Part shown: piece after piece, positions 1 through 64,000 of the stretch
How the letters are laid out: each line of letters starts with the position of its first letter
Numbering within the stretch: the first letter of the stretch is position 1
Assembly: GCA_018266755.1 (NCBI GenBank)
Contig: JAFDZW010000006.1
Span: 186,001 to 250,000, forward strand
DNA from: Bacteroidota bacterium
Lineage (GTDB): Bacteria; Bacteroidota; Ignavibacteria; Palsa-1295
Reading direction: 5' to 3'
Length of the DNA stretch: 64,000 nucleotides
Translations under genes and position numbers: made by a program
Notes under the pieces: generated by a model
Told to the model about the DNA's origin: nothing
Databases searched by the model: none
What the model saw: only the letters and a program-made list of their open reading frames with translations

Positions 1-482
1 ATGGGTATGCTACGCACCGACGGTACAATTGTGTCACGAAATACCTCAAATGTTGAAACGAACGGCGTTGTCACGTATCCGGGCGTATAGCCGTTGACCG
101 AGATCGTCGCACGCTCAAAGACGGTGTCTTTCCCGCCCTGTTCGTAACTGATCGTACGGCGAATCGAAGAGAAGACGTGTAACTGCCGCTCGGTGTCGTC
201 AGCGACTTTCGGCACCGCCGCTGCGTCAGTGCCATAGAACACGTGCTTGTCCTTTCGTTGCGTGGCGAACTGCGAGAAAAGCGCGGAGTCAGCCTTCGGC
301 ACGAGCAGATCGAAATGCGTCTTCCAGAAGAACTTCCCTTCGACAAAATTCGCCATCGCGACTCGGCCGAGCGAATCGAAGCGCGCATCGGAAAGCGCGG
401 CCACACCTTGCGAAAATGCATTCGCCCTTGTAAGAACAAGGGCGAACACCATTGCACACACGATATACGAACGTCCGGGCAT
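1..482 (-). CDS. Secreted protein of unknown function (3' end outside window)
   Basis: Reading from an ATG at 482 down to the window edge gives an open frame of about 160 codons with no stop, so the gene is cut by the left boundary. The first ~25 residues form a typical signal peptide (MPGRSYIVCAMVFALVL, then small residues and FSQ). The mature part is mixed and polar, with no motif I recognise; a stretch around residues 45-60 (FVEGKFFWKTHFDLLVP) is hydrophobic/aromatic. Its ATG shares one base with the TGA of the glutamate dehydrogenase gene (TGATG), which suggests translational coupling and membership of the same operon. Function unknown; most likely periplasmic or surface exposed. Confidence 0.7.
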   Translation of the reverse strand, partial: MPGRSYIVCAMVFALVLTRANAFSQGVAALSDARFDSLGRVAMANFVEGKFFWKTHFDLLVPKADSALFSQFATQRKDKHVFYGTDAAAVPKVADDTERQLHVFSSIRRTISYEQGGKDTVFERATISVNGYTPGYVTTPFVSTFEVFRDTIVPSVRSIP

Positions 483-1843
483 CAACCGTAGATACCGCGC
501 AGACGAAGCGTACGAGCGACCTTATCGATCGCGAGAATGTACGAGCTCAGACGCAGCGACACTTTGTGCTTTTGCGAATTCTCGTACACGCGGTCGAAGG
601 CCGAAACCATCGCATCTTCGAGTCGCTTGTTGACCGTCTCGAGATCCCAGTAATAGCCCATGCGATTCTGTACCCACTCGAAGTAGCTCACCTTCACACC
701 GCCGGCATTCGCAAGAATGTCGGGGATGACCATGATGCCCTTCGATTCGAGGATCGAGTCGGCGCTGGCGCTCGTCGGGCCGTTGGCGCCTTCGACGATC
801 AGCTTCGCTTTCACGTTCGCAGCGTTGTCCTCGGTGATTCGGTCTTCGCGAGCTGCCGGCACGAGGACGTCCACGTTCAATTCGAGCAGATCTTCGTTCG
901 TGATCTTCTCTGCACCCGGAAATCCTTCGAGCAGATGACCGTGATCGTCGGACCACTTGATCGCCTTGTCGATGTCGATCCCCTTCGGATTATAGTACCC
1001 GCCGGTAACATCGGAGATCGCGAGGATCTTCGCGCCCTGATCTTCGAGCGACGCTGCGCTGATCGAGCCGACATTGCCAAAGCCTTCGACGGCAACTGTT
1101 GCCTTGGAAGGCGAAATCTTGAGCTTCTTCAGACCGCTGAGCGTCGCATGCATGACGCCACGCCCCGTTGCTTCGCGACGACCGCGGCTGCCGCCCAACA
1201 CCAATGGTTTGCCCGTAACAACACCGGGCTCGGTGCGGCGCATGTGCATCGAATACGTATCGAGAATCCAGGCCATGACCTGCTCGTTCGTATTCACGTC
1301 CGGTGCCGGGATGTCGCGCTCCGGCCCGAAAACGTCGAGCATGTTGGAGGTGTAGCGTCGGGTAATGGCTTCGATCTCGCGCTGCGAGAGCTTGCGCGGA
1401 TCGCAGCGAACGCCGCCCTTGGCGCCGCCGAACGGAATATCGATGACCGCGCACTTCCAGGTCATCCACGCGGCAAGCGCCTTCACTTCGTCGAGATCAA
1501 CATCGGGAGCATAGCGAATGCCGCCCTTCGAGGGTCCGAGAATATCGTTATGAATGACTCGATATCCTTCGAATACTTCGGTCGAGCCGTCGTCGCGAAC
1601 GATCGGGATCGAGACGATCACCGACTTTACCGGCGTCTTCAGGTACTGATAGATGCCGGGTTCGAGGTTGAGAATTTCTTGTGCTTTGTCGAACCGCCGC
1701 ATCATGGACTCGAGCGGACTCTCGTGCGGGTGAGCGGTGGCAGCGGATGTGCCTTTCACGGGAGCTGGTTCTTTGTAACTCGCCGGGTCCTCGTCGCTGA
1801 AGCGGCGTTTGCCCGAGGGTTTCACTGCGGTTTTCTTTGCCAT
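482..1843 (-). CDS. gdhA: Glutamate dehydrogenase (Glu/Leu/Phe/Val family)
   Basis: A 453-residue protein of the usual family length, with a charged N-terminal extension of about 45 residues. The dimerisation/substrate domain carries GPSKGGIRY (103-111) and the catalytic segment PFGGAKGG with Lys142. The nucleotide-binding domain has GFGNVGS and then an acidic residue after the second beta strand (AISD), which in this family often favours NAD over NADP; that preference is an inference. Known role: reversible oxidative deamination of glutamate to 2-oxoglutarate and ammonia in the cytoplasm. It lies about 106 bp downstream of a NadE-amidase-like gene on the same strand and overlaps the next secreted gene by one base. 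No clear Shine-Dalgarno is seen before the ATG at 1843. Confidence 0.95.
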   Translation of the reverse strand: MAKKTAVKPSGKRRFSDEDPASYKEPAPVKGTSAATAHPHESPLESMMRRFDKAQEILNLEPGIYQYLKTPVKSVIVSIPIVRDDGSTEVFEGYRVIHNDILGPSKGGIRYAPDVDLDEVKALAAWMTWKCAVIDIPFGGAKGGVRCDPRKLSQREIEAITRRYTSNMLDVFGPERDIPAPDVNTNEQVMAWILDTYSMHMRRTEPGVVTGKPLVLGGSRGRREATGRGVMHATLSGLKKLKISPSKATVAVEGFGNVGSISAASLEDQGAKILAISDVTGGYYNPKGIDIDKAIKWSDDHGHLLEGFPGAEKITNEDLLELNVDVLVPAAREDRITEDNAANVKAKLIVEGANGPTSASADSILESKGIMVIPDILANAGGVKVSYFEWVQNRMGYYWDLETVNKRLEDAMVSAFDRVYENSQKHKVSLRLSSYILAIDKVARTLRLRGIYG

Positions 1844-1949
1844 ACTAATAACTAAGCATTGAGTTCAAGCCAACAGGGGGCTTATTCGATAGCGTAGTAT
1901 AACAAGCGGGATGGCGGATTCTTTCCCGACAAAATTGCATCGTGTCGAG

Positions 1950-2822
1950 CTAAGAACGATTCTTCATCACCGTCTCGTCCATCATCTGCCGCATGAGCAG
2001 GAGGTCTTCGTCGAGCATGTGGCGAGAGGTTTCACGGGTGCGGGCGAGGAGCGAAGGGTCGAGCGTTGCGAGAACGAGGTCTTCATCGAAGAATGCTCCG
2101 CGAGAGAGTACTGAGCCGTCCGGGCTGACGACTTCCGAGCCGCCCCAGAAATTTACCCCATCCTCGACGCCGACACGGTTGCAGAACGCGACATACACGC
2201 TGAAGAGTCGTGCGAAGGTCACATGGTGTTCGCGGTTGATCTTGTAATTCGTCGGGCCATCCTCATCGCCCACACCGGCCAGGCGTGTCGGGCTTGCAGC
2301 GATGGTGATGATCGCTTGTGCCCCCTGATATGCCAGTAGATATGGCAGCGACGGATGCCACAAGTCTTCGCAGACGAGTACACCAACCGTCCCGAGCCGG
2401 CGCGATTCGAACGCCTGCGCCTTGTTGCCGGGTAGAAAATAACGTTGTTCTTCGAAGATGCCGTAGGTCGGAGGATAGATCTTGCGATGGGTATGGATGA
2501 GCGAGCCATCCTCGAACACGAACGCGGCATTGTGCAGCCCACCATTTGATGCACGTTCGACGCCGCCGCAGACGATCGTAATTTCCTTGCTGAGTTCGCG
2601 CAACTCTGCCAACAGCGGCGAGTTTGATGGATCGAGCGCGACATCCATGTTCAGATCGCGAAGCGTGTAACCGGTCAGCGACAACTCGGGAAACACGATC
2701 GCATCGGCCTTAGCAGAAATTGCGCGACGGGTGATCTCGGCATGATGAGCGGCATTCGCAGCGACGTCGCCGATGACAGCTTTTGTTTGTGCGAGGGCGA
2801 TGGTAGCGGGTTGGAGGGGCAT
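1950..2822 (-). CDS. Carbon-nitrogen hydrolase, resembling the NadE glutaminase domain
   Basis: A 290-residue nitrilase-superfamily amidase with the full Glu-Lys-Cys triad: Glu46 in FPELSLTGY, Lys114 in HRKIYPP and Cys151 in VCEDLWHP. The text around Lys114 (RKIYPPTYGIFEEQRYFLPG) is close to the glutaminase half of glutamine-dependent NAD synthetases, but the synthetase (ATP-pyrophosphatase) half is absent and the protein stops after the nitrilase fold. It lies 5 bp downstream of the TPM-domain gene and in the same run as nadB, so a role in delivering ammonia for NAD synthesis is plausible but inferred. Alternative: a general omega-amidase or other nitrilase branch. Cytoplasmic; no signal peptide. 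Confidence 0.88.
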   Translation of the reverse strand: MPLQPATIALAQTKAVIGDVAANAAHHAEITRRAISAKADAIVFPELSLTGYTLRDLNMDVALDPSNSPLLAELRELSKEITIVCGGVERASNGGLHNAAFVFEDGSLIHTHRKIYPPTYGIFEEQRYFLPGNKAQAFESRRLGTVGVLVCEDLWHPSLPYLLAYQGAQAIITIAASPTRLAGVGDEDGPTNYKINREHHVTFARLFSVYVAFCNRVGVEDGVNFWGGSEVVSPDGSVLSRGAFFDEDLVLATLDPSLLARTRETSRHMLDEDLLLMRQMMDETVMKNRS

Positions 2823-2827
2823 TCTAC

Positions 2828-3295
2828 TCAGCCGATAGATACTTCGTTGGAGAGTTCGTTCGAGCGTTCGGCAGGTTTCGAGAGTACACCACGCAAATGC
2901 TCGGTGATCTTCTTCAGAGCGTTCGTGACGCCTTCTTCAAAATGCCCTTGCTTGAAATCATTACCAAGCTGTGCCGCAACATCGGTCCATGTTTCGGGTT
3001 GGGTCTTGCTATGAATACCGACGTCGGCATAAATGTAGAACTTGCGTTCGGAGTACAGGACTAAGAGCAACAGTCCGTTGCGCGCCGCCGTCTTATGCAT
3101 GCCGAGCTTCGCGAATTCGGATTTCGCGACGTCCGCTAGCGGCTTGCCCGAAAGCTCCGTCTCTCGCTCGTCGTGGATGGCTACTCGGATCTCGGCGTAG
3201 GTATCACGTTCGGCATCTGCGATGGCCGAGGCGATATGAGCAAGTGCGGACTTGCTGAATGCATCTTTCGCATGAGCCGGTTGTGCATGAGCCAT
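2828..3295 (-). CDS. TPM-domain protein
   Basis: A 155-residue protein matching the TPM (TLP18.3/Psb32/MOLO-1) domain: an early helix (SALAHIASAIADAERDT), a strand AEIRVAIHD, a middle helix, the hallmark NGLLLLVLYSERKFYIYAD strand pair, then GIHSK and a C-terminal helix. It lacks the signal peptide and membrane anchor that many TPM proteins have, so it looks cytosolic. TPM domains occur in photosystem repair factors and in membrane-protein quality-control proteins; the biochemical role here is unknown. The ATG at 3295 is preceded by a strong AAAGGAGA ribosome-binding site. It is 23 bp after nadB and 5 bp before the nitrilase gene, so it is part of that operon. Confidence 0.82.
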   Translation of the reverse strand: MAHAQPAHAKDAFSKSALAHIASAIADAERDTYAEIRVAIHDERETELSGKPLADVAKSEFAKLGMHKTAARNGLLLLVLYSERKFYIYADVGIHSKTQPETWTDVAAQLGNDFKQGHFEEGVTNALKKITEHLRGVLSKPAERSNELSNEVSIG

Positions 3296-3318
3296 GAGTC
3301 TCTCCTTTCGCGAAGTAG

Positions 3319-4941
3319 TTACAATCGTTGTTGCAGCAACGTATTCTTCGTTGCGAGTTTGGGGTTCTGCTGCGGATAGTCGGTCGTGAAATGCAATCCC
3401 CTGCTCTCTTTACGTGCTTTCGCCGAGCGTACCACCAGGAGCGCAGTGATCGCAATGTTACGCAGCTCCAGCAGTGGCAGCGTCACCCTCGTCTTTCGAT
3501 AATACTGCTCGATCTCTTTCGCAATGAGCTCGAGCCTGCGCTTTGCACGTTCGAGGCGATAGTTCGAGCGCACGATGCCGACGTAATCCCACATCAATTG
3601 TTGGATTTCACGGCGATCATGCTGGATGACAACCCATTCCTCGGCGTTTTCAGTGCCGGATTCATCCCACTCCTCGAGTTTGACATCCGGCACGTCGGAC
3701 TTCGCCAGCAGATCCTCGAGCAAGTCGTCGGCAGCACGTTTTGCAAACACGAGCGACGCCAGCAATGAATTGCTCGCAAGCCGGTTCGCTCCGTGCACAC
3801 CCGTCACGGCGACTTCGCCGCAAGCATACAACCTGGCAATACTGGTGTGACCGTTGAGGTCAGTCAGAATTCCGCCGCAGCTAAAATGAGCTGCGGGGAC
3901 GACTGGAATCGGCTGCTTCGTAATGTCGATGCCGATCGTTTTACACTGCGCATAGATATTCGGGAATTCGTCGCGAACGTGCTTGCCATCGAGATGCGAG
4001 AGGTCGAGCAGTACATAGTCGTCGCCGTGCTTCTTGAGTTCGGCATCGATTGCGCGTGCAACAATATCGCGAGGTGCAAGTTCAAGACGAGTGGGATCGT
4101 AGCGCTTCATAAACCGCTCGCCCTGTTTGTTGCGCAGAACACCGCCTGCACCGCGCACCGCTTCGGAGATAAGAAAAGCATTGCCTTCGGTGCCGGTATA
4201 GAGCGCCGTTGGATGGAATTGGATAAATTCCATATTGGCAATGGTCGCACCTGCACGGTAGGCCATCGCTATACCGTCGCCGGTCGCGATCGACGGATTC
4301 GTCGTATGCAGATATACCTGCCCGCAGCCACCGGTTGCGACCATGACCGCCTGACGAGCACGGACGATATGGACCTTCCCGGTGCGTTCGTCGAGCACAT
4401 ACGCGCCGTAACACTTGGTCGCCTTGCCGTTGCGCGGCTTACGCCCTACGCGCTGATGATCGGTCAGAAGTTCAACGGCATAGTGATCCTCGAGCAAGGT
4501 GATGTTCTTGTGTTGCGACATCGCCGCAAGCAGCGAACGCTCGACTTCTCGCCCGGTCAGGTCCTTTGCATGGACGATGCGATTGGCCGAATGACCGCCT
4601 TCTTTGCCGAGGTGAAGGTTGCCGGATTTGTCGGTGGTGAACCGAGCTCCGAGATCGATCAGGTCGCGAATGCGGTCAGGGCCTTCACGCACGAGTGTCT
4701 CGACTGCCGTCAGATCGCAGAGGCCGGCACCGGCGATGAGCGTATCGCGCACGTGAGATTCGTAGCTATCGTGGGCATCGATCACCGATGCGATGCCGCC
4801 TTGCGCGTAGTTGGTATTCGATTCGGAGCGTTCTTTCTTGGTCACGATCGTGATTCGCAGCTTCGAACGCTGTGCGAGCTGCAACGCGAAGAACACCCCG
4901 GCCGAGCCGGAGCCAAGGATCAGTACGTCTGTTTCTTTCAC
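3319..4941 (-). CDS. nadB: L-aspartate oxidase, first step of de novo NAD synthesis
   Basis: FAD-dependent oxidase that converts L-aspartate to iminoaspartate for quinolinate synthesis. The N-terminal FAD motif is GSGSAG, followed by the family segment SNTNYAQGGIASV; the succinate-dehydrogenase-like body includes HFSCGGI and CGEVAVTGVHGANRLASNS. I chose the GTG at 4941 (protein VKETDVLILG..., 540 residues) because it starts right before the FAD-binding strand and gives the usual family length. Upstream ATGs at 5004 and 4995 would add an unrelated leader and run through a hairpin. The ribosome-binding site is weak for either choice. It is followed closely by the TPM and nitrilase genes. No nadA or nadC is visible in the window. 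Confidence 0.95.
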   Translation of the reverse strand: MKETDVLILGSGSAGVFFALQLAQRSKLRITIVTKKERSESNTNYAQGGIASVIDAHDSYESHVRDTLIAGAGLCDLTAVETLVREGPDRIRDLIDLGARFTTDKSGNLHLGKEGGHSANRIVHAKDLTGREVERSLLAAMSQHKNITLLEDHYAVELLTDHQRVGRKPRNGKATKCYGAYVLDERTGKVHIVRARQAVMVATGGCGQVYLHTTNPSIATGDGIAMAYRAGATIANMEFIQFHPTALYTGTEGNAFLISEAVRGAGGVLRNKQGERFMKRYDPTRLELAPRDIVARAIDAELKKHGDDYVLLDLSHLDGKHVRDEFPNIYAQCKTIGIDITKQPIPVVPAAHFSCGGILTDLNGHTSIARLYACGEVAVTGVHGANRLASNSLLASLVFAKRAADDLLEDLLAKSDVPDVKLEEWDESGTENAEEWVVIQHDRREIQQLMWDYVGIVRSNYRLERAKRRLELIAKEIEQYYRKTRVTLPLLELRNIAITALLVVRSAKARKESRGLHFTTDYPQQNPKLATKNTLLQQRL

Positions 4942-4963
4942 GGGCCGTCTAACAAACCTGATA

Positions 4964-4995
4964 GAAAACGAATGCCCCTCGATTTCGAGGGGCAT
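4964..4995 (-). terminator. Hairpin with short T-run between the barrel genes and nadB
   Basis: Perfect 11-bp inverted repeat (4972-4982 with 4985-4995) with a 2-nt loop, followed on the minus strand by CGTTTTC. It lies just past the stop of the barrel gene at 5026 and only about 23 bp before the nadB start, so it could be a terminator or a leaky attenuator. Confidence 0.7.
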
Positions 4996-5025
4996 CGTGA
5001 ACATCGACCGGGTTCGATCGATTGC

Positions 5026-5766
5026 TTAGAAGTGTACGAGCATATGGATGTTGCCGCTGGCGATACCGATCATGGTCGTTGACGGATAGTCCGTCGTCGT
5101 TCCCGATACGGTTTCGCTGGTCGACGAAGTACTGAAGCCCAAGGTGTACTCCGCACCGATCGCGATACCATGCGTCACGTACCAATCGAAACCGGCGAGG
5201 AGGCCGATCCCGATTCCGTTGCCGCTGCTCTTTGTTTCGACCGTTGTCGTGGCCAGCGTGGATGCATCCTTGCTGTCGGCACGATCGACTTGATTCTTCG
5301 TATTTGTCAACCCGGAAGTGGCAAAGGTTAGCTGAGCGCCAAAATACGGCGACACAGCATAGACCGGATGCGTATGCATCTCAACCCCAACACCGATGCC
5401 GAAGAGCGTCTGAACGTCTTTCCCATTCGAAGACTTCGTCGGATCGGGATCGCCGGAGGTCGACGTCGAAAACGCAAGCAAACCTCGCAACGCCAGTTCG
5501 TCGGCGATGTAGTACTTTACGCCTGCGGCCGCCAGATACGTTTGTGTGCTTCCCCCTTCACCTTGTGAAGGAAGAAAGATCTGCGCCAGATCCACAGCAC
5601 CCATCTGCATCGAACTAAGGCCACCGAAGGCGAACTCCATCGCCATCGTCCCTTTGGTTGTGATGGGACGGATGCTCTGCGACTGATCCTGCGCTCGCGC
5701 TGACGAGGTAATCGTCAGCGCGATTGCGACAGCACAAAGCGATGTATAAATACGCTTCATGATCAT
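5026..5766 (-). CDS. Outer-membrane beta-barrel-like protein, paralogue A
   Basis: A 246-residue protein with a signal peptide (MIMKRIYTSLCAVAIAL, cleavage near SSARA-QDQ) and alternating hydrophobic strands ending in a C-terminal aromatic (NIHMLVHF), as expected for a small outer-membrane barrel. Internal landmarks are GVGVEMHTHPVYAVSPYFGAQL and LAGFDWYVTHGIAIGAEYTLGFS. These are shared with the neighbouring paralogue, whose stop is 17 bp upstream. Ser/Thr-rich stretches (SSTSETVSGTTTDYPSTT) look like exposed loops. It resembles OmpW/porin-like barrels in general style but I cannot name a family. The start could be the first or second Met (MIMK). Confidence 0.8.
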   Translation of the reverse strand: MIMKRIYTSLCAVAIALTITSSARAQDQSQSIRPITTKGTMAMEFAFGGLSSMQMGAVDLAQIFLPSQGEGGSTQTYLAAAGVKYYIADELALRGLLAFSTSTSGDPDPTKSSNGKDVQTLFGIGVGVEMHTHPVYAVSPYFGAQLTFATSGLTNTKNQVDRADSKDASTLATTTVETKSSGNGIGIGLLAGFDWYVTHGIAIGAEYTLGFSTSSTSETVSGTTTDYPSTTMIGIASGNIHMLVHF

Positions 5767-5783
5767 GCAGTGCTATGATCGAA

Positions 5784-6482
5784 TTAGAAGTGTACGACGA
5801 GGTGCACGTTGCCGGCATTGCTGATGCCGATCGCAGTGCTCGACGGTGCGTCGGTCGTCGTGCTGGTGCTGCCCGAGCTGGTCGTCGTGCTCGACGACAT
5901 CGAGCTGAAGCCGAGCATATACTCTGCGCCGACGGCAAGTCCGTGCGTGAAATACCAGTCGAAACCGGCCAATACGCCGATACCGAATGTCGTACCGCTG
6001 CCCTTGTTCTCGGTGGTGTTGCCGCCGCTGGTGCGCTTGTTATCGGTGCTTGCGCCGCCGAATGCAAGCTGTGCGCCGAAGTACGGAGAGGTCGAGTACA
6101 CCGCATGCGTGTGCATTTCGACACCGACGGCGATACCATAGCTGGTGTTCGTCGTCTTTCCGGTCGCAGACTTGGTCACATCCTCGTCACCATCGCTGCT
6201 GGTCGAGAAGCCGAGCAATGCACGCAAGGCCATATCGTCCGACAGATAATACTTGTAACCTGCACCGACGACCGCGATCGGGGTGCCACCTTCGTTCACG
6301 TTTGCAATCGGTACCGAAGCCATCCCGAGCGTCGAGAGACCGCCGAAGCTGAACTCCCACGCTGCAGAACCTGCTTTGGTGCTCGGACGGACGATCTTTT
6401 CGTCGTCCTGCGCGCGCGACAGGCTAACAAGCGATGCAACAACAAGTACCGTGAGACAGGATTTCAGTAGGAATCGTGACAT
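5784..6482 (-). CDS. Outer-membrane beta-barrel-like protein, paralogue B
   Basis: A 232-residue protein with a signal peptide (MSRFLLKSCLTVLVVASL, cleavage near SRA-QDD). It aligns along its whole length with the downstream paralogue: WEFSFGGLS, GVEMHTHAVYSTSPYFGAQL, LAGFDWYFTHGLAVGAEYMLGFS and the C-terminal NVHLVVHF. The main differences are in Ser/Thr/Gly-rich loops, as expected after duplication. A good Shine-Dalgarno (GGAGGA) lies about 9 bp upstream of the ATG at 6482, within an AT-rich leader. It is probably the first gene of a two-gene unit. Function unknown; outer-membrane location inferred. Confidence 0.82.
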   Translation of the reverse strand: MSRFLLKSCLTVLVVASLVSLSRAQDDEKIVRPSTKAGSAAWEFSFGGLSTLGMASVPIANVNEGGTPIAVVGAGYKYYLSDDMALRALLGFSTSSDGDEDVTKSATGKTTNTSYGIAVGVEMHTHAVYSTSPYFGAQLAFGGASTDNKRTSGGNTTENKGSGTTFGIGVLAGFDWYFTHGLAVGAEYMLGFSSMSSSTTTSSGSTSTTTDAPSSTAIGISNAGNVHLVVHF

Positions 6483-6562
6483 AATGTATGTTCCTCCAAT
6501 GTGAAATAAAGAAATGTTCGAGTAAAGAAAAAATCAGATGTAGAGAGCAAAGAATTACGATA

Positions 6563-6630
6563 CAAATATATTAACAAATTGTTACGACTGAACCGGCAAA
6601 AGCATTTTGTGGACAACTTGGTTATCCACA
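6563..6630. promoter_or_regulatory. AT-rich stretch with an inverted pair of DnaA-box-like sites
   Basis: A perfect TTATCCACA at 6622-6630 pairs with TGTGGACAA at 6608-6616 (one mismatch) as a dyad with a 3-nt centre. Next to it lies AT-rich sequence (6560-6580). This is the promoter region of the barrel pair; a minus-strand TATATTTG (6570-6563) resembles a Bacteroidetes -7 element. Confidence 0.4.
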
Positions 6631-6640
6631 CTTCGGGCGA

Positions 6641-7288
6641 CTATTCCTCCGAAGGCTCGATCGAGCGTAACGGCTCGGGAGGTAATACACCGAAAGCCAT
6701 CGCCCGGATTATACCAAAAATGGTATCGCACTTGGACCGCAGTGCGTCCTTTGTCGAATTATTCTCTATTAGAAAGTCGGCAAACCCTTTAATTTCATCA
6801 CTATAATCTTGTTCCCTCAACCGCCGCTCGATATCCTCTGGGCTAAATTTTCCGCTTGCGACGCCTCGTTCAATGACGGACTCATCGCTTGCCCAAACCA
6901 TTACCAGTACATCGAAAAGCTCATCGTACCCCGTCTGAACCAGAATTGCAGACTCGACTGCGACGACGCTTCCGGCCGTTGCATTGGCGATACGTCGTTC
7001 CACCTCCAGCATCACTGCCGGATGAACAAGCGATTCTACCGCATGACGCTTCGATTCGTCACTAAATATCTGTGAAGCTACAAAGGATGTATTGAGTGAA
7101 CCGTCGCGATACGTATCAGGACCAAGCAGCGCAACGAGTTCTGCCCGTAGTGTCGGGTCGGAGGACATCACTTCCTTCGCGAGGGTGTCGGTATCGATCA
7201 CCTCGACTCCCTTCTCGCGCAGGACATCGGAGAAGGTGGACTTCCCGCTGCCGATTTTTCCGGTGATCCCGACTCGAAGTGCGCGCAT
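6641..7288 (-). CDS. coaE: Dephospho-CoA kinase
   Basis: A 215-residue P-loop kinase that phosphorylates dephospho-CoA in the last step of coenzyme A synthesis. The Walker A motif GKIGSGKS is at residues 10-17 after the first strand (MRALRVGITG). The family signature VIDTDTLAKEV, the VHP segment of the lid region and the conserved REQDYSDEIKGFADFLIENN near the C-terminus are all present. The frame continues upstream to 7738, but that stretch is low-quality peptide overlapping a structured RNA-like region, so I start at the ATG at 7288. It stands apart from the barrel genes downstream by about 158 bp. Confidence 0.95.
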   Translation of the reverse strand: MRALRVGITGKIGSGKSTFSDVLREKGVEVIDTDTLAKEVMSSDPTLRAELVALLGPDTYRDGSLNTSFVASQIFSDESKRHAVESLVHPAVMLEVERRIANATAGSVVAVESAILVQTGYDELFDVLVMVWASDESVIERGVASGKFSPEDIERRLREQDYSDEIKGFADFLIENNSTKDALRSKCDTIFGIIRAMAFGVLPPEPLRSIEPSEE

Positions 7289-7330
7289 TGGATAGACTGG
7301 CTGCGCCCGTGATCGGGCGAACGAAATATC

Positions 7331-7709
7331 CTCTGACAGAAGGCGGCGAGATCCGCGACAGGGACACAGCTTCGGGTAGTCACCGTTCGCCGAAGGACGC
7401 ATGCTCAAGAGCATACATGGATCGGCAGGATCCCGAACCGAAGTCTGCCGACGGTTTCCCGTCGGAACAAGGGCTAAAAGAACCGAGCCCTGATACAGTG
7501 GGCATCTGCATTTGTTACTTTTTGCTTCCACTGTCCCGCAGGTGGCGGCGCTGCAAGCAGCACGGCGCACCGGTATTGGAGTTCCGTCCTTGCGGACGGT
7601 GAGGCCTGCAATCGGTACAAATCGGATCAGTCGCCCATAGTCTATAATTGTAAGGTTCTTTTTGGCGTTGTTGACCCTATCGTTTCCTCCGCCGAACCTT
7701 CTGTCAGAG
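7331..7709 (-). ncRNA. Candidate large structured RNA of unassigned class
   Basis: The ends close on each other: 7697-7709 pairs with 7331-7343 (13 perfect bp), and after a 2-nt bulge 7690-7694 pairs with 7344-7348, enclosing ~379 nt. Inside, in minus-strand sense, are a 6-bp stem capped by GCAA (7599-7584), a 7-bp stem capped by GAAA (7465-7448), a 7-bp closing stem 7534-7528/7501-7495, and hairpins at 7561-7550, 7490-7471, 7414-7401 and 7395-7370. The two GNRA loops fix the minus strand as sense. The size fits RNase P RNA, but I see neither GAGGAAAGUC nor a CR V-like ACAGAA block. There is no T-loop or tag reading frame for tmRNA and no SRP motif. A further 7-bp hairpin lies just upstream (7712-7727). 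Promoter not identified. Confidence 0.6.
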
Positions 7710-7877
7710 TGGGTGGCCGGGGCCACCTCTCTGTACAATTAACACCTCACCTTCGCCGCGTGTTCGGGTTCGCACCGCGAAATGCCCAAATTCTCAAAAA
7801 TTTCTTCACTTCGCGTGTTGTAACATTTGGCACCGGCTTCGCGTAGGGTCAGATGATACCCGGGCCCATGCCCGAGG

Positions 7878-8960
7878 ATGTGGTGTACGTTTCACTCTCT
7901 GATCACCGACACAAAGGGACAGGTTTTGCGAATTTCGCAACCATTCAGACTCTCCAACCGGACGGCGGCTATCGCTGCTGCTTCGGTCCTTGCTGTCGCA
8001 TCGACCGCATACGCCGCTGCGAAGCTGTGGCGATATGCCGTCGACCGCGATCCGCAGCATCGTGAGAATCGAATGAACGTCATCATCAAAGCGCCCTACG
8101 GCTCCGTCGGCGTCTATGGAAACGGAGACCCGAACCTTGCCGCCATCATCGAGACGAAGGCCGACGACGAGGACGATCCGCCGCCGATGCACTACCGATA
8201 CCTGACAAGTTCTGACTACTCGATCGGTACGTTGCGCATTACCCTCGGCTCCGACGACGGAATGCTCCAGCGAAAACAAGAGCTTGCGCAAGGTACCTGG
8301 GCCAGCAACGGACGATTTACCCTCACCGGCGCCGGGACGATCCAAACCGACGGCGGCACTCACTACGTCCGCGATGTCAACGATTTTTACTCTCCCGTCC
8401 CTTCCGCCAAGAGCAGCGATGACTATTCCCGAGTCTTTTTGAACCCCACGATCCCGATCAACCTTTGGGCCGAAACCGGCTTCGGCGAGTCGGTGATCGA
8501 CATCAGCGGTCTCGCAGTTGTCGGCATGGGCATTCAGAACCAAGCGTCGAAGTCGCGTATCGTTGCCCGCACCCAGAATCGCTCGGTGATGGAGTTCTGC
8601 AATGTCAATGCAGGGCTTGGCGAATGTACGATGGACGGCATCTGCAATTACAACGTCAAGACATTCAAGTTCACCGGCGGCATTGGCTACTACGAACTCA
8701 ACTTCACGGGTACCATGCAGCGCGATCTCGACGCGAATGTTGAAGTAGGCTGCGGCAAAGTCGTCATTAATATCCCGCCCGGCGCTGCCCGAGTCCAGGC
8801 ATTTTACGACGACAATCTCTTCAGCTCCTTTTCGTTCAGCGGCCTGAACAAGCGCCGTGACGGCTACTACACCAGCGTCGGCTTCGACCAGTCCCGCGCC
8901 CCGATCCTCACCCTCCGCCTCTCGACCGGCGTAGGAAAGATGGTCGTGAGCTACCGATAA
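7878..8960 (+). CDS. Secreted protein with LiaF/toast-rack-like C-terminus
   Basis: A 360-residue protein from the ATG at 7878. A TTG at 7926, with an AAGGGA-like site upstream, would give a better signal peptide (LRISQPFRLSNRTAAIAAASVLAVASTAYA) and a mature protein of about 315 residues. The C-terminal third is beta-rich (GIGYYELNFTGTMQRDLDANVEVGCGKVVINIPPGAARVQAFYDDNLFSSFSFSGL). This resembles the repetitive toast-rack fold of DUF2154/LiaF-like and DUF4097 proteins; the assignment is a weak structural inference. Four Cys residues cluster around 240-255. Periplasmic or surface location expected. It is divergent from the RNA-like region and followed directly by a poly-C tract. Confidence 0.75.
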   Translation: MWCTFHSLITDTKGQVLRISQPFRLSNRTAAIAAASVLAVASTAYAAAKLWRYAVDRDPQHRENRMNVIIKAPYGSVGVYGNGDPNLAAIIETKADDEDDPPPMHYRYLTSSDYSIGTLRITLGSDDGMLQRKQELAQGTWASNGRFTLTGAGTIQTDGGTHYVRDVNDFYSPVPSAKSSDDYSRVFLNPTIPINLWAETGFGESVIDISGLAVVGMGIQNQASKSRIVARTQNRSVMEFCNVNAGLGECTMDGICNYNVKTFKFTGGIGYYELNFTGTMQRDLDANVEVGCGKVVINIPPGAARVQAFYDDNLFSSFSFSGLNKRRDGYYTSVGFDQSRAPILTLRLSTGVGKMVVSYR

Positions 8961-8961
8961 A

Positions 8962-8991
8962 CCCCCCCCCGTACCCCCCCCCCCCCCCCCC
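8962..8991. repeat. Interrupted poly-C tract (9 C, GTA, 18 C)
   Basis: Starts one base after the stop codon of the preceding gene. The 18-C run (8974-8991) is the longest homopolymer noticed in the window. Its true length in the genome is uncertain because such runs are prone to assembly and slippage errors. Confidence 0.9.
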
Positions 8992-8995
8992 GCTC

Positions 8996-9024
8996 GTCAT
9001 TCTGAGCGAAGCGAAGAATCCCTC
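8996..9024. repeat. Dispersed palindromic repeat, partial copy 1
   Basis: GTCATTCTGAGCGAAGCGAAGAATCCCTC matches one arm of the inverted repeats at 41552-41634 and 55259-55341. The second arm is missing here, and the poly-C tract ends just before it. Confidence 0.85.
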
Positions 9025-9196
9025 AAGGTTTGAACGAATGCATACTTCACACCATACATTTTAGATTCGTCCGCATCCCAGCAATCCAAATTCACGATGC
9101 ACCCTACGAACGCCGTCCAGTGAGAATACTTCGCTGAGAAAGCGATAGTATGTTTCAACAACTGCAAAGCCGGATATCCGAACAGCTCTCAAACCG

Positions 9197-9256
9197 GCGT
9201 AAGCAACGTAGAAAAGACGCCCCGCCTTTTCAAGGCGGGGTTGGGGTGGTTGATTC
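9197..9256 (+). repeat. DUF559-associated hairpin repeat, left copy
   Basis: A 60-bp unit starting GCGTAAGC and ending TTGGGGTGGTTGATTC, with a perfect 9-bp hairpin (9220-9228 / 9232-9240, loop TTC). The same unit recurs inverted at 9653-9711 and direct at 9796-9855. Confidence 0.88.
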
Positions 9257-9268
9257 GTATCTTCGCAC

Positions 9269-9679
9269 ATGCTCCGCAAGTTCTACAACACGACTGAGCA
9301 CAAGGAACGCCGGCGCGAACTACCCTCCAATCCTACTCGTGCCGAACGTGAGATGTGGCACGGATTACGCAACCACCGCTCCGGCTACAAATTCCGCCGT
9401 CAGCACGGACTCGTGCCGTAGATCGTCGATTTCAATTGTCCCGATTTTCACCTCGCTGTCGAGATCGACGGCACAACAGATGAATCACCCGAACAACAAG
9501 AATATGATCTCCGCCGAACTGCCTACCTCAATGCAAACAATATCGATGTGATACGCTTCACCGACGGCGAAGTACACTTTAGCGTAGACAGGTGTGTGAC
9601 GAATATCATCAAGCGAATCGAGGAGATCAAACGAGGGGGAGGCGGCAAGCTCGAATCAACCACCCCAGCCCCTCCTTGA
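9269..9679 (+). pseudogene. DUF559 (VSR-like) endonuclease family gene with nonsense mutation
   Basis: Conceptual translation from the ATG at 9269 gives a 136-codon DUF559 protein: the N-terminal NPTRAEREMWHGLRNHRSGYKFRRQ is typical of the family, then VDFNCPDFHLAVEIDG, EYDLRRTAYLN and DVIRFTDGEV. An in-frame TAG at 9419-9421 sits where the family normally has Tyr (GxYIVDF), so a single TAC/TAT to TAG change breaks it. The His usually found after the VEIDG strand also appears lost (DGTTDESPEQQEYD), which suggests decay or an unusual variant. Family members have a restriction-endonuclease-like fold; the biological role is poorly defined. The ORF fills the space between two inverted hairpin repeats, and its last codons and TGA lie inside the right repeat. 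Suppression of TAG or a sequencing error are alternatives. Confidence 0.85.
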
Positions 9680-9711
9680 AAAGGAGGGGTTATCATTATC
9701 TCTGCTTACGC
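9653..9711 (-). repeat. DUF559-associated hairpin repeat, right inverted copy
   Basis: Read on the minus strand this is the same unit as at 9197, with hairpin 9669-9677 / 9681-9689. The stem differs from the left copy by a paired G-C to T-A change, so base pairing is kept. It contains the stop codon of the DUF559 reading frame. Confidence 0.88.
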
Positions 9712-9795
9712 TATCAATGAAGATTACTCTAAACAATGGATTGATTACTTGCTTCAACAGCTACGAAACTAACGATCCTCATACCCCTCAATCCT

Positions 9796-9855
9796 GCGTA
9801 AGCGAAGTAGATAAGACGCCCCGCCTTTTCAAGGCGGGGTTGGGGTGGTTGATTC
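9796..9855 (+). repeat. DUF559-associated hairpin repeat, third copy
   Basis: Direct repeat of the left copy with an identical hairpin (9819-9827 / 9831-9839). The 51 bp before each of the two direct copies also line up without gaps (both begin TTCAACA), so the duplicated unit is longer than the hairpin core. No gene follows this copy. Confidence 0.86.
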
Positions 9856-10096
9856 CAATCGATCACCAACCTCAAATGAGGCTACCCAACATAAACGCTG
9901 ATTTATTAGAACTCTTCACTATCTGCATAGAGAGGATATGAATAATTCACCCCATCGCACAACCGAACCGGGGAAGTTGACCGAATCGGCCCCTTGGCAA
10001 GCAGGACGGGGTTGCAACTGTAGGCAGGGCACTCAGTTCTCCAAATCCACGTTATACGCGGTCTCTCGTTATACGTTGGTATTTCGGGGGTTGGCA
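9856..10096. other. Intergenic stretch before tRNA-Lys, no gene seen
   Basis: Together with the repeats this makes ~417 bp without a gene between 9680 and 10096. I see no coding frame with the codon style of neighbouring genes, and only weak candidate promoter elements for the tRNA. Confidence 0.6.
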
Positions 10097-10168
10097 GAGC
10101 CCGTAGCTCAGTGGTAGAGCATCTGACTTTTAATCAGAGGGTCGTCGGTTCGAAACCGCCCGGGCTCA
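10097..10168 (+). tRNA. tRNA-Lys (anticodon TTT)
   Basis: Cloverleaf: acceptor GAGCCCG/CGGGCTC, D-arm GCTC...GAGC with AGTGGTA loop, anticodon stem TCTGA/TCAGA around CTTTTAA, variable GGGTC, and T-arm GTCGG-TTCGAAA-CCGCC. The second T-stem pair is a mismatch (T opposite C). The discriminator A is encoded; CCA is not. Sequence next to the tRNA shows no integrase or att duplication. Confidence 0.95.
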
Positions 10169-10224
10169 CAATGATGTTTTTGCGTTCTGGTTATTACGAA
10201 GCATTCATTTCAATCACAACAACT

Positions 10225-10866
10225 ATGAAGAAGCACTTTTCTTTCTTTTCGTTGCTATTCGTGTTTGCCCTCGGCATCACGTTGGCAAGTTGCGGTGCGA
10301 AGCGCGACGAAGCGCTCGTGACGGAGTTCAATGCGAAGAAGGCGGAAGCCGATAAGGTCATCGGTGACGATACCAAGCAGGCTCAGCAGATGATGGACGA
10401 TCACAAGGCCTGGCTTGCCAAGCTCGACGAGGCTGCCAAGGCCCCGAAGGCCGACACCGCGAAGATCGCTGCATTCAAGGCAGAGATCAAGAAAATGGAC
10501 GACATGATGCCGGCCATGAACGCGATGCATGACAGCCTCAAGGCATACGCCAACGCCAAGACCGAGACGAACGACGAACTCAAGGCTGCAATCGCCGGCT
10601 TGAACGCACAGCTTTCGGCATGCACCAGCAGCGCTTCGAAGGCAATGGACGATCACAAGAAGCTCGGCGCCGACATCACGGCGTTCATCGCCGGTCCGGC
10701 TCCGGACGCTGCGAAGCAAGAGCCCGCAAAGAAAGAAGCTCCGAAGGCCGCTCCGGCCAAAACGGCTCCGGCTGCAGGCAAGGTCGATCAGACCAAGCAC
10801 GAGACCGCAAAGACCACCCCGGGTGGCGTAGTCGGCAAGAAGACGACCGGTATCAAGAAGCAATAA
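10225..10866 (+). CDS. Helical lipoprotein with Lys/Ala/Pro-rich tail
   Basis: A 213-residue protein starting at the ATG at 10225 (the frame runs further upstream only because it passes through the tRNA). The lipoprotein signal is clear: MKKHFSFFSLLFVFALG, then the lipobox LASC with the lipid-modified Cys near residue 23. Residues ~30-150 are charged and almost wholly helical, with regular Ala/Lys/Asp heptad-like spacing, suggesting a coiled coil. The last ~60 residues are a low-complexity Lys-Ala-Pro tail (AKKEAPKAAPAKTAPAAGK) such as is seen in proteins that span or contact the cell wall. No enzymatic motif. Single gene with its own terminator. Confidence 0.85.
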   Translation: MKKHFSFFSLLFVFALGITLASCGAKRDEALVTEFNAKKAEADKVIGDDTKQAQQMMDDHKAWLAKLDEAAKAPKADTAKIAAFKAEIKKMDDMMPAMNAMHDSLKAYANAKTETNDELKAAIAGLNAQLSACTSSASKAMDDHKKLGADITAFIAGPAPDAAKQEPAKKEAPKAAPAKTAPAAGKVDQTKHETAKTTPGGVVGKKTTGIKKQ

Positions 10867-10888
10867 GTGCTTCACTGAAGCGTCTACT

Positions 10889-10918
10889 AAAAAGGCGGGG
10901 TGTTACCCCGCCTTTTTT
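10889..10918 (+). terminator. Rho-independent terminator of the lipoprotein gene
   Basis: 13-bp stem (10889-10901 / 10905-10917) with a GTT loop, ending in a run of seven T. It starts 22 bp after the lipoprotein stop codon. Confidence 0.93.
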
Positions 10919-10939
10919 TGTACGACAACATCAATATTT

Positions 10940-11015
10940 CGTAGGGGCGAGGCATGCCTCGCCCGCAACTCTCGCACACACCCCGTCCACGGGCGACGCA
11001 TGCGTCGCCCCTACG
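10940..11015. repeat. Double-palindrome REP-like element
   Basis: Two perfect 20-bp palindromes, 10945-10964 (centre GGCATGCC) and 10991-11010 (centre CGCATGCG), are flanked by mirror ends CGTAG...CTACG and separated by 26 bp. The element ends 4 bp before the murA stop codon, between convergent genes. Confidence 0.85.
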
Positions 11016-11019
11016 AACC

Positions 11020-12333
11020 TCAGGCCTGGATCCGTTCGATGCTCACGCCGAGCGCCTGCAGTTTGCCTTGAATATTCTCATACCCACGTTCGACGTGGTG
11101 AATGCCGGTGATCGTGCTCGTGCCGTTTGCGATCGCTGCGGCGATGAGATAGACAAACCCTGCGCGAAGATCTGGGATGACGATATCCGCGCCTTTGAGC
11201 TTCGACGGACCGAAGATCACCGCTGAGTGCGGATACGCAAGCGTCGTGAAGCGGCACTCTCCCCCGCCGAGACAGGAATTATAGAGCTCGATATGCGCGC
11301 CCATCTTGCGAAGCTCTTGCACATAGCCGAAGCGGTTCTCGTACACCGTCTCGTGAATGACCGAAAGTCCTTCGGCTTGCGTCATCATCAGCACCCACGG
11401 CTGCTGCCAGTCGGTCATGAAGCCGGGATGAACGTCGGTCTCAATGGCGATGGCTTTGAGCTTGCCGGTATAATAGAAGCGAATGCCGTCGTTCGTAATA
11501 TCAAAATCTCCACCAGCGCGGCGAAGTTGGTTCAAGAACGTGAGCATCGCCGACTGGTCGGCATCTTCGATGAACACATCCCCTTTCGAGGCCACGGCCG
11601 CGCACGCGAACGATGCCGCTTCGATGCGGTCGGGCATGATGCGATGCTCGGCGCCGTGCAAGCGATCGACACCTTCGATGATGATGCGGCGGTTCGTGCC
11701 CATCGAAATGATCGCGCCCATCTTCTGCAAGAACTTGATGAGTTCGACGATCTCGGGCTCGACGGCCGCATTGTCGATGATCGTCGTGCCCTTGGCGAGC
11801 GTCGCGGCGATGATGATGTTCTCCGTCGCGCCGACGCTCGGGAATTTTAACTCGATATGTTCGCCGCGCAGCGAATCGGCGTGGCAGTGGTAGTACGAAT
11901 CCTTATGCTCGATATGCGCGCCCATCTTGCGGAGCGCGTTGATATGGAAATCAACTGGCCGCGCGCCGATCTTGTCGCCACCCGGGATCGGGACACTCGC
12001 CTTGCCGCTGCGATGCAGCAACGGTCCGATCAGGAGGATCGGGATGCGGTTCAGCAGTGCGAATCGGTCGGGAATGACGGACGTCTCGAAGGTGGGAGTA
12101 TGCGGCGTGATCGTGCCGTGCGCGTCGGTGCTCGTGGCGATCTTCGTGCCGAGCGAGCGGACAATATCGGAGGTGATCTCCGTTTCGCCGAGCGTCAGCG
12201 GTGCGTTCGTCAGGACGCTCGCAGAATCGGCAAGCGTCGACGCGACGATGAGTTTGGAGATCAGATTCTTCGTGCCGCTCACACGAACAGAGCCGTGCAA
12301 GGGTTTTCCACCTTCAATGCGAAAAGCGTCCAT
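11020..12333 (-). CDS. murA: UDP-N-acetylglucosamine 1-carboxyvinyltransferase, Cys-to-Asp variant
   Basis: A 437-residue enolpyruvyl transferase for the first committed step of peptidoglycan synthesis (UDP-GlcNAc plus phosphoenolpyruvate). Lys22-Asn23 (GTKN) contact the substrates, GARPVDFHI closes the active-site loop, and FMTDWQQP carries the conserved catalytic Asp. In the loop, the usual PGGC-x-IG is PGGD-x-IG: Asp120 stands at the position of E. coli Cys115, the residue alkylated by fosfomycin. Enzymes with Asp there (e.g. in mycobacteria and chlamydiae) are known to be active and fosfomycin-insensitive, so intrinsic resistance of this enzyme is expected. The family is related to aroA but the substrate motifs fit MurA. 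Likely followed by no other gene on its strand. Confidence 0.94.
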   Translation of the reverse strand: MDAFRIEGGKPLHGSVRVSGTKNLISKLIVASTLADSASVLTNAPLTLGETEITSDIVRSLGTKIATSTDAHGTITPHTPTFETSVIPDRFALLNRIPILLIGPLLHRSGKASVPIPGGDKIGARPVDFHINALRKMGAHIEHKDSYYHCHADSLRGEHIELKFPSVGATENIIIAATLAKGTTIIDNAAVEPEIVELIKFLQKMGAIISMGTNRRIIIEGVDRLHGAEHRIMPDRIEAASFACAAVASKGDVFIEDADQSAMLTFLNQLRRAGGDFDITNDGIRFYYTGKLKAIAIETDVHPGFMTDWQQPWVLMMTQAEGLSVIHETVYENRFGYVQELRKMGAHIELYNSCLGGGECRFTTLAYPHSAVIFGPSKLKGADIVIPDLRAGFVYLIAAAIANGTSTITGIHHVERGYENIQGKLQALGVSIERIQA

Positions 12334-12386
12334 GGATCAGAGTGAAGTGATCGCTACAAAAATACCACGAGACGCCCGACGGCAGT

Positions 12387-13430
12387 CTAATAGTTCTTGA
12401 TGATGATCGGTTCGGCACCGGCCTTCTTCGTCATATCGTAGATGCGAAGCTTTACCCCGTCGGCTCCGTGCTGTACTTGCAGCATCATCGTTTCTTTCGC
12501 ATTGGTCGTGACGTCGATGCCATTCGGAAGCATCGTGATATTCTGTCCCTGATAATCGTTGACCGCAAGCACATCCCCTTTCCGTTCGTAGAAACAACGG
12601 CCGTTGATCGACGCGCCGATCATGGTCACCGCGCCCGTATCGAGTGTCTTGGTTGTCGGACTTACCGATTCCGGCGTCGTCATGTCCATGACTTTCAGTT
12701 CGTTCGTCGTTCCGTCACTTTCGAGTACAAGCAGTTGCTTGTTATCGGGCGTCCACATCGCGGCAGCGATCGAATGGGCTTGCGGTGCGGAATACAGCGG
12801 GAATCGCTCGGTCGTCTCGACATCCGAAATGAATAATTTAGAACCGGCGGCATCGCTCATGAGTACATGCTTCTGGTCGCGCGACCATGCGTGCAACGAG
12901 TAGTTCTTGTCGTTGGCGAATACCAGTTCGGAGATATTCTGTGCGACATCGTACCGGTAGAAATCCATCTTCGCAGGATTCGTCTTGTTCGACGAATAGT
13001 AGATATAGCGTCCGTTATACTGCGCGCCGACGATCGTGTTCGCGATACCGTCTCCCGTCGGCGTGAGATCCTCCGGCACGGTTACGCCGTTATTGTCGAT
13101 CTTATACAGATGATAGTCTGTCGGGTGTGCCGCCGATGCGCGCATATAGATCAAGAACGGTTTGCCGGGGACGCCCACGAACCGCACGACCGGAGCATCG
13201 GAGAATTTCGTCACCTGCGTCACCGCGAGCGTTTTGACGTCGATGGCGAAGATATTCTTCACCCCGCCGTCGTCCTTCCCAAGGTAAAAAATGCGCTTGT
13301 CATCGTTGGCATAGCACACGTTGATACTATTATCCTTATCAAGCGGCGGCATGACGTGCCAAAATTGACCGTACGAAATGGCGGACGAAATGCAGAGCAG
13401 TGCTGCGGCGAGGGTGAGACGGATCTTCAT
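12387..13430 (-). CDS. Secreted TolB-like beta-propeller protein
   Basis: A 347-residue protein with a signal peptide (MKIRLTLAAALLCISSAISYG, cleavage before QFW). The rest is a series of roughly 40-residue beta units with the style of TolB/DPP-IV N-terminal propellers: NDDKRIFYLGKDD, NGRYIYYSSN, SRDQKHVLMSD and TPDNKQLLVLES. No catalytic Ser-hydrolase domain follows, so it is a propeller only. Such proteins bind partners or carbohydrates in the periplasm; the ligand is unknown. It lies 53 bp upstream of murA on the same strand and may share its transcript. Divergent from the T9SS cargo gene at 13725 across a 294-bp spacer in which I found no gene. Confidence 0.8.
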   Translation of the reverse strand: MKIRLTLAAALLCISSAISYGQFWHVMPPLDKDNSINVCYANDDKRIFYLGKDDGGVKNIFAIDVKTLAVTQVTKFSDAPVVRFVGVPGKPFLIYMRASAAHPTDYHLYKIDNNGVTVPEDLTPTGDGIANTIVGAQYNGRYIYYSSNKTNPAKMDFYRYDVAQNISELVFANDKNYSLHAWSRDQKHVLMSDAAGSKLFISDVETTERFPLYSAPQAHSIAAAMWTPDNKQLLVLESDGTTNELKVMDMTTPESVSPTTKTLDTGAVTMIGASINGRCFYERKGDVLAVNDYQGQNITMLPNGIDVTTNAKETMMLQVQHGADGVKLRIYDMTKKAGAEPIIIKNY

Positions 13431-13724
13431 AGTTGTATCCTCAAGAATAACAAACGCTTCCCGCTTGACTTAACGAAAGGGATAGGTCAGTCATTCCTGA
13501 ATTAGGCGCAGGATGGAGTAAACCGGCTGCCTGTGCCGGAGTTGATTTACGGACCTCGATCTGTGCGGAGAACGAATCCCTGAGAGGAGAATCTGAGCTT
13601 CTGGAACGTACTTGAGCATTAGATGGTGAGCTTTGGAGATTTGCCCGCTGGAATCTTTTGTGTCGTTGTCACTATTCTGAGTGCAGTAATGTCCAAGCGT
13701 CCAATCACTCACGAGGTCGTACAG

Positions 13725-15848
13725 ATGAAACACCGGATCCGGTTCGCACTTCTCGTCCTTCTCGTGCAGGTACTGCCGCACGCAGATGCCGTCGCGCAGT
13801 GGAAACAGCTCAACGGACCCGGCGGAGGAAGTATTGCCGCGTTTGGAAGGATCGGACGCCGGGTACTGGCCGCAACGAACTCAAGGGTCTTCGCATCGAC
13901 CGACGGCGGTCATCACTGGTCGCCTAGTGATTCCGGGGTCGTGGGCAACTGGATAGGATGCTTTACGGTAGCCGGTTCGAGCATATTTGGAGGCGCAGAC
14001 TCCGGCGTGTATGAATCTCTCGATAGCGGTGCAAGTTGGTCGATGATCTCTTCTGACCCGAGACTTCTGAACGTGAATGCCATCGTACTCCTCGGCAGCG
14101 AGCTGTTTGTCAGTTGTGCCCAGAACGGAGTGTTTCGCTCGCTCGATCATGGCCTCACGTGGAGTAGCGTTAGCCAAGGCTTGCGATACCGAGACGGCAT
14201 GACTTGCCTGGCTGTGTCCGACACAACGCTCTTCGCTGGTAGCGATAGCGCCATCTTCCGCTCGAGCGATCACGGGAATTCCTGGACCACAACCACGCCA
14301 TCGTCGTTCAACAACATTACGGCTCTCGCTGTCAGCCAGTCTGACATATTTGCGATCCGTGGTGATGGGCTCTTGCACTCGACCAACAACGGCAATACGT
14401 GGGATTCGACAGTAGCCCCGCCTGACACGATCGGATTTTCTCAGTTGAAGGGATTTCGGGCTCTTGTCGCAGACGACACGAGCCTTCTGGTTGCCAGCAA
14501 GGGAGGAGGATTGTACAAGCTTTCCCGAAGCGAGCAATGGGGTGTAAGCTACCTCGGTCTTTTCATGCAGTATACCGATGTAGTAACGCCAACTGACAGC
14601 GGTTTGTTGATCGGCAGAGACTATCGTGGCGTCTATCGGAGCGGCAGAACCGTTCGCGAATGGCCCCAATCAAATGACGGACTCACAAGCGGTTTTGAAC
14701 GGTGTGTCGCCGTCGGGGATTTCGGCATCCTAACGGCCGGCGCTGGTTGGAGCCATTTCGCTCGCTCCACCGACGACGGGCTACACTGGGTGCCAAGTGA
14801 CTCAGGTTTGCCCCCCGACGGAATTCCGGAGATCGGGGTCGGAATCATCGGCTCTATCATTCCACAGGGCCAGAGCATATACGCTTGCACCGACGACGGA
14901 CTGTATCGGTCAAGAGATTCCGGTGTGAGTTGGTCGAGCCTTACCTCCGAACTAATCTACCATAGTGCATACGGGTTTGCACAGGTTGACACGACGCTAT
15001 TCTTTTGCACTTATGATGGACTCTATCGCTCGACCGATGACGGATTGACATGGCAACTTACCGGGTTGAGCAACAAATCCATCGGGACCTTCACCCCGAT
15101 CGGGCCCTACCTGTTTGCCGGCGGCACCGAAACGGGATTGTATCGGTCGTCCGATGCCGGAGCGACATGGAAGACCGTGAACACCGGTCTGACTAATCTT
15201 GAGATCATGTGCATGACTTCCGTCGGGCCACATCTCTTTCTCGGGACGTATGACGGACTCTTTCGTTCGGACGACAACGGAGATCATTGGGCAAACATCA
15301 GCGCGAATTACGGGTTCGATACGACGATCGAGACAATGGCGGTCATCGGATCCACAGTATTCGTTGGCACGGTCGCTCGAGGAGTGTACGTCTCGACAGA
15401 CTTCGGATCGAGTTGGAAGAGCATGAACGAAGGGATGGGAATGACCTCCCACGGTAAAGAACGGAGCATCTTCAACCTGGCCGTCCGGGGGAAAGAACTA
15501 TATGCAGCGACGTGGGGAGCCGGAATATGGAAAAGGGATGCCACTGACCGCTCGGTGCCGATAACCTCAAATAGCGGCGAAGCAGCTACTATTGCACTTC
15601 GGGCACTGCCACAGCCTTCCGTTGGCAGAACGTCGTTCACTCTGACGAGTACACGCCGGCAGCATGTCGAGGTTGTGATAACGAACATTCTCGGCTCCGA
15701 GGTCTCCACCCTCTACTCAGGCGATCTCGACGCAGGTGACCACACGTTCAACTGGGATGCCGCCGCACTGTCATCGGGTAGCTATCTCTGCGTGGCCCGT
15801 ACAGCTTCCGGCGAGACGAAGACACTCTCGATCCCATTCGTGCACTAA
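13725..15848 (+). CDS. T9SS-exported BNR/YCF48-like propeller protein
   Basis: I start at the ATG at 13725 (707 residues), which opens a clean signal peptide (MKHRIRFALLVLLVQVLPHADAVAQ). The frame runs 102 bp further upstream without signal character. The body holds more than ten repeats of the sialidase/BNR type (S-x-D-x-G-x-x-W, e.g. STDDGLHWVPSDSG, SRDSGVSWSSL, SSDAGATWKTV), spaced about 45-50 residues, as in YCF48/sortilin-like propellers. The last ~75 residues, from LPQPSVGRTSFTL through NILGSEVSTLYSG to GSYLCVARTASGE, form a type A T9SS sorting domain. So the protein is probably carried across the outer membrane and attached to or released from the surface. No sialidase active-site set is recognisable. 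Confidence 0.88.
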   Translation: MKHRIRFALLVLLVQVLPHADAVAQWKQLNGPGGGSIAAFGRIGRRVLAATNSRVFASTDGGHHWSPSDSGVVGNWIGCFTVAGSSIFGGADSGVYESLDSGASWSMISSDPRLLNVNAIVLLGSELFVSCAQNGVFRSLDHGLTWSSVSQGLRYRDGMTCLAVSDTTLFAGSDSAIFRSSDHGNSWTTTTPSSFNNITALAVSQSDIFAIRGDGLLHSTNNGNTWDSTVAPPDTIGFSQLKGFRALVADDTSLLVASKGGGLYKLSRSEQWGVSYLGLFMQYTDVVTPTDSGLLIGRDYRGVYRSGRTVREWPQSNDGLTSGFERCVAVGDFGILTAGAGWSHFARSTDDGLHWVPSDSGLPPDGIPEIGVGIIGSIIPQGQSIYACTDDGLYRSRDSGVSWSSLTSELIYHSAYGFAQVDTTLFFCTYDGLYRSTDDGLTWQLTGLSNKSIGTFTPIGPYLFAGGTETGLYRSSDAGATWKTVNTGLTNLEIMCMTSVGPHLFLGTYDGLFRSDDNGDHWANISANYGFDTTIETMAVIGSTVFVGTVARGVYVSTDFGSSWKSMNEGMGMTSHGKERSIFNLAVRGKELYAATWGAGIWKRDATDRSVPITSNSGEAATIALRALPQPSVGRTSFTLTSTRRQHVEVVITNILGSEVSTLYSGDLDAGDHTFNWDAAALSSGSYLCVARTASGETKTLSIPFVH

Positions 15849-15922
15849 GACTCCGGGCCGCGCTTTGTGTTGCCTGCCAGAGCCCCGAACCCCTCCGGCT
15901 CCGAGAGGGTTTATATACCGCT

Positions 15923-17383
15923 ATGTCGCAACGAAAAGTCTATATCGAGACCTATGGCTGCCAGATGAATGTGGCGGATACCGAGGTCGTGCTCTCGGTG
16001 CTCAACCAGGCGGGCTATACGCCTACGGCCGAGCTCGATGAGGCTGATCTTGCCCTGATGAACACCTGCGCCATCCGCGAGAACGCGGAAGACAAAGTGT
16101 GGAACCGCCTCACCCACTGGCGCAGCCTCAAGAAGCGCAAGCCTGAGATGGTAATGGGCGTGCTGGGTTGCATGGCGGAGCATCTGCGAAAGGACCTGCT
16201 GAAGAGCGACAAGAACATCATCGATCTCGTCGTCGGCCCGGACGAATACCGCAAACTTCCGCAGCTCGTCGAATCGACCCGCGCCGATGGCGAAGCTGGC
16301 ATCGCCATCAAGCTCTCTCGAACAGAGACCTACGACGACATTCTTCCCTTCCGTGCCGAAGGCATCAGCGCGTTTATCTCCGTGATGCGCGGCTGCGACA
16401 AGTTCTGTACGTTCTGCGTCGTGCCGTTCACGCGCGGCCGCGAACGCTCGCGCTCGATCGCGTCGATCGCCGACGAATGCAAGCAGCTCGAAGGGCAAGG
16501 CTTCCGCGAGATCACACTCCTCGGGCAGAACGTGAACTCGTTCGAGGACGAAGGCAAAGACTTTTCCGATCTGCTCGCCGCATGCGCAAAGGCAGTCCCC
16601 AGTGTGCGCATTCGTTACACTACAAGCCACCCGCAGGATTTCGACCAGAAGCTCGTCGATACGATGGCCTCGTACGACAACATCTGCAAGTATATCCACC
16701 TCCCATTGCAAAGCGGCTCCGATCGCATCCTGAAGCTCATGAACCGCACGTACACGCGTGCGCACTACATGAGCATCATCGAGATGATCAAGAAGGCAAT
16801 GCCACAGGCCGCGCTTTCGACCGACATCATCGTCGGCTTCTGCACCGAGACGCTCGAGGATCATCTCGAGACGATGGCGGTGATGCGCGAGGTCGAGTAC
16901 GAGGGTGCGTATATGTTCAACTACTCGCCGCGTCAGAACACGAAGGCGTATGACACGCTCGAAGACGACGTCCCGCTCGAAGAAAAGACACGTCGGTTGA
17001 ACCAGATCATCACGTTGCAGAACGAGATCTCGACTCGCAAGAACCTTGCCGAGATCGGCGCCGAACACACCATTTTGGTCGAAGGCCGTTCGAAGAAGAA
17101 CGAGTCCGAGTGGAAAGGCCGTACCGATACCAATAAGATGGTCGTCTTCCCGCGCATTGACGCCGAGGTTGGCGAACACCGCCGTGTGCGCATCCTGCGT
17201 TCGAACTCTGCGACACTCTTCGGCGAGCTCATTGATGTGAAGGTATCTGCCCATGTTGCCGAGCGCGGCCACGACCGCGGCGAAGTCGTGTATGATCTTA
17301 CCCCGCTCCTGATTTCGACGGTCGAACCGAATGAGCAAACGGGCCTCGAACAGCCCGGGACGATCCTGCCGATCGTACAGTAG
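15923..17383 (+). CDS. miaB: tRNA-2-methylthio-N6-dimethylallyladenosine synthase
   Basis: A 486-residue radical-SAM methylthiotransferase acting on A37 of tRNAs that read UNN codons. The N-terminal UPF0004 domain binds one [4Fe-4S] cluster through Cys13 (YGCQMN), Cys49 (NTCAIRE) and Cys83 (GCMA). The radical-SAM cluster motif is Cys158-x3-Cys162-x2-Cys165 (RGCDKFCTFC). A C-terminal TRAM domain (AEHTILVEGRSKKN, then a beta barrel) completes the usual order and length. The segment STDIIVGFCTETLEDH has CT where many MiaB have PG; Bacteroidetes MiaB often read this way. The gene stands alone between the T9SS cargo gene and the TonB-receptor gene. Confidence 0.96.
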   Translation: MSQRKVYIETYGCQMNVADTEVVLSVLNQAGYTPTAELDEADLALMNTCAIRENAEDKVWNRLTHWRSLKKRKPEMVMGVLGCMAEHLRKDLLKSDKNIIDLVVGPDEYRKLPQLVESTRADGEAGIAIKLSRTETYDDILPFRAEGISAFISVMRGCDKFCTFCVVPFTRGRERSRSIASIADECKQLEGQGFREITLLGQNVNSFEDEGKDFSDLLAACAKAVPSVRIRYTTSHPQDFDQKLVDTMASYDNICKYIHLPLQSGSDRILKLMNRTYTRAHYMSIIEMIKKAMPQAALSTDIIVGFCTETLEDHLETMAVMREVEYEGAYMFNYSPRQNTKAYDTLEDDVPLEEKTRRLNQIITLQNEISTRKNLAEIGAEHTILVEGRSKKNESEWKGRTDTNKMVVFPRIDAEVGEHRRVRILRSNSATLFGELIDVKVSAHVAERGHDRGEVVYDLTPLLISTVEPNEQTGLEQPGTILPIVQ

Positions 17384-17587
17384 GCCGCAATCCACCCCAA
17401 GAGGATTTTCCGTACACATTCTCGGATGTGTGTAACAGGCACGTGCTTGCCGCGTAGCATAGCGCAAATCGTATTTCGATTATCACATTCACGTTCGGCC
17501 GATATCGGCCACCGGCTCGCCCGCGGACCGGCAATTTCACTCAATATGACATACAATATTCCCCCGAATACATCGTCTGTTGTGGCG

Positions 17588-19879
17588 ATGAAACGGATAC
17601 TTCTACTGGCAACACTCGCGCTACTCACCCTGGCGACGACAGCATTTGCAGCACCGACCGAGCCTGTTCGCAGCGCAATCGTCGTGCCACCCGATTCTGC
17701 TTCGGCATTACTTTCCGGCTTCGTGAAGGACTCGGCAAGCGGCGAGACGATCATCGGCGCTACCGTTCGCGTGCGGGCGCTCAAGCGAGGCGCTATCACG
17801 AACAAGAGCGGGTATTATGCACTCTACCTGCCGCCGGACGAGGACTTGCTCCTCGAAGTCACGTCGCTAAGCTACAAAAAGTACTCACAACGCATCCGAC
17901 TGTCGGACGGCGAAAAACGCACGCTCAACATCTTGCTCGCGCCCGAAAGCTTGCAGGGCAGTGAGGTGGTTGTCGAGACCGACCGATTCAAGGATCGACG
18001 CGAATCGCCGCAAGTCTCGACCGTCGCGATCCGCCCGCAGGAAGTTGCCGGTCTGCCGAAAGCAGGCGAAGCGGATATCTTCCGCATCCTACAGCTCATG
18101 CCCGGTGTGCAGACGGTGAGCGAGATCTCAGCCGGCCTCTATATCCGAGGCGGTTCGCCGGACCAAAACCTCATCCTGCTCGATGGCAGCACCCTCTATA
18201 ACCCAAACCACTTTTTCGGTTTCTTCTCGACGTTCAATCCTGATGCGATCAAAGATGTCGAGCTGATCAAAGGCGGCTTTCCAGCACAGTACGGCGGAAG
18301 ACTTTCTGCGGTGCTCAGTGTCACGAACAACGACGGCGACCTTTACAACACGCACGGCACGGCGTATCTCGGCCTCATCTCAAGCCGAGCGTCGATCGAA
18401 ACACCGGTCGGCAACGGCGCGATGACGTTCTCGGCCAGACGTACCTATCTCGATGCCATTCTCGGCGCAACGGGGCTGCGCGAAAGCCTGGACTTGCCGA
18501 ATTACTATTTCTACGACCTCAACGGCAAGTTCGTGCAGTCGCTCGGAGATAATGACAAGATCGCCGTCTCCGGCTATGGCGGACTCGACAAATTGTATTA
18601 TGATAACGGAGCACAAGCGTCACAAGTAGACATCCGCTGGGGCAACCAGTCGGGGTCGATCAACTGGACACACTTGTTCTCTGCCGATCTTTTTACGAAG
18701 TTCAACTTTACCGGGAGCCATTATTTTTCCCTGCTCAAATTCGGGCTCGGAGCCTCATCATTCTCCTTCGACAACCAGATCTACGATTACTCGCTGCACG
18801 GCGATCTCGAGTACATTTCCTCTGCTTCCAACGTGCTCAAGACCGGCATTCAGCTATCGAAGTATAACTTCCTGCTGAAAATCAGCGCCGGCGACAATCC
18901 CCCGAACGCGAATATCGATCAACGTCCGTGGTATTATGCAGGATACGTCTCGGACGAATGGAAAGCGACCGACCGCCTCGCACTGACGCCCGGTCTGCGT
19001 GTGGACGGTATTTCCACCCGCAACGATGTCGGCATCGATCCGCGCATCAGTGCCCGCTATATCGTCAATCCGGACCTGACGATTAAAGGCAGCTACGGCA
19101 TCTATCACCAATATCTCGATCTCGCATCGAACCCGCTGTTCTCTGCATTCGATCTGTGGATGCCGGTCGATAGCACACAGGCACCGCAGCGGGCCGAACA
19201 GTACGTCCTCGGATTCTCGACCGTGCCGTTCGAAGATTTCACACTCGAGGTCGAGACGTACTATAAGAACATGACAAACCTCGTCGAGTTGAAGCCGAAT
19301 ATTATTACTGGCAGCAAACTCAGCGACGTGTTCTTCGTCGGCAACGGGTGGTCGTATGGTTTCGAGATCTTCCTGCAAAAGCAGATTGGCGATTGGACCG
19401 GTTGGATCGGCTATTCGCTCGCATACACACGCCGCAAATTTCCGGCCATCGATAACAACGCTCCCTTTGCACCGACATACGATCGGCGCAACGATCTGAA
19501 CATTGTCGGCAGCTACCACATCAACGACCGCTGGACCGTCGGCGCAACGTTTGTGTATGCGACCGGCCAGCCCTACTCGCAGACTACCGCGCTCTATGAG
19601 GCATACGAGCCGGATTACGGCGGAAAGTTGATCCCGATCAGCGGCTCGAAAAACGGACTGCGCCTTGAGCCATATCATCGCCTGGATCTCTCGGCAACCT
19701 ACAGCTTCGGTTTCTTCAGCGACAAGAAGAACGCGCAGTTCGACATCGATATCTATAATGTCTACAACCACCGTAACGTGTGGTTCCGACGCATCAATAC
19801 CGATACCGATCCGGCAACGAGCGAGGACGTTCGCTTACTGCCGATCCTTCCCACATTCGGTCTCACCGTAAAATTTTAA
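17588..19879 (+). CDS. TonB-dependent outer-membrane receptor with carboxypeptidase-like N-domain
   Basis: A 763-residue protein from the ATG at 17588, chosen because it opens a signal peptide (MKRILLLATLALLTLATTAFA). After it comes a carboxypeptidase-regulatory-like domain (SGFVKDSASGETIIGATVRVRAL...GYYALYLPP, residues ~40-120). Then comes a TonB plug (PGVQTVSEISAGLYIRGGSPDQNLILLDG...VELIKGGFPAQYGGRLSAVLSV) and a ~500-residue 22-strand-type barrel rich in aromatic-ended strands, ending GLTVKF. Known role: TonB-driven import of large or scarce ligands; the ligand is unknown. It is followed 5 bp later by a DUF4249 lipoprotein, a common partner in Bacteroidota, and then another barrel gene. Upstream 17384-17587 is a plausible promoter region. 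Confidence 0.93.
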   Translation: MKRILLLATLALLTLATTAFAAPTEPVRSAIVVPPDSASALLSGFVKDSASGETIIGATVRVRALKRGAITNKSGYYALYLPPDEDLLLEVTSLSYKKYSQRIRLSDGEKRTLNILLAPESLQGSEVVVETDRFKDRRESPQVSTVAIRPQEVAGLPKAGEADIFRILQLMPGVQTVSEISAGLYIRGGSPDQNLILLDGSTLYNPNHFFGFFSTFNPDAIKDVELIKGGFPAQYGGRLSAVLSVTNNDGDLYNTHGTAYLGLISSRASIETPVGNGAMTFSARRTYLDAILGATGLRESLDLPNYYFYDLNGKFVQSLGDNDKIAVSGYGGLDKLYYDNGAQASQVDIRWGNQSGSINWTHLFSADLFTKFNFTGSHYFSLLKFGLGASSFSFDNQIYDYSLHGDLEYISSASNVLKTGIQLSKYNFLLKISAGDNPPNANIDQRPWYYAGYVSDEWKATDRLALTPGLRVDGISTRNDVGIDPRISARYIVNPDLTIKGSYGIYHQYLDLASNPLFSAFDLWMPVDSTQAPQRAEQYVLGFSTVPFEDFTLEVETYYKNMTNLVELKPNIITGSKLSDVFFVGNGWSYGFEIFLQKQIGDWTGWIGYSLAYTRRKFPAIDNNAPFAPTYDRRNDLNIVGSYHINDRWTVGATFVYATGQPYSQTTALYEAYEPDYGGKLIPISGSKNGLRLEPYHRLDLSATYSFGFFSDKKNAQFDIDIYNVYNHRNVWFRRINTDTDPATSEDVRLLPILPTFGLTVKF

Positions 19880-19884
19880 GCGCC

Positions 19885-20721
19885 ATGAAGAAATCACTCA
19901 TTACTCTGCTCCTTGCCGCTGCTGCATTCGCCGGTTGTGACGGCGCGATCGAATCGCAATATGCCCCTCAGATCGTGATCCAAGGGTTCATCTATCCCGG
20001 CGAAGGGATCGATTCGGTGATCCTGCACTGGACGACCGAATACACCAAACCCTTCAGCGATTCTGCTTCTGCGATTCGTGGTGCAAGCGTGACGGTCACG
20101 GTCGATGGCACCGACTATTCGCTGTCGGAAATCCCGAACCGTCCCGGTCGCTATTCGCTGCCGAAATCAGCACTCACCGTCGAAGGCGGGAAAACGTATT
20201 TCCTCAAAGTGACAGCCGGCGGACAGACTGCGACCAGTGCGACGATCGTCCCGATGCCGATCCAGATCACCAATCGCGAGACTGCGTTTCCGACAGATCG
20301 CATCCTGATCCTCGATACGACCAATGCGACGAACTTCAACTTTACGTTGAAGGGTGGTCCCGTCGACGAGCCGAATCGGAAATACATGCTTCAGATCACG
20401 GCGCTCGATACGACATTCGGGAAGATCAATACCGGCGTGCAAGGCCCACCGGTGGATACGAATGCATACGTCCGCTACGGCTTTATTCAGACGGCGCCGA
20501 ACATGCAGATCTATTCTCGCTTGTTCGGCTGGTTCGGCCCGAATCGCATCACGCTCTTAGCGATGGACACCAACTGGGTCGATTACAAGCGCGCCATCGG
20601 TTATGGCGCCGAGACGATCATCCCCTATCAGCCGTCGCTTAATCACATCGATGGCGGCATCGGCTGCTGGGGCAGCGCTGCGCGCGATACGATCACCGTG
20701 TTCGTCAAGCCGAAGCAATAA
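19885..20721 (+). CDS. DUF4249-type surface lipoprotein
   Basis: A 278-residue lipoprotein: MKKSLITLLLAAAAFAGC is a short signal with lipobox AFAGC (Cys18). The mature start ESQYAPQIVIQGFIYPGEGIDSVILHWT, with an early Ig-like domain (GASVTVTVDGTDYSLSEIPNRPGRY) and the ending GGIGCWGS, is the pattern of DUF4249 proteins. These sit beside TonB-dependent receptors in Bacteroidota and are thought to help ligand uptake at the surface; the exact role is undetermined. The ATG at 19885 follows the receptor stop by 5 bp, so they are co-transcribed. Two Cys remain in the mature chain besides the lipidated one. Confidence 0.9.
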   Translation: MKKSLITLLLAAAAFAGCDGAIESQYAPQIVIQGFIYPGEGIDSVILHWTTEYTKPFSDSASAIRGASVTVTVDGTDYSLSEIPNRPGRYSLPKSALTVEGGKTYFLKVTAGGQTATSATIVPMPIQITNRETAFPTDRILILDTTNATNFNFTLKGGPVDEPNRKYMLQITALDTTFGKINTGVQGPPVDTNAYVRYGFIQTAPNMQIYSRLFGWFGPNRITLLAMDTNWVDYKRAIGYGAETIIPYQPSLNHIDGGIGCWGSAARDTITVFVKPKQ

Positions 20722-20758
20722 GTAATCTGTACCGATCTTCACTGGTATATTCGTACTT

Positions 20759-22855
20759 GTGAAGAGCGTCGTCGCTGTCATTGTATTTCTCCTTCTTGGC
20801 GTATCGACAGTCTGGGCCCAGACGTTCGATACGCTTGCGCGCTCGTGGTGGCATCCGGGAGCGGTGAGTTCGCTGCCCGTAATCGACTCGATGACGCAAT
20901 TCCATGATGTGCGTTCGCTCGAGTTCGGCTTCGATCATACCAGTTCGCTCTATAATTGGTCAGCGGGGTCGCAGCTCTCCTTTCATCCGCAGGACCCGCT
21001 CAGTTATCACCCGTCGATCTCCTTCTCCAGCGAAGCGCGTTCGGAACTTCGTCAGGATACGCGCACCCGAACAAACGAGGGGACGGCGTATCTGCGCTCC
21101 GATTTCCCGGTCGTCGCGCGCACGCTTGGGCTGAGTACTACGCTCTTCGGCAATACATATTCGCTCAATCAACCGCAATCGGCGCTCGGGACGATCTTCT
21201 CTTCGCTGCAACGCGTGAGCGACGGCTATGCACTTGCCGGAGCCGACTATGCTGCGCTCGACGAACTGAATGTCTCGGCAAGCGCAGGGCTTGCATACAA
21301 ATCGTTTCTCTACGGCAAATCGACCGGCAGCATTATCCAGGCCAGAGCCGAGACGGAGCCAATCAGTGTCGCCGACGGCTCACTGCTCGATCTGAGCGCC
21401 CGCCTCGATGAGCGCCGCTTCCCTTCGCTCGGCGAAGCCGGCCGCAACGACGGCGCCCGAATCCATTATGTGACCTCGCTCGGTGACGGAGGTTCGAACG
21501 AATCGTCGATCGGCTTCACGCTCAAACGGCAGGATTTTTACTTCAACGTCGATTCGCTCGCGCCCTATGCACGGCAAGAACGCTCCGAGATGACCGTGGA
21601 CATTCGTAATTCGCTGCATTACCCCATTGTCCCCAGGCGGCTCGATTTTCTTTTCGACGGCACGGTCACGCCGCGCACGATCGACCGTCAGACCAAGGGG
21701 ATCGACCTTTCGACGACCCCGACAAATTTTCTCACGTCCTCATCGTTTTTGCTGCCATCATCGACGACTGCATTCGATCTGGATCTCTCGAGCCGCCTGC
21801 AATGGTCGCCCGCTGCATGGACGAACGGCCGAGCGCCGACATTTGGCGCCTCGGTACGCTACGTCGAGAATTCACAGACGAACGACGTCACCGCATCGGC
21901 ATTTCCGTTCGCGTCGAACACCTTGCTCAAGCGGCTGTCGGATATATTCGAAGCGACCAGTTACGATGGCAGACAATCGACCGCAGGTATTGACATCGGT
22001 ATTCCGGTCGCCGCACGCGACTCGATCGTCGCACTCGTTTCCTCACGGCTCTTGCGCTACGATACGCCGAGCCCGGATAATCACGATGACCGCGATGAGT
22101 TATATCTGAACGCGCTGTTACTCTACACACATGTGTTCAACGACCGGTTTTCGGCTTCGGCGCAGTTGCGGCTCGCACGCAGTCATTTGGTGTATCTCAA
22201 AAGCGACCGCAGCGCACAGAACTACACGGGAAAGACAATCTCGTTTACTGGCTCGACGCTCTTCGAGAACCGATCGCTTCGCAATGTCCTCTCGGCAGAG
22301 GTGTTTTCGAATTATGCCGTGTATGATTTTACTCTGCCGACGATCGATCCGATCGCGGGTCGCGATTACCTCATCCGCGGCGTCAACGGCAGCGATAGCG
22401 TGCGCATCAGGACCGGCCGCATGCCGTTATTTCCGCGGGCCTTCGGCGCCGTATCGTCGAATGTAACGGTGGGCTTGTATGAACGCGGCGCATATAACGT
22501 CGATGCGTTCAGCGAGCGTCCGTTGCTTCGTACCAGCGAGATATCGGGCGAAGTAACGTTCGACATCGACGACCGCTCGGCACATTCGCCGACGCTTGTC
22601 CGCCTTGGCGCACGGGCGTTCTATCAATTACGATCCGCACCGAACACTGCGATCTCGACATCGCTGTCGCTGCAGGAACGCATCGCCCGTTTCGGTCCGC
22701 TCGTCGTCGTGGTGCTCGATGATGTCGATGCGTTGGGGCTTCGACTCTATGGAAGTTTGTGGTACAGCACACTCGTACATGACGAGTACGATGCACATCG
22801 ATCGTCGAGTGCACCGCTTGTCGAAGGACGATTGGCCGCACGCTGGACATTCTGA
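20759..22855 (+). CDS. Secreted barrel-like protein, third gene of the TonB unit
   Basis: A 698-residue protein, probably starting at the GTG at 20759, which opens a signal peptide (MKSVVAVIVFLLLGVSTVWA). It is rich in alternating strands with Ser/Thr/Arg/Asp loops and aromatic strand ends, and ends LAARWTF, as outer-membrane barrels do. No plug domain and no named motif is visible; it is not a second receptor. It follows the DUF4249 gene by 37 bp, so the three genes probably form one transcription unit and this barrel may work with the receptor. Alternative: an assembly or gliding-type surface barrel unrelated to uptake. The family is unrecognised. Confidence 0.75.
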   Translation: MKSVVAVIVFLLLGVSTVWAQTFDTLARSWWHPGAVSSLPVIDSMTQFHDVRSLEFGFDHTSSLYNWSAGSQLSFHPQDPLSYHPSISFSSEARSELRQDTRTRTNEGTAYLRSDFPVVARTLGLSTTLFGNTYSLNQPQSALGTIFSSLQRVSDGYALAGADYAALDELNVSASAGLAYKSFLYGKSTGSIIQARAETEPISVADGSLLDLSARLDERRFPSLGEAGRNDGARIHYVTSLGDGGSNESSIGFTLKRQDFYFNVDSLAPYARQERSEMTVDIRNSLHYPIVPRRLDFLFDGTVTPRTIDRQTKGIDLSTTPTNFLTSSSFLLPSSTTAFDLDLSSRLQWSPAAWTNGRAPTFGASVRYVENSQTNDVTASAFPFASNTLLKRLSDIFEATSYDGRQSTAGIDIGIPVAARDSIVALVSSRLLRYDTPSPDNHDDRDELYLNALLLYTHVFNDRFSASAQLRLARSHLVYLKSDRSAQNYTGKTISFTGSTLFENRSLRNVLSAEVFSNYAVYDFTLPTIDPIAGRDYLIRGVNGSDSVRIRTGRMPLFPRAFGAVSSNVTVGLYERGAYNVDAFSERPLLRTSEISGEVTFDIDDRSAHSPTLVRLGARAFYQLRSAPNTAISTSLSLQERIARFGPLVVVVLDDVDALGLRLYGSLWYSTLVHDEYDAHRSSSAPLVEGRLAARWTF

Positions 22856-22858
22856 TTT

Positions 22859-22890
22859 TTTGCGGGCACGACAATTCTTCCTTATCTTTG
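22859..22890 (+). promoter_or_regulatory. Bacteroidetes-type promoter upstream of HU gene
   Basis: TTTG at 22859-22862, a 20-nt spacer and TATCTTTG at 22883-22890 match the -33 TTTG / -7 TAnnTTTG pattern of the Bacteroidetes primary sigma factor. It lies just past the barrel-gene stop and points at the HU gene, leaving a leader of about 220 nt. Confidence 0.6.
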
Positions 22891-23118
22891 TATCGTCTAC
22901 TTCCCCAGCGCGGAACGCCCGCCAGACGGCACTCTCAACGGGGTGACCCCATCGGTCGACACGCACCGGAGCAGTATGCGAATCGCTGGAAGCATTTGCT
23001 TCGACGAGGTAATTTTTGTTGTATATTCGAGTTCCTTTCTTTGCTGCCATGATCATACGATGCGGGACAGAGAAAGAAATTCGTACGCTGTTTTACACTC
23101 TCATTCATACCACTTCTT

Positions 23119-23391
23119 ATGAACAAAGCAGAACTCATTGATGCCGTGGCGAAAGCGTCGGGACTTTCGAAAGCAGATTCCGACCGCGCGCTTGGAGCCA
23201 TCGTTGAAACCATCACCAAGACGCTCAAGAAGGGCGGCGCGGTGTCGCTTGTCGGATTCGGCACGTTCAAGGTGTCGAAGCGTTCGGCTCGTACGGGCCG
23301 CAACCCGCAGACCGGTGCAACGATCAAGATCGCAGCACGCAAGGTTCCCCGCTTCGCTGCCGGTAAGGGCCTCAAGGACGCTATCAAGTAA
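23119..23391 (+). CDS. HU-family DNA-binding protein
   Basis: A 90-residue histone-like protein of standard length. It begins [25 protein letters not shown] (two helices of the dimer core), continues with [17 protein letters not shown] and the DNA-binding arm [22 protein letters not shown], and ends with a helix [11 protein letters not shown]. The arm Pro that intercalates DNA is in the RNPQTG motif. HU dimers bend and compact DNA in the nucleoid. Monocistronic: its own promoter-like site lies about 230 bp upstream and a strong terminator follows. No Shine-Dalgarno is evident, which is common in Bacteroidota. Confidence 0.96.
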
Positions 23392-23414
23392 GTCGTTATT
23401 GCACGATAGTACGA

Positions 23415-23449
23415 ACACGCCCGGTCGAAAGGCCGGGCGTGTTTTGTTT
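23415..23449 (+). terminator. Rho-independent terminator after HU gene
   Basis: 10-bp GC-rich stem (23415-23424 / 23433-23442) with an 8-nt loop, followed by TTTTGTTTT. It lies between convergent genes, ending 32 bp before the minus-strand lipoprotein stop. Confidence 0.92.
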
Positions 23450-23480
23450 TCGGCCAATTGCTCCGTGCCGACCCGCTGCG

Positions 23481-24092
23481 TTAGAGGTCCCGGCCGGATC
23501 GTACATGCATCTCGATCGGCGGCGCGTGTTGTTTCCAGACCGGACCAAGTACCGTAACCTCCGTCCCCTCGCCCGAGCGAATCCCGAGATCGTCGGATTC
23601 CATGCGCATCGAATGTCGGCGCAGCACCGTATCGCACCCAACGGTCACCTGCAAAAAATCTTCGTCGTTGTAGATCGTTACAAGCGCATTCGAATCCTGT
23701 GGGAATCGGAATGCGGGGTTGCGTTCGAGCCGTGTGTTTGCCGAATCGAGCGCCATGCCGCCTGATGTGTAGAAGTGCAGGATGAGTCCGGAGTCGCGCA
23801 CCGTCTCTTCGATCGTCGGTCGCAGCAAGAGCGCGAATCCTTCTCCACCGTGCGTTCGGACGATCCCACGCCAGATGAATTGCGTATACTCCAGCGAAGT
23901 CATGCCCACCACCGAGTTCGGTTTCATTTGAAATCCATACGGGACACGCTCGACACTATGCAACGCCGTAAACACCCTGCAATCGACCGGATCGCTCGAT
24001 GCGATCGTAAATCGATACGGATCGGAACAACCAAGTACCGATACGGCGAGCGCAGCGCAGACGATCAGCATGCGTGTACCACGGACTACCAT
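23481..24092 (-). CDS. Small lipoprotein of unknown function
   Basis: A 203-residue protein with a lipoprotein signal (MLIVCAALAVSVLGC, lipobox VLGC). The ATG at 24092 or the internal Met at residue 8 could be the start. The mature region is beta-rich with conserved-looking patches (PYGFQMKPNSVVGMTSLEYTQFIWRGIV, LILHFYTSGGMALD) but no family I can name. Its start overlaps the stop of the upstream barrel-lipoprotein gene by 7 bp, so it is the last gene of the seven-gene minus-strand run and probably acts with that barrel and the PD40-OmpA lipoprotein at the outer membrane. Confidence 0.8.
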   Translation of the reverse strand: MVVRGTRMLIVCAALAVSVLGCSDPYRFTIASSDPVDCRVFTALHSVERVPYGFQMKPNSVVGMTSLEYTQFIWRGIVRTHGGEGFALLLRPTIEETVRDSGLILHFYTSGGMALDSANTRLERNPAFRFPQDSNALVTIYNDEDFLQVTVGCDTVLRRHSMRMESDDLGIRSGEGTEVTVLGPVWKQHAPPIEMHVRSGRDL

Positions 24093-25465
24093 TGCTCGTT
24101 GATCCTTTCGAGTTGATGAACTCGTTCGGGAGTGTTATAGCGGTCTTTCAGACCAAGCGAAAGGCCGAGATAGAACGAGCTGAGTTCGCCACGGATCACA
24201 CTGGCATTATTGGTAAAGATCCTCGGATAGAACGCACCGCTCGATCCTGCCGCGTACCCAGCATTGATCCCGACGGTGATGTCGCGAAATGTGTTGAGCT
24301 TCAAGCGTGCGCCAAGGTTGATGAACGACGACGGATAATAGTTGGCTTCGATGAATGGCTCGACCGTCAGATCTTCGGCGATCAAATATTCGCGATATCC
24401 AAACCGCAACGGCAGCACACTCATAAGCGCTTGATCGTAGCCAAGCGCAAAGAACTTGAAGAGCGACGTCCCTGCCCAAAACTTCCCATTGAGAATGCCC
24501 AACGGAAAATGCGCTGTCGCGACCTGTACTCCAACGCCCGTAAACGGCAGACTGACATTTTTCGAAAAGAGATTCGAGTACCCGGCCGTGCCGTAATACA
24601 GATCGACGTCCACGGCCGACACCTCGACGGCAGAGTGCAGATAATCGATCCACTCATGCTCGGTCTCGGATACTTTGTTGACAAAATCGAGCGCACTGAC
24701 GCCGAGACCGGTATAGACCGTCGTGATCGAATGTGCCGTCGCCCCTTGTGGCAACGCGCCCTGCCATGTAAAGCCGCTTGCGAGGCCGAGATACCCACGA
24801 ATATTGAAACCGCCAAACGAGCCGAACGTCAGCTCGCCCCCAAGATTTACATACAACGACGGATATAAACTTATACCGAAAAACGGCGATGCAAACAGAA
24901 ACGGCGCATGGTCGCGGAACCAGTACCGCTTGCGAATGTAGAGGTTCGTCCCGACGCTCGTAAGCGTGTTCGACGAATCGGTGTTCTGCGCAATGCTTTC
25001 GTATGCGCTCCAGCCGATCGTCCAATTCGGCGCATCGTCGAACCATCGCAGCCGGTATTCCAACGGCAGCACGCGAACGAGGCGGCCTTTGAACATGCTA
25101 TTCTCTCGCGGGGCTGCAAGACTTTTGATCTCGTTGGAATCGAGTAAGGTATAGACGCCGAGCAACCCCGCGCCGAGGCCCGGCCCGCTTGCGCCGGTGA
25201 TGAACCCGCCGAATTCGAACAAGCCATATCGCAGGAAGTCAGGGTACTTTCGCTCATACGTCGAATCGTAGGAGATCGTCCCGTTATGTACGCTCGTTAG
25301 CCGCGATGATGGGAAGATGACGCCATTGTCGTCGCCCGGGACATTCCGCACGCGTGCACGGTACGAAGTATCCCGTACGGTGATCGTATAGCTGTCAAGT
25401 TCGGTGCGCGTGACGCAGCCGGCGAGCACCGTCCCAAGCAATAGCAGCAGAAGCAGCGGCTTCAT
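24086..25465 (-). CDS. Outer-membrane barrel-like lipoprotein
   Basis: A 459-residue protein from the ATG at 25465, which opens a lipoprotein signal (MKPLLLLLLLGTVLAGC). The mature chain is a long series of amphipathic strands with Gly/aromatic bias (FGISLYPSLYVNLGGELTFGSFGGFNIRG, RLKLNTFRDITVGINAGYAAGS) ending in GELSSFYLGLSLGLKDRYN. This suggests an outer-membrane barrel or barrel-like sheet with an N-terminal lipid anchor, an uncommon combination. The start overlaps the stop of the PD40-OmpA gene by 4 bp (ATGA) and its end overlaps the next lipoprotein. A functional analogy to PorP/SprF partners of PorE is speculative. Confidence 0.8.
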   Translation of the reverse strand: MKPLLLLLLLGTVLAGCVTRTELDSYTITVRDTSYRARVRNVPGDDNGVIFPSSRLTSVHNGTISYDSTYERKYPDFLRYGLFEFGGFITGASGPGLGAGLLGVYTLLDSNEIKSLAAPRENSMFKGRLVRVLPLEYRLRWFDDAPNWTIGWSAYESIAQNTDSSNTLTSVGTNLYIRKRYWFRDHAPFLFASPFFGISLYPSLYVNLGGELTFGSFGGFNIRGYLGLASGFTWQGALPQGATAHSITTVYTGLGVSALDFVNKVSETEHEWIDYLHSAVEVSAVDVDLYYGTAGYSNLFSKNVSLPFTGVGVQVATAHFPLGILNGKFWAGTSLFKFFALGYDQALMSVLPLRFGYREYLIAEDLTVEPFIEANYYPSSFINLGARLKLNTFRDITVGINAGYAAGSSGAFYPRIFTNNASVIRGELSSFYLGLSLGLKDRYNTPERVHQLERINEQW

Positions 25466-27195
25466 CGAGTAGTCTCCTTCCCAAACACTTTGACAAATTC
25501 CACGCGCCGGCACCGCAGACGGTACGTCTCGTCATCCTCCCCTTCGCGCCGTGCAACCGGCGACGTGCGGCCTTTCGAGGCGATCACTAATAATTTGGCG
25601 GCGATCCCCCGCTTCTCGAGTTCTCGTGCGATGAAGGTTGCACGGCGCATCGCCAGCGCCCGGTTGTATTCATCTGTCCCGAGCGAATCGGTATGACCAT
25701 AGAGCAACACACGGTTCAACGATGACGAGCTCGACTTGATCGAATGTGCCAACAGATCGAGCGATGTCTGCCACTTTGTGTCCGAGCGTTTCCCTCCGTC
25801 GTCATAGACGAAATCGTACGGATGCGCATCGTCATCGAACGGGAAATTGATCCGCAGTACAAGCGTGTCGGGGACCGATAGCGGCGGCACCTCTACAACA
25901 GGCTCCGCTTCGTGACGAAGATCGACACGGTGCACATCGTAGAACTTGTCCTGTACGTCCGCGCCGACATCGTATTGCCGACCGTTCTGTACTGTAAATG
26001 CGTATGCGCCTGTAGTATCGGTCGGTTTTCGCGCAATCTCGGTATCGCGTGCGACATCGCGGACAAATACTTCCGGCGAACCGCTGCGGTCGAGCTTCGG
26101 AAGGAGTACGTGCCCGTGCAGTTTGATCGAATCGGGAAGCTGCCGCGGATCTGCTGAGGCAACCTGACGATCAATCTTCGTGCGTCGAACCTCGAAGAGA
26201 TTCATCCCTTTAAAGTCTGCCTTCTGACTTGAACTATAGAAGAACTGCGAGTCGCTCAACTCGTAGGGAAAGACTTCGTCGGCTTGCGAGTTGACAGGCG
26301 CTCCGAGATTGCGAACATTCTTCCAGTCGGTCGTTGTACTAAAGAGATCGTAGCCGCCGACGGTTGCATGGCCATCCGACGCAAAGAAAAGGTTTTTCCC
26401 GTCGCGCGAAAATGAAGGGGTGATCTCATCACACTCGGAATTCACGGGGCCGGGCAGCGCGGTCGGCTCGGGCCACACCACGGAGACCGAAGCACGGCGG
26501 CTCATCCACAGATCGGTGCCGCCGTATCCGCCGAGGCGATCCGAAGTAAAGACCAGTGTTAAACCATTCGGCGAAACGGTTGGCTGCCCGTCGAAGGCAT
26601 TCGGCTGATCGACCGAAGAAAGTCGTTTGATATCGTCAAGCGTCGCAATATCTCCGGCAACCGAAATGCGCGCAGTATAGAGATCGTAATCGTCGGCATC
26701 GTCATTCGGAGCTTTCGCGGTAAAGTAGAGCAGTCCATCGGCCACGCTGTACCAGCATGCGCCGACAGTCTCCAACGAATCGGTCCCTTGCACTTCACGA
26801 AGCGGCGAGAACTGCAGATCACCCCCGAACGTCGAGAGCAGGAGGCGTTGATGTTCGTAGATCGAATCGGCATCGCGTTTCGGCTGGCGGCCTGCTCCGC
26901 GCGACGTACGTTCTGCGCTGATCGCCGCATGCGATTGGTCGAGGAAGACGATCGCGTTGTCGTTGAAATCGGAATTGACCGGAGACGGCAGCAGATCGAT
27001 GTGATACCGATACCCGTCGCTCTGTACGTTCGCCGTATCGAGCCCCACCCCGCTGTATTGGCCGGGTTTGCACTCGATCGTCGGCACGTAACACGGAGTC
27101 TCGTGCAGCGCCGGCACTTGTGACGAGCATGCGGCAAGCAGCCCGACCAAGAGGATCGAAACCGAAGCTGCGACGATGCGAACGTGGGTGGTCAT
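25462..27195 (-). CDS. OmpA-family lipoprotein with PD40 propeller
   Basis: A 577-residue protein. Signal MTTHVRIVAASVSILLVGLLAAC with lipobox LLAAC; then a propeller of PD40-type repeats (DGQPTVSPNGLTLVFTSDRLGGYGGTDLW, CDEITPSFSRDGKNLFFASDG, ADEVFPYELSDSQFFYSSS; residues ~90-340). Then a carboxypeptidase-regulatory-like segment (~350-425), and a C-terminal OmpA peptidoglycan-binding domain (VLLYGHTDSLGTDEYNRALAMRRATFIARELEKRGI, ~460-575). The order is that of PorE without its N-terminal TPR. It should bind peptidoglycan under the outer membrane. It lies 46 bp downstream of bshB1 and overlaps the barrel-lipoprotein gene by 4 bp. Confidence 0.92.
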   Translation of the reverse strand: MTTHVRIVAASVSILLVGLLAACSSQVPALHETPCYVPTIECKPGQYSGVGLDTANVQSDGYRYHIDLLPSPVNSDFNDNAIVFLDQSHAAISAERTSRGAGRQPKRDADSIYEHQRLLLSTFGGDLQFSPLREVQGTDSLETVGACWYSVADGLLYFTAKAPNDDADDYDLYTARISVAGDIATLDDIKRLSSVDQPNAFDGQPTVSPNGLTLVFTSDRLGGYGGTDLWMSRRASVSVVWPEPTALPGPVNSECDEITPSFSRDGKNLFFASDGHATVGGYDLFSTTTDWKNVRNLGAPVNSQADEVFPYELSDSQFFYSSSQKADFKGMNLFEVRRTKIDRQVASADPRQLPDSIKLHGHVLLPKLDRSGSPEVFVRDVARDTEIARKPTDTTGAYAFTVQNGRQYDVGADVQDKFYDVHRVDLRHEAEPVVEVPPLSVPDTLVLRINFPFDDDAHPYDFVYDDGGKRSDTKWQTSLDLLAHSIKSSSSSLNRVLLYGHTDSLGTDEYNRALAMRRATFIARELEKRGIAAKLLVIASKGRTSPVARREGEDDETYRLRCRRVEFVKVFGKETTR

Positions 27196-27241
27196 ACTAA
27201 GAGATATCGGCGAAACAACGCAGACGCAACGGTACTACGAC

Positions 27242-27997
27242 CTATGCGATCCGTTTCGTCACGATATCGAAGATATTCGTAACACCCGGCGTCCCCTGGC
27301 ACCAGAACGGCTCGCCGAATTGCGCGCCGATCTGCATCCCATAGTGTCGGGCTCGGGCCTCGATCCATTCGTAGAAGCCCTTTTGAGTAAGAAACGTCTC
27401 GCGCTCGTTTGTTTCAAGCGCTGCGCCGCGTGCTCCTCTGCCGAACTGCGATCCGTATGCCTGCACGCAGCGCAGACGATCGTCGAACACATTCGTGACA
27501 TCCATGATGATCTTCGGTTCGAAGACATATGTCTGCATAAAATGCAGGACAAGCAGCGGACGATACGGCTCCTGCGGTTTGCCGTCTTCACCGAGTGTTT
27601 CGATTTTCGCCAGACCGGAATAGAATGCGGCACGGTGCGTCAACTCGGCAGCCGCTTCATGATCGGGGTGGCGCTCGCTGAAATGCGGACAGAACACGAT
27701 CGACGGGCGCGTCGCACGAATCTGGCGAATCACGGCATGAATGGAATCCTCGTCAACAGGAATATTGCCGTCGGAGAATTGCAGATTCGCACGATAATCG
27801 AGTTCGAGAATACGCGATGCTTCGGCGGTTTCTTGCGCTCGTGTCTCGAGCGTTCCGCGAGTCGAAAGCTCGCCGAGTGTCAGGTCCAGAATACCCGTTC
27901 GCTTCCCGCTGCGTTTTGCGGCAAGGAATGTGCCGGCACAGGAGAGTTCTACATCGTCCGGATGCGCTGCAATGCCAAGAATATCGAGTCTGTTCAT
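27242..27997 (-). CDS. bshB1: Bacillithiol biosynthesis deacetylase BshB1
   Basis: A 251-residue LmbE/PIG-L family zinc deacetylase. Zinc and catalytic residues lie in AAHPDDVE (His12, Asp14, Asp15) and SERHPDHE (near residue 110). GELSTRGT and QFGRGARG fit the BshB1 branch, which removes the acetyl group from GlcNAc-malate in bacillithiol synthesis. Bacillithiol genes are known in Bacteroidota and Chlorobi. No bshA or bshC is in the window. It sits 24 bp after an APC permease and 46 bp before the PD40-OmpA lipoprotein, in a run that otherwise concerns the envelope. A different N-acetylsugar deacetylase activity cannot be excluded. Confidence 0.9.
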   Translation of the reverse strand: MNRLDILGIAAHPDDVELSCAGTFLAAKRSGKRTGILDLTLGELSTRGTLETRAQETAEASRILELDYRANLQFSDGNIPVDEDSIHAVIRQIRATRPSIVFCPHFSERHPDHEAAAELTHRAAFYSGLAKIETLGEDGKPQEPYRPLLVLHFMQTYVFEPKIIMDVTNVFDDRLRCVQAYGSQFGRGARGAALETNERETFLTQKGFYEWIEARARHYGMQIGAQFGEPFWCQGTPGVTNIFDIVTKRIA

Positions 27998-28021
27998 ACG
28001 TCTCGCTACGGTAAGGAATGA

Positions 28022-29476
28022 TTATGATCGTGCGTCATGCGCTGCTACCTCGCGCTTGTTCTTCCAATAATAGTAGAACGGCACGCCGCTCAGGACGAGC
28101 AAAACACCGGCAAGACTGCTGATGATCGGCTGTTCCCCCGCATTGTACGCGGCGATATCTTTGATGAGTGTCACAACGAGGTAAGAAGTTGCAAAGATCA
28201 CAAAGACTGCCGGGACGAATGGGTAGCCGGGTACCTTGAACGAACGGTCGCGATTGGGCTGACGCACGCGCAAGATAAACACGCCGAGCGCCATCAATAC
28301 ATAGAGTCCCCAATTGACGAAGATGTACATATCGAGCAGCAAATCGAACGAGCCGCTAAAGAGCAGGCACAATGCCCATCCGCCTTGCAGCCAGAGCGCG
28401 ATGCTCGGCGTCTGATACCGCTCGTGTACCGACGATGCAGCGGGGACGAAGAGCTTATCGCGCGACATGGCATAATACACGCGCGCATTCGTCAGGATCG
28501 TCGAATTCGTCGTATCGAACGTCGAAAGCATGATCAGCGCTGCAATCACCCCTCCTCCACCGGCGCCAAGCACTGCGGTTACGACTGCGGAGGCAACGCG
28601 TTGATTCGGAACAGCCGCTATCTCTGCGACCGGAAGAATATAGAGGTATGCAAGATTCAGCAGAAGATATAATCCGGTGAAGACGAGTGTCCCGAGGATA
28701 ATCGCCCGAGGCAGTGTCCGTTCCGGCTCCCTCACCTCGCCGCCGATATAGGCAACGTTCCCCCAGCCGTCATACGCCCAGAATGCTTTTGTGACCGCCG
28801 TAGCAACCGCCCCGAGCAGCGTCCACGACGAAAGTGTCGTTCCCTTCGGGGCCATGCTCGTCCAATGCGAGACCGACCCTACATGCGACCCGGCAATGAA
28901 GGCAACGGCGCAGATCCCAAGCAATGCGACAACCTTCGCAGTTGTCGAGATACTCTGAAGCATCGCGCCGACTTTCACACCCCGAACGTTGATATATGTC
29001 AGAAACACGACCAAGCCTGCAGCGATCAGCTTCTCGGTGAAATGTGCGAAGGGAAACACATCCCCGAGATACGGAATATGGAACGGTACTTCTGCAAGCG
29101 AGCCGAAGAGAACAGGCAGTGAGACGAACTCGCCGAGATATGTTGCGAAGATCAACGCTATCGCGGCGATCGCGCCCGAGCCGGCGATCATCAGGTTCGC
29201 CCACCCATAGTGGAAGCCGATAAAATCGCCGTAGATCTCACGAAGATATTCGTAGAGGCCGCCGGTGCGGGGCATCTGTCCGATGAGTTCACACTGCGTC
29301 AGCGCTCCGAAGAGTGTCAGGATCCCGGTACCGACCCAGACGAGCAGCATTGTCGCTGCACTTCCAAGTTCGGCGGCCATCGATACCGGCACGACAAATA
29401 TGCCGGAGCCGACGACCGAACCCACAACGATCGACGTCGTCGGGTAGAGCGTCAGTGCACGTTTCAGATGCTTCAT
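28022..29476 (-). CDS. APC-superfamily amino acid permease
   Basis: A 484-residue inner-membrane transporter with about 12 predicted membrane segments. The first helix carries the unwound substrate motif GSVVGSGIFVVP (residues ~18-30), and GALTQCELIGQMPRTGGLYEYLREIYGD is the helix 2-3 signature of the amino acid-polyamine-organocation family (LAT-like). Later GGEVREPERTLPRAI and NTRGVKVG-like segments (INVRGVKVGAMLQ) fit the same family. The substrate cannot be read from sequence; neutral amino acids are likely. It starts 9 bp after the Ig-like lipoprotein gene, and bshB1 follows 24 bp later, so it is in the same transcript. Cysteine supply for bacillithiol is a possible but untested link. 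Confidence 0.92.
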   Translation of the reverse strand: MKHLKRALTLYPTTSIVVGSVVGSGIFVVPVSMAAELGSAATMLLVWVGTGILTLFGALTQCELIGQMPRTGGLYEYLREIYGDFIGFHYGWANLMIAGSGAIAAIALIFATYLGEFVSLPVLFGSLAEVPFHIPYLGDVFPFAHFTEKLIAAGLVVFLTYINVRGVKVGAMLQSISTTAKVVALLGICAVAFIAGSHVGSVSHWTSMAPKGTTLSSWTLLGAVATAVTKAFWAYDGWGNVAYIGGEVREPERTLPRAIILGTLVFTGLYLLLNLAYLYILPVAEIAAVPNQRVASAVVTAVLGAGGGGVIAALIMLSTFDTTNSTILTNARVYYAMSRDKLFVPAASSVHERYQTPSIALWLQGGWALCLLFSGSFDLLLDMYIFVNWGLYVLMALGVFILRVRQPNRDRSFKVPGYPFVPAVFVIFATSYLVVTLIKDIAAYNAGEQPIISSLAGVLLVLSGVPFYYYWKNKREVAAHDARS

Positions 29477-29485
29477 GATGGGTAG

Positions 29486-31222
29486 TTACTGTAATTGTAT
29501 GTCGATGTGCTCGAGTGTCCACTTCGGGCGCACATCGATCTCATCGGGATAGTCGCCGCTTGGCAATGCAAATTTAAGAGGGATCGGCGTCCCGCCTTCG
29601 TATCCCCTATCCGGACGTTCGGTCAACCATGCCTGTACTCGATAACGATTTTTGGGGACTTTGTCGAAGACATAGTTGTGTGTTCCGGCTGGCAGAGCGA
29701 GCGTTCTGTTCCAGGCTCCGTCACTCGAGATAAGCCGGACAACAATGCTCGCGCCCGATCGTGACGAATCGGCGGTAGTGACCGAACCACTGACCGTTCC
29801 GTATTCGGTTCTCTCTGCGGTGAAGAAGTGCGTGATGATCGTGGTATCTTTATTCGCCGTTGCGTGAACCGCGGATGGTGGCACCACAGACGTACCCTTG
29901 AACTCGAACCGGTAGAGCGCACGTGGCAACAATGGTTGTGCTGTTTCCACACGCACGCGAATACCATCAAGCCAGGTGAATTGCAGTGTGACGGGCTTAT
30001 TTGTCGAATCGAACAAGCGTACACCTGCTTCGAACGCCGCGGTATCAACGGCGTCGCTGAAACTAAGCACCTGCATGAACTCCGGCAGCACGCCTCGAAT
30101 GCTGTCCGGGAATGGAATACCGCCGAAATGCGGAGCAGCAAATGTATCGCGCGCCGAGAGGGGGCGAATCCAACTGACGTTCGCACCGGTATCGAGTGCA
30201 TTGCCGGCCATGTCATGCACCGAGGCAAGCGCAGTGAGTTTGTACACTGCGTTCTTCGACATCGGCGTACCGAGCATCAGCATCACAGTGCCCGCGGCCT
30301 TTTCGATATTTCCTCGGAATGCTGCGGCAACCGGAAGTCGCACACCAGTTGCGCTGTCTGACACAGTGAAATTCCAAGCGCGCACACTGGCGCTGTCAAG
30401 CGCTTTCGAGAATCGGGCCCGAATGTGATACACATCGTTGGCCTCGGCATCGGTGAGTTGTGGCTTCGACGTATCTGCCTTCGGCATCATGCGAATGCGA
30501 ACACCATAGCGTGCGGCGCCCCGCAGTTCTACATCGCTATTCGGCATGCCATAGGCGTCGATCCCCGGATCGAAGACCCGATTGCGAAATTCATCGACGA
30601 TCGCAAACATCCGGTACGTGTGCGATGGCTTCATCGCACGAAATTCGAAGACGCCCTTGTCGGTCGGTTGGGTAATATAATCGGGTCGAACGCGGTCGAG
30701 ATGCAGCGTATCCGCCGAGATCGTGCTGATATCGTATGCGAACACCGACACATTCTTCAGGTCAACTGCTGCACCTGTTGTGATCGCCGGGAGGATATTC
30801 CCCTGAATAAATCCTGTGTCGATGGCCGGACCGGTCGAGAATACAAGCTGGTACGGTTCTGTCAGCGCGCCACCTCGGATCGTTTTCAGTTCTTTTGTCA
30901 GTGTCACGATATAGGTAGTGTTCGCACGAAGCGTGTCCGGAAAATTCACGGTGACTTCGTCATACCCCGACCAATCGTACTTGACGACGCCGCTCATATA
31001 CGGCGTGATCGTAATCGCATTGGTAAACGAACTACGATCAAGATTGTGCTGAAACTGGAAGTGGAGTTTTGTCGTGCGCGAGACGTTGAGCGACTGCGGC
31101 GCCGGCGTAACCTCTTCGATTTTCGGAGGTGTTTTGTCCTCTTTTCCGCCGGGAGGCGGCTGGATCGCGGCGCAACCGGCGACCAGCAACAACAGCAGCA
31201 GCGATGCGAGGCGTCGCATCAT
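29486..31222 (-). CDS. Ig-like (SbsA/Big_5-type) lipoprotein
   Basis: A 578-residue lipoprotein: MMRRLASLLLLLLVAGC (lipobox VAGC), then a PPPGGKEDKTPPKIEEVTPAP linker typical of Bacteroidota Ig-domain lipoproteins. The first Ig-like domain is LNVSRTTKLHFQFQHNLDRSSFTNAITITP...TTYIVTLTKELKTIRGGAL (~45-130). A carboxypeptidase-regulatory-like module follows, then two more SbsA-type Ig domains (AYHIRARFSKALDS-like and VLPEFMQVLSFSDAVDTAAFEAGVRLFDS). The end resembles a CNA-type sheet (ASIVVRLISSDGAWNRTLALPAG). It probably faces the periplasm or surface. It overlaps the epimerase gene by 4 bp (ATGA). Confidence 0.85.
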   Translation of the reverse strand: MMRRLASLLLLLLVAGCAAIQPPPGGKEDKTPPKIEEVTPAPQSLNVSRTTKLHFQFQHNLDRSSFTNAITITPYMSGVVKYDWSGYDEVTVNFPDTLRANTTYIVTLTKELKTIRGGALTEPYQLVFSTGPAIDTGFIQGNILPAITTGAAVDLKNVSVFAYDISTISADTLHLDRVRPDYITQPTDKGVFEFRAMKPSHTYRMFAIVDEFRNRVFDPGIDAYGMPNSDVELRGAARYGVRIRMMPKADTSKPQLTDAEANDVYHIRARFSKALDSASVRAWNFTVSDSATGVRLPVAAAFRGNIEKAAGTVMLMLGTPMSKNAVYKLTALASVHDMAGNALDTGANVSWIRPLSARDTFAAPHFGGIPFPDSIRGVLPEFMQVLSFSDAVDTAAFEAGVRLFDSTNKPVTLQFTWLDGIRVRVETAQPLLPRALYRFEFKGTSVVPPSAVHATANKDTTIITHFFTAERTEYGTVSGSVTTADSSRSGASIVVRLISSDGAWNRTLALPAGTHNYVFDKVPKNRYRVQAWLTERPDRGYEGGTPIPLKFALPSGDYPDEIDVRPKWTLEHIDIQLQ

Positions 31223-32154
31223 GCCGTTAACATTTGCTTGAAATAGTCAGCCGTTCGGCGCAATCCTTCGGAAAGCGACACCTCCGGCTTCCACCCGAGT
31301 TCTCGTGCAGCCTTCGCCGGATCGCACACACTCCGCAACTGCTCACCGAGCCGTGCCGGAGCATACTCTGCCGTTGCCTTCGCATCACAGAGATGTTCAT
31401 TGAGTACCGAGAACAGTGTGTTGACATCCGTCTCGATCCCGGTTGCAATGTTATACGTATTCGAAGTTGTCAGCGTATGTAACGCAGCGAGATGTGCGGC
31501 TGCGACGTCCGCAACATAGACATAATCTCTGGTTTGCTTTCCATCCCCGAAGATGTAGCTTTGGCGGCCTTCGATCAGTGCGTTGCAGAAGATCGCCACG
31601 ACGCCCGCTTCGCCATGAGGATCCTGTCTGGGTCCGTACACATTGGAATACCGGAAGATCGTGTGCCGCATTCCGTAGGCTTTGCGTTCATATTCGAGAT
31701 ATAACTCTACGGAGCGTTTTGCCACACCGTACGGCGATTCGGGACGGGTCGGGTGCTCTTCGTCTGCCGGGAAATAATCTTGTTCTCCATAGATGGCTCC
31801 GCCGGTCGATGCGAAGATAAAGTGTTTCACCCCGAATTTGCGAGCCGCTTCCATAAGGTTGAGCGAACCAAGGATATTGGTATCGGCATCGGCGGCGGGG
31901 TCGGCGACACTTTTGCGGACGTCGATTTGCGCGGCGTGGTGGTCGATGATGTCGAAGTGGGAGCGTTCGCAGAGGTCTTCGACGAATCCGCGATCTTTGA
32001 TATTGCCATGGACGAACTCCGCATTCGCGTTGACATTCTCGAGCTTGCCGCTCGAGAGATCGTCCAGAATCACCACCTCATGGCCGGCGCCGATAAAGGC
32101 ATCGCTGACATGGCTTCCGATGAAGCCGGCACCGCCGGTAACGAGAATCTTCAA
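31219..32154 (-). CDS. NAD-dependent nucleotide-sugar epimerase (UDP-glucose 4-epimerase-like)
   Basis: A 311-residue extended short-chain dehydrogenase. The Rossmann motif GGAGFIG is at 7-13, the acidic pair DD31-32 ends the second strand (NAD-type), and the catalytic set is Ser116/Thr117 with Tyr142-x3-Lys146 (PYGVAK). FRYSNVYGPRQDP and FGDGKQTRDYVYVADVA are typical of GalE/WbpP-like enzymes that act on UDP-sugars. Exact substrate unknown. It is the first gene of the seven-gene minus-strand run. The 148-bp spacer to the divergent argS gene contains a 7-bp hairpin (CCTATTG...CAATAGG) and presumably both promoters. Confidence 0.93.
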   Translation of the reverse strand: MKILVTGGAGFIGSHVSDAFIGAGHEVVILDDLSSGKLENVNANAEFVHGNIKDRGFVEDLCERSHFDIIDHHAAQIDVRKSVADPAADADTNILGSLNLMEAARKFGVKHFIFASTGGAIYGEQDYFPADEEHPTRPESPYGVAKRSVELYLEYERKAYGMRHTIFRYSNVYGPRQDPHGEAGVVAIFCNALIEGRQSYIFGDGKQTRDYVYVADVAAAHLAALHTLTTSNTYNIATGIETDVNTLFSVLNEHLCDAKATAEYAPARLGEQLRSVCDPAKAARELGWKPEVSLSEGLRRTADYFKQMLTA

Positions 32155-32302
32155 GTTCCTTCGATTGAAAGGGTTAAGTCCAATCCTATTGAAATTCCAA
32201 TAGGTTAGGAGTATTAGAAGCGAAAACCGCGTTATTTAGTTTTCGTCTGCCGATGCGCCGCCTGGCGCCGACAGCGAGGATTAGAGTCTTGCGAACCCTG
32301 TA

Positions 32303-33943
32303 ATGGACGAACAACTACAACAACTGTTTCTTTCGGCCGTCAAAGAGATCCATCCGGAATTTGCCGGAGCCATCGAGTTCACCGTTCCGCAGAATAGCGA
32401 CCACGGTGATCTCGCCACGAATATCGCGCTGCAACTCGCGAAGCCGCTGAAGAAGGCGCCGCGTGCCGTCGCCGACGAGATCTCCGCACGGATCCGGTCC
32501 ACGACAGGTATCGGCTGGCTCGATACGATCGAAGTAGCCGGACCGGGGTTTATTAATATCAAATTCTCGCAGGGACAATATTCCGACAGTCTGCGCTCTA
32601 TTCTAAGCGCCGGACCGAAGTACGGCCGCTCGACGAAGTATGCGGGCAAGACGGTCAACGTCGAATGGGTCAGCGCCAACCCGACCGGCAATCTGCATGC
32701 CGGACACGGCCGCCAAGTCTGCCTCGGACTTGCGATCACGAACCTGCTCGAAGCGGCCGGGTACACCGTCGTGCGCGAGTATTACTTTAACAACGCGGGC
32801 AACCAGATGCGAAACCTCGCAATCTCTACCCGTGTGCGGTATTTACAGGAGCTCGGCGAATCGATCGAGTTGCCCGAGAATGGGTATCATGGTGTCGAGA
32901 TCATCGAGATCGCCAAAGAACTCATCGCGCTGCACGGCGAAGGCTACCGTACAGCCGAGCTTTCCGCATTCCAGAAATTTGCAGAAGAAGCGAATTTCAG
33001 TCGCATTAAAAAAACTCTCGAACGCCTGAAGGTCAAGCACGACGTCTTTTTCAACGAACAGTCGCTCTACGACAGCGGCAAGATCGCCAATCTTATTGCC
33101 GAGTTGAAGGCCAAAGGGCTTGCATACGATAAAGACGGAGCCGTGTGGCTCAAGCTTTCGGAAATGGGGATGGAGCAGGACCGCGTGATCGTCAAGTCCA
33201 CCGGCGAACCGACATATCGCTTGCCGGATATCGCCTACCACTGCGACAAACTATCCCGCGGGTACGATCATATCGTCGATATTTTCGGCGCCGATCATAT
33301 TGCGACGATCCCCGACGTTCTGGCGACGGTAAAAGCGCTTGGATACAACCCCGCGAACGTAGAAGTGATCATCCACCAGATGGTGTCGTTCATGAATGGC
33401 GGCGAGCTAGTGAAGTTCTCGAAACGATCGGGTGGGACGTACACGCTCGACGAACTGATCGACGACGTCGGCGTCGATGCCGTGAAGTTTTTCTTCAATA
33501 TGCGCGCAGTGGGGTCGCATCTCGAGTTCGACCTCTCGCTTGCAAAGGAGCAATCGGAAAAGAATCCGGTGTACTACGTGCAGTATGCACATGCCCGTAT
33601 CGCGAGCATCCTGCGTTTTGCCGCAGACCAGCAGATCGATACGACGAAGCTCGCCGAGAGTAACCTCGACGTCCTGACCCACCCGAGCGAACGCGAACTC
33701 GTGAAGTTGCTCTCGCAATTCCCCACGCTCGTCGTGCGGGCGGCCGAAGGGTCGGCTCCGCACCATATCTGCGAGTATCTACGTACGGTGGCGGCAGGAT
33801 TCCATAAGTTTTATCATGATTGTCGTATCGTCGGCCAGCCCGAGCCGTTGCAGTCGGCGCGTCTTGCGCTCGCATTGGCAGCGAAGTATGTGCTCGCGGC
33901 CGGTTGTACGATCCTCGGCGTTTCCGCGCCCGAGAGCATGTAA
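32303..33943 (+). CDS. argS: Arginyl-tRNA synthetase
   Basis: A 546-residue class I synthetase that charges tRNA-Arg. The N-terminal additional domain (residues 1-115) that touches the tRNA elbow is present. The class I HIGH motif reads HAGH at 132-135 within SANPTGNLHAGHGR. A KMSKS-like loop is KFSKRSGG. The C-terminal DALR anticodon-binding domain begins near NPVYYVQYAHARIASI, the ArgS landmark. Length is normal. It heads a four-gene operon: the CNNM-type gene begins 2 bp after its stop. Confidence 0.97.
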   Translation: MDEQLQQLFLSAVKEIHPEFAGAIEFTVPQNSDHGDLATNIALQLAKPLKKAPRAVADEISARIRSTTGIGWLDTIEVAGPGFINIKFSQGQYSDSLRSILSAGPKYGRSTKYAGKTVNVEWVSANPTGNLHAGHGRQVCLGLAITNLLEAAGYTVVREYYFNNAGNQMRNLAISTRVRYLQELGESIELPENGYHGVEIIEIAKELIALHGEGYRTAELSAFQKFAEEANFSRIKKTLERLKVKHDVFFNEQSLYDSGKIANLIAELKAKGLAYDKDGAVWLKLSEMGMEQDRVIVKSTGEPTYRLPDIAYHCDKLSRGYDHIVDIFGADHIATIPDVLATVKALGYNPANVEVIIHQMVSFMNGGELVKFSKRSGGTYTLDELIDDVGVDAVKFFFNMRAVGSHLEFDLSLAKEQSEKNPVYYVQYAHARIASILRFAADQQIDTTKLAESNLDVLTHPSERELVKLLSQFPTLVVRAAEGSAPHHICEYLRTVAAGFHKFYHDCRIVGQPEPLQSARLALALAAKYVLAAGCTILGVSAPESM

Positions 33944-33945
33944 CC

Positions 33946-35283
33946 ATGCTACCCCTATCGCTTGAGATAACGCTTGTCGTGTTCTCACTTGCCGTCTATG
34001 CCGTCTTCTCGATGGTCGAGACGAGCATTCTCACGGTCCGCAAATCCCGACTGCGCAAACTGATCGAGGACGAGCATGAGCGCCAGAAGGTCCGCGACCG
34101 TGCGGCAGCGGTGCTCGAGATCAAATCGAGGCCGGAGGAATTTCTCGCCTTCGTCCAGAGCGCGACCATCCTTGCGGTAGTATTAGCTGCGACATTCACA
34201 AGCTTCATAGCGCTCGACGATCTGCAGGCGCTTGCCTCGTCGCTTCTGCATACGAGCAGCGTCATTTCGACGGCAATCGGGTTCGCCGTTGCAATCCTCG
34301 CGCTTGCACCGCTATTGCTGACGTTTGGCGGGCTCATCCCGAAGTCGATCGCGCTTCACGGCAACGTCCGCTTCTCCCTCCTGTTCGGTCTGCCTGTGCT
34401 CCGGGCGTTACCGTTCGCAAAACCGGTCACGAGACTGCCGGTCATCATTGCGAACGTCGTGCTCAAGCCGTTCAAGGATTCTGCGAGTTTTTCGGAGTCG
34501 CGTATTTCCGAAGAGGAATTCCTTGTCATGCTCGAAGAAGGCACGCGAACGGGCGTGATCGACGAAACGGAGAATGAGTTAATCGAAAACATTTTCGATT
34601 TCCGCGAGAAGACCGTTCGCGAGGTGATGGTCCCGCGCACGAAGATCGTCGCGATCGATATCGAAAGCGAACGTGAGACAGTAATCCGCAGGATCGTTGC
34701 CGAAGGCTATACCCGCCTGCCTGTCTATCAGGATACGCTCGATACGATCGTCGGTGTCGTGTATTCGAAAGATGTCCTGGCGCTCATCGAGCATCCGGAC
34801 CTGATCATCCTCTACGACATAACTCGTCCGGTGATCTTCGTCCCCGAAACGAAGCTCATCTCCGAACTGCTGCGCGAACTACAGCTTCGCAAGCTCCACC
34901 TTGCCATCGTCATCGACGAATTCGGCGGCACGGCAGGCATCGTCACGCTCGAAGATATTATCGAAGAGATCGTCGGCGAGATCCAGGACGAGTACGACGA
35001 AGAACAGGCCGTTACCATCGATGCCGAACACCACAGCGTGACGCTTTCGGCGACGCTGCCGGTGGAGGATGCCAATGCGCAGATCGACGACATTCTGGAC
35101 GGATTTCGTATCCCCGAAGCCGACGAATACGATTCGGTCGGCGGCTACGTCACCAAGTTCTTCGGGCATATCCCCGAGACCAACGAATCTTTTGAAACCG
35201 ACAACGTACGACTGGTAGTTGTCAAACGTACACCCAAAGAGGTGATCCAGGTACGTATCGAGAGAAAGCCGGAAAATACTTGA
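33946..35283 (+). CDS. CNNM/CorC-type membrane protein with CBS pair
   Basis: A 445-residue protein from the ATG at 33946. Order: DUF21/CNNM membrane domain with four hydrophobic segments (residues 1-~185, LEITLVVFSLAVYAVFSMVETSIL first), then two CBS domains (VMVPRTKIVAIDIESE...VYQDTLDTIVGVVYSKD and TRPVIFVPETKLISELLRELQ...VIDEFGGTAGIVTLEDIIEEIVGEIQDEYD). Last comes a CorC_HlyC domain (SATLPVEDANAQI...VGGYVTKFFGHIPE). The family handles Mg2+ export or homeostasis, and in Bacteroidota relatives (GldE) supports gliding and T9SS; the PorE-like gene directly downstream makes the latter worth noting. Its TGA overlaps the next start. Confidence 0.93.
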   Translation: MLPLSLEITLVVFSLAVYAVFSMVETSILTVRKSRLRKLIEDEHERQKVRDRAAAVLEIKSRPEEFLAFVQSATILAVVLAATFTSFIALDDLQALASSLLHTSSVISTAIGFAVAILALAPLLLTFGGLIPKSIALHGNVRFSLLFGLPVLRALPFAKPVTRLPVIIANVVLKPFKDSASFSESRISEEEFLVMLEEGTRTGVIDETENELIENIFDFREKTVREVMVPRTKIVAIDIESERETVIRRIVAEGYTRLPVYQDTLDTIVGVVYSKDVLALIEHPDLIILYDITRPVIFVPETKLISELLRELQLRKLHLAIVIDEFGGTAGIVTLEDIIEEIVGEIQDEYDEEQAVTIDAEHHSVTLSATLPVEDANAQIDDILDGFRIPEADEYDSVGGYVTKFFGHIPETNESFETDNVRLVVVKRTPKEVIQVRIERKPENT

Positions 35284-37415
35284 ACCAGCTTACCGCCGAC
35301 ATCACGAACCGCTCATCGCGGTCACTGCGCTGTGTACCATCCGGTATCGGCTCCCTCGTCGTTTTGTGTACGATACTAACGTTTTCTCTGCTTAGTTCGC
35401 CACCTTCGCTTCGGGCACAGCCAAAGAAAGATGCGCTCGATGCCAGCCGCTACGGCTTCGAACTGGAGCAGCAGAGCAAGTATCCCGAAGCGCTCTTCGA
35501 ATACAACAAAGCGATTGCTGCCGATCCGAAGTACCCGTACCCCGTAGCCCGCATCGGTGCGATGTATCAGAAGCTGCACAATTACAAGCGCGCCGTACAG
35601 TTCTTCCGCCGTGCCATCGCCCTCGACTCGACCTTCGACGATTACAACTATTATAATCTCGGCTCGTCGTATAAAGCGCTTCACCAGCTCGATAGTGCGG
35701 TGATCTGTTATCGGATGTTCCTCTGGCGCATGACACCGCTCGTCCCCGAGGATTCGGCGGCGGTTCGCGATGCAACATTTCTCATCCAGTATTCCGAAAA
35801 GTCGATCGAGCTGCAAAAGCAGCCCAAGAATACCTCGGATCCTGCAAAAGTTGCCGGTGATATTAACTCGTCGTACGACGACTTTGCCCCGACCATCACC
35901 GCCGACGGCTCTATTCTTTACTTCACATCTCGCCGCCCGTCGACGAATGCGCGCCGATTTGCCGAGACGAAAGATTTCGGCGACGATATCTTTGCAAGCA
36001 AACGCGACGGCAATGGCAATTGGGGTGCGTGCATCGCGATGCCGGCGCCGGTCAACTCTAACGACGACGAAGGAGCGATCGGGATCAGCCCAGACGGACA
36101 AACGGTCTATTATTCGCTCTGTCGCCGCCCCGACGGTTTCGGTGATTGCGACATCTACTATAGCACACTCGAAGGCACGAACTGGAGCAGACCGAAGAAC
36201 CTCGGACGCGACGTGAATTCGCAAGCATGGGATGCGCAGCCATCCATCTCACCGGACGGAAATGCGATGTACTTCAGCAGCCGCCGACCGGGATCGATCG
36301 ACGGCTCGGAAGATATTTGGGTATCGTATCGCAACTCCGACGGTTCGTGGGGAAAGCCCGTGAATCTCGGACCGACCATCAACACCGAATACAGCGAGCG
36401 CTGCCCGTACATCGCGTCGGATGGCGTCAGCCTCTACTTCTCGTCGAACGGACATCCTGGGTACGGCGGGCACGATCTGTTTCTTACGCGCAAACAACCG
36501 GACGGCACCTGGAGCGACCCAATCAATCTCGGCTCGCCGATCAACTCGAGCGGCGAAGACGAATTCCTCACCGTCCCGGCGCAAGGCAAGACTGTGTACT
36601 TCTCGAGCGATCGCGGTGGCAGTGCGGGGCTCGATATTTATCAGGGGATTTTGCCGCCTGATCTGGCGCCGCATCCGGTGACGCTCGTCAAAGGCTTGGT
36701 CATCGAGAAACAAACCGGCCGGCCGCTCGGCGCAAAGATCGAACTCTCGGACCTCGTCAAAGACGAACCTGTCGGCTCGTATGCGTCGAATGCAATCACC
36801 GGGCTGTTCTACTTCCCGATTACGGCTGGCCGTCAGTATGGTATCACGGCAAGTGCACCGCGACATGCGTTCTATTCGCAGCATTATACCGTACCGGATA
36901 CGGCATCGTACACCGAGATCACCTACAAAATCGAGTTGACGTCGCTTGACACCAATCTTATCGCAGAAACTCCCACGAACACCGGCAAGCCCACCGACAC
37001 CGGGAAACCTACCGATACACATAAGCCAAGCGACACGGGCAACAAGACAGGCGATTCGAGCGCCGAGCCGATCACGCTCAATAATATCTTCTTCGACTTC
37101 AACAAAGCGACCATTCGCAACGAGTCGATCACCGAGTTGCGCAATCTGGTTAAGTTGCTCTCGGAAAATCCAAAGCTGAAGATCGAGATCTCCGGACATA
37201 CCGACAGCGTCGGTACGGCAGAATACAACCGCAAGCTGTCGCAAGATCGTGCGGATGCCGTTCGCGAGTATCTTGTCTCGCACGGTATCGCAGCCTCGCG
37301 GGTAATTGCCAAAGGCTACGGCTCCAGCCGACCGGTCGCGCCGAACGACACCGAGGAGAACCGTCAGAAGAATCGTCGCACGGAATTCCGTATTCTCAAT
37401 CGTAAACGTTCATAA
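35280..37415 (+). CDS. PorE-like T9SS component: TPR, PD40, CRD and OmpA domains
   Basis: A 711-residue secreted protein; the probable TTG start at 35280 overlaps the upstream TGA (TTGA). After a signal segment (GIGSLVVLCTILTFSLLSSPPSLRAQ) come two to three TPRs (ASRYGFELEQQSKYPEALFEYNKAI..., ~50-165). Next is a PD40 propeller of five repeats (DDFAPTITADGSILYFTSRR, AWDAQPSISPDGNAMYFSSRR, SERCPYIASDGVSLYFSSNG, ~195-440), then a carboxypeptidase-regulatory-like domain (VKGLVIEKQTGRPLGAKIEL, ~465-560). A Thr/Lys/Pro linker of tandem GKPTDT units leads to an OmpA peptidoglycan-binding domain (ISGHTDSVGTAEYNRKLSQDRADAVREYL, ~600-711). This order is that of PorE, which anchors the T9SS to peptidoglycan. 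The identification rests on architecture only. nadD follows with a one-base overlap. Confidence 0.9.
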   Translation: MNQLTADITNRSSRSLRCVPSGIGSLVVLCTILTFSLLSSPPSLRAQPKKDALDASRYGFELEQQSKYPEALFEYNKAIAADPKYPYPVARIGAMYQKLHNYKRAVQFFRRAIALDSTFDDYNYYNLGSSYKALHQLDSAVICYRMFLWRMTPLVPEDSAAVRDATFLIQYSEKSIELQKQPKNTSDPAKVAGDINSSYDDFAPTITADGSILYFTSRRPSTNARRFAETKDFGDDIFASKRDGNGNWGACIAMPAPVNSNDDEGAIGISPDGQTVYYSLCRRPDGFGDCDIYYSTLEGTNWSRPKNLGRDVNSQAWDAQPSISPDGNAMYFSSRRPGSIDGSEDIWVSYRNSDGSWGKPVNLGPTINTEYSERCPYIASDGVSLYFSSNGHPGYGGHDLFLTRKQPDGTWSDPINLGSPINSSGEDEFLTVPAQGKTVYFSSDRGGSAGLDIYQGILPPDLAPHPVTLVKGLVIEKQTGRPLGAKIELSDLVKDEPVGSYASNAITGLFYFPITAGRQYGITASAPRHAFYSQHYTVPDTASYTEITYKIELTSLDTNLIAETPTNTGKPTDTGKPTDTHKPSDTGNKTGDSSAEPITLNNIFFDFNKATIRNESITELRNLVKLLSENPKLKIEISGHTDSVGTAEYNRKLSQDRADAVREYLVSHGIAASRVIAKGYGSSRPVAPNDTEENRQKNRRTEFRILNRKRS

Positions 37416-37990
37416 TGCGCCTCGGCGTTTTCGGTGGCACGTTCGATCCCCCGCATCTCGGGCATCTTATCGTGGCCGAATATGCCCGCGTGTCGCTACA
37501 GCTCGATACGATCCTCTTCATCCCGGCCGATAAGAATCCACTCAAAGAGAATCATACGCAGTCATCGGCGGACGATCGTCTCGCCATGACCCGCCTCGCA
37601 ATCGCAAGTAACCCTGCGTTCGAGCTATCGGAGATGGAGTTACACCGTACAGGACCGTCATACACAATTGATACGATCCGCGAACTTCGAGCGACGCATG
37701 CCCCGGACGAACTCGTGTTGATTGTCGGTCATGATAACCTCGAACAATTTCCACGCTGGCATCAGGTCGAGGCGTTGGTCAGGGAATGTCGAGTCGTGGT
37801 GTGCAAACGCACGACCGAAGGCGAGCCGATCGACGAGCATCTGCGCAGTATGGTCGAAGAACTCGACTCCCCGATCGTCGAGCTTTCTTCGACGATGCTC
37901 CGCGAGCGGGTTACCCGCCGCGAAAGCATCCGGTATATGGTCCCGGATGCGGTGATCGAGTATATCGAAACGCACGCACTCTACCGCTAG
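37415..37990 (+). CDS. nadD: Nicotinate-nucleotide adenylyltransferase
   Basis: A 191-residue nucleotidyltransferase that makes deamido-NAD from nicotinate mononucleotide and ATP. The T/HxGH motif lies in GGTFDPPHLGH (7-17); PADKNPLKE, the substrate-binding LIVGHDNLEQFPRWHQ and the second ATP motif SSTMLRERV near the C-terminus complete the family pattern. Its ATG uses the last A of the upstream TAA (TAATG), so translation is coupled to the PorE-like gene. It ends in a CTAG that also ends mfd on the other strand. Together with nadB it gives two steps of NAD synthesis in this window. Confidence 0.96.
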   Translation: MRLGVFGGTFDPPHLGHLIVAEYARVSLQLDTILFIPADKNPLKENHTQSSADDRLAMTRLAIASNPAFELSEMELHRTGPSYTIDTIRELRATHAPDELVLIVGHDNLEQFPRWHQVEALVRECRVVVCKRTTEGEPIDEHLRSMVEELDSPIVELSSTMLRERVTRRESIRYMVPDAVIEYIETHALYR

Positions 37991-40900
37991 ACTGCGACGG
38001 CGCCTGCAGCTGCCGACTCAAGGATCGTCGTAAGAACCGTCTCGATCTCGACCAATCGTTCGATCGAACGAGGCGCCGATTGCAGCTTCACGAGGATTCG
38101 CAGTTTCTTTCCATCCGGTACTAATCTGACACGTGCCTCTCCGATCGTTTTGAACGCATCGAGGATTCGCGGGAAAAACTCGTGGTAGTATTTCGTCTGC
38201 TCTTCCGGCGGAAGCGAAATACGCAGCGTGCGCGAGGCATCGTCGACTCCCAGGCTGCGGAAGCCGAGCGCGATCGCAAGTGTACGGATCGATGCGATAT
38301 GCGCAAGGTTACGTACTTCTTCCGGCAACGGTCCGAAGCGATCCTTAAATTCCTTCGTGAGTTCGTCAAGCTCCGGCTGTTTCGTGATTCGTGCGAAGCG
38401 TTGGTAGAACGCAAAACGCTCTGCGTCGTCCTCGACATAATGCTCGGGAATGAGCGCATCGACACCAAGCGTGAGTTTGACCGTCTCGACATCGTCGTCG
38501 AAACGCTTGATGTATGGGTTCGTACGACGATCGCTCGGCAGGTCTTTGAACAGATCGCTGAACTCCTCTTCTTTCAATTCCTCCACCGCCTCGGCCAGTG
38601 TTTTCTGATAGAGTTCGAAACCGATCTCGTTGATAAAGCCGGACTGTTCGGCTCCGAGCAGATTTCCCGCTCCGCGAATTTCGAGATCGCGCATCGCAAG
38701 TTGGAAGCCTGCACCGAGCTCCGAGAATTCTTCCATCGCTTCGAGCCGTCGCAGCGAGTCTTTCGAGAGATTCTTAATCGGCAGTGTGACCAAATAGCAA
38801 TACGCCTGTTCGTTCGAGCGACCGACGCGACCGCGAAGCTGATAGAGCTCGGCCAGACCGAAGTTATGGGCGCGATTGATGATGATCGTATTTGCATTCG
38901 GCACGTCGAGACCCGATTCGACGATCTTCGTCGCGCAAAGGGCGTCGATCTTGCGTTCGAGGAAATCGCGCATCACCTTCTCGATCGACGTCGAAGGCAT
39001 TTGTCCATGGACAATCCCTACACGCATTCGCGGTACGAGTGTCCGGAGCTTCGTCGCAAAGAGCTCCATATCCTGCACCTTATCGTTGATCGCATAGATC
39101 TGTCCGCCTCGTTCCATCTCGCGCTGGATGGCCTTGCGGACAGTGTCGGATTCAAGTTCGGTAATGATCTCGGTCTGGATCGGCAACCGATTTTTCGGCG
39201 GCGTTTCGATGATCGAAAGATCGCGTGCGCCGAGAAGCGAGAAGTTGAGCGTTCGCGGAATCGGTGTTGCCGTCAGGGTCAGCGTATCCACCGTCGCTCG
39301 AAGCTCGCGCAGCTTCTCCTTCGCCGCAACGCCGAAGCGATGCTCTTCGTCGATAATCAAGAGACCGAGATCTTTGAAGATGACATCTTTCGATAATATC
39401 CGGTGCGTGCCGATAACAACGTCCACAGTGCCGGCCACAAGCTTTGCGAGAATCTCTTTCTGCTCTTTGGCGGTCTTGAAGCGTGACAGCGAAGCCACAC
39501 TTACCCCGAAGCGTTCGAGACGGTCGCGAAACGAGCGCTCATGCTGTTCGGCGAGGATCGTTGTCGGCACAAGAACAGCGACCTGTTTCTTATCGAGCGT
39601 TGCCTTCATCGCTGCACGCATGGCAACTTCGGTCTTGCCGTACCCGACGTCTCCACAGACCAGCCGGTCCATCGGCGAACCGCTTTCCATATCCTTCTTC
39701 AGGTCTTCTGTCGCACGCGCCTGGTCGGGTGTATCCTCATATAAGAACGCCGCTTCCATTTCATGCTGCAGCACGTCGTCTTTGCTGTATGCAAAGCCGG
39801 TCTGCTTCTTGCGCTTTGCATAGAGACTGATGAGATTACGTGCAATGTCCTTGAGCCGCTTCTTCGTCTTCTCGCGAGTGCGTTGCCACTCCGCCGATCC
39901 AAGTTTCGACAGCGTAACCGACTCGGTCGCGACTTCGGCCGCGCTGTATCGCGAGAGTTTGGAAATATAGTCGAGATTGACGAAGAGTGTATCGTTATCG
40001 CGATACGAGAGTCGAACGACCTCCTGCTTCGAGCCCTGGATCTCGATCGTATCGAGCCCCATGAACTTGCCGATACCTTTATCCTCGTGCACGAGCAGGT
40101 CGCCGCGCTTGAGCGAACGGAGTTCGCGCAACGAGATCCCTTTTGAACGGGAGCTGCGCTTCTTGCTTGCCGTGCCCTTCTCACGGCGTCTGCCGAAGAG
40201 TTCATGCTCACTATAGACGACCGTCTTCTGGTCGGCAGGAAGGCTAAATCCGTACGACAGTGAGGGTGTGACGAACTGCACGCTCCCCCGTTGTTCTTCG
40301 CTAGCGAACTCATTCTCGTGCTCGGGATGAATCTGCTCGTTGAGGAGGTCTTCTAATCGACCGACGAGGTCCGCCGTTTCGGCCATCAGCACGACGTTTG
40401 TGCCTTCGGCGAGGAGCTTGTCAATCTCGGTGCGGATCAACTTCAGGTTCGCCTGGAAGTTCGGTTGTCTTCGAATGCCAAGATCGAGTGTGGAGTATCC
40501 CGGCACGTCGAAGTTCGAGATGGCGATATTGGTGCGTTCGCTGAGTCTCAGGGCCACCTCCGCAAGGCCCGCTTCTTCGAGCACTCCGGCGACTCGTTCG
40601 GGTTCGATCGTGATGCCTATTGCATTTTCCTCGAGATATTCGAATACACTTGCCGTACGAACAACCTCTTCGCCTTCGAGTGCATTCGGGATGAGCACGA
40701 GCTCCTGCCGGTGTGCGATCGACCGCTGACTAATGACGTCGAACTCGCGGATCGACTCGATCGTGTCGCCGAAAAACTCGATGCGGTACGGGACGGTCTC
40801 GGTGAACGGGAAGATGTCGACAATGCCACCGCGAACGGCAAAATCGCCGCATCCGTCAACGAAATTCTTGAGTTCGAAACGGTGCTCGCGAAGCCACTTG

Positions 40901-41412
40901 CGCAATAAGTCGAAGCCAACTTCTTCACCGCTTCGCAGCGTGAGTGTCTCGCGTTTGAATTCGGCAGGAGCGGGTACGGGAATGGACAGACAATCAGCCT
41001 GCGCGACAATCACGAGCGGCGATTCGGCAGAGCTGATCCGTTCGAGGCCTTCGAGCAACTGCCCGACATTCTCGGTGTCCACGACATTCTTCCCGAGCGC
41101 CGCCGTCACTTTCGATTGATGCTCAATGCGCGCGAAGAGCACTGCCGATTCTTCGCCGATGAGTTTGACGAGATCGTCGTAGAGTCGCTCGGCATCGGCC
41201 GTGGTTTCGGTCGTGAGCAGGATCTCGCGCTGGGAATTGGCGAATATCTCGGAGACGACCACGGCATCGAACGACGCGAAGACATTTGCAAGGCGAATGC
41301 GCGTATTCACATCCCCCACCGATTCGATCAACGTGGCTATCCCCTCCAGGCGGGCAGCGACAGATTGCAGAGTTGACAGTAACGAAGTCACGACGAATAG
41401 TTTAAAAAGCAC
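37987..41412 (-). CDS. mfd: Transcription-repair coupling factor
   Basis: A 1141-residue DNA translocase that removes RNA polymerase stalled at DNA damage and recruits UvrA. Order: UvrB-like N-terminal module (~1-340), RNA-polymerase-interacting CarD-like domain (ELRSLKRGDLLVHEDKGIGKFMGLDTIEIQG, ~430-500), and a RecG-like helicase core. The core has Walker A GDVGYGKTE near residue 590, DEEH (LIIDEEHRFGV) and the TRG-type motif; a C-terminal TRCF domain follows (ERFAFYQRFARITKQPELDELTKEFKDRFG). Length is typical. The start codon is uncertain: I give the GTG at 41412, but it abuts a hairpin (41418-41447) and no ATG lies nearby, so a GTG a few codons in (MTSLLSTLQ) is possible. Confidence 0.96.
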   Translation of the reverse strand: MLFKLFVVTSLLSTLQSVAARLEGIATLIESVGDVNTRIRLANVFASFDAVVVSEIFANSQREILLTTETTADAERLYDDLVKLIGEESAVLFARIEHQSKVTAALGKNVVDTENVGQLLEGLERISSAESPLVIVAQADCLSIPVPAPAEFKRETLTLRSGEEVGFDLLRKWLREHRFELKNFVDGCGDFAVRGGIVDIFPFTETVPYRIEFFGDTIESIREFDVISQRSIAHRQELVLIPNALEGEEVVRTASVFEYLEENAIGITIEPERVAGVLEEAGLAEVALRLSERTNIAISNFDVPGYSTLDLGIRRQPNFQANLKLIRTEIDKLLAEGTNVVLMAETADLVGRLEDLLNEQIHPEHENEFASEEQRGSVQFVTPSLSYGFSLPADQKTVVYSEHELFGRRREKGTASKKRSSRSKGISLRELRSLKRGDLLVHEDKGIGKFMGLDTIEIQGSKQEVVRLSYRDNDTLFVNLDYISKLSRYSAAEVATESVTLSKLGSAEWQRTREKTKKRLKDIARNLISLYAKRKKQTGFAYSKDDVLQHEMEAAFLYEDTPDQARATEDLKKDMESGSPMDRLVCGDVGYGKTEVAMRAAMKATLDKKQVAVLVPTTILAEQHERSFRDRLERFGVSVASLSRFKTAKEQKEILAKLVAGTVDVVIGTHRILSKDVIFKDLGLLIIDEEHRFGVAAKEKLRELRATVDTLTLTATPIPRTLNFSLLGARDLSIIETPPKNRLPIQTEIITELESDTVRKAIQREMERGGQIYAINDKVQDMELFATKLRTLVPRMRVGIVHGQMPSTSIEKVMRDFLERKIDALCATKIVESGLDVPNANTIIINRAHNFGLAELYQLRGRVGRSNEQAYCYLVTLPIKNLSKDSLRRLEAMEEFSELGAGFQLAMRDLEIRGAGNLLGAEQSGFINEIGFELYQKTLAEAVEELKEEEFSDLFKDLPSDRRTNPYIKRFDDDVETVKLTLGVDALIPEHYVEDDAERFAFYQRFARITKQPELDELTKEFKDRFGPLPEEVRNLAHIASIRTLAIALGFRSLGVDDASRTLRISLPPEEQTKYYHEFFPRILDAFKTIGEARVRLVPDGKKLRILVKLQSAPRSIERLVEIETVLTTILESAAAGAVAV

Positions 41413-41417
41413 AATAC

Positions 41418-41447
41418 GCCCGCGATGCGAGACTTCGCACCGCGGGC
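41418..41447. promoter_or_regulatory. Hairpin directly before the mfd start
   Basis: Stem of 7 bp (41418-41424 / 41441-41447) plus 5 bp inside it (TGCGA/TCGCA) with a GACT loop. On the plus strand a short TTT follows; on the minus strand none does. It may affect mfd translation or mark the end of the upstream transcript. Confidence 0.5.
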
Positions 41448-41520
41448 TTTCAAAGTGGCTAACAATTATTCGTGTCGGTTCGTCTCAGTAGGGTGTCGGC
41501 AAGGAGTAACTCCGATGGCT

Positions 41521-41634
41521 TTATTCACACTGTCATTCTGATATTCACACTGTCATTCTGAGCGAAGCGAAGAATCCCTGTGGCGGAGCCTCACTGCGTT
41601 TCATCGAGGGATTCTTCGCTTCGCTCAGAATGAC
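41521..41634. repeat. Dispersed palindromic repeat, complete copy 2
   Basis: Two exact 28-bp arms (41552-41579 / 41607-41634) around a 27-bp centre (GTGGCGGAGCC...). Just before it the 20-bp unit TATTCACACTGTCATTCTGA is repeated in tandem. The same element recurs at 55259 and as a half copy at 8996. Confidence 0.92.
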
Positions 41635-41651
41635 GCTACATTGCTCACTAT

Positions 41652-42872
41652 TCAAACTGAATCGCTACCTGCCGGCGGCTCGGACGGATTGGAGCTTCCG
41701 GACGTCGGGGTATCCGCAGCCGGCGTCAACTGTGTCGTATCGGAGTGATACTCGAGCGGTCCGTCGAGACGCGTACGTAAGTCGTAATAGAACGTCGTAA
41801 TGACTGCCGGAAAGAGCGACGCAACGAGCGCATTCGGGATAAGCCCCACCCATGCGATGGTGTCGAGCATCGAGAGCACATGCTGCAACAACATCTGTAC
41901 GCTCCCGGCTCGCGCATGGATGACATCAATCAGGAATTGCTCATTAAATTGTGCCATGAACGAGAACGGGAGTCTGACGATGGTGCTGGCCGTCACGATC
42001 ATGATCGCCGAGAGGATTAGCACACCGACGATCCGCCACCAATACCCGGCCGTCAATTCGAAGCTTCGCTTCACTGCTTCGATCGGGCCAAGATCTTCGC
42101 TCACGAGCGCAACCGGCGCGAACGACACTCGCACGAGCGCATAGATGACGAGGCCGAACGCAAACAGAACCGACATCACCTCGCCGAATACGCCCAGTAC
42201 AGAACCGAGACCGACGACGAGCCCAAGCCCAACGAGCATCGCCATGCCGATCGCAACATACTGCACCACCAACAGCCACATCCACCGTTGTACCGACTGC
42301 TTCAGTACCCGTGCCAACGGAAGCGCTCGTTGTTCGAATGCGCGCGCAGCGATATCGTACGATCCGACCGTGAATGCTGCACCGGTGAGCAACAAGAGCA
42401 GCATGCCCGCCCCGATCCAGTAAAGCGATTGCAGGTACGGTTCGACGAACTGAGAGAATGTCGGCGCTACTCCGCGGTTGGCTGCGTTGACGATGCTATC
42501 CACACGCACCTGCAGTGTCGCACGTGCGACCGACGAATCGGGATAGGCCGTCTGCACCACCTCGCGTACACTATCGACCGCATCTACCACACTCGGGAAT
42601 TGGATGCGATAGAGTGTCAGTTGGTCCGTCCGCGAGGAATGAGCAAGCGTGTAATCGCGAAATGCCTGGAGGTTTTCCTCGGAACGACCAAGGTAGCGGT
42701 CTGCACTGTTCGTTGCCTCGGCCACAAAGCCATGCACGCCGACAAGCAAGACGAGTACGGAAGGGATCGAGCAAAGCACATACAACAGCGCCGTTCGCCA
42801 CCACGTCAGTTTGATGATGCGAAGCGCTTCGTTGATAATACCGCCGAAATCGAGGGGACGCGATGGGATCAT
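41652..42872 (-). CDS. Polytopic membrane protein, GDPD-type membrane domain style
   Basis: A 406-residue protein with five to six membrane segments: one near residues 25-45 (ALLYVLCSIPSVLVLLVGV), a ~100-residue soluble stretch, then helices such as YWIGAGMLLLLLTGAAF, WMWLLVVQYVAIGMAMLVGLGLVVGLGSVLG, VMSVLFAFGLVIYALVRV and IVGVLILSAIMIVTAS. The motif VSFAPVALVSEDLGPIEAVKRSFELTAGYWWRIVGV is typical of the glycerophosphodiester-phosphodiesterase membrane domain (YckC/DUF975-like) proteins; function is generally unknown. The C-terminus is a Pro/Ser/Thr tail. It starts 25 bp after ligA and is likely co-transcribed. Confidence 0.82.
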   Translation of the reverse strand: MIPSRPLDFGGIINEALRIIKLTWWRTALLYVLCSIPSVLVLLVGVHGFVAEATNSADRYLGRSEENLQAFRDYTLAHSSRTDQLTLYRIQFPSVVDAVDSVREVVQTAYPDSSVARATLQVRVDSIVNAANRGVAPTFSQFVEPYLQSLYWIGAGMLLLLLTGAAFTVGSYDIAARAFEQRALPLARVLKQSVQRWMWLLVVQYVAIGMAMLVGLGLVVGLGSVLGVFGEVMSVLFAFGLVIYALVRVSFAPVALVSEDLGPIEAVKRSFELTAGYWWRIVGVLILSAIMIVTASTIVRLPFSFMAQFNEQFLIDVIHARAGSVQMLLQHVLSMLDTIAWVGLIPNALVASLFPAVITTFYYDLRTRLDGPLEYHSDTTQLTPAADTPTSGSSNPSEPPAGSDSV

Positions 42873-42897
42873 GATCGATGATGATAAAGAATATGTG

Positions 42898-44991
<2,094 letters not shown>

Positions 44992-46440
44992 TTAGTTTGC
45001 CTGCGGCAGAACCGGCGGAGTTGTCGGGATTTGTTTGCGGATCGGTTGATTCGCTTTTCTCGGGGCCGGCTTTTTGGGCGCCGGTTTTCTTACTTCCGGT
45101 TTCTTCGCAGCCGGATGAGGATGATTCGCCTCAGCCTGCTTCACCTGAGGCTTCGGTTTCGCTGTCGGAGGCGGCGTTACCGATTTTAGTGCTTGCTTCT
45201 TAATCTCTGTCGGATTCTGGTCTGGTGAAGCAGGCACGGCCTTGTCGCGAGTGAGCAGGACGTTTCGTACCACCATATTCGAGCCCGGCACAGTCGGTAA
45301 TCCGGAGAGTGGTTTCCCGTTGAGGGTCATACCGACCGACTTTTGATTGCCGAGATAAAGAATATATTTCTCTTTTGCGCTGAATTGCTTCGTCTCGCCC
45401 GCCTTCATCGTCCCGCGGAAACCATTGCCGACGTCGGGCGTGACACTGACCCACACATCCTCTTTTGCGGTGAGCGTGAATTTCAACGAGCTATCGACCG
45501 GCGGGGGCACTGCGGCTGCAGCCGTGGTATCTTTTTTCTTCTCGGCAGTCGGTGCAGGCTTTGCCGGCGGCTGCTTTGTCTCGACCTTCGGCGCTTCGGT
45601 AACCACCGGTTCGGGCGGCGTATTCTTCGCACGTTTGCTGATCACGCTGTATGCCACGACGGCAGCGATCACGATGAGCAACCCGACGATCACCTTGGTC
45701 GAGCGCGATGGCCCGGTATGCAATTCATACTCTTCGGACTCGGGTGGTTCGTAACTCTCAGCTTCGCGACGAACTTCTTTATCGAGATCCAGCCGTTGCG
45801 TCGGCTGACGTCGTTCGGAGATCGGCGTACGCCGGACGGTACTCTCCCCAAGCGTCTCCTGCGAAGTTTGCGCCGGAGGCGGCGGTGTGCTTGGCGGGGC
45901 TTGGGCGCTGCGTTGCGGTCGCATCCGCAACTCGGGTGTTTCTTCCGCTTCTTTGATGCCGAGGCGTTCGCGTCGGACTTGTTCGGCCTCTTCCCAGAGT
46001 TCTTTCCCGCGAAGCTCCTGCACCGCTTCCTTCATCCCCTCGCCGGCTTTTTTGACGACGGTTTCCGTGGTCTTGACGGTCGTTTTTGTCACTTCGGTCG
46101 CGAGCGATGCCGCTTCCTTCGTCACTTTCTTCGCGACTTCCGGTACGGCCGAGACAGCGCCGAGTATTCCCCCTTCGGATCTCGGTTCGCTCGCAGGCTC
46201 GCCCGAAAGCAGCACATCGAGCTTGAGCCCGACCAGACGTGCGTATTCTTTGATAAACGATTTTCGGTAGGGTTCGGGGGGCAACGAACGAACATCGCCC
46301 GCATCCATGCGTTCGATGTAGTGCGGAGTGGTCCGGAGTCTGGCCGCGGCGTCGGCCTCGCTGAGGCCTTTGGCAATTCGGGCCTCACGCAAACGCGCAC
46401 CAACTTCGGGCGTTAAGTTATCGCTTGTGAACTGCGCCAA
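44992..46440 (-). CDS. RodZ-like helix-turn-helix membrane protein
   Basis: A 482-residue protein with the RodZ layout. N-terminal HTH_25 domain (GARLREARIAKGLSEADAAARLRTTPHYIERMDAG, ~12-80), a long charged and Pro-rich cytoplasmic region, and one membrane helix (VIVGLLIVIAAVVAYSVI, ~250). A periplasmic DUF4115 beta domain (LKFTLTAKEDVWVSVTPD...GETKQFSAKEKYILYLGN, ~315-400) and a Pro/Lys/Ala tail follow. RodZ links MreB to the wall-elongation machinery. The C-terminal tail of ~80 residues (PKPQVKQAEANHP..., APKKPAPRKANQP) is longer than in classic RodZ. An Ala/Thr-rich stretch (VTKTTVKTTETVVKKAGEG) suggests a helix. It heads the unit with ligA. Confidence 0.87.
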   Translation of the reverse strand: MAQFTSDNLTPEVGARLREARIAKGLSEADAAARLRTTPHYIERMDAGDVRSLPPEPYRKSFIKEYARLVGLKLDVLLSGEPASEPRSEGGILGAVSAVPEVAKKVTKEAASLATEVTKTTVKTTETVVKKAGEGMKEAVQELRGKELWEEAEQVRRERLGIKEAEETPELRMRPQRSAQAPPSTPPPPAQTSQETLGESTVRRTPISERRQPTQRLDLDKEVRREAESYEPPESEEYELHTGPSRSTKVIVGLLIVIAAVVAYSVISKRAKNTPPEPVVTEAPKVETKQPPAKPAPTAEKKKDTTAAAAVPPPVDSSLKFTLTAKEDVWVSVTPDVGNGFRGTMKAGETKQFSAKEKYILYLGNQKSVGMTLNGKPLSGLPTVPGSNMVVRNVLLTRDKAVPASPDQNPTEIKKQALKSVTPPPTAKPKPQVKQAEANHPHPAAKKPEVRKPAPKKPAPRKANQPIRKQIPTTPPVLPQAN

Positions 46441-46995
46441 CGAAGAAACGAAGCTAAATAGTTATAGCGAGAGTCTGAGGGGGTACGCTCCCGTACAATA
46501 TACACGGACGAACTGGATATAGTTCAATTCGTTACGAAATTTGCTACATCTCCCCATTTATGTCCCTCTGCAATCTGATTCAATGCTTGAGCATCTTGGG
46601 CTAACGGCATGGAAAACAATCTGCTTTGGGAGCGGCCAAAAGTCAGGTTTCGGTGGAATCATTATTATATATGTCCCGTTTGCACTGTGCTGAAATTCGA
46701 ATCCTTCTGCCGGGTATCCACGAATACAATTCAAATCGATACCGAGTGCAGACGCATTCATCACGAACAACCGAGCACGACTTTGTACGCAGTGACAACG
46801 CACCCCGTCACGTATTCGCATGCGGATACGTCCTATCTTGTATTACCGGAACCCCGGTTTACTGCGCCCTCAATCAATACCACAACCCCGATGACCGCTC
46901 AATGTGAGCAGGCCTACGCCATGTCGTATTGTTTCTAAGCGTACACGCTCGAGATCGTCACCAAGTTTATTTAGACACAAACCGAAATACTTCGC
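46441..46995. other. Intergenic region between rodZ-like and rpoB genes, no gene seen
   Basis: 555 bp, visibly more AT-rich than its surroundings, lying between divergent genes, so it should hold both promoters. Open frames inside (e.g. 46609-46938) have codon use and peptide composition unlike real neighbours. There is no rplJ/rplL, tRNA or obvious riboswitch. Confidence 0.65.
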
Positions 46996-49900
46996 ATGGC
47001 AAAGAAGTCAACTGTCCCTCTGCTCGGCAGCGCACAGCTCGCCGATAACGGCAGAATCTCATTCTCGAAGATCCCGAAGGGATATCAAATGCCCGATCTG
47101 CTCGATGTGCAGATCAAGAGCTTTGAAGAATTCCTGCAATCGGGTATCCCGCTCTCGGAGCGTATCGCAACGGGTCTGGAGTCGGTATTCCGTCTCAACT
47201 TCCCGATCGTCGATTCGCGCGAGACCTTCGTACTCGAATACCTCGACTACCGCCTGGAAAAGCCCCGCTACGGCATCGAAGAATGCCAGGAGCGCGGCCT
47301 GACCTATAGCGTGCCGCTGAAGGCCCGCTTGCGCCTGTCGTCGAAAAATGCGGCAGAAGGAACGGAAGACTACGTCGAAACCATCGAACAGGAAGTGTTC
47401 CTCGGTAACCTTCCGATGATGACCGACAAAGGTACGTTCATCATCAACGGCGCCGAGCGTGTCGTCGTCAGCCAGTTGCACCGTTCGCCGGGCGTGTTCT
47501 TCTCCGAGAGCATGCATCCGAACGGGACCACGATTTTCTCCGGCCGTGTCATCCCTTTCCGCGGAAGCTGGGTCGAGTTCACGACCGATATCAATAACGT
47601 GCTCTGGGCCTACATCGACCGCAAGAAGAAATTCCCGGTGACGATGCTCCTTCGCGCACTCGGCTACGGTACCGACGAACAGATCCTCGATCTCTTCGGT
47701 CTCGTTGCAGAAGTCGAAGCGAAGAAGGGCGACCTCAGCGAGTACGTCGGCCGCAAGATCGCATCGGACGTCATCGATATGGCAACCGGTGAAATCTTCC
47801 TCTCGAAGGACTCCGAGTTCAAGGAAGAGCACATTCCGATGCTCAAGAAGAGCGGCGTGAAGTCGATCAAATTCCTCGATCTCGAAGAGACCGGCGGCGC
47901 TGTCGTGATGAACACGATTGCCAAGGACCCGTCGCGTTCGCAGGACGACGCATACGAAGCGATCTACCGCGTCATGCGTTCGACCGAAGCACCGGATATG
48001 GACACCGCGCGCGGCTTGCTCGAAAAGCTCTTCTTCACGCAGAAACGTTATGACCTCGGCCTCGTCGGTCGTTTGCGCTTGAACCAGCGTCTCGAGCTGA
48101 ACATCCCGAACGATACCACCACGCTGACCAGCGACGACATCTGCGCCATCCTAAAGTATATCATTCGCCTGCAGCTCGGCAAGGCCTCGCTCGACGATAT
48201 CGATCACTTGGGAAATCGTCGTGTCCGTACCGTCGGCGAGCAGCTTGCACAGCAGTTCAACGTCGGTCTGGCACGTATGGCCCGCACGATCCGCGAGCGT
48301 ATGAGCATCCACGATGAGAAAGTCGGTCCGGCCGATCTCGTCAATGCGCGTACCGTCACAAGCGTGATCAACACGTTCTACGGCACGAACCAGCTCTCGC
48401 AGTTCATGGATCAGACCAATCCGCTCGCAGAAATGACGCACAAGCGTCGTATGTCTGCGCTCGGACCTGGCGGTCTGACGCGTGAGCGCGCCGGCTTCGA
48501 AGTCCGCGACGTTCACTACACGCACTACGGCCGACTCTGCCCGATCGAAACGCCGGAAGGCCCGAACATCGGTCTTATCTCGTCGCTGGCTGTATTCGCC
48601 CGCGTCAATCCGTTCGGCTTCATCGAGACGCCGTATCGCCTCGTGAAGAACGGCAAGGTTACGAGCGACATTCATTACCTTACCGCGGACGACGAAGAAG
48701 ATAAGATCATCGCACAGGCGAACGTGACGCTCGATTCGCACGGCAAGTTCGTCGGCGAACGCATTAGCTGCCGTCAGTTCGGTGACTTCGTCATGAAATC
48801 GCCCGAGGAAGTGCAGTACATGGACGTCGCTCCGAGCCAGATCGTCTCGGCTGCTGCGGCTCTCATCCCGTTCCTCGAGCATGACGACGCGAACCGCGCA
48901 CTCATGGGCTCGAACATGCAACGCCAGGCCGTACCGCTGCTTCGTCCGGAAGCGCCGGTCGTCGGTACTGGTCTCGAAGGCGTCATTGCCCGCGATAGCC
49001 GCGCGCTGCTGCTTGCAGAGCGTGCCGGAACGGTCGAGTACGTCGATTCGCAGAAGATCATCGTTCGCTACGAAGAGGAAGGCTCGCGCGACGAGATCCT
49101 CGCCAGCTTCGACGATACCCGCATCAAAGAGTATCAGTTGACGAAGTTCTTCCGCTCGAACCAAGACACCTGTATCAACCACCGTCCGCTCGTTAAGGCC
49201 GGACAGAAGGTTGCAAAGGGTGACGTGCTCGTGGATTCGTCTTCGACCGAAGGCGGCGAACTCGCACTCGGACGCAACGTGATCGTCGCGTTCATGCCGT
49301 GGCGCGGATATAACTTCGAAGACGCCATCGTCATCAGCGAACGCGTCGTCTCGGAAGATATTTACACCTCGATCCACATCGAAGAATACGAACTTCATGT
49401 GCGCGACACCAAGCGCGGCGAAGAAGAGCTCACACGCGAAATCCCGAACGTCTCGGAAGAGGCCACGAAGGACCTCGACGAGAACGGTATCGTTCGCGTC
49501 GGTGCAGAGGTGAAGGAAGGCGATATCCTCATCGGTAAGATCACGCCGAAGGGCGAGACCGATCCGACGCCGGAAGAAAAGCTCTTGCGCGCCATCTTCG
49601 GCGACAAGGCCGGCGATGTGAAGGACGCATCACTCAAGGCGCCGCCAGGACTCAAGGGCGTCGTCGTCGATACCAAGCTCTTCTCCCGCAAGGGCACGAA
49701 GAAGGAGGGCGAAGAGAAGCGCGACGAGAAGAAGCGCCTCGACGCGATTGACAAGATGTATGCCGAGTCGCTCCACGAAATCAACAGCCGCCTCGCCGAG
49801 AAGCTGCTGAAGGTTCTTGATGGCGAGACGTCGGTCGGCGTCCGCGATCTCGACGGCTCCGTCGTCATTCGCTCGGGCGTCGCATTCAAGCACGATACGT

Positions 49901-50808
49901 TCTTCTCGCGCCTCGAAGAGCTCGAGCGCTTGTCCGTCGGACAGGATTGGCTCGACGATCGTCGCAAGATGAACCTTATCCGCAAGATCTACGAAGGCTA
50001 CTGGACCAAGCGCGAAGACGTCGAAGCAGACGTCCGTCGCGAAAAATCCAAAGTGGGTCTCGGAGACGAACTCCAGCCGGGCATTATGCAGATGGCAAAA
50101 GTCTATGTCGCCAAGAAGCGCAAGCTTTCGGTCGGCGATAAGATGGCAGGTCGTCACGGTAACAAGGGTGTCGTGGCCAAGATCGTCCCGATGGAAGACA
50201 TGCCGTTCCTCGCGAACGGTCAGCCGGTGGACATCGTGCTCAACCCGCTCGGCGTGCCTTCTCGTATGAATATCGGGCAGCTCTACGAAACCGCACTCGG
50301 CTTCGCTGCAAAGCGACTCGGTGTGAAGTTCGAGACCCCGATCTTCGACGGCGCGCATTGGGATGACGTTGTCGGATACTTGGGCGAAGCCGGCCTCGAT
50401 ACCGACGGCCGTTCGCTCCTGTTCGACGGTCGCACCGGCGATGCGTTCGATCAGAAAGTCACCGTCGGCTGCATCTACATGCTCAAGCTGAGCCACTTGG
50501 TCGACGACAAGATTCATGCCCGTTCGATCGGACCCTACTCCCTCATCACGCAGCAGCCGCTCGGTGGTAAGGCACAGTTCGGTGGTCAGCGCTTCGGAGA
50601 AATGGAAGTCTGGGCGCTCGAAGCGTATGGTGCGGCACACGCACTGCAGGAGATCCTGACCGTAAAGTCGGACGACGTTCCAGGTCGTTCGCGCGTCTAT
50701 GAGGCAATCGTCAAGGGCGAGAACATGCCGGAGCCGAGCGTTCCGGAATCGTTCTCGGTGTTGGTGCGCGAGCTGCAAGGCTTGGCACTGGAGGTGACGA
50801 TCAGCTAA
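46996..50808 (+). CDS. rpoB: RNA polymerase beta subunit
   Basis: A 1270-residue beta subunit of normal bacterial length. The rifampicin pocket reads NQLSQFMDQTNPLAEMTHKRRMSALGPGG (cluster I), with the wild-type-like Ser, Asp and His found in sensitive enzymes. RLCPIETPEGPNIGLI follows; the catalytic-side residues lie in MPWRGYNFEDAIVIS and KMAGRHGNKGV. The C-terminus has LSHLVDDKIHARSIGPYSLITQQPLGGKAQFGGQRFGEMEVWA. A Lys/Glu-rich insertion (SRKGTKKEGEEKRDEKKRLDAIDKMYAE) falls in the flap-distal region. No Shine-Dalgarno is visible before the ATG. The usual rplKAJL genes are not upstream. rpoC follows after 103 bp. Confidence 0.98.
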   Translation: MAKKSTVPLLGSAQLADNGRISFSKIPKGYQMPDLLDVQIKSFEEFLQSGIPLSERIATGLESVFRLNFPIVDSRETFVLEYLDYRLEKPRYGIEECQERGLTYSVPLKARLRLSSKNAAEGTEDYVETIEQEVFLGNLPMMTDKGTFIINGAERVVVSQLHRSPGVFFSESMHPNGTTIFSGRVIPFRGSWVEFTTDINNVLWAYIDRKKKFPVTMLLRALGYGTDEQILDLFGLVAEVEAKKGDLSEYVGRKIASDVIDMATGEIFLSKDSEFKEEHIPMLKKSGVKSIKFLDLEETGGAVVMNTIAKDPSRSQDDAYEAIYRVMRSTEAPDMDTARGLLEKLFFTQKRYDLGLVGRLRLNQRLELNIPNDTTTLTSDDICAILKYIIRLQLGKASLDDIDHLGNRRVRTVGEQLAQQFNVGLARMARTIRERMSIHDEKVGPADLVNARTVTSVINTFYGTNQLSQFMDQTNPLAEMTHKRRMSALGPGGLTRERAGFEVRDVHYTHYGRLCPIETPEGPNIGLISSLAVFARVNPFGFIETPYRLVKNGKVTSDIHYLTADDEEDKIIAQANVTLDSHGKFVGERISCRQFGDFVMKSPEEVQYMDVAPSQIVSAAAALIPFLEHDDANRALMGSNMQRQAVPLLRPEAPVVGTGLEGVIARDSRALLLAERAGTVEYVDSQKIIVRYEEEGSRDEILASFDDTRIKEYQLTKFFRSNQDTCINHRPLVKAGQKVAKGDVLVDSSSTEGGELALGRNVIVAFMPWRGYNFEDAIVISERVVSEDIYTSIHIEEYELHVRDTKRGEEELTREIPNVSEEATKDLDENGIVRVGAEVKEGDILIGKITPKGETDPTPEEKLLRAIFGDKAGDVKDASLKAPPGLKGVVVDTKLFSRKGTKKEGEEKRDEKKRLDAIDKMYAESLHEINSRLAEKLLKVLDGETSVGVRDLDGSVVIRSGVAFKHDTFFSRLEELERLSVGQDWLDDRRKMNLIRKIYEGYWTKREDVEADVRREKSKVGLGDELQPGIMQMAKVYVAKKRKLSVGDKMAGRHGNKGVVAKIVPMEDMPFLANGQPVDIVLNPLGVPSRMNIGQLYETALGFAAKRLGVKFETPIFDGAHWDDVVGYLGEAGLDTDGRSLLFDGRTGDAFDQKVTVGCIYMLKLSHLVDDKIHARSIGPYSLITQQPLGGKAQFGGQRFGEMEVWALEAYGAAHALQEILTVKSDDVPGRSRVYEAIVKGENMPEPSVPESFSVLVRELQGLALEVTIS

Positions 50809-50820
50809 ACGAGCCGTTGC

Positions 50821-50855
50821 AGTACCGCAGCGCCTGAGCAAGGCGCTGCGGTACT
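50821..50855. promoter_or_regulatory. Perfect 14-bp hairpin between rpoB and rpoC
   Basis: 50821-50834 pairs exactly with 50842-50855 around a 7-nt loop TGAGCAA. No T-run follows, so it is not a typical terminator; a processing or stability element in the rpoBC message is likelier. Confidence 0.75.
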
Positions 50856-50911
50856 ACCCTGCTCCGATACACGTAGGACACGATTTTAAGAACTACTAAA
50901 GGAAAATTACA

Positions 50912-53900
50912 ATGGCATACATGCTTCCAATGGAATCGCCGTTCAAGAAATTCTCGCAGATCACGATCAGCCTGGCGAGCCCCGAGAGCATTCTCGGTCG
51001 TTCGCACGGTGAAGTGACCAAGCCCGAGACCATCAACTACCGGTCCTACCGACCGGAAAAAGACGGTCTCTTTTGCGAGAAGATCTTCGGACCGACGCGT
51101 GACTGGGAATGCTTCTGCGGTAAGTACAAGCGTATCCGCTATAAAGGCATCATCTGCGATCGTTGCGGAGTCGAGGTGACGACGAAGTCCGTTCGTCGTG
51201 AGCGCTTCGGCCACATTTCGCTCGCCGTGCCGGTCGTACACATCTGGTACTTCCGCTCGCTGCCGAACAAGATCGGCCACTTGCTCGGTATCCCCAGCAA
51301 GGATCTCGAGAAGATTATCTATTACGAATCATACGTCGTCATCAGCCCAGGTACGACCGGCCTGCCGGAAAAGCACCTGCTGACCGAAGAAGAATACTAT
51401 CGTATTCTCGATTCGTTGCCGTCGGAAAATGACGATCTCGAAGATCTCGATCCGAAGAAGTTCATCGCCGGCATCGGCGCACCTGCGGTGCACCAGCTCC
51501 TGAGCCGCATCGATATCGAGGCGCTCTCGATCGAACTGCGTCGTCAGGCTCGCGAAGAAACGTCGCAGCTCAAGCGTCAGGAAGCACTCAAGCGCCTGCG
51601 TACCGTCGAGGCATTCCGTCCGGAAGAGGCGAAGCTCGATAACCGTCCGGAGTGGATGGTGCTCAATGCGGTGCCGGTTATTCCGCCGGAGCTTCGTCCG
51701 CTCGTGCCGCTCGAAGGCGGTCGATTTGCGACGAGCGATCTCAACGATCTCTATCGCCGCGTGATCATCCGCAACAACCGCCTCAAGCGCTTGATGGACA
51801 TCAAGGCGCCGGAGGTCATTCTGCGTAACGAAAAGCGCATGTTGCAGGAAGCGGTCGATTCCCTCTTCGACAACTCCCGCCGCGTCTCTGCTGTGAAAGC
51901 TGACACGTCGCGTGCGCTGAAGTCGCTCTCCGACACCCTCAAGGGTAAGCAGGGCCGCTTCCGTCAGAACCTGCTTGGTAAGCGTGTTGACTATTCCGGC
52001 CGTTCGGTCATCGTCGTCGGTCCGGAGCTTCGCCTGCACCAGTGCGGTCTGCCGAAGGAAATGGCAGTCGAGCTCTTCAAGCCGTTCATCATTCGCAAGC
52101 TCATCGAGCGCGGTATCACGAAGACCGTGAAGTCCGCCAAGAAGCTCGTCGAGCGCAAGACGAACGACGTGTGGGATATCTTGGAATCGATCATCGACGG
52201 ACATCCGGTCATGCTCAATCGTGCACCAACACTGCACCGACTGGGTATCCAGGCATTCCAGCCGAAGCTGATCGAAGGCCGCGCTATTCAGGTTCATCCG
52301 CTCGTCTGTACGGCATTCAACGCCGACTTCGACGGTGACCAAATGGCCGTGCACGTACCGTTGTCGTTCGAAGCACAGCTCGAAGCCTCGACGCTCATGC
52401 TCAGCTCGCACAACATCATCTCGCCACAGAACGGCGAGCCGATCGCTGTGCCGTCGCAGGATATGGTTCTCGGACCCTATTACCTGACGAAGCATAAGCA
52501 CGGCGCGCTCGGCGAAGGCATGATCTTCGGCACTGCGAAGGAAGTCATGGTCGCCTACAACCTCAACCGCGTGCACTTGCATGCAATGGTGAAGGTTCGT
52601 ATCGGCGGCAAGATGATCGAGACGACGGTCGGCCGCACGATCTTCAACCAGATCGTGCCGAAGGACATGGGCTACCTCAACGAGCTCCTGACCAAGAAAC
52701 GTCTGCGTCAGATCATCGCCATGTGCTTCCGCAAGGTCGGTCTCATTCAGACGGTCGAATTCCTCGACAAGCTGAAGGATCTCGGCTTCATGTTCGCCAC
52801 GAAGGGCGGCGTGTCGGTCGCACTCTCCGATATCGTCGTTCCGAAGGAGAAGAACGAAATTATCGACAAGGCACAGGCTCAGGTCGATGACGTGCACGAT
52901 AAGTACCTCAACGGTTTCATCACGACCGGTGAGCGCTACAACAAGGTGATCGATATCTGGACGCGCGCGACTAATCGCGTGGCCGACAAACTGTTCGAAA
53001 CGCTCCAGCACGACCGCAACGGCTTCAACCCACTCTATATGATGGTGGACTCCGGAGCCCGCGGTTCGAAGGAACAGGTTCGTCAGCTTGCCGGTATGCG
53101 CGGTCTTATGGCCAAGCCGCAGAAGTCGTTGTCGGGTCAGACGGGCGAACTCATCGAGAACCCGATCCTCTCGAACTTCTACGAAGGTCTGTCGATCCTC
53201 GAGTACTTCATTTCAACGCACGGTGCCCGTAAGGGTCTTGCCGATACCGCGTTGAAAACGGCTGACGCCGGTTACCTCACACGTCGTCTTGTCGACGCAT
53301 CGCAGGATGCCGTTATCGCAATGCACGATTGCGAGACGATCCGCGGTATTCCGACCAGCGCTCTGAAGGAAGGCGAAGACATCAAGGAGACGCTCGCCGA
53401 GCGCATCCTCGGTCGCGTGTCGCAAGAAGACATCGTCGATCCGCTGTCGAAGAAAGTGATCTGCAAGACCGGTCAGATGATCGACGAGGAAGTCGCGCTT
53501 GCGATCTCCGAGACCTCGATCGAGACCGTGCTCGTTCGCTCGGTGCTCACCTGCGAAGCAAAGCGCGGCATCTGCGCGCTGTGTTACGGCCGCAACCTTG
53601 CGACCCACAAGCTCGTCGAACCCGGCGAAGCGGTCGGTCGTATCGCTGCTCAGTCCATCGGTGAGCCGGGTACGCAGCTCACGCTTCGTACATTCCACAC
53701 CGGTGGTACGGCATCGCTCATTGCGTCGCAGTCGCAGGTCACGTCGAAGTTCGAAGGGACGATCCAGTACGAGGGTATGAAGGTCATCACGAACGTGGAA
53801 GGTCAGAAGATCGTCCTGTCGCGTTCGGGTGTCGTGAATATTCTCGACGACGACAATCGCGCCGTCGGCAAGTTCGATGTTCCGTACGGTTCGGTGATCC

Positions 53901-55168
53901 TTGTGCCGGATGGCGCCCCGATCAAGAAGGGCGAACTGCTCTACGAGTGGGATCCGTACAACGCCGTGATCGTTTCGGAGCATAAGGGTACGGTCAAATT
54001 CCGTGACTTCGTCGAGAACATCACGGTTCGTCGCGAGCCCGATGAACTTACCGGTCACATCCAGACCCGCACGATCGATTCGCGCGACCGCACAAAGTCG
54101 CCGACAATTGACATCTTGGATGCAGACGGCAAGCGCATCATCAACTATATCATCCCGAGCAACGCCATCCTCCAGGTCGAGGACGGCGAAGCGATCCCGG
54201 CTGGTATGGTGCTCGTGAAGATCCATCGTGAGTCGGGTAAGAACCGCGACATCACGGGCGGTCTGCCGCGCGTCACGGAGCTCTTCGAAGCTCGCTCGCC
54301 AAGCGATCCGGCTACGGTTTCGGAGATCGACGGCGTCGTGCACTTCGAGAAGCCGCGCCGCGGTTCGCGTGTCATCGCCGTCACGGCGCATGACAGCACC
54401 GACCGTCGTGAGTACACGATCCCGTTTGGTAAGCACATTCTCGTGCAGGAAGGCGACAGCGTCCGTTCGGGCGAGCGCCTCTCCGACGGTGCAATCGATC
54501 CGCACGACATCCTGAAGATCAAGGGCGTCGCCGCCGTGCAGCAGTACCTCGTGAATGAAATTCAGGAAGTGTACCGCATGCAGGGTGTGAAGATCTCCGA
54601 TAAGCACATCGAGATCATCGTTCGTCAGATGCTCGGCAAAGTCGTGATCACCTCTTCGGGTGATTCGCTGATGCTCGAGGGCGACGAGATTGATAAGATC
54701 AAGGTCGGCGAGGAGAACGAGATCCTGAAGAACTCGGTGTTCATCACCAAGCGTGGCGACTCCAAGTTCAAAGTGGGCCAGATGGTCGAACGTAAGAAGT
54801 TCAAGGAAACAGTTGCCGAGCTCAAGAAGAAGGAGAAGACCCCGCCGGAATCGCGCGTGGCCGAACCGATCCTCGCAGAGCCGGTACTCCTTGGCATCAC
54901 GCAGTCGGCACTGACGACCGAGAGCTTCATCTCGGCGGCCAGCTTCCAGGAGACGACCAAGGTACTCACCGAGGCCTCGATTCAGGCAAAGACGGATACG
55001 CTCCTTGGTCTCAAGGAAAACGTGATCGTCGGTCACCTCATCCCGGCCGGTACCGGTTTGCCGAAGTTCAAAGAACTCCTCGTCATCCCGAAGGAGCTCG
55101 AAGAACTCGGTATGGAGCCGATCGAAGAGCAGCCCCGTCCGCAGCGCCGCAGCCGCGCCGCCGTGTAA
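50912..55168 (+). CDS. rpoC: RNA polymerase beta' subunit
   Basis: A 1418-residue beta' subunit. The N-terminal zinc ribbon has [21 protein letters not shown]. The active-site [12 protein letters not shown] lies at about 470-480, with Mg-binding Asp472, Asp474 and Asp476. The bridge helix and trigger loop region follow GMRGLMAKP, with [23 protein letters not shown]. The second zinc site is [13 protein letters not shown], and near the C-terminus is [31 protein letters not shown] clear AAAGGAA ribosome-binding site precedes the ATG. It forms an operon with rpoB and ends before a strong terminator. Confidence 0.98.
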
Positions 55169-55191
55169 ACGAGGCTCAGATCCGAATTCTC

Positions 55192-55222
55192 AAAGCCCGC
55201 CATGTTGGCGGGCTTTGTGTTT
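55192..55222 (+). terminator. Rho-independent terminator after rpoC
   Basis: 10-bp stem (55192-55201 / 55207-55216) with an ATGTT loop, ending in TTTGTGTTTG. It starts 23 bp after the rpoC stop. Confidence 0.9.
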
Positions 55223-55258
55223 GTAGGTAGTGTCTCAATTTCACGATGTTCAACAGAC

Positions 55259-55341
55259 GTCATTCTGAGCAACGCGAAGAGTCCCTGTGGCGGAGCCTCA
55301 CTGCGTTTCATTGAGGGATTCTTCGCTTCGCTCTCAGAATA
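55259..55341. repeat. Dispersed palindromic repeat, copy 3 (diverged arms)
   Basis: Carries the same centre and right arm as the copy at 41552 (CTGTGGCGGAGCCTCACTGC onward, one base different), with several changes in the left arm (GAGCAACGCGAAGAGTCC) and a TC insertion in the right arm. Confidence 0.88.
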
Positions 55342-55448
55342 ACCGGATGTATAATGCCAATATTGAGCCACTCCCCTTTTCGTAGGGACAAACTTATTAC
55401 GCGGCCATCGGGTTGGAACCTGCAGCCATTCACTTGAAAGAAAGCATC

Positions 55449-55688
55449 ATGCTCACATTCAAGGACCTCGCACCGTTCAAGCGCTGGATTGCGCTGTACT
55501 ATGCGCTGTACGCGTTGCTGTTAGTCGGGATCGTCACCGACATCTTCTCATCCGAGGTGCGATGGATCTTGGCGACCGTTCTGCTACTCTTCGCGCTTGT
55601 AACCCAATGGATGGCAATCAGCCGCCGACGCAAGCAGCGTCGGGACAATTTACAGATGATCGAAGAATTCGTTCACTCTAGCGAGTAG
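55449..55688 (+). CDS. Small two-helix membrane protein
   Basis: A 79-residue protein from the ATG at 55449 (an ATG at 55413 would add 12 residues). It has two close hydrophobic helices (WIALYYALYALLLVGIVTDIF and WILATVLLLFALVTQWMAI) followed by a basic cluster RRRKQRR and an acidic C-terminus. The positive-inside rule places both ends in the cytoplasm. No family recognised. A GAAAG site lies just upstream. It stands alone after the repeat that follows rpoC. Confidence 0.6.
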   Translation: MLTFKDLAPFKRWIALYYALYALLLVGIVTDIFSSEVRWILATVLLLFALVTQWMAISRRRKQRRDNLQMIEEFVHSSE

Positions 55689-55761
55689 ACCGACACGCGG
55701 TCCGGACAGGGCCAATCCCTACGAGTTGCCGGATACTCCGAACGCAATCCTCTCGCGTGCC

Positions 55762-57231
55762 TTACGACCCACTGGCAATTACCGCAGGTGTTGGCGTACA
55801 CACCCCACACAGATATTCCAGCACATCGCGCGCAGAGTAGTGCAGGCTTCCGTTGTGCAGAAATCGACCGAGGCGTCGGATTGAATCACCCGCCGTGACA
55901 AGCGGTTTTTCGATATAGCCTGACAACTGTTCCTGAGGCAGATCGATATTTGCCATGAGCGCATTACACAAACATTTCTTCCCTATCGTATCTTCAATGT
56001 TGCCGCCTTTCTGTACATAGCTCTCGACCGGCTCTGCAGGACAACGGTATCCAATACTCCCATCTGGACGTTTATATGCCTGACGCAATAACCCATACTG
56101 ACAAAGGCGGGGACGCATGGCATACATATCCGGATCGGAAATCGTCCCCCCGAAACGAACAACTTTGAACGGGAAACCTGCTGGAGATGCGTTCGGATCG
56201 GTAAAGAGCTCAGCTCGCCCGTTGGCGACATCGCGCAAAATGCCCTCGCGTAAATGCGGTGCAAGCCCGGACTCGGCGCAGAACGCAAAGGCAGTACCGA
56301 CCTGAATACCCTGTGCTCCGGCTGCAACTGCAGCACTGAGATGCTCGGGAGAAGCCTGGTCACCAGCAAGCCAAAACGGAAGACCGAGGGATCGGAGTGT
56401 ATCGAGATTCACGGCGTCGCGAGGACCGTAGATCGGCTCGCCGAACTCTGTCAGCCGCAACGCACCCCGAGGCGGAGCGTTGTGTCCGCCTGCACGTTCG
56501 TTCTCGATCACGAATCCGTCGATTGTCCCGTTTGCACGTTTCAAGAGCGCTTCTGCTAATACGTCCGAAGAGACGATTGCGAGAAACTTCGGACGCTTCA
56601 ACGGTTCGAACGCGATTGTAAAGAGTCGTCGGGGATCGAGCGTGATCTGAACGTTGTCGTCCGCCGTGGCTCCATCGACGCTCACTTTGATCGATGCGGC
56701 ATGATGCAGTGCGAAGTTGTCGAGCGCCCCGGGTATCTCGCGCGGAATTCCGGCGCCCATCAGCACGAAGTCGACGCCCGCAAGCATCGCTCCGTAGATC
56801 GAGGCAAGATTCGGAAGTTGTACTTTTTCCAACAAGTTAATCCCAACCAATCCGTCGTGTCCCTCTTTTGCCAGCCAAACCTCGCAAAAAGTAGCGACGA
56901 CCGTTAATCGAAGAAGGTCGTCACTTGGAGACAATGTGTACATCGGTACACCACGCACAGCCCGGCGTCCCGATGTGCGGGGTTTATTGAAGTGAGCGGC
57001 TAGTATCGTCGAAGCAACGTTGCGATCCGGGAAGTGGTCGAGAGCTCGACGAAGAGCACGGTCGGCATCACCATCTTGAAGGCGCTGGGCAAACACTTGC
57101 GAGAGACCGGTACCGGAGACAACTCCAAGTTCGCCGGCGCTCGCGACTTCTTTTGCAAGTTTCCATCCTGAAACAGCTACTCCCATTCCACCCTGAATGA
57201 TACGCGGGTGTGCCGCTCGTCCACTTTGCAT
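55762..57231 (-). CDS. Nitronate monooxygenase-like flavoprotein
   Basis: A 489-residue FMN-binding TIM barrel of the 2-nitropropane dioxygenase family. It opens with the family pattern RIIQGGMGVAVSGWKLAKEVASAGELGVVSGTG. The active-site loop ERAGGHNAPPRG carries the His expected in nitronate monooxygenases, and WLAGDQASPEHLSAAVAAGAQGIQVGTAFAFCAESG is the phosphate-binding strand. It is about 130 residues longer than simple members; the extra C-terminal part is Cys-containing (KKCLCNALMANI, EYLCGVC). Substrate unknown; enoyl-reductase-type relatives (FabK/PfaD) are an alternative. It is divergent from the SET-domain gene. Confidence 0.88.
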   Translation of the reverse strand: MQSGRAAHPRIIQGGMGVAVSGWKLAKEVASAGELGVVSGTGLSQVFAQRLQDGDADRALRRALDHFPDRNVASTILAAHFNKPRTSGRRAVRGVPMYTLSPSDDLLRLTVVATFCEVWLAKEGHDGLVGINLLEKVQLPNLASIYGAMLAGVDFVLMGAGIPREIPGALDNFALHHAASIKVSVDGATADDNVQITLDPRRLFTIAFEPLKRPKFLAIVSSDVLAEALLKRANGTIDGFVIENERAGGHNAPPRGALRLTEFGEPIYGPRDAVNLDTLRSLGLPFWLAGDQASPEHLSAAVAAGAQGIQVGTAFAFCAESGLAPHLREGILRDVANGRAELFTDPNASPAGFPFKVVRFGGTISDPDMYAMRPRLCQYGLLRQAYKRPDGSIGYRCPAEPVESYVQKGGNIEDTIGKKCLCNALMANIDLPQEQLSGYIEKPLVTAGDSIRRLGRFLHNGSLHYSARDVLEYLCGVCTPTPAVIASGS

Positions 57232-57408
57232 GTACCCCTCCGATCGTTTGAATCTATACCAGTGCTATCCACGCGAGTAGATCGGACGGGGTGGGACGTC
57301 GGTTGCCTCGCGTACAGCGTCATTATTTGTGGAGTACCAGAAGTTTCTATAAACACTAATAGTAAACGAACCCTTACAACGCATCATCAGTATCCGAGAA
57401 AAAAACAC

Positions 57409-57987
57409 ATGTTGCAACGTGCACCTTGCACGGGAGGCAATCGTGCTCGACTTCGGTTCTATTTCAACAACCGTTCGGAGCATTTATTGAAGACGGCAGC
57501 ACAAGCAAGGGCACAGAACCGCGATTTCATCCGCGTCGGACGTTCGCGCATCCAAGGTAAGGGAGTGTTTGCTAAACGCAAGATCCCCCGTGGCACACGA
57601 ATCGTCGAGTATCTCGGCGAGCGAGTACCCATCTCGACATTGCTCGTGGAAATGGACGCCGGCAAACGCACACACACCTACATCTTTGCGCTTTCACATA
57701 CGATGACGATCGACGGTTCGGTAGGTGGCAGTGACGCACGTTTCATCAACCATAGCTGCGAACCGAACTGCGAAGCATGCGTGTTCGATGATCGTGTGTA
57801 TATCTATGCAATGCGAGATATTACCCGCGGCGAAGAGCTGACATTCGACTACCAACTCGGCCCCGCAATCCGTCGAAGCGGCCGTCGGTCGAAGGATGTG
57901 CTCGACGCGTATGCCTGCCACTGTGGCTCCCCGAAGTGCAGAGGGACGATGATCGCCTCGAAGCGGCGGTCTGAGTCTCGGCGATGA
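57409..57987 (+). CDS. SET-domain protein methyltransferase
   Basis: A 192-residue protein from the ATG at 57409; a start further in (e.g. TTG near 57486) would also keep the domain intact. SET motifs are complete: GRSRIQGKGVFAKRKIPRGTRIVEYLGE (N-SET), RFINHSCEPNCEA (111-123, cofactor and pseudoknot), GEELTFDY (141-148), and a post-SET CHCGSPKCRG with Cys170, Cys172 and Cys177 for zinc. Such enzymes methylate Lys using S-adenosylmethionine. In bacteria the known targets are chromatin-like or ribosomal proteins. The substrate here is unknown. Basic ends (ASKRRSESRR) could help DNA or RNA contact. The 177-bp spacer upstream is shared with the divergent flavoprotein gene. Confidence 0.9.
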   Translation: MLQRAPCTGGNRARLRFYFNNRSEHLLKTAAQARAQNRDFIRVGRSRIQGKGVFAKRKIPRGTRIVEYLGERVPISTLLVEMDAGKRTHTYIFALSHTMTIDGSVGGSDARFINHSCEPNCEACVFDDRVYIYAMRDITRGEELTFDYQLGPAIRRSGRRSKDVLDAYACHCGSPKCRGTMIASKRRSESRR

Positions 57988-58029
57988 TCGCCATATCCGA
58001 ACATCTATATCGATCAAAGGAGTTATTCT

Positions 58030-58551
58030 ATGAAACGATCAACCCAGAACAAAACCAAGCCATCGAAGAACCGCACACGTACCGTTGCAGCAACGATCAT
58101 GGCAGTACCGATGCTCACCGGCGCTGCATTCGCGCAGCGCGGCGGTGTGACGACCGATTCGGGTGCACAGTCCAAGATGACGGCAACCAGATCGAAAATG
58201 TACATCAAGTTCTCCGAGCGATTCATCAAGATGGAATCACCGCTAATGATCGCCGGGCTTGACGACGGGCACACGATCTATAAAAATCGCAGCGGTCAAT
58301 ATTTTTACATCGATCCCTCGACCGGCGATATGAAATTCATATCAACCGACATCTATATGAAGTGGACCGAGAAGTACATCAAAGGCAATTCGGGAAATGC
58401 TAGGCAGCTCAAGTATGAAGGCGGCCTGAAGCACTTCCCCGACGTGTCGATCGTCGGCGTAGACTCGCACGGTAACACACTGATGAAAAATGCCTCCGGT
58501 GAGGTATTTCATCTTGACCCGAAAACGGGCGACATGATATTTGATCGGTAA
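58030..58551 (+). CDS. Secreted protein with two internal repeats
   Basis: A 173-residue protein with a basic leader (MKRSTQNKTKPSKNRTRT) and signal-like hydrophobic stretch (VAATIMAVPMLTGAAFA, then QRGG). The mature region has two copies of a ~30-residue unit: GLDDGHTIYKNRSGQYFYIDPSTGDMKF (residues ~78-105) and GVDSHGNTLMKNASGEVFHLDPKTGDMIF (~142-170). Each contains the pattern N-x-S-G-x-x-F-x-x-DP-x-TGDM. Between them is SDIYMKWTEKYIKG, which echoes SKMYIKFSERFIKM in the first unit. No known family recognised. It lies 42 bp after the SET-domain gene and could be co-transcribed. Confidence 0.8.
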   Translation: MKRSTQNKTKPSKNRTRTVAATIMAVPMLTGAAFAQRGGVTTDSGAQSKMTATRSKMYIKFSERFIKMESPLMIAGLDDGHTIYKNRSGQYFYIDPSTGDMKFISTDIYMKWTEKYIKGNSGNARQLKYEGGLKHFPDVSIVGVDSHGNTLMKNASGEVFHLDPKTGDMIFDR

Positions 58552-58567
58552 ATACTATTCGCACAAC

Positions 58568-58595
58568 AAAGCCCGCCAACCGGCGGGCTTTTTAA
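58568..58595. terminator. Bidirectional terminator between convergent genes
   Basis: 10-bp stem (58568-58577 / 58582-58591) with an AACC loop, T-run on the plus side (CTTTTTAA) and an A-run before it (AAC-AAAG) usable by the minus-strand gene. Confidence 0.85.
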
Positions 58596-58606
58596 TTTAT
58601 GTACGA

Positions 58607-59953
58607 CTAGTACACAACGAAGCGACCAATAGGTTGGCCAGTCTCCGAATGTACAAGATATACCCCTCGTGCAGCCGGTGCCACAAAGGTATTCCCGCTT
58701 CGAGGTTCAAACCATAGCACTTCTTGACCGAGTGAGTTTATTGTACGGATTGAAGACAATCCAGCAACATCTAACGGCAATTCGATACGTACTTGCTCGC
58801 CATGCTGAACAGGGTTTGGATATATCGAGACCTTGAGTAATTTCTGCGAATTCCGGTCGACGGCCAGCGTACTCGTATCGGCCCAATACAGGCGTTCGTC
58901 GTATGCCTGGATCATATAGATCTTCCCGGTCGAAGTCTCGTAAAATGTTTGTTCGCTTCTCATCCCCGTCGCATCGAGCCCCAGCCCGCGGTCTGTGCTC
59001 TGCCACCAGGCGCCATGACGCATGAAGTATGTCGCGCCGAAGGTTGCCGTGCCGGTTCGTGACGAATAGCGGTCTCCGTTACGAGCGAAGTGTATGTTAT
59101 TGAGTTGCGCATCGTACCACCATGAACCGGTACCGCCCACCTGCATCCGTTGCCATTGTGTCGGCTTGCCAATCTCGTCGCGGTGCTTTACGAGATTCAG
59201 ATGCACCAGCACACCCGACGCGTCTGCACGCGCGATGCCTTCGAAGCTCAAATAGACACTGTCATCGGGTGAGACCGATAGCCCGCTCGCACTTGAAATA
59301 AAGACGGTATTTTCAATCGTATTTGCACCGTCAATAACGATCTGCTCATGCTGCCATGTGAGTCCGAGATCATCCGAAACGAAGAGGCCTTTCGTGTCCG
59401 GCGCTTGGTCGTCTGCGATGGTAATGTAGACTCGTCCGTGCGAATCGGCGGCGAGACGATCGACAAATGGCTTGATCGGTAACCCAGTATTTCGTTGCTG
59501 CCAGTGCTTGCCGGCGTCCGATGAATAGAATATGCCATCACCTACGTACCCTTCCACCATATCCGACGTCCCCGTCGCTGCAAAGATGTTGCCGGAGCCC
59601 GCTTCCTGGAACATGACGACGGGATAACTCCCGACGACAACCGAATCCCATGTCAGGCCGAGATCCATGCTTACGAAAATCTTCCCATTGCCCCCGCCGT
59701 AGAGTACATGCGAGGGATCAAGAAAGAGCGTGTATAGTCTGGAAGCGGTGAAGATCGTATCGAAGTGCTGTCCCGCATTCGAACTGCGAAACACCATCGA
59801 GGGAGTCGAATAGAACAGGACGGAATCCTGCATCCCGGCAAGACCGGTTTTCGGTCCCCCAGGGAATTCGTAAGTCGTGAGCCAGAATTTCTGGGCATGT
59901 ATATTACCGGCAAATCCAATGATTGCCACGAGGAGAATCAGGGTCGTTTTCAT
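58607..59953 (-). CDS. T9SS-exported BNR-repeat propeller protein
   Basis: A 448-residue protein; the ATG at 59953 is chosen because it opens the signal peptide (MKTTLILLVAIIGFAGNIHA, then QKF), whereas the longer frame has no such signal. The body has BNR-type repeats (SSNAGQHFDTI, SMDLGLTWDSV, SSDAGKHWQQR, SDDLGLTWQHE) of a sialidase-like propeller, spaced ~50 residues. From VSIYPNPVQHGEQVRIELPL through TINSLGQEVLWFE to GVYLVHSETGQPIGRFVVY is a type A T9SS sorting domain. A surface or released protein is expected. No catalytic sialidase residues are clear. It shares style with the cargo gene at 13725. Confidence 0.88.
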   Translation of the reverse strand: MKTTLILLVAIIGFAGNIHAQKFWLTTYEFPGGPKTGLAGMQDSVLFYSTPSMVFRSSNAGQHFDTIFTASRLYTLFLDPSHVLYGGGNGKIFVSMDLGLTWDSVVVGSYPVVMFQEAGSGNIFAATGTSDMVEGYVGDGIFYSSDAGKHWQQRNTGLPIKPFVDRLAADSHGRVYITIADDQAPDTKGLFVSDDLGLTWQHEQIVIDGANTIENTVFISSASGLSVSPDDSVYLSFEGIARADASGVLVHLNLVKHRDEIGKPTQWQRMQVGGTGSWWYDAQLNNIHFARNGDRYSSRTGTATFGATYFMRHGAWWQSTDRGLGLDATGMRSEQTFYETSTGKIYMIQAYDERLYWADTSTLAVDRNSQKLLKVSIYPNPVQHGEQVRIELPLDVAGLSSIRTINSLGQEVLWFEPRSGNTFVAPAARGVYLVHSETGQPIGRFVVY

Positions 59954-60066
59954 TCGGGGTACGGATGCAAATAAATTTACCCCACTCGATACGAAATTAG
60001 GTACCAACCGTTTCACACATTGCGCTTTTCATTCCTATACCATAACGGTTGACAAATAGTAAAGTA

Positions 60067-60816
60067 TTAGTGAAGAGCAACCGTGAGTGACACGTTCTTC
60101 GCCTCCGCATGCGAACTTAGTCCCGGTGCTGTGGCATAGACGCGAAGTTCATTCTCGAGCTGATACGAACCATTCTTGAGTGTGACGCCCGGCGCCGGAC
60201 TATCAAACGGAATCGAGCAGCTTCCGTCTTTGTCGAGATTCACCGTTCTTGTACTGTCGCCGTTAAGGATCAATTTCGTGCCGTCCGGACTGAGCGTAAT
60301 ATCCTGAAATGTCAGCGCACCTCCGCCAACCGCAAGACCTAAGCTATCGAGGATATTCGTCCGAATAAAAATATCGAGCCGTCCCCCGCCCGCAATATGT
60401 ACGCCGTGCACGTTCAGTGTCGATCGGAAGGCATAGCTTCCAGCTTGATTCACCACGAGCTCCGAAAGCACACGGTTATTGGCTTTGGCCTCGCATGGCC
60501 ACTGTGAAGCACTTGCCCCCGGAATCCCATGCACGACGCAGGAGACACGATCGAAATGCGGCGCGTCGCTCGATGCGATCGTATTGCCGTCCGTCGCGGC
60601 GGTGCTCGTTGGCGAACTATAGCGATGGGTTTCGGGGCTGGCCGAGGTCGAGTTGTCTGCATCGTTCGCCATGCCATTGAGTTCGGTAATGACGATCACT
60701 CCATCGAGATCGACCGGCTTTTTCTTCCCGGTGCCACATCCGCTGAGAAGCAGGATGCAGGCGGCTGCGACGCAGACTGCACGAGGAGCAACGAATAACA
60801 TACCGAGTAACTGCAT
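60067..60816 (-). CDS. Lipoprotein of unknown function
   Basis: A 249-residue protein with a lipoprotein signal (MQLLGMLFVAPRAVCVAAACILLLSGC; lipobox LLSGC). The first ~50 mature residues are Thr/Ser-rich and probably flexible (SASPETHRYSSPTSTAATDG). Then comes a beta-rich domain (VVHGIPGASASQWPCEAKAN, SYAFRSTLNVHGVHIAGGGRLDIFI, SYQLENELRVYATAPGL). No family recognised. A very strong Shine-Dalgarno (AAGGAGGG) sits just upstream of the ATG, next to a perfect AT-rich inverted repeat (60826-60851). Confidence 0.8.
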   Translation of the reverse strand: MQLLGMLFVAPRAVCVAAACILLLSGCGTGKKKPVDLDGVIVITELNGMANDADNSTSASPETHRYSSPTSTAATDGNTIASSDAPHFDRVSCVVHGIPGASASQWPCEAKANNRVLSELVVNQAGSYAFRSTLNVHGVHIAGGGRLDIFIRTNILDSLGLAVGGGALTFQDITLSPDGTKLILNGDSTRTVNLDKDGSCSIPFDSPAPGVTLKNGSYQLENELRVYATAPGLSSHAEAKNVSLTVALH

Positions 60817-60825
60817 ATTCCCTCC

Positions 60826-60851
60826 TTATTATATGGTGGCCCATATAATAA
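60826..60851. promoter_or_regulatory. AT-rich perfect inverted repeat beside a ribosome-binding site
   Basis: TTATTATATGG (60826-60836) pairs exactly with CCATATAATAA (60841-60851) around TGGC. It touches the Shine-Dalgarno of the lipoprotein gene, so it could be an operator or an RNA hairpin controlling translation. Confidence 0.55.
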
Positions 60852-61139
60852 ACACGGTAACAGAGAGAAATAATGCACACTCGTCCCCGGAGCCGTCTGC
60901 GAGTTTACGATATCGCGTAGTCGTTGTGAGGAGAACAGATCACCAGACCCTACCGGCGTGCGTTTGCATCACTGTGTACGTTCCATGATGTTTCGGTGAC
61001 ATGCTAACGATACTGCTGGGCGAGTCTACGGCAAGAGCCCTCGGAACATCCGGACGTCTTCTCAATCCGAATACATGAAAGGATTTATGAGTGGCATTTT
61101 TACGTTATGCCTGACTTCACCCACAACACATTGATTCCC
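60852..61139. other. Spacer between divergent lipoprotein and OmpA genes
   Basis: With the inverted repeat this is a 323-bp gap (60817-61139). No gene or RNA is recognised; it should contain the promoters of both neighbours. Confidence 0.6.
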
Positions 61140-62123
61140 ATGCGTTACCTCATCACACTCATCCTGGTGTGTGCCGGAGTCGATCTCTATGCTCAATGCC
61201 CAGATGGGTATGTGACCTCAAACGAGAATCTCGTCACAAACGGAGATTTCTCAGCCGGACCGAGCGGATTCCAAAGCGATTACATCTACTCCAATCGACA
61301 CTCGACCGGTGACAATGCAGTGCTCGACGAAGGCTATTATGCGGTCGTAAACGATCCGCACTGGGTTCATCTTGGCTACGCCCAGTGCACCGACCATACA
61401 TCCTCAGGTGGCAACATGATGGTGATCAACGGGTCGCAGAAACCCGGCCAAGCTGTATGGAAACAACAGATAGCCGTCAAACCGAACACATATTACTATT
61501 TCTCCACTTGGATTGCAAATTTGGTCCCGAAGGCGCCATCAAAGCTCGTGTTTTCCATTAACGGTACGCAGCTCGGAGATCCCATCGTCGCAGCAGAACA
61601 GACCTGTGTGTGGAAGCAGTTCTTTGCGGTATGGTTCTCGGGCAACGCGACCGAAGCGGATATCAGTATTGTGAATCTCAATCTGGAGTGGATGGGTAAT
61701 GATTTTGCGCTCGACGACATTGTATTTTATACCTGCGAGCACCAGAATCTTGACACAAAGGTTTCTGATGCAAAGGTTGGCGAAACGATTGTTCTCCGCA
61801 ACATCGTCTTCGACAATGCGAGGTGGGATATCAAGCCTGCTTCGACCGAAGAGCTCGAAGTGTTACGGCACTATTTGGTCTCACACAAAACGGCTATGAT
61901 CGAAATCGATGGACACACGGACAATGTCGGCGACGACGAATCGAACCTCACACTCTCGAAGAACCGCGCAAAAGCCGTGTACGACTACCTCATTTCAAAG
62001 GGAATCTCAAAGAGTCGTCTGACATACCAGGGTTTCGGCAAAACCAGGCCGATCGATTCCAACGAAACGATAGAAGGCAGGCAGAAAAACCGGAGAGTAG
62101 AGTTCATTCTTACGAGAAAGTAA
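61140..62123 (+). CDS. Jelly-roll domain fused to OmpA peptidoglycan-binding domain
   Basis: A 327-residue protein from the ATG at 61140, which opens the signal peptide (MRYLITLILVCAGVDLYA, then QCP). Residues ~30-205 form a carbohydrate-binding-type jelly roll: NLVTNGDFSAGPSGFQSDY at the start, GKAVWKQQIAV-like (GQAVWKQQIAVKPNTYYYFSTWI) in the middle and DFALDDIVF at the end. Residues ~215-327 are an OmpA C-terminal domain (IEIDGHTDNVGDDESNLTLSKNRAKAVYDYLISKGI, ending GRQKNRRVEFILTRK). It should sit at the outer membrane bound to peptidoglycan and present a sugar- or protein-binding module. Single gene. Confidence 0.88.
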   Translation: MRYLITLILVCAGVDLYAQCPDGYVTSNENLVTNGDFSAGPSGFQSDYIYSNRHSTGDNAVLDEGYYAVVNDPHWVHLGYAQCTDHTSSGGNMMVINGSQKPGQAVWKQQIAVKPNTYYYFSTWIANLVPKAPSKLVFSINGTQLGDPIVAAEQTCVWKQFFAVWFSGNATEADISIVNLNLEWMGNDFALDDIVFYTCEHQNLDTKVSDAKVGETIVLRNIVFDNARWDIKPASTEELEVLRHYLVSHKTAMIEIDGHTDNVGDDESNLTLSKNRAKAVYDYLISKGISKSRLTYQGFGKTRPIDSNETIEGRQKNRRVEFILTRK

Positions 62124-62806
62124 AGTCCCGTTGTGTCACCGTCCTCGCTCGTCGGCTAGCTACAACGTGCCGCCACCCGACGAATCGAGAAGCCCTTTGT
62201 TCTGAGGCACAATGCTGTCCGTAGAAGTATGTCACGCACTCAGAACAGCTGCTTTAACGCTCGCGTACATATAAGTGTAACCGTGACCTCTGCGACGATC
62301 GAAGAACACAATGCCGGATCCCAGCTGAAAGAGCAGTACGCCGTTTCCGACCTAATTGATGTTCACCGATACTCCTGGATTTGCACAGAACACTTCGCTG
62401 TGGACATCGAAGTATTATTCAACTGACTCAATGACGTCCGCGCGTTTTGGAACGGACGGCTTTGTGTGGCAATCCACATGAACCTGTATCGATGCTGTTA
62501 AAATAAACGTACCCTAGATCGGATGCTTGGGCAGAAACGAAGATCCGAGACGGTTCGAACGTAATCGACCAACCGAAAACGTTGCCGTCACTCGGGTGCA
62601 TGGCAGAAACAATATGCACTATCAGACTGGACGGGGTGAATTGCACATTCTTCGATCAGCAGGATCGTTGTACAACTTCCGCGAAGGCTACACCGGCCAC
62701 TATTGTCTACTCGACTGGCGCACGCATACAACTGAGACGCATCGAATCGATCATCCGTCTTTAATCGTCATCAGATCGTTTTCTGATGCGTGATAATTTC
62801 TCCAAC
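62124..62806. other. 683-bp region without a convincing gene
   Basis: Only short frames occur on both strands. On the minus strand some segments read like protein (e.g. around 62540-62640 and 62260-62400) but are broken by stops and frame changes, which would fit a decayed gene. No repeats or RNA motifs recognised. Confidence 0.5.
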
Positions 62807-64000
62807 CTACTTCAACACGACGAATTTAGCCGTCTCTATGCCGGTAGATGTTCGAATCTCAGCAGAATAGACGCCATCGGGTAGATCGCGACAATCGATC
62901 TCGATTGAGTGTTTTCCGCGCTCCTCGTCACGATCGGAAAGCAATTTCACTCGTTGACCGATCGCGTTGATCAGATCGATCTCGACGTGCCCGAAGGTAG
63001 AGAGATCATAACTCAGCGTCGTGGATGCCATAACCGGATTAGGGATGACAGTTGTGATTGCTCCGTCCCCAACGGCATCTGCACCGACGGATTGCCGTGC
63101 AGTGATCGCAACCGTAGCGAGCCAGATATCTTGGTAGCCATGATTGTCGGAGCACACTCCATCATACGACTGAGTTACACCTCCGACGACGAACTTGCCG
63201 TCAGTGGTTTGGATGACTTGACCCGCATATTCGATGGACGCGCCGCCAAAACATTGTCGTGCACGAATGTCGCCGGTCGGCGACAATTTCAGAAGCCACA
63301 GATCTGTGTTCTGCGTGTGCAGCGGAACAACATCGCCATCGGAAGACCCGGTATCGCCAAGCACGACAAGATCACCGTCGCTGCTCTCGATCACAGACCG
63401 AAAAATATCCTGCCCTTTTCCACCGTAACATCGCTGCCATACCATTGTGCCGGCAGCATCGAGCTTCACAACCCATCCGTCATCCCCACCGAGGTAGGCT
63501 GCCGTGTCAAACGAAGAATTGATTGTATACCCCACCATGACAAAGCCGTCGTCGTTCGTTTGCGCAATCGAGAGTCCCCAATCGCCACCCTGAGCACCGA
63601 GGATGGACTGCCATTCAAGGTCGCCAACGGAATTGAGTTTCAGCACGATGGCGTCTGCCGATCGATGGTCATTTGGGTCGACGTTAAGGAGATTAGTTGT
63701 CCCGACGATTGCGTAGCCGCCGTCTCGGGTGGTAATTACACGGCCGACTTCTTCCTCATACACCCCACCATAGCACCGTTGCCACTGAAGCTGGCCGCTC
63801 GAACTCAACTTCACGACCCAGATATCACTAGCGCCATGTACTCCCGACACATCCCCGTCATACGAATCTGTGACCCCAACAAACAGCATTCCTCCGTCCG
63901 GCGAGGCAACAATGGATACGGCCTCATCGACGCCGCTCCCGCCGTAGCAATGCTGCCAGAGAATCGTGCCGGTCGAACTTAGTTTGACAACCCATGCGTC
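62807..64000 (-). CDS. T9SS-exported repeat protein (5' end outside window)
   Basis: The frame is open from the right window edge to a stop at 62807, at least 397 residues. The body consists of ~50-60-residue repeats with the pattern D-x-W-V-V-K-L-x-x-x-G-x-x-x-WQRCYGG (e.g. DAWVVKLSSTGTILWQHCYGG, DIWVVKLSSSGQLQWQRCYGG, DGWVVKLDAAGTMVWQRCYGG, DLWLLKLSPTGDIRARQCFGG), followed by DGGYAIVG-type strands; these predict a beta propeller. The C-terminal ~85 residues, from VIPNPVMASTTLSYDL through LINAIGQRVKLL to PDGVYSAEIRTSTG, form a type A T9SS sorting domain. An N-terminal signal peptide must lie outside the window. Confidence 0.87.
   Translation of the reverse strand, partial: DAWVVKLSSTGTILWQHCYGGSGVDEAVSIVASPDGGMLFVGVTDSYDGDVSGVHGASDIWVVKLSSSGQLQWQRCYGGVYEEEVGRVITTRDGGYAIVGTTNLLNVDPNDHRSADAIVLKLNSVGDLEWQSILGAQGGDWGLSIAQTNDDGFVMVGYTINSSFDTAAYLGGDDGWVVKLDAAGTMVWQRCYGGKGQDIFRSVIESSDGDLVVLGDTGSSDGDVVPLHTQNTDLWLLKLSPTGDIRARQCFGGASIEYAGQVIQTTDGKFVVGGVTQSYDGVCSDNHGYQDIWLATVAITARQSVGADAVGDGAITTVIPNPVMASTTLSYDLSTFGHVEIDLINAIGQRVKLLSDRDEERGKHSIEIDCRDLPDGVYSAEIRTSTGIETAKFVVLK

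Follow-up and report, generated by a model that had tools for sequence, protein, structure and literature searches.

An enlarged RNA upstream of coaE is very probably the 6S RNA of a family of Ignavibacteria

We propose that a large structured RNA encoded on the minus strand of the window (the whole 64,000-nt stretch of Bacteroidota DNA analysed here) is very probably the only 6S RNA (SsrS) detected in its genome, an enlarged form peculiar to one bacterial family (f1, the family of the window) that works as a promoter mimic and is released through pRNA synthesis. Found widely, and given in most descriptions as about 200 nt long, 6S RNA restrains RNA polymerase: it ties up the enzyme by mimicking an open promoter and is freed by pRNA synthesis. 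Comparison of homologues shows the window RNA to be an orthologue of the sister-family 6S RNAs (sister families being other families of the same class), with their core kept: the inner closing stem, the central bubble, and an apical arm that has a GGG/CCC base and the conserved CAGGCC/GTGGAAG region. Enlarged to about twice the usual size, and up to three times in relatives, the RNA was for that reason missed by the standard family model. Its parts are located in Table 1.

Table 1. Features of the window RNA and its surroundings (positions in the window)
Feature	Positions	Strand	Basis
Predicted enlarged 6S (SsrS) RNA gene	7331..7727	-	Fold z = -6.1, homologues, models R1-R3; 5′ end near 7727 predicted from promoter-like box
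Closing stem to closing stem	7331-7709	-	379 nt
Promoter-like box TTAATTGTA (putative)	7734..7742	-	Flank comparison
Outer closing stem P1, 5′ arm CTCTGACAGAAGG	7697..7709	-	Fold and flank comparison
Outer closing stem P1, 3′ arm CCTTCTGTCAGAG	7331..7343	-	Equivalent stem covaries in five relatives
Inner closing stem, 5′ strand AACAACGCCAAAAAGAACC	7654..7672	-	Homologue alignment and covariation; expected pRNA template, by analogy with 6S biology
Inner closing stem, 3′ strand GGTTCTTTTAGCCCTTGTT	7466..7484	-	Homologue alignment and covariation
Central bubble, 5′ side TTACAATTATAGACTAT	7637..7653	-	Alignment to class 6S RNAs
Central bubble, 3′ side ACTGTATCAGGGCTC	7485..7499	-	Alignment to class 6S RNAs
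Apical (internal) arm: GGGC/GCCC base, ATTTGT/ACAAAT, GATTGCAGGCC/GTGGAAGCAAAA	7500..7636	-	Covariation and R3 alignment
Apical hairpin 1, GCAA cap in window	7584..7599	-	Cap not conserved; stem compensated in G002
Apical hairpin 2, variable	7541..7572	-	Fold and homologue comparison
Accessory 3′ hairpin, GAAA cap, between inner and outer closing stems	7448..7465	-	Homologue comparison
Accessory 3′ arm	7365..7447	-	Main insertion relative to sister-family 6S RNAs
coaE (dephospho-CoA kinase), downstream neighbour, outside RNA	6641..7288	-	Frame and homologous loci

Positions 7331-7709 on the minus strand form a single closed structure with a minimum free energy (MFE) of -159.9 kcal/mol, compared with a mean of -126.0 for shuffled sequences (z = -6.1), and none of 100 shuffles was equally stable. 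The long interrupted stem and internal hairpins of the preliminary description, including those capped by GCAA and GAAA on this strand, are thus upheld; the outer closing stem runs for 13 bp without a break and resumes past interruptions, and the MFE fold of the core has the 6S layout of closing stem, central bubble and apical arm. The plus strand folds with equal strength (z = -6.65). Because both strands fold well, strand and identity must come from comparison rather than from folding, and we assign the RNA to the minus strand because that is the strand matched by the homology models. The GNRA caps are not conserved: GCAA is replaced by GCAG in G002, and neither cap is present in G005. A hairpin with a different stem occupies the position of the accessory 3′ hairpin in both of these relatives. 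The transcript ends are predicted. A start about 18 nt beyond the 5′ arm of the outer stem, following a conserved promoter box of the TTGTA type, is probable, and the 3′ end is uncertain because a clear U tract is absent 3′ of the closing stem.

As the preliminary description stated, coaE follows directly downstream of the RNA and shares its strand; the distance between them is 43 nt. A 365-codon frame (minus strand, 6641-7738, starting from TTG) runs through the RNA into coaE. At homologous loci the coaE frame ends before the RNA, and the RNA segment is rich in indels. We therefore rejected a coding explanation, in agreement with the earlier view of the region as non-coding. The frame being open throughout the RNA, automatic annotation could wrongly extend coaE into the RNA gene.

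At gathering scores, Rfam gave no match to a known family in 7331-7709 and, in the whole window, only a tRNA. With Rfam 15 at E <= 10, the interval 7200-7900 returned only three chance-level matches, none of them to 6S RNA. The 6S family RF00013 (gathering score 46.4 bits, a detection threshold rather than a biological definition) did not match the window RNA even at E <= 10, and its search of the whole genome was also empty. The preliminary description had excluded RNase P, tmRNA, SRP and 6S RNAs for want of their hallmarks. For the first three this was correct, as the genome carries them elsewhere (RF00010 at C1:602211-602593, 227 bits; RF00023 at C5:806601-807010; RF00169 at C5:1341488-1341587); for 6S RNA, which we take the element to be, it was not. 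Its suggestion that a known class might be present in very divergent form was apt, but neither of the classes it named holds, with RNase P RNA located elsewhere and no match to a HEARO or OrfB family in Rfam 15 at E <= 10, on which grounds an omegaRNA/HEARO element was rejected.

Homologues supplied the identification. A DNA search of 60 related genomes gave one clear relative (G002), from another genus and just upstream of coaE, and walking upstream of coaE revealed two more (G005 and G004). All four RNAs share the core AACAACGCnAAAAAGAACC ... CAGGCCTCAC ... GGGACAGTGGAAG ... GGTTCTTTnAGCCCTTGTT, between the blocks of which the hairpins vary freely in sequence. An exact-pattern scan of a contig database matched only the G002 record (JAUZOQ010000064.1), and no phage record matched the element. 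A covariance model of the core built from these four f1 RNAs (R1) matched 288 of the 391 genomes analysed from the class (E <= 0.1), with a single match in almost every one. At R1 loci, RF00013 matched the same place and strand in L059 (E = 4.5e-5) and L052 (E = 2.3e-3). Across the same 391 genomes, RF00013 matched 21 genomes at E <= 0.1, four of them above its cut-off, and wherever the listed coordinates for one genome were comparable, the two models coincided in position and strand (G364, G324, G254, G322, G224, G361 and G183). The sister-family loci L075-L078 exceed the RF00013 gathering score; R1 finds L076, L077 and L078, and model R2 finds L075, which was absent from its training set, at E = 1.1e-16, as well as L084, another RF00013 match. 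In a separate observation, L058:2585-2706 (+) gave a sub-threshold match to the Rfam RT-2 RNA (28.9 bits against a cut-off of 40).

The relationship also holds in the reverse direction. Model R3, built from 35 non-f1 sequences only (the alignment was made using R2, itself built with f1 sequences), matched window positions 7466-7672 on the minus strand with 88.4 bits and E = 2.4e-19. In a genome-wide search at E <= 10 this was its sole match (E = 1.3e-17), and no second 6S RNA was detected in this genome. R3 also found seven of eight other f1 loci, six at E < 1e-7 and L097 at E = 0.011. The RNA of G012 was found by sequence pattern; R2 matched it weakly (E = 0.036) and R3 was silent. As R1 finds RF00013-positive loci and R3 finds the window RNA, homology holds both ways. 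R2 gave no significant match to E. coli ssrS (E about 2.4 at the locus), so that it is the sister-family members that connect the f1 RNAs to distant 6S RNAs. Neither coaE nor the RNA was found in G001 and G006, probably owing to assembly gaps. In G007 and G008 (genus g3, 97-99% complete), neither R1 nor the sequence pattern detected the 6S RNA that their congeners have, and it is either lost or too divergent. A rival reading takes the closing stem as the terminal inverted repeats of a MITE-like mobile element. The inverted repeat is long, but the element has a single genomic copy, a core conserved across families and compensated closing-stem changes, leaving this reading with a negligible probability; single copy and orthology together refute a mobile repeat.

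Covariation supports the 6S structure. In an alignment of 34 distinct non-f1 sequences, which was fitted to the tested 6S structure and leans in its favour, 94.0% of cells were paired, compared with 85.8% after shuffling. Changes on both sides occurred at 15 pairs and in 87 cells, compared with 7.7 and 28.0 in shuffles, and none of 500 shuffles reached the observed pairing or double-change values; when partner strands were slid, pairing was at most 53%. In the inner closing stem, eight pairs form in all 34 class sequences and five have changes on both sides. A set that included f1 gave 89.3% pairing against 82.0% shuffled (0 of 500 shuffles) in an alignment fitted to R1, the structure of which shares only the inner closing stem with the 6S pairing. 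The pair between ATTACAGG and GGAAGTAA (ATTGCAGG and GGAAGCAA) is either A-U or G-C, with both forms across families; within f1, it is G-C in the window and A-U in G002, G005 and G004. Among the five sequences of genus g3, six pairs of the 20-bp outer stem changed on both sides. Covariation among homologues, which the preliminary description had proposed to look for, is therefore present for the 6S rod and bubble. A first, hand-made core hairpin (ACAGTGG/CCCACTGT) fits most sequences but shows little variation and occupies the strand to which the 6S structure assigns GGG as partner; we dropped it in favour of the 6S pairing because the latter is backed by covariation.

The gene neighbourhood of the sister-family loci is that of a 6S RNA gene. 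In E. coli the gene order is zapA-ssrS-fau. Among the 35 sister-family loci, rny lies downstream in all 35 and zapA upstream in 32 (by motif), and Pfam matches to ZapA and RNase_Y_N confirmed these genes on example loci; the likeness to E. coli in having a zapA neighbour is thus confined to the sister families. Many sister genomes carry coaE about 1.6-1.8 kb downstream of the RNA. The order zapA, 6S RNA, rny, with coaE further on, is kept across many families (L049-L083 and other sister-family loci), and in our literature search no paper named 6S RNA along with both zapA and rny. In f1 this zapA/rny setting has been lost; coaE is still the downstream gene in four f1 genera (g1, g2, g4 and g5, comprising the genus of the window and three others), where the RNA lies directly before it, and in genus g3 the RNA is relocated and does not adjoin coaE. 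The position in these four genera would suit a cis-acting, riboswitch-like leader controlling coaE, in which the closing stem and a U tract form a terminator, as would the T runs that follow the closing stem in G002, G004 and G005 (and also in G010). We nevertheless consider a leader very unlikely, given that the RNA sits away from coaE in g3 and after zapA and before rny in the sister families, and that one core is conserved whatever gene lies downstream.

The same body of evidence speaks to whether the RNA could be a new class unrelated to 6S, having only chance motifs in common with RF00013. Its unusual size and the lack of any Rfam match in the window at E <= 10 would fit such a class, but against it stand the model homology in both directions, the coincident RF00013 matches above the gathering score, the zapA-ssrS synteny and the 6S covariation, and we regard it as extremely unlikely. 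Homology, synteny and covariation likewise counter the preliminary description of an uncharacterised RNA of no recognised class; that it is a real, independent structured RNA was borne out.

Like the 6S RNAs of RF00013, the f1 RNAs have the orthologous core of inner closing stem, bubble and apical arm in one copy per genome. They differ in being 379-669 nt long rather than about 200, in carrying a long extra outer stem, accessory 3′ arms between the inner and outer stems and apical hairpins, which account for the added length, and in being invisible to RF00013. From outer stem to outer stem, the RNAs of the close relatives measure 397 (G005), 410 (G002) and 438 nt (G004), and those of genus g3 (G009, G011, G003, G012 and G010) 549-669 nt; additional 5′ material is present in g3 and G004 as well. 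By an equivalent measure, obtained with a simple helix finder that may err by some tens of bases for single values, the 35 sister-family loci span 189-256 nt (median 225). The f1 lengths thus lie outside the about 160-250 nt of a typical 6S RNA, a range that is typical rather than defining.

The kept core suggests how the window RNA would work. Transcription would start from its own Bacteroidota-type promoter: the TTGTA (or TTTGTA) box recurs 5′ of the RNA in the other f1 members examined, resembles the Bacteroidota -7 element TAnnTTTG and is what an independent Bacteroidota promoter would be expected to show. The bubble between the closing stem and the apical arm would mimic a melted promoter, and as growth slows the RNA would bind the RNA polymerase-primary sigma holoenzyme. 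When nutrients return, the 5′ strand of the bubble and closing stem (starting at about 7650 and running towards 7672) would template a short pRNA with a predicted start near 7650 (for example, 5′-GUAAGGUUCUUU), which would unwind the inner closing stem and release the polymerase. Because the window RNA carries its extra arms at the apex and 3′ within the closing stem, the template strand is uninterrupted and the cycle is probably not blocked; the arms may stabilize the RNA or bind a further partner. In Bacillus subtilis 6S RNA, the bubble and flanking helices suffice for the pRNA cycle, and complex formation does not require the terminal stem (PMC8876501). 6S RNA and pRNAs have been seen experimentally in Bacteroides thetaiotaomicron (PMC7366714), to which the likeness is one of shared phylum (Bacteroidota) rather than of sequence comparison. 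With the core parts kept and the additions off the template strand, the RNA most likely functions as an ordinary 6S RNA.

A 6S-derived RNA with a changed partner seems improbable by comparison. Its model would be Ms1 of Actinobacteria, a 6S-like RNA that binds core RNA polymerase without sigma (PMC9130861, PMC11077062) and that we liken to the window RNA by description only; Ms1 is a precedent for core-enzyme binding by a 6S-like RNA, and the f1 arms, which would make the new contacts, are large and partly conserved in g3, but f1 shows good conservation of the inner closing stem and of both strands of the central bubble, the parts used for promoter mimicry and pRNA synthesis.

Under the preferred 6S reading, a family in which the sole 6S RNA detected has two to three times the usual size implies that large additions can be accommodated in the closing stem and at the apex, and the enlarged f1 RNAs offer natural variants for asking which parts matter. 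They also expose a detection gap in the class, where RF00013 places four of 391 genomes above its cut-off (21 at E <= 0.1) and R1 finds 288 (E <= 0.1); a better RF00013 seed alignment would close it. Some of the added arms are themselves conserved. In genus g3, a hairpin of the apical insertion (L096, L099, L097 and L095; columns 319-343 of alignment A4) has a variable stem and a UUUCUUAGUUU loop that is invariant across these four species, and looks like a candidate binding site; it is absent from G010 and the window. In the 3′ arm of L085, L096, L099, L097 and L095, UCACUG(G)CAU is conserved opposite a GAUGUUU-type sequence in an internal-loop-like arrangement, of which only the UCACUG part is clear in G004 (L048). 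It is possible, if rather doubtful, that these accessory arms (the UUUCUUAGUUU loop in g3 and the UCACUG/GAUGUUU-type loop in g3 and partly in G004) form a second domain that binds another protein or RNA, which would make the 6S RNA bifunctional. The 3′ arm of the G010 6S RNA also contains a tandem repeat of about three copies of CCTCGCTGCTCTACAG (L085, near 817-1000, minus strand).
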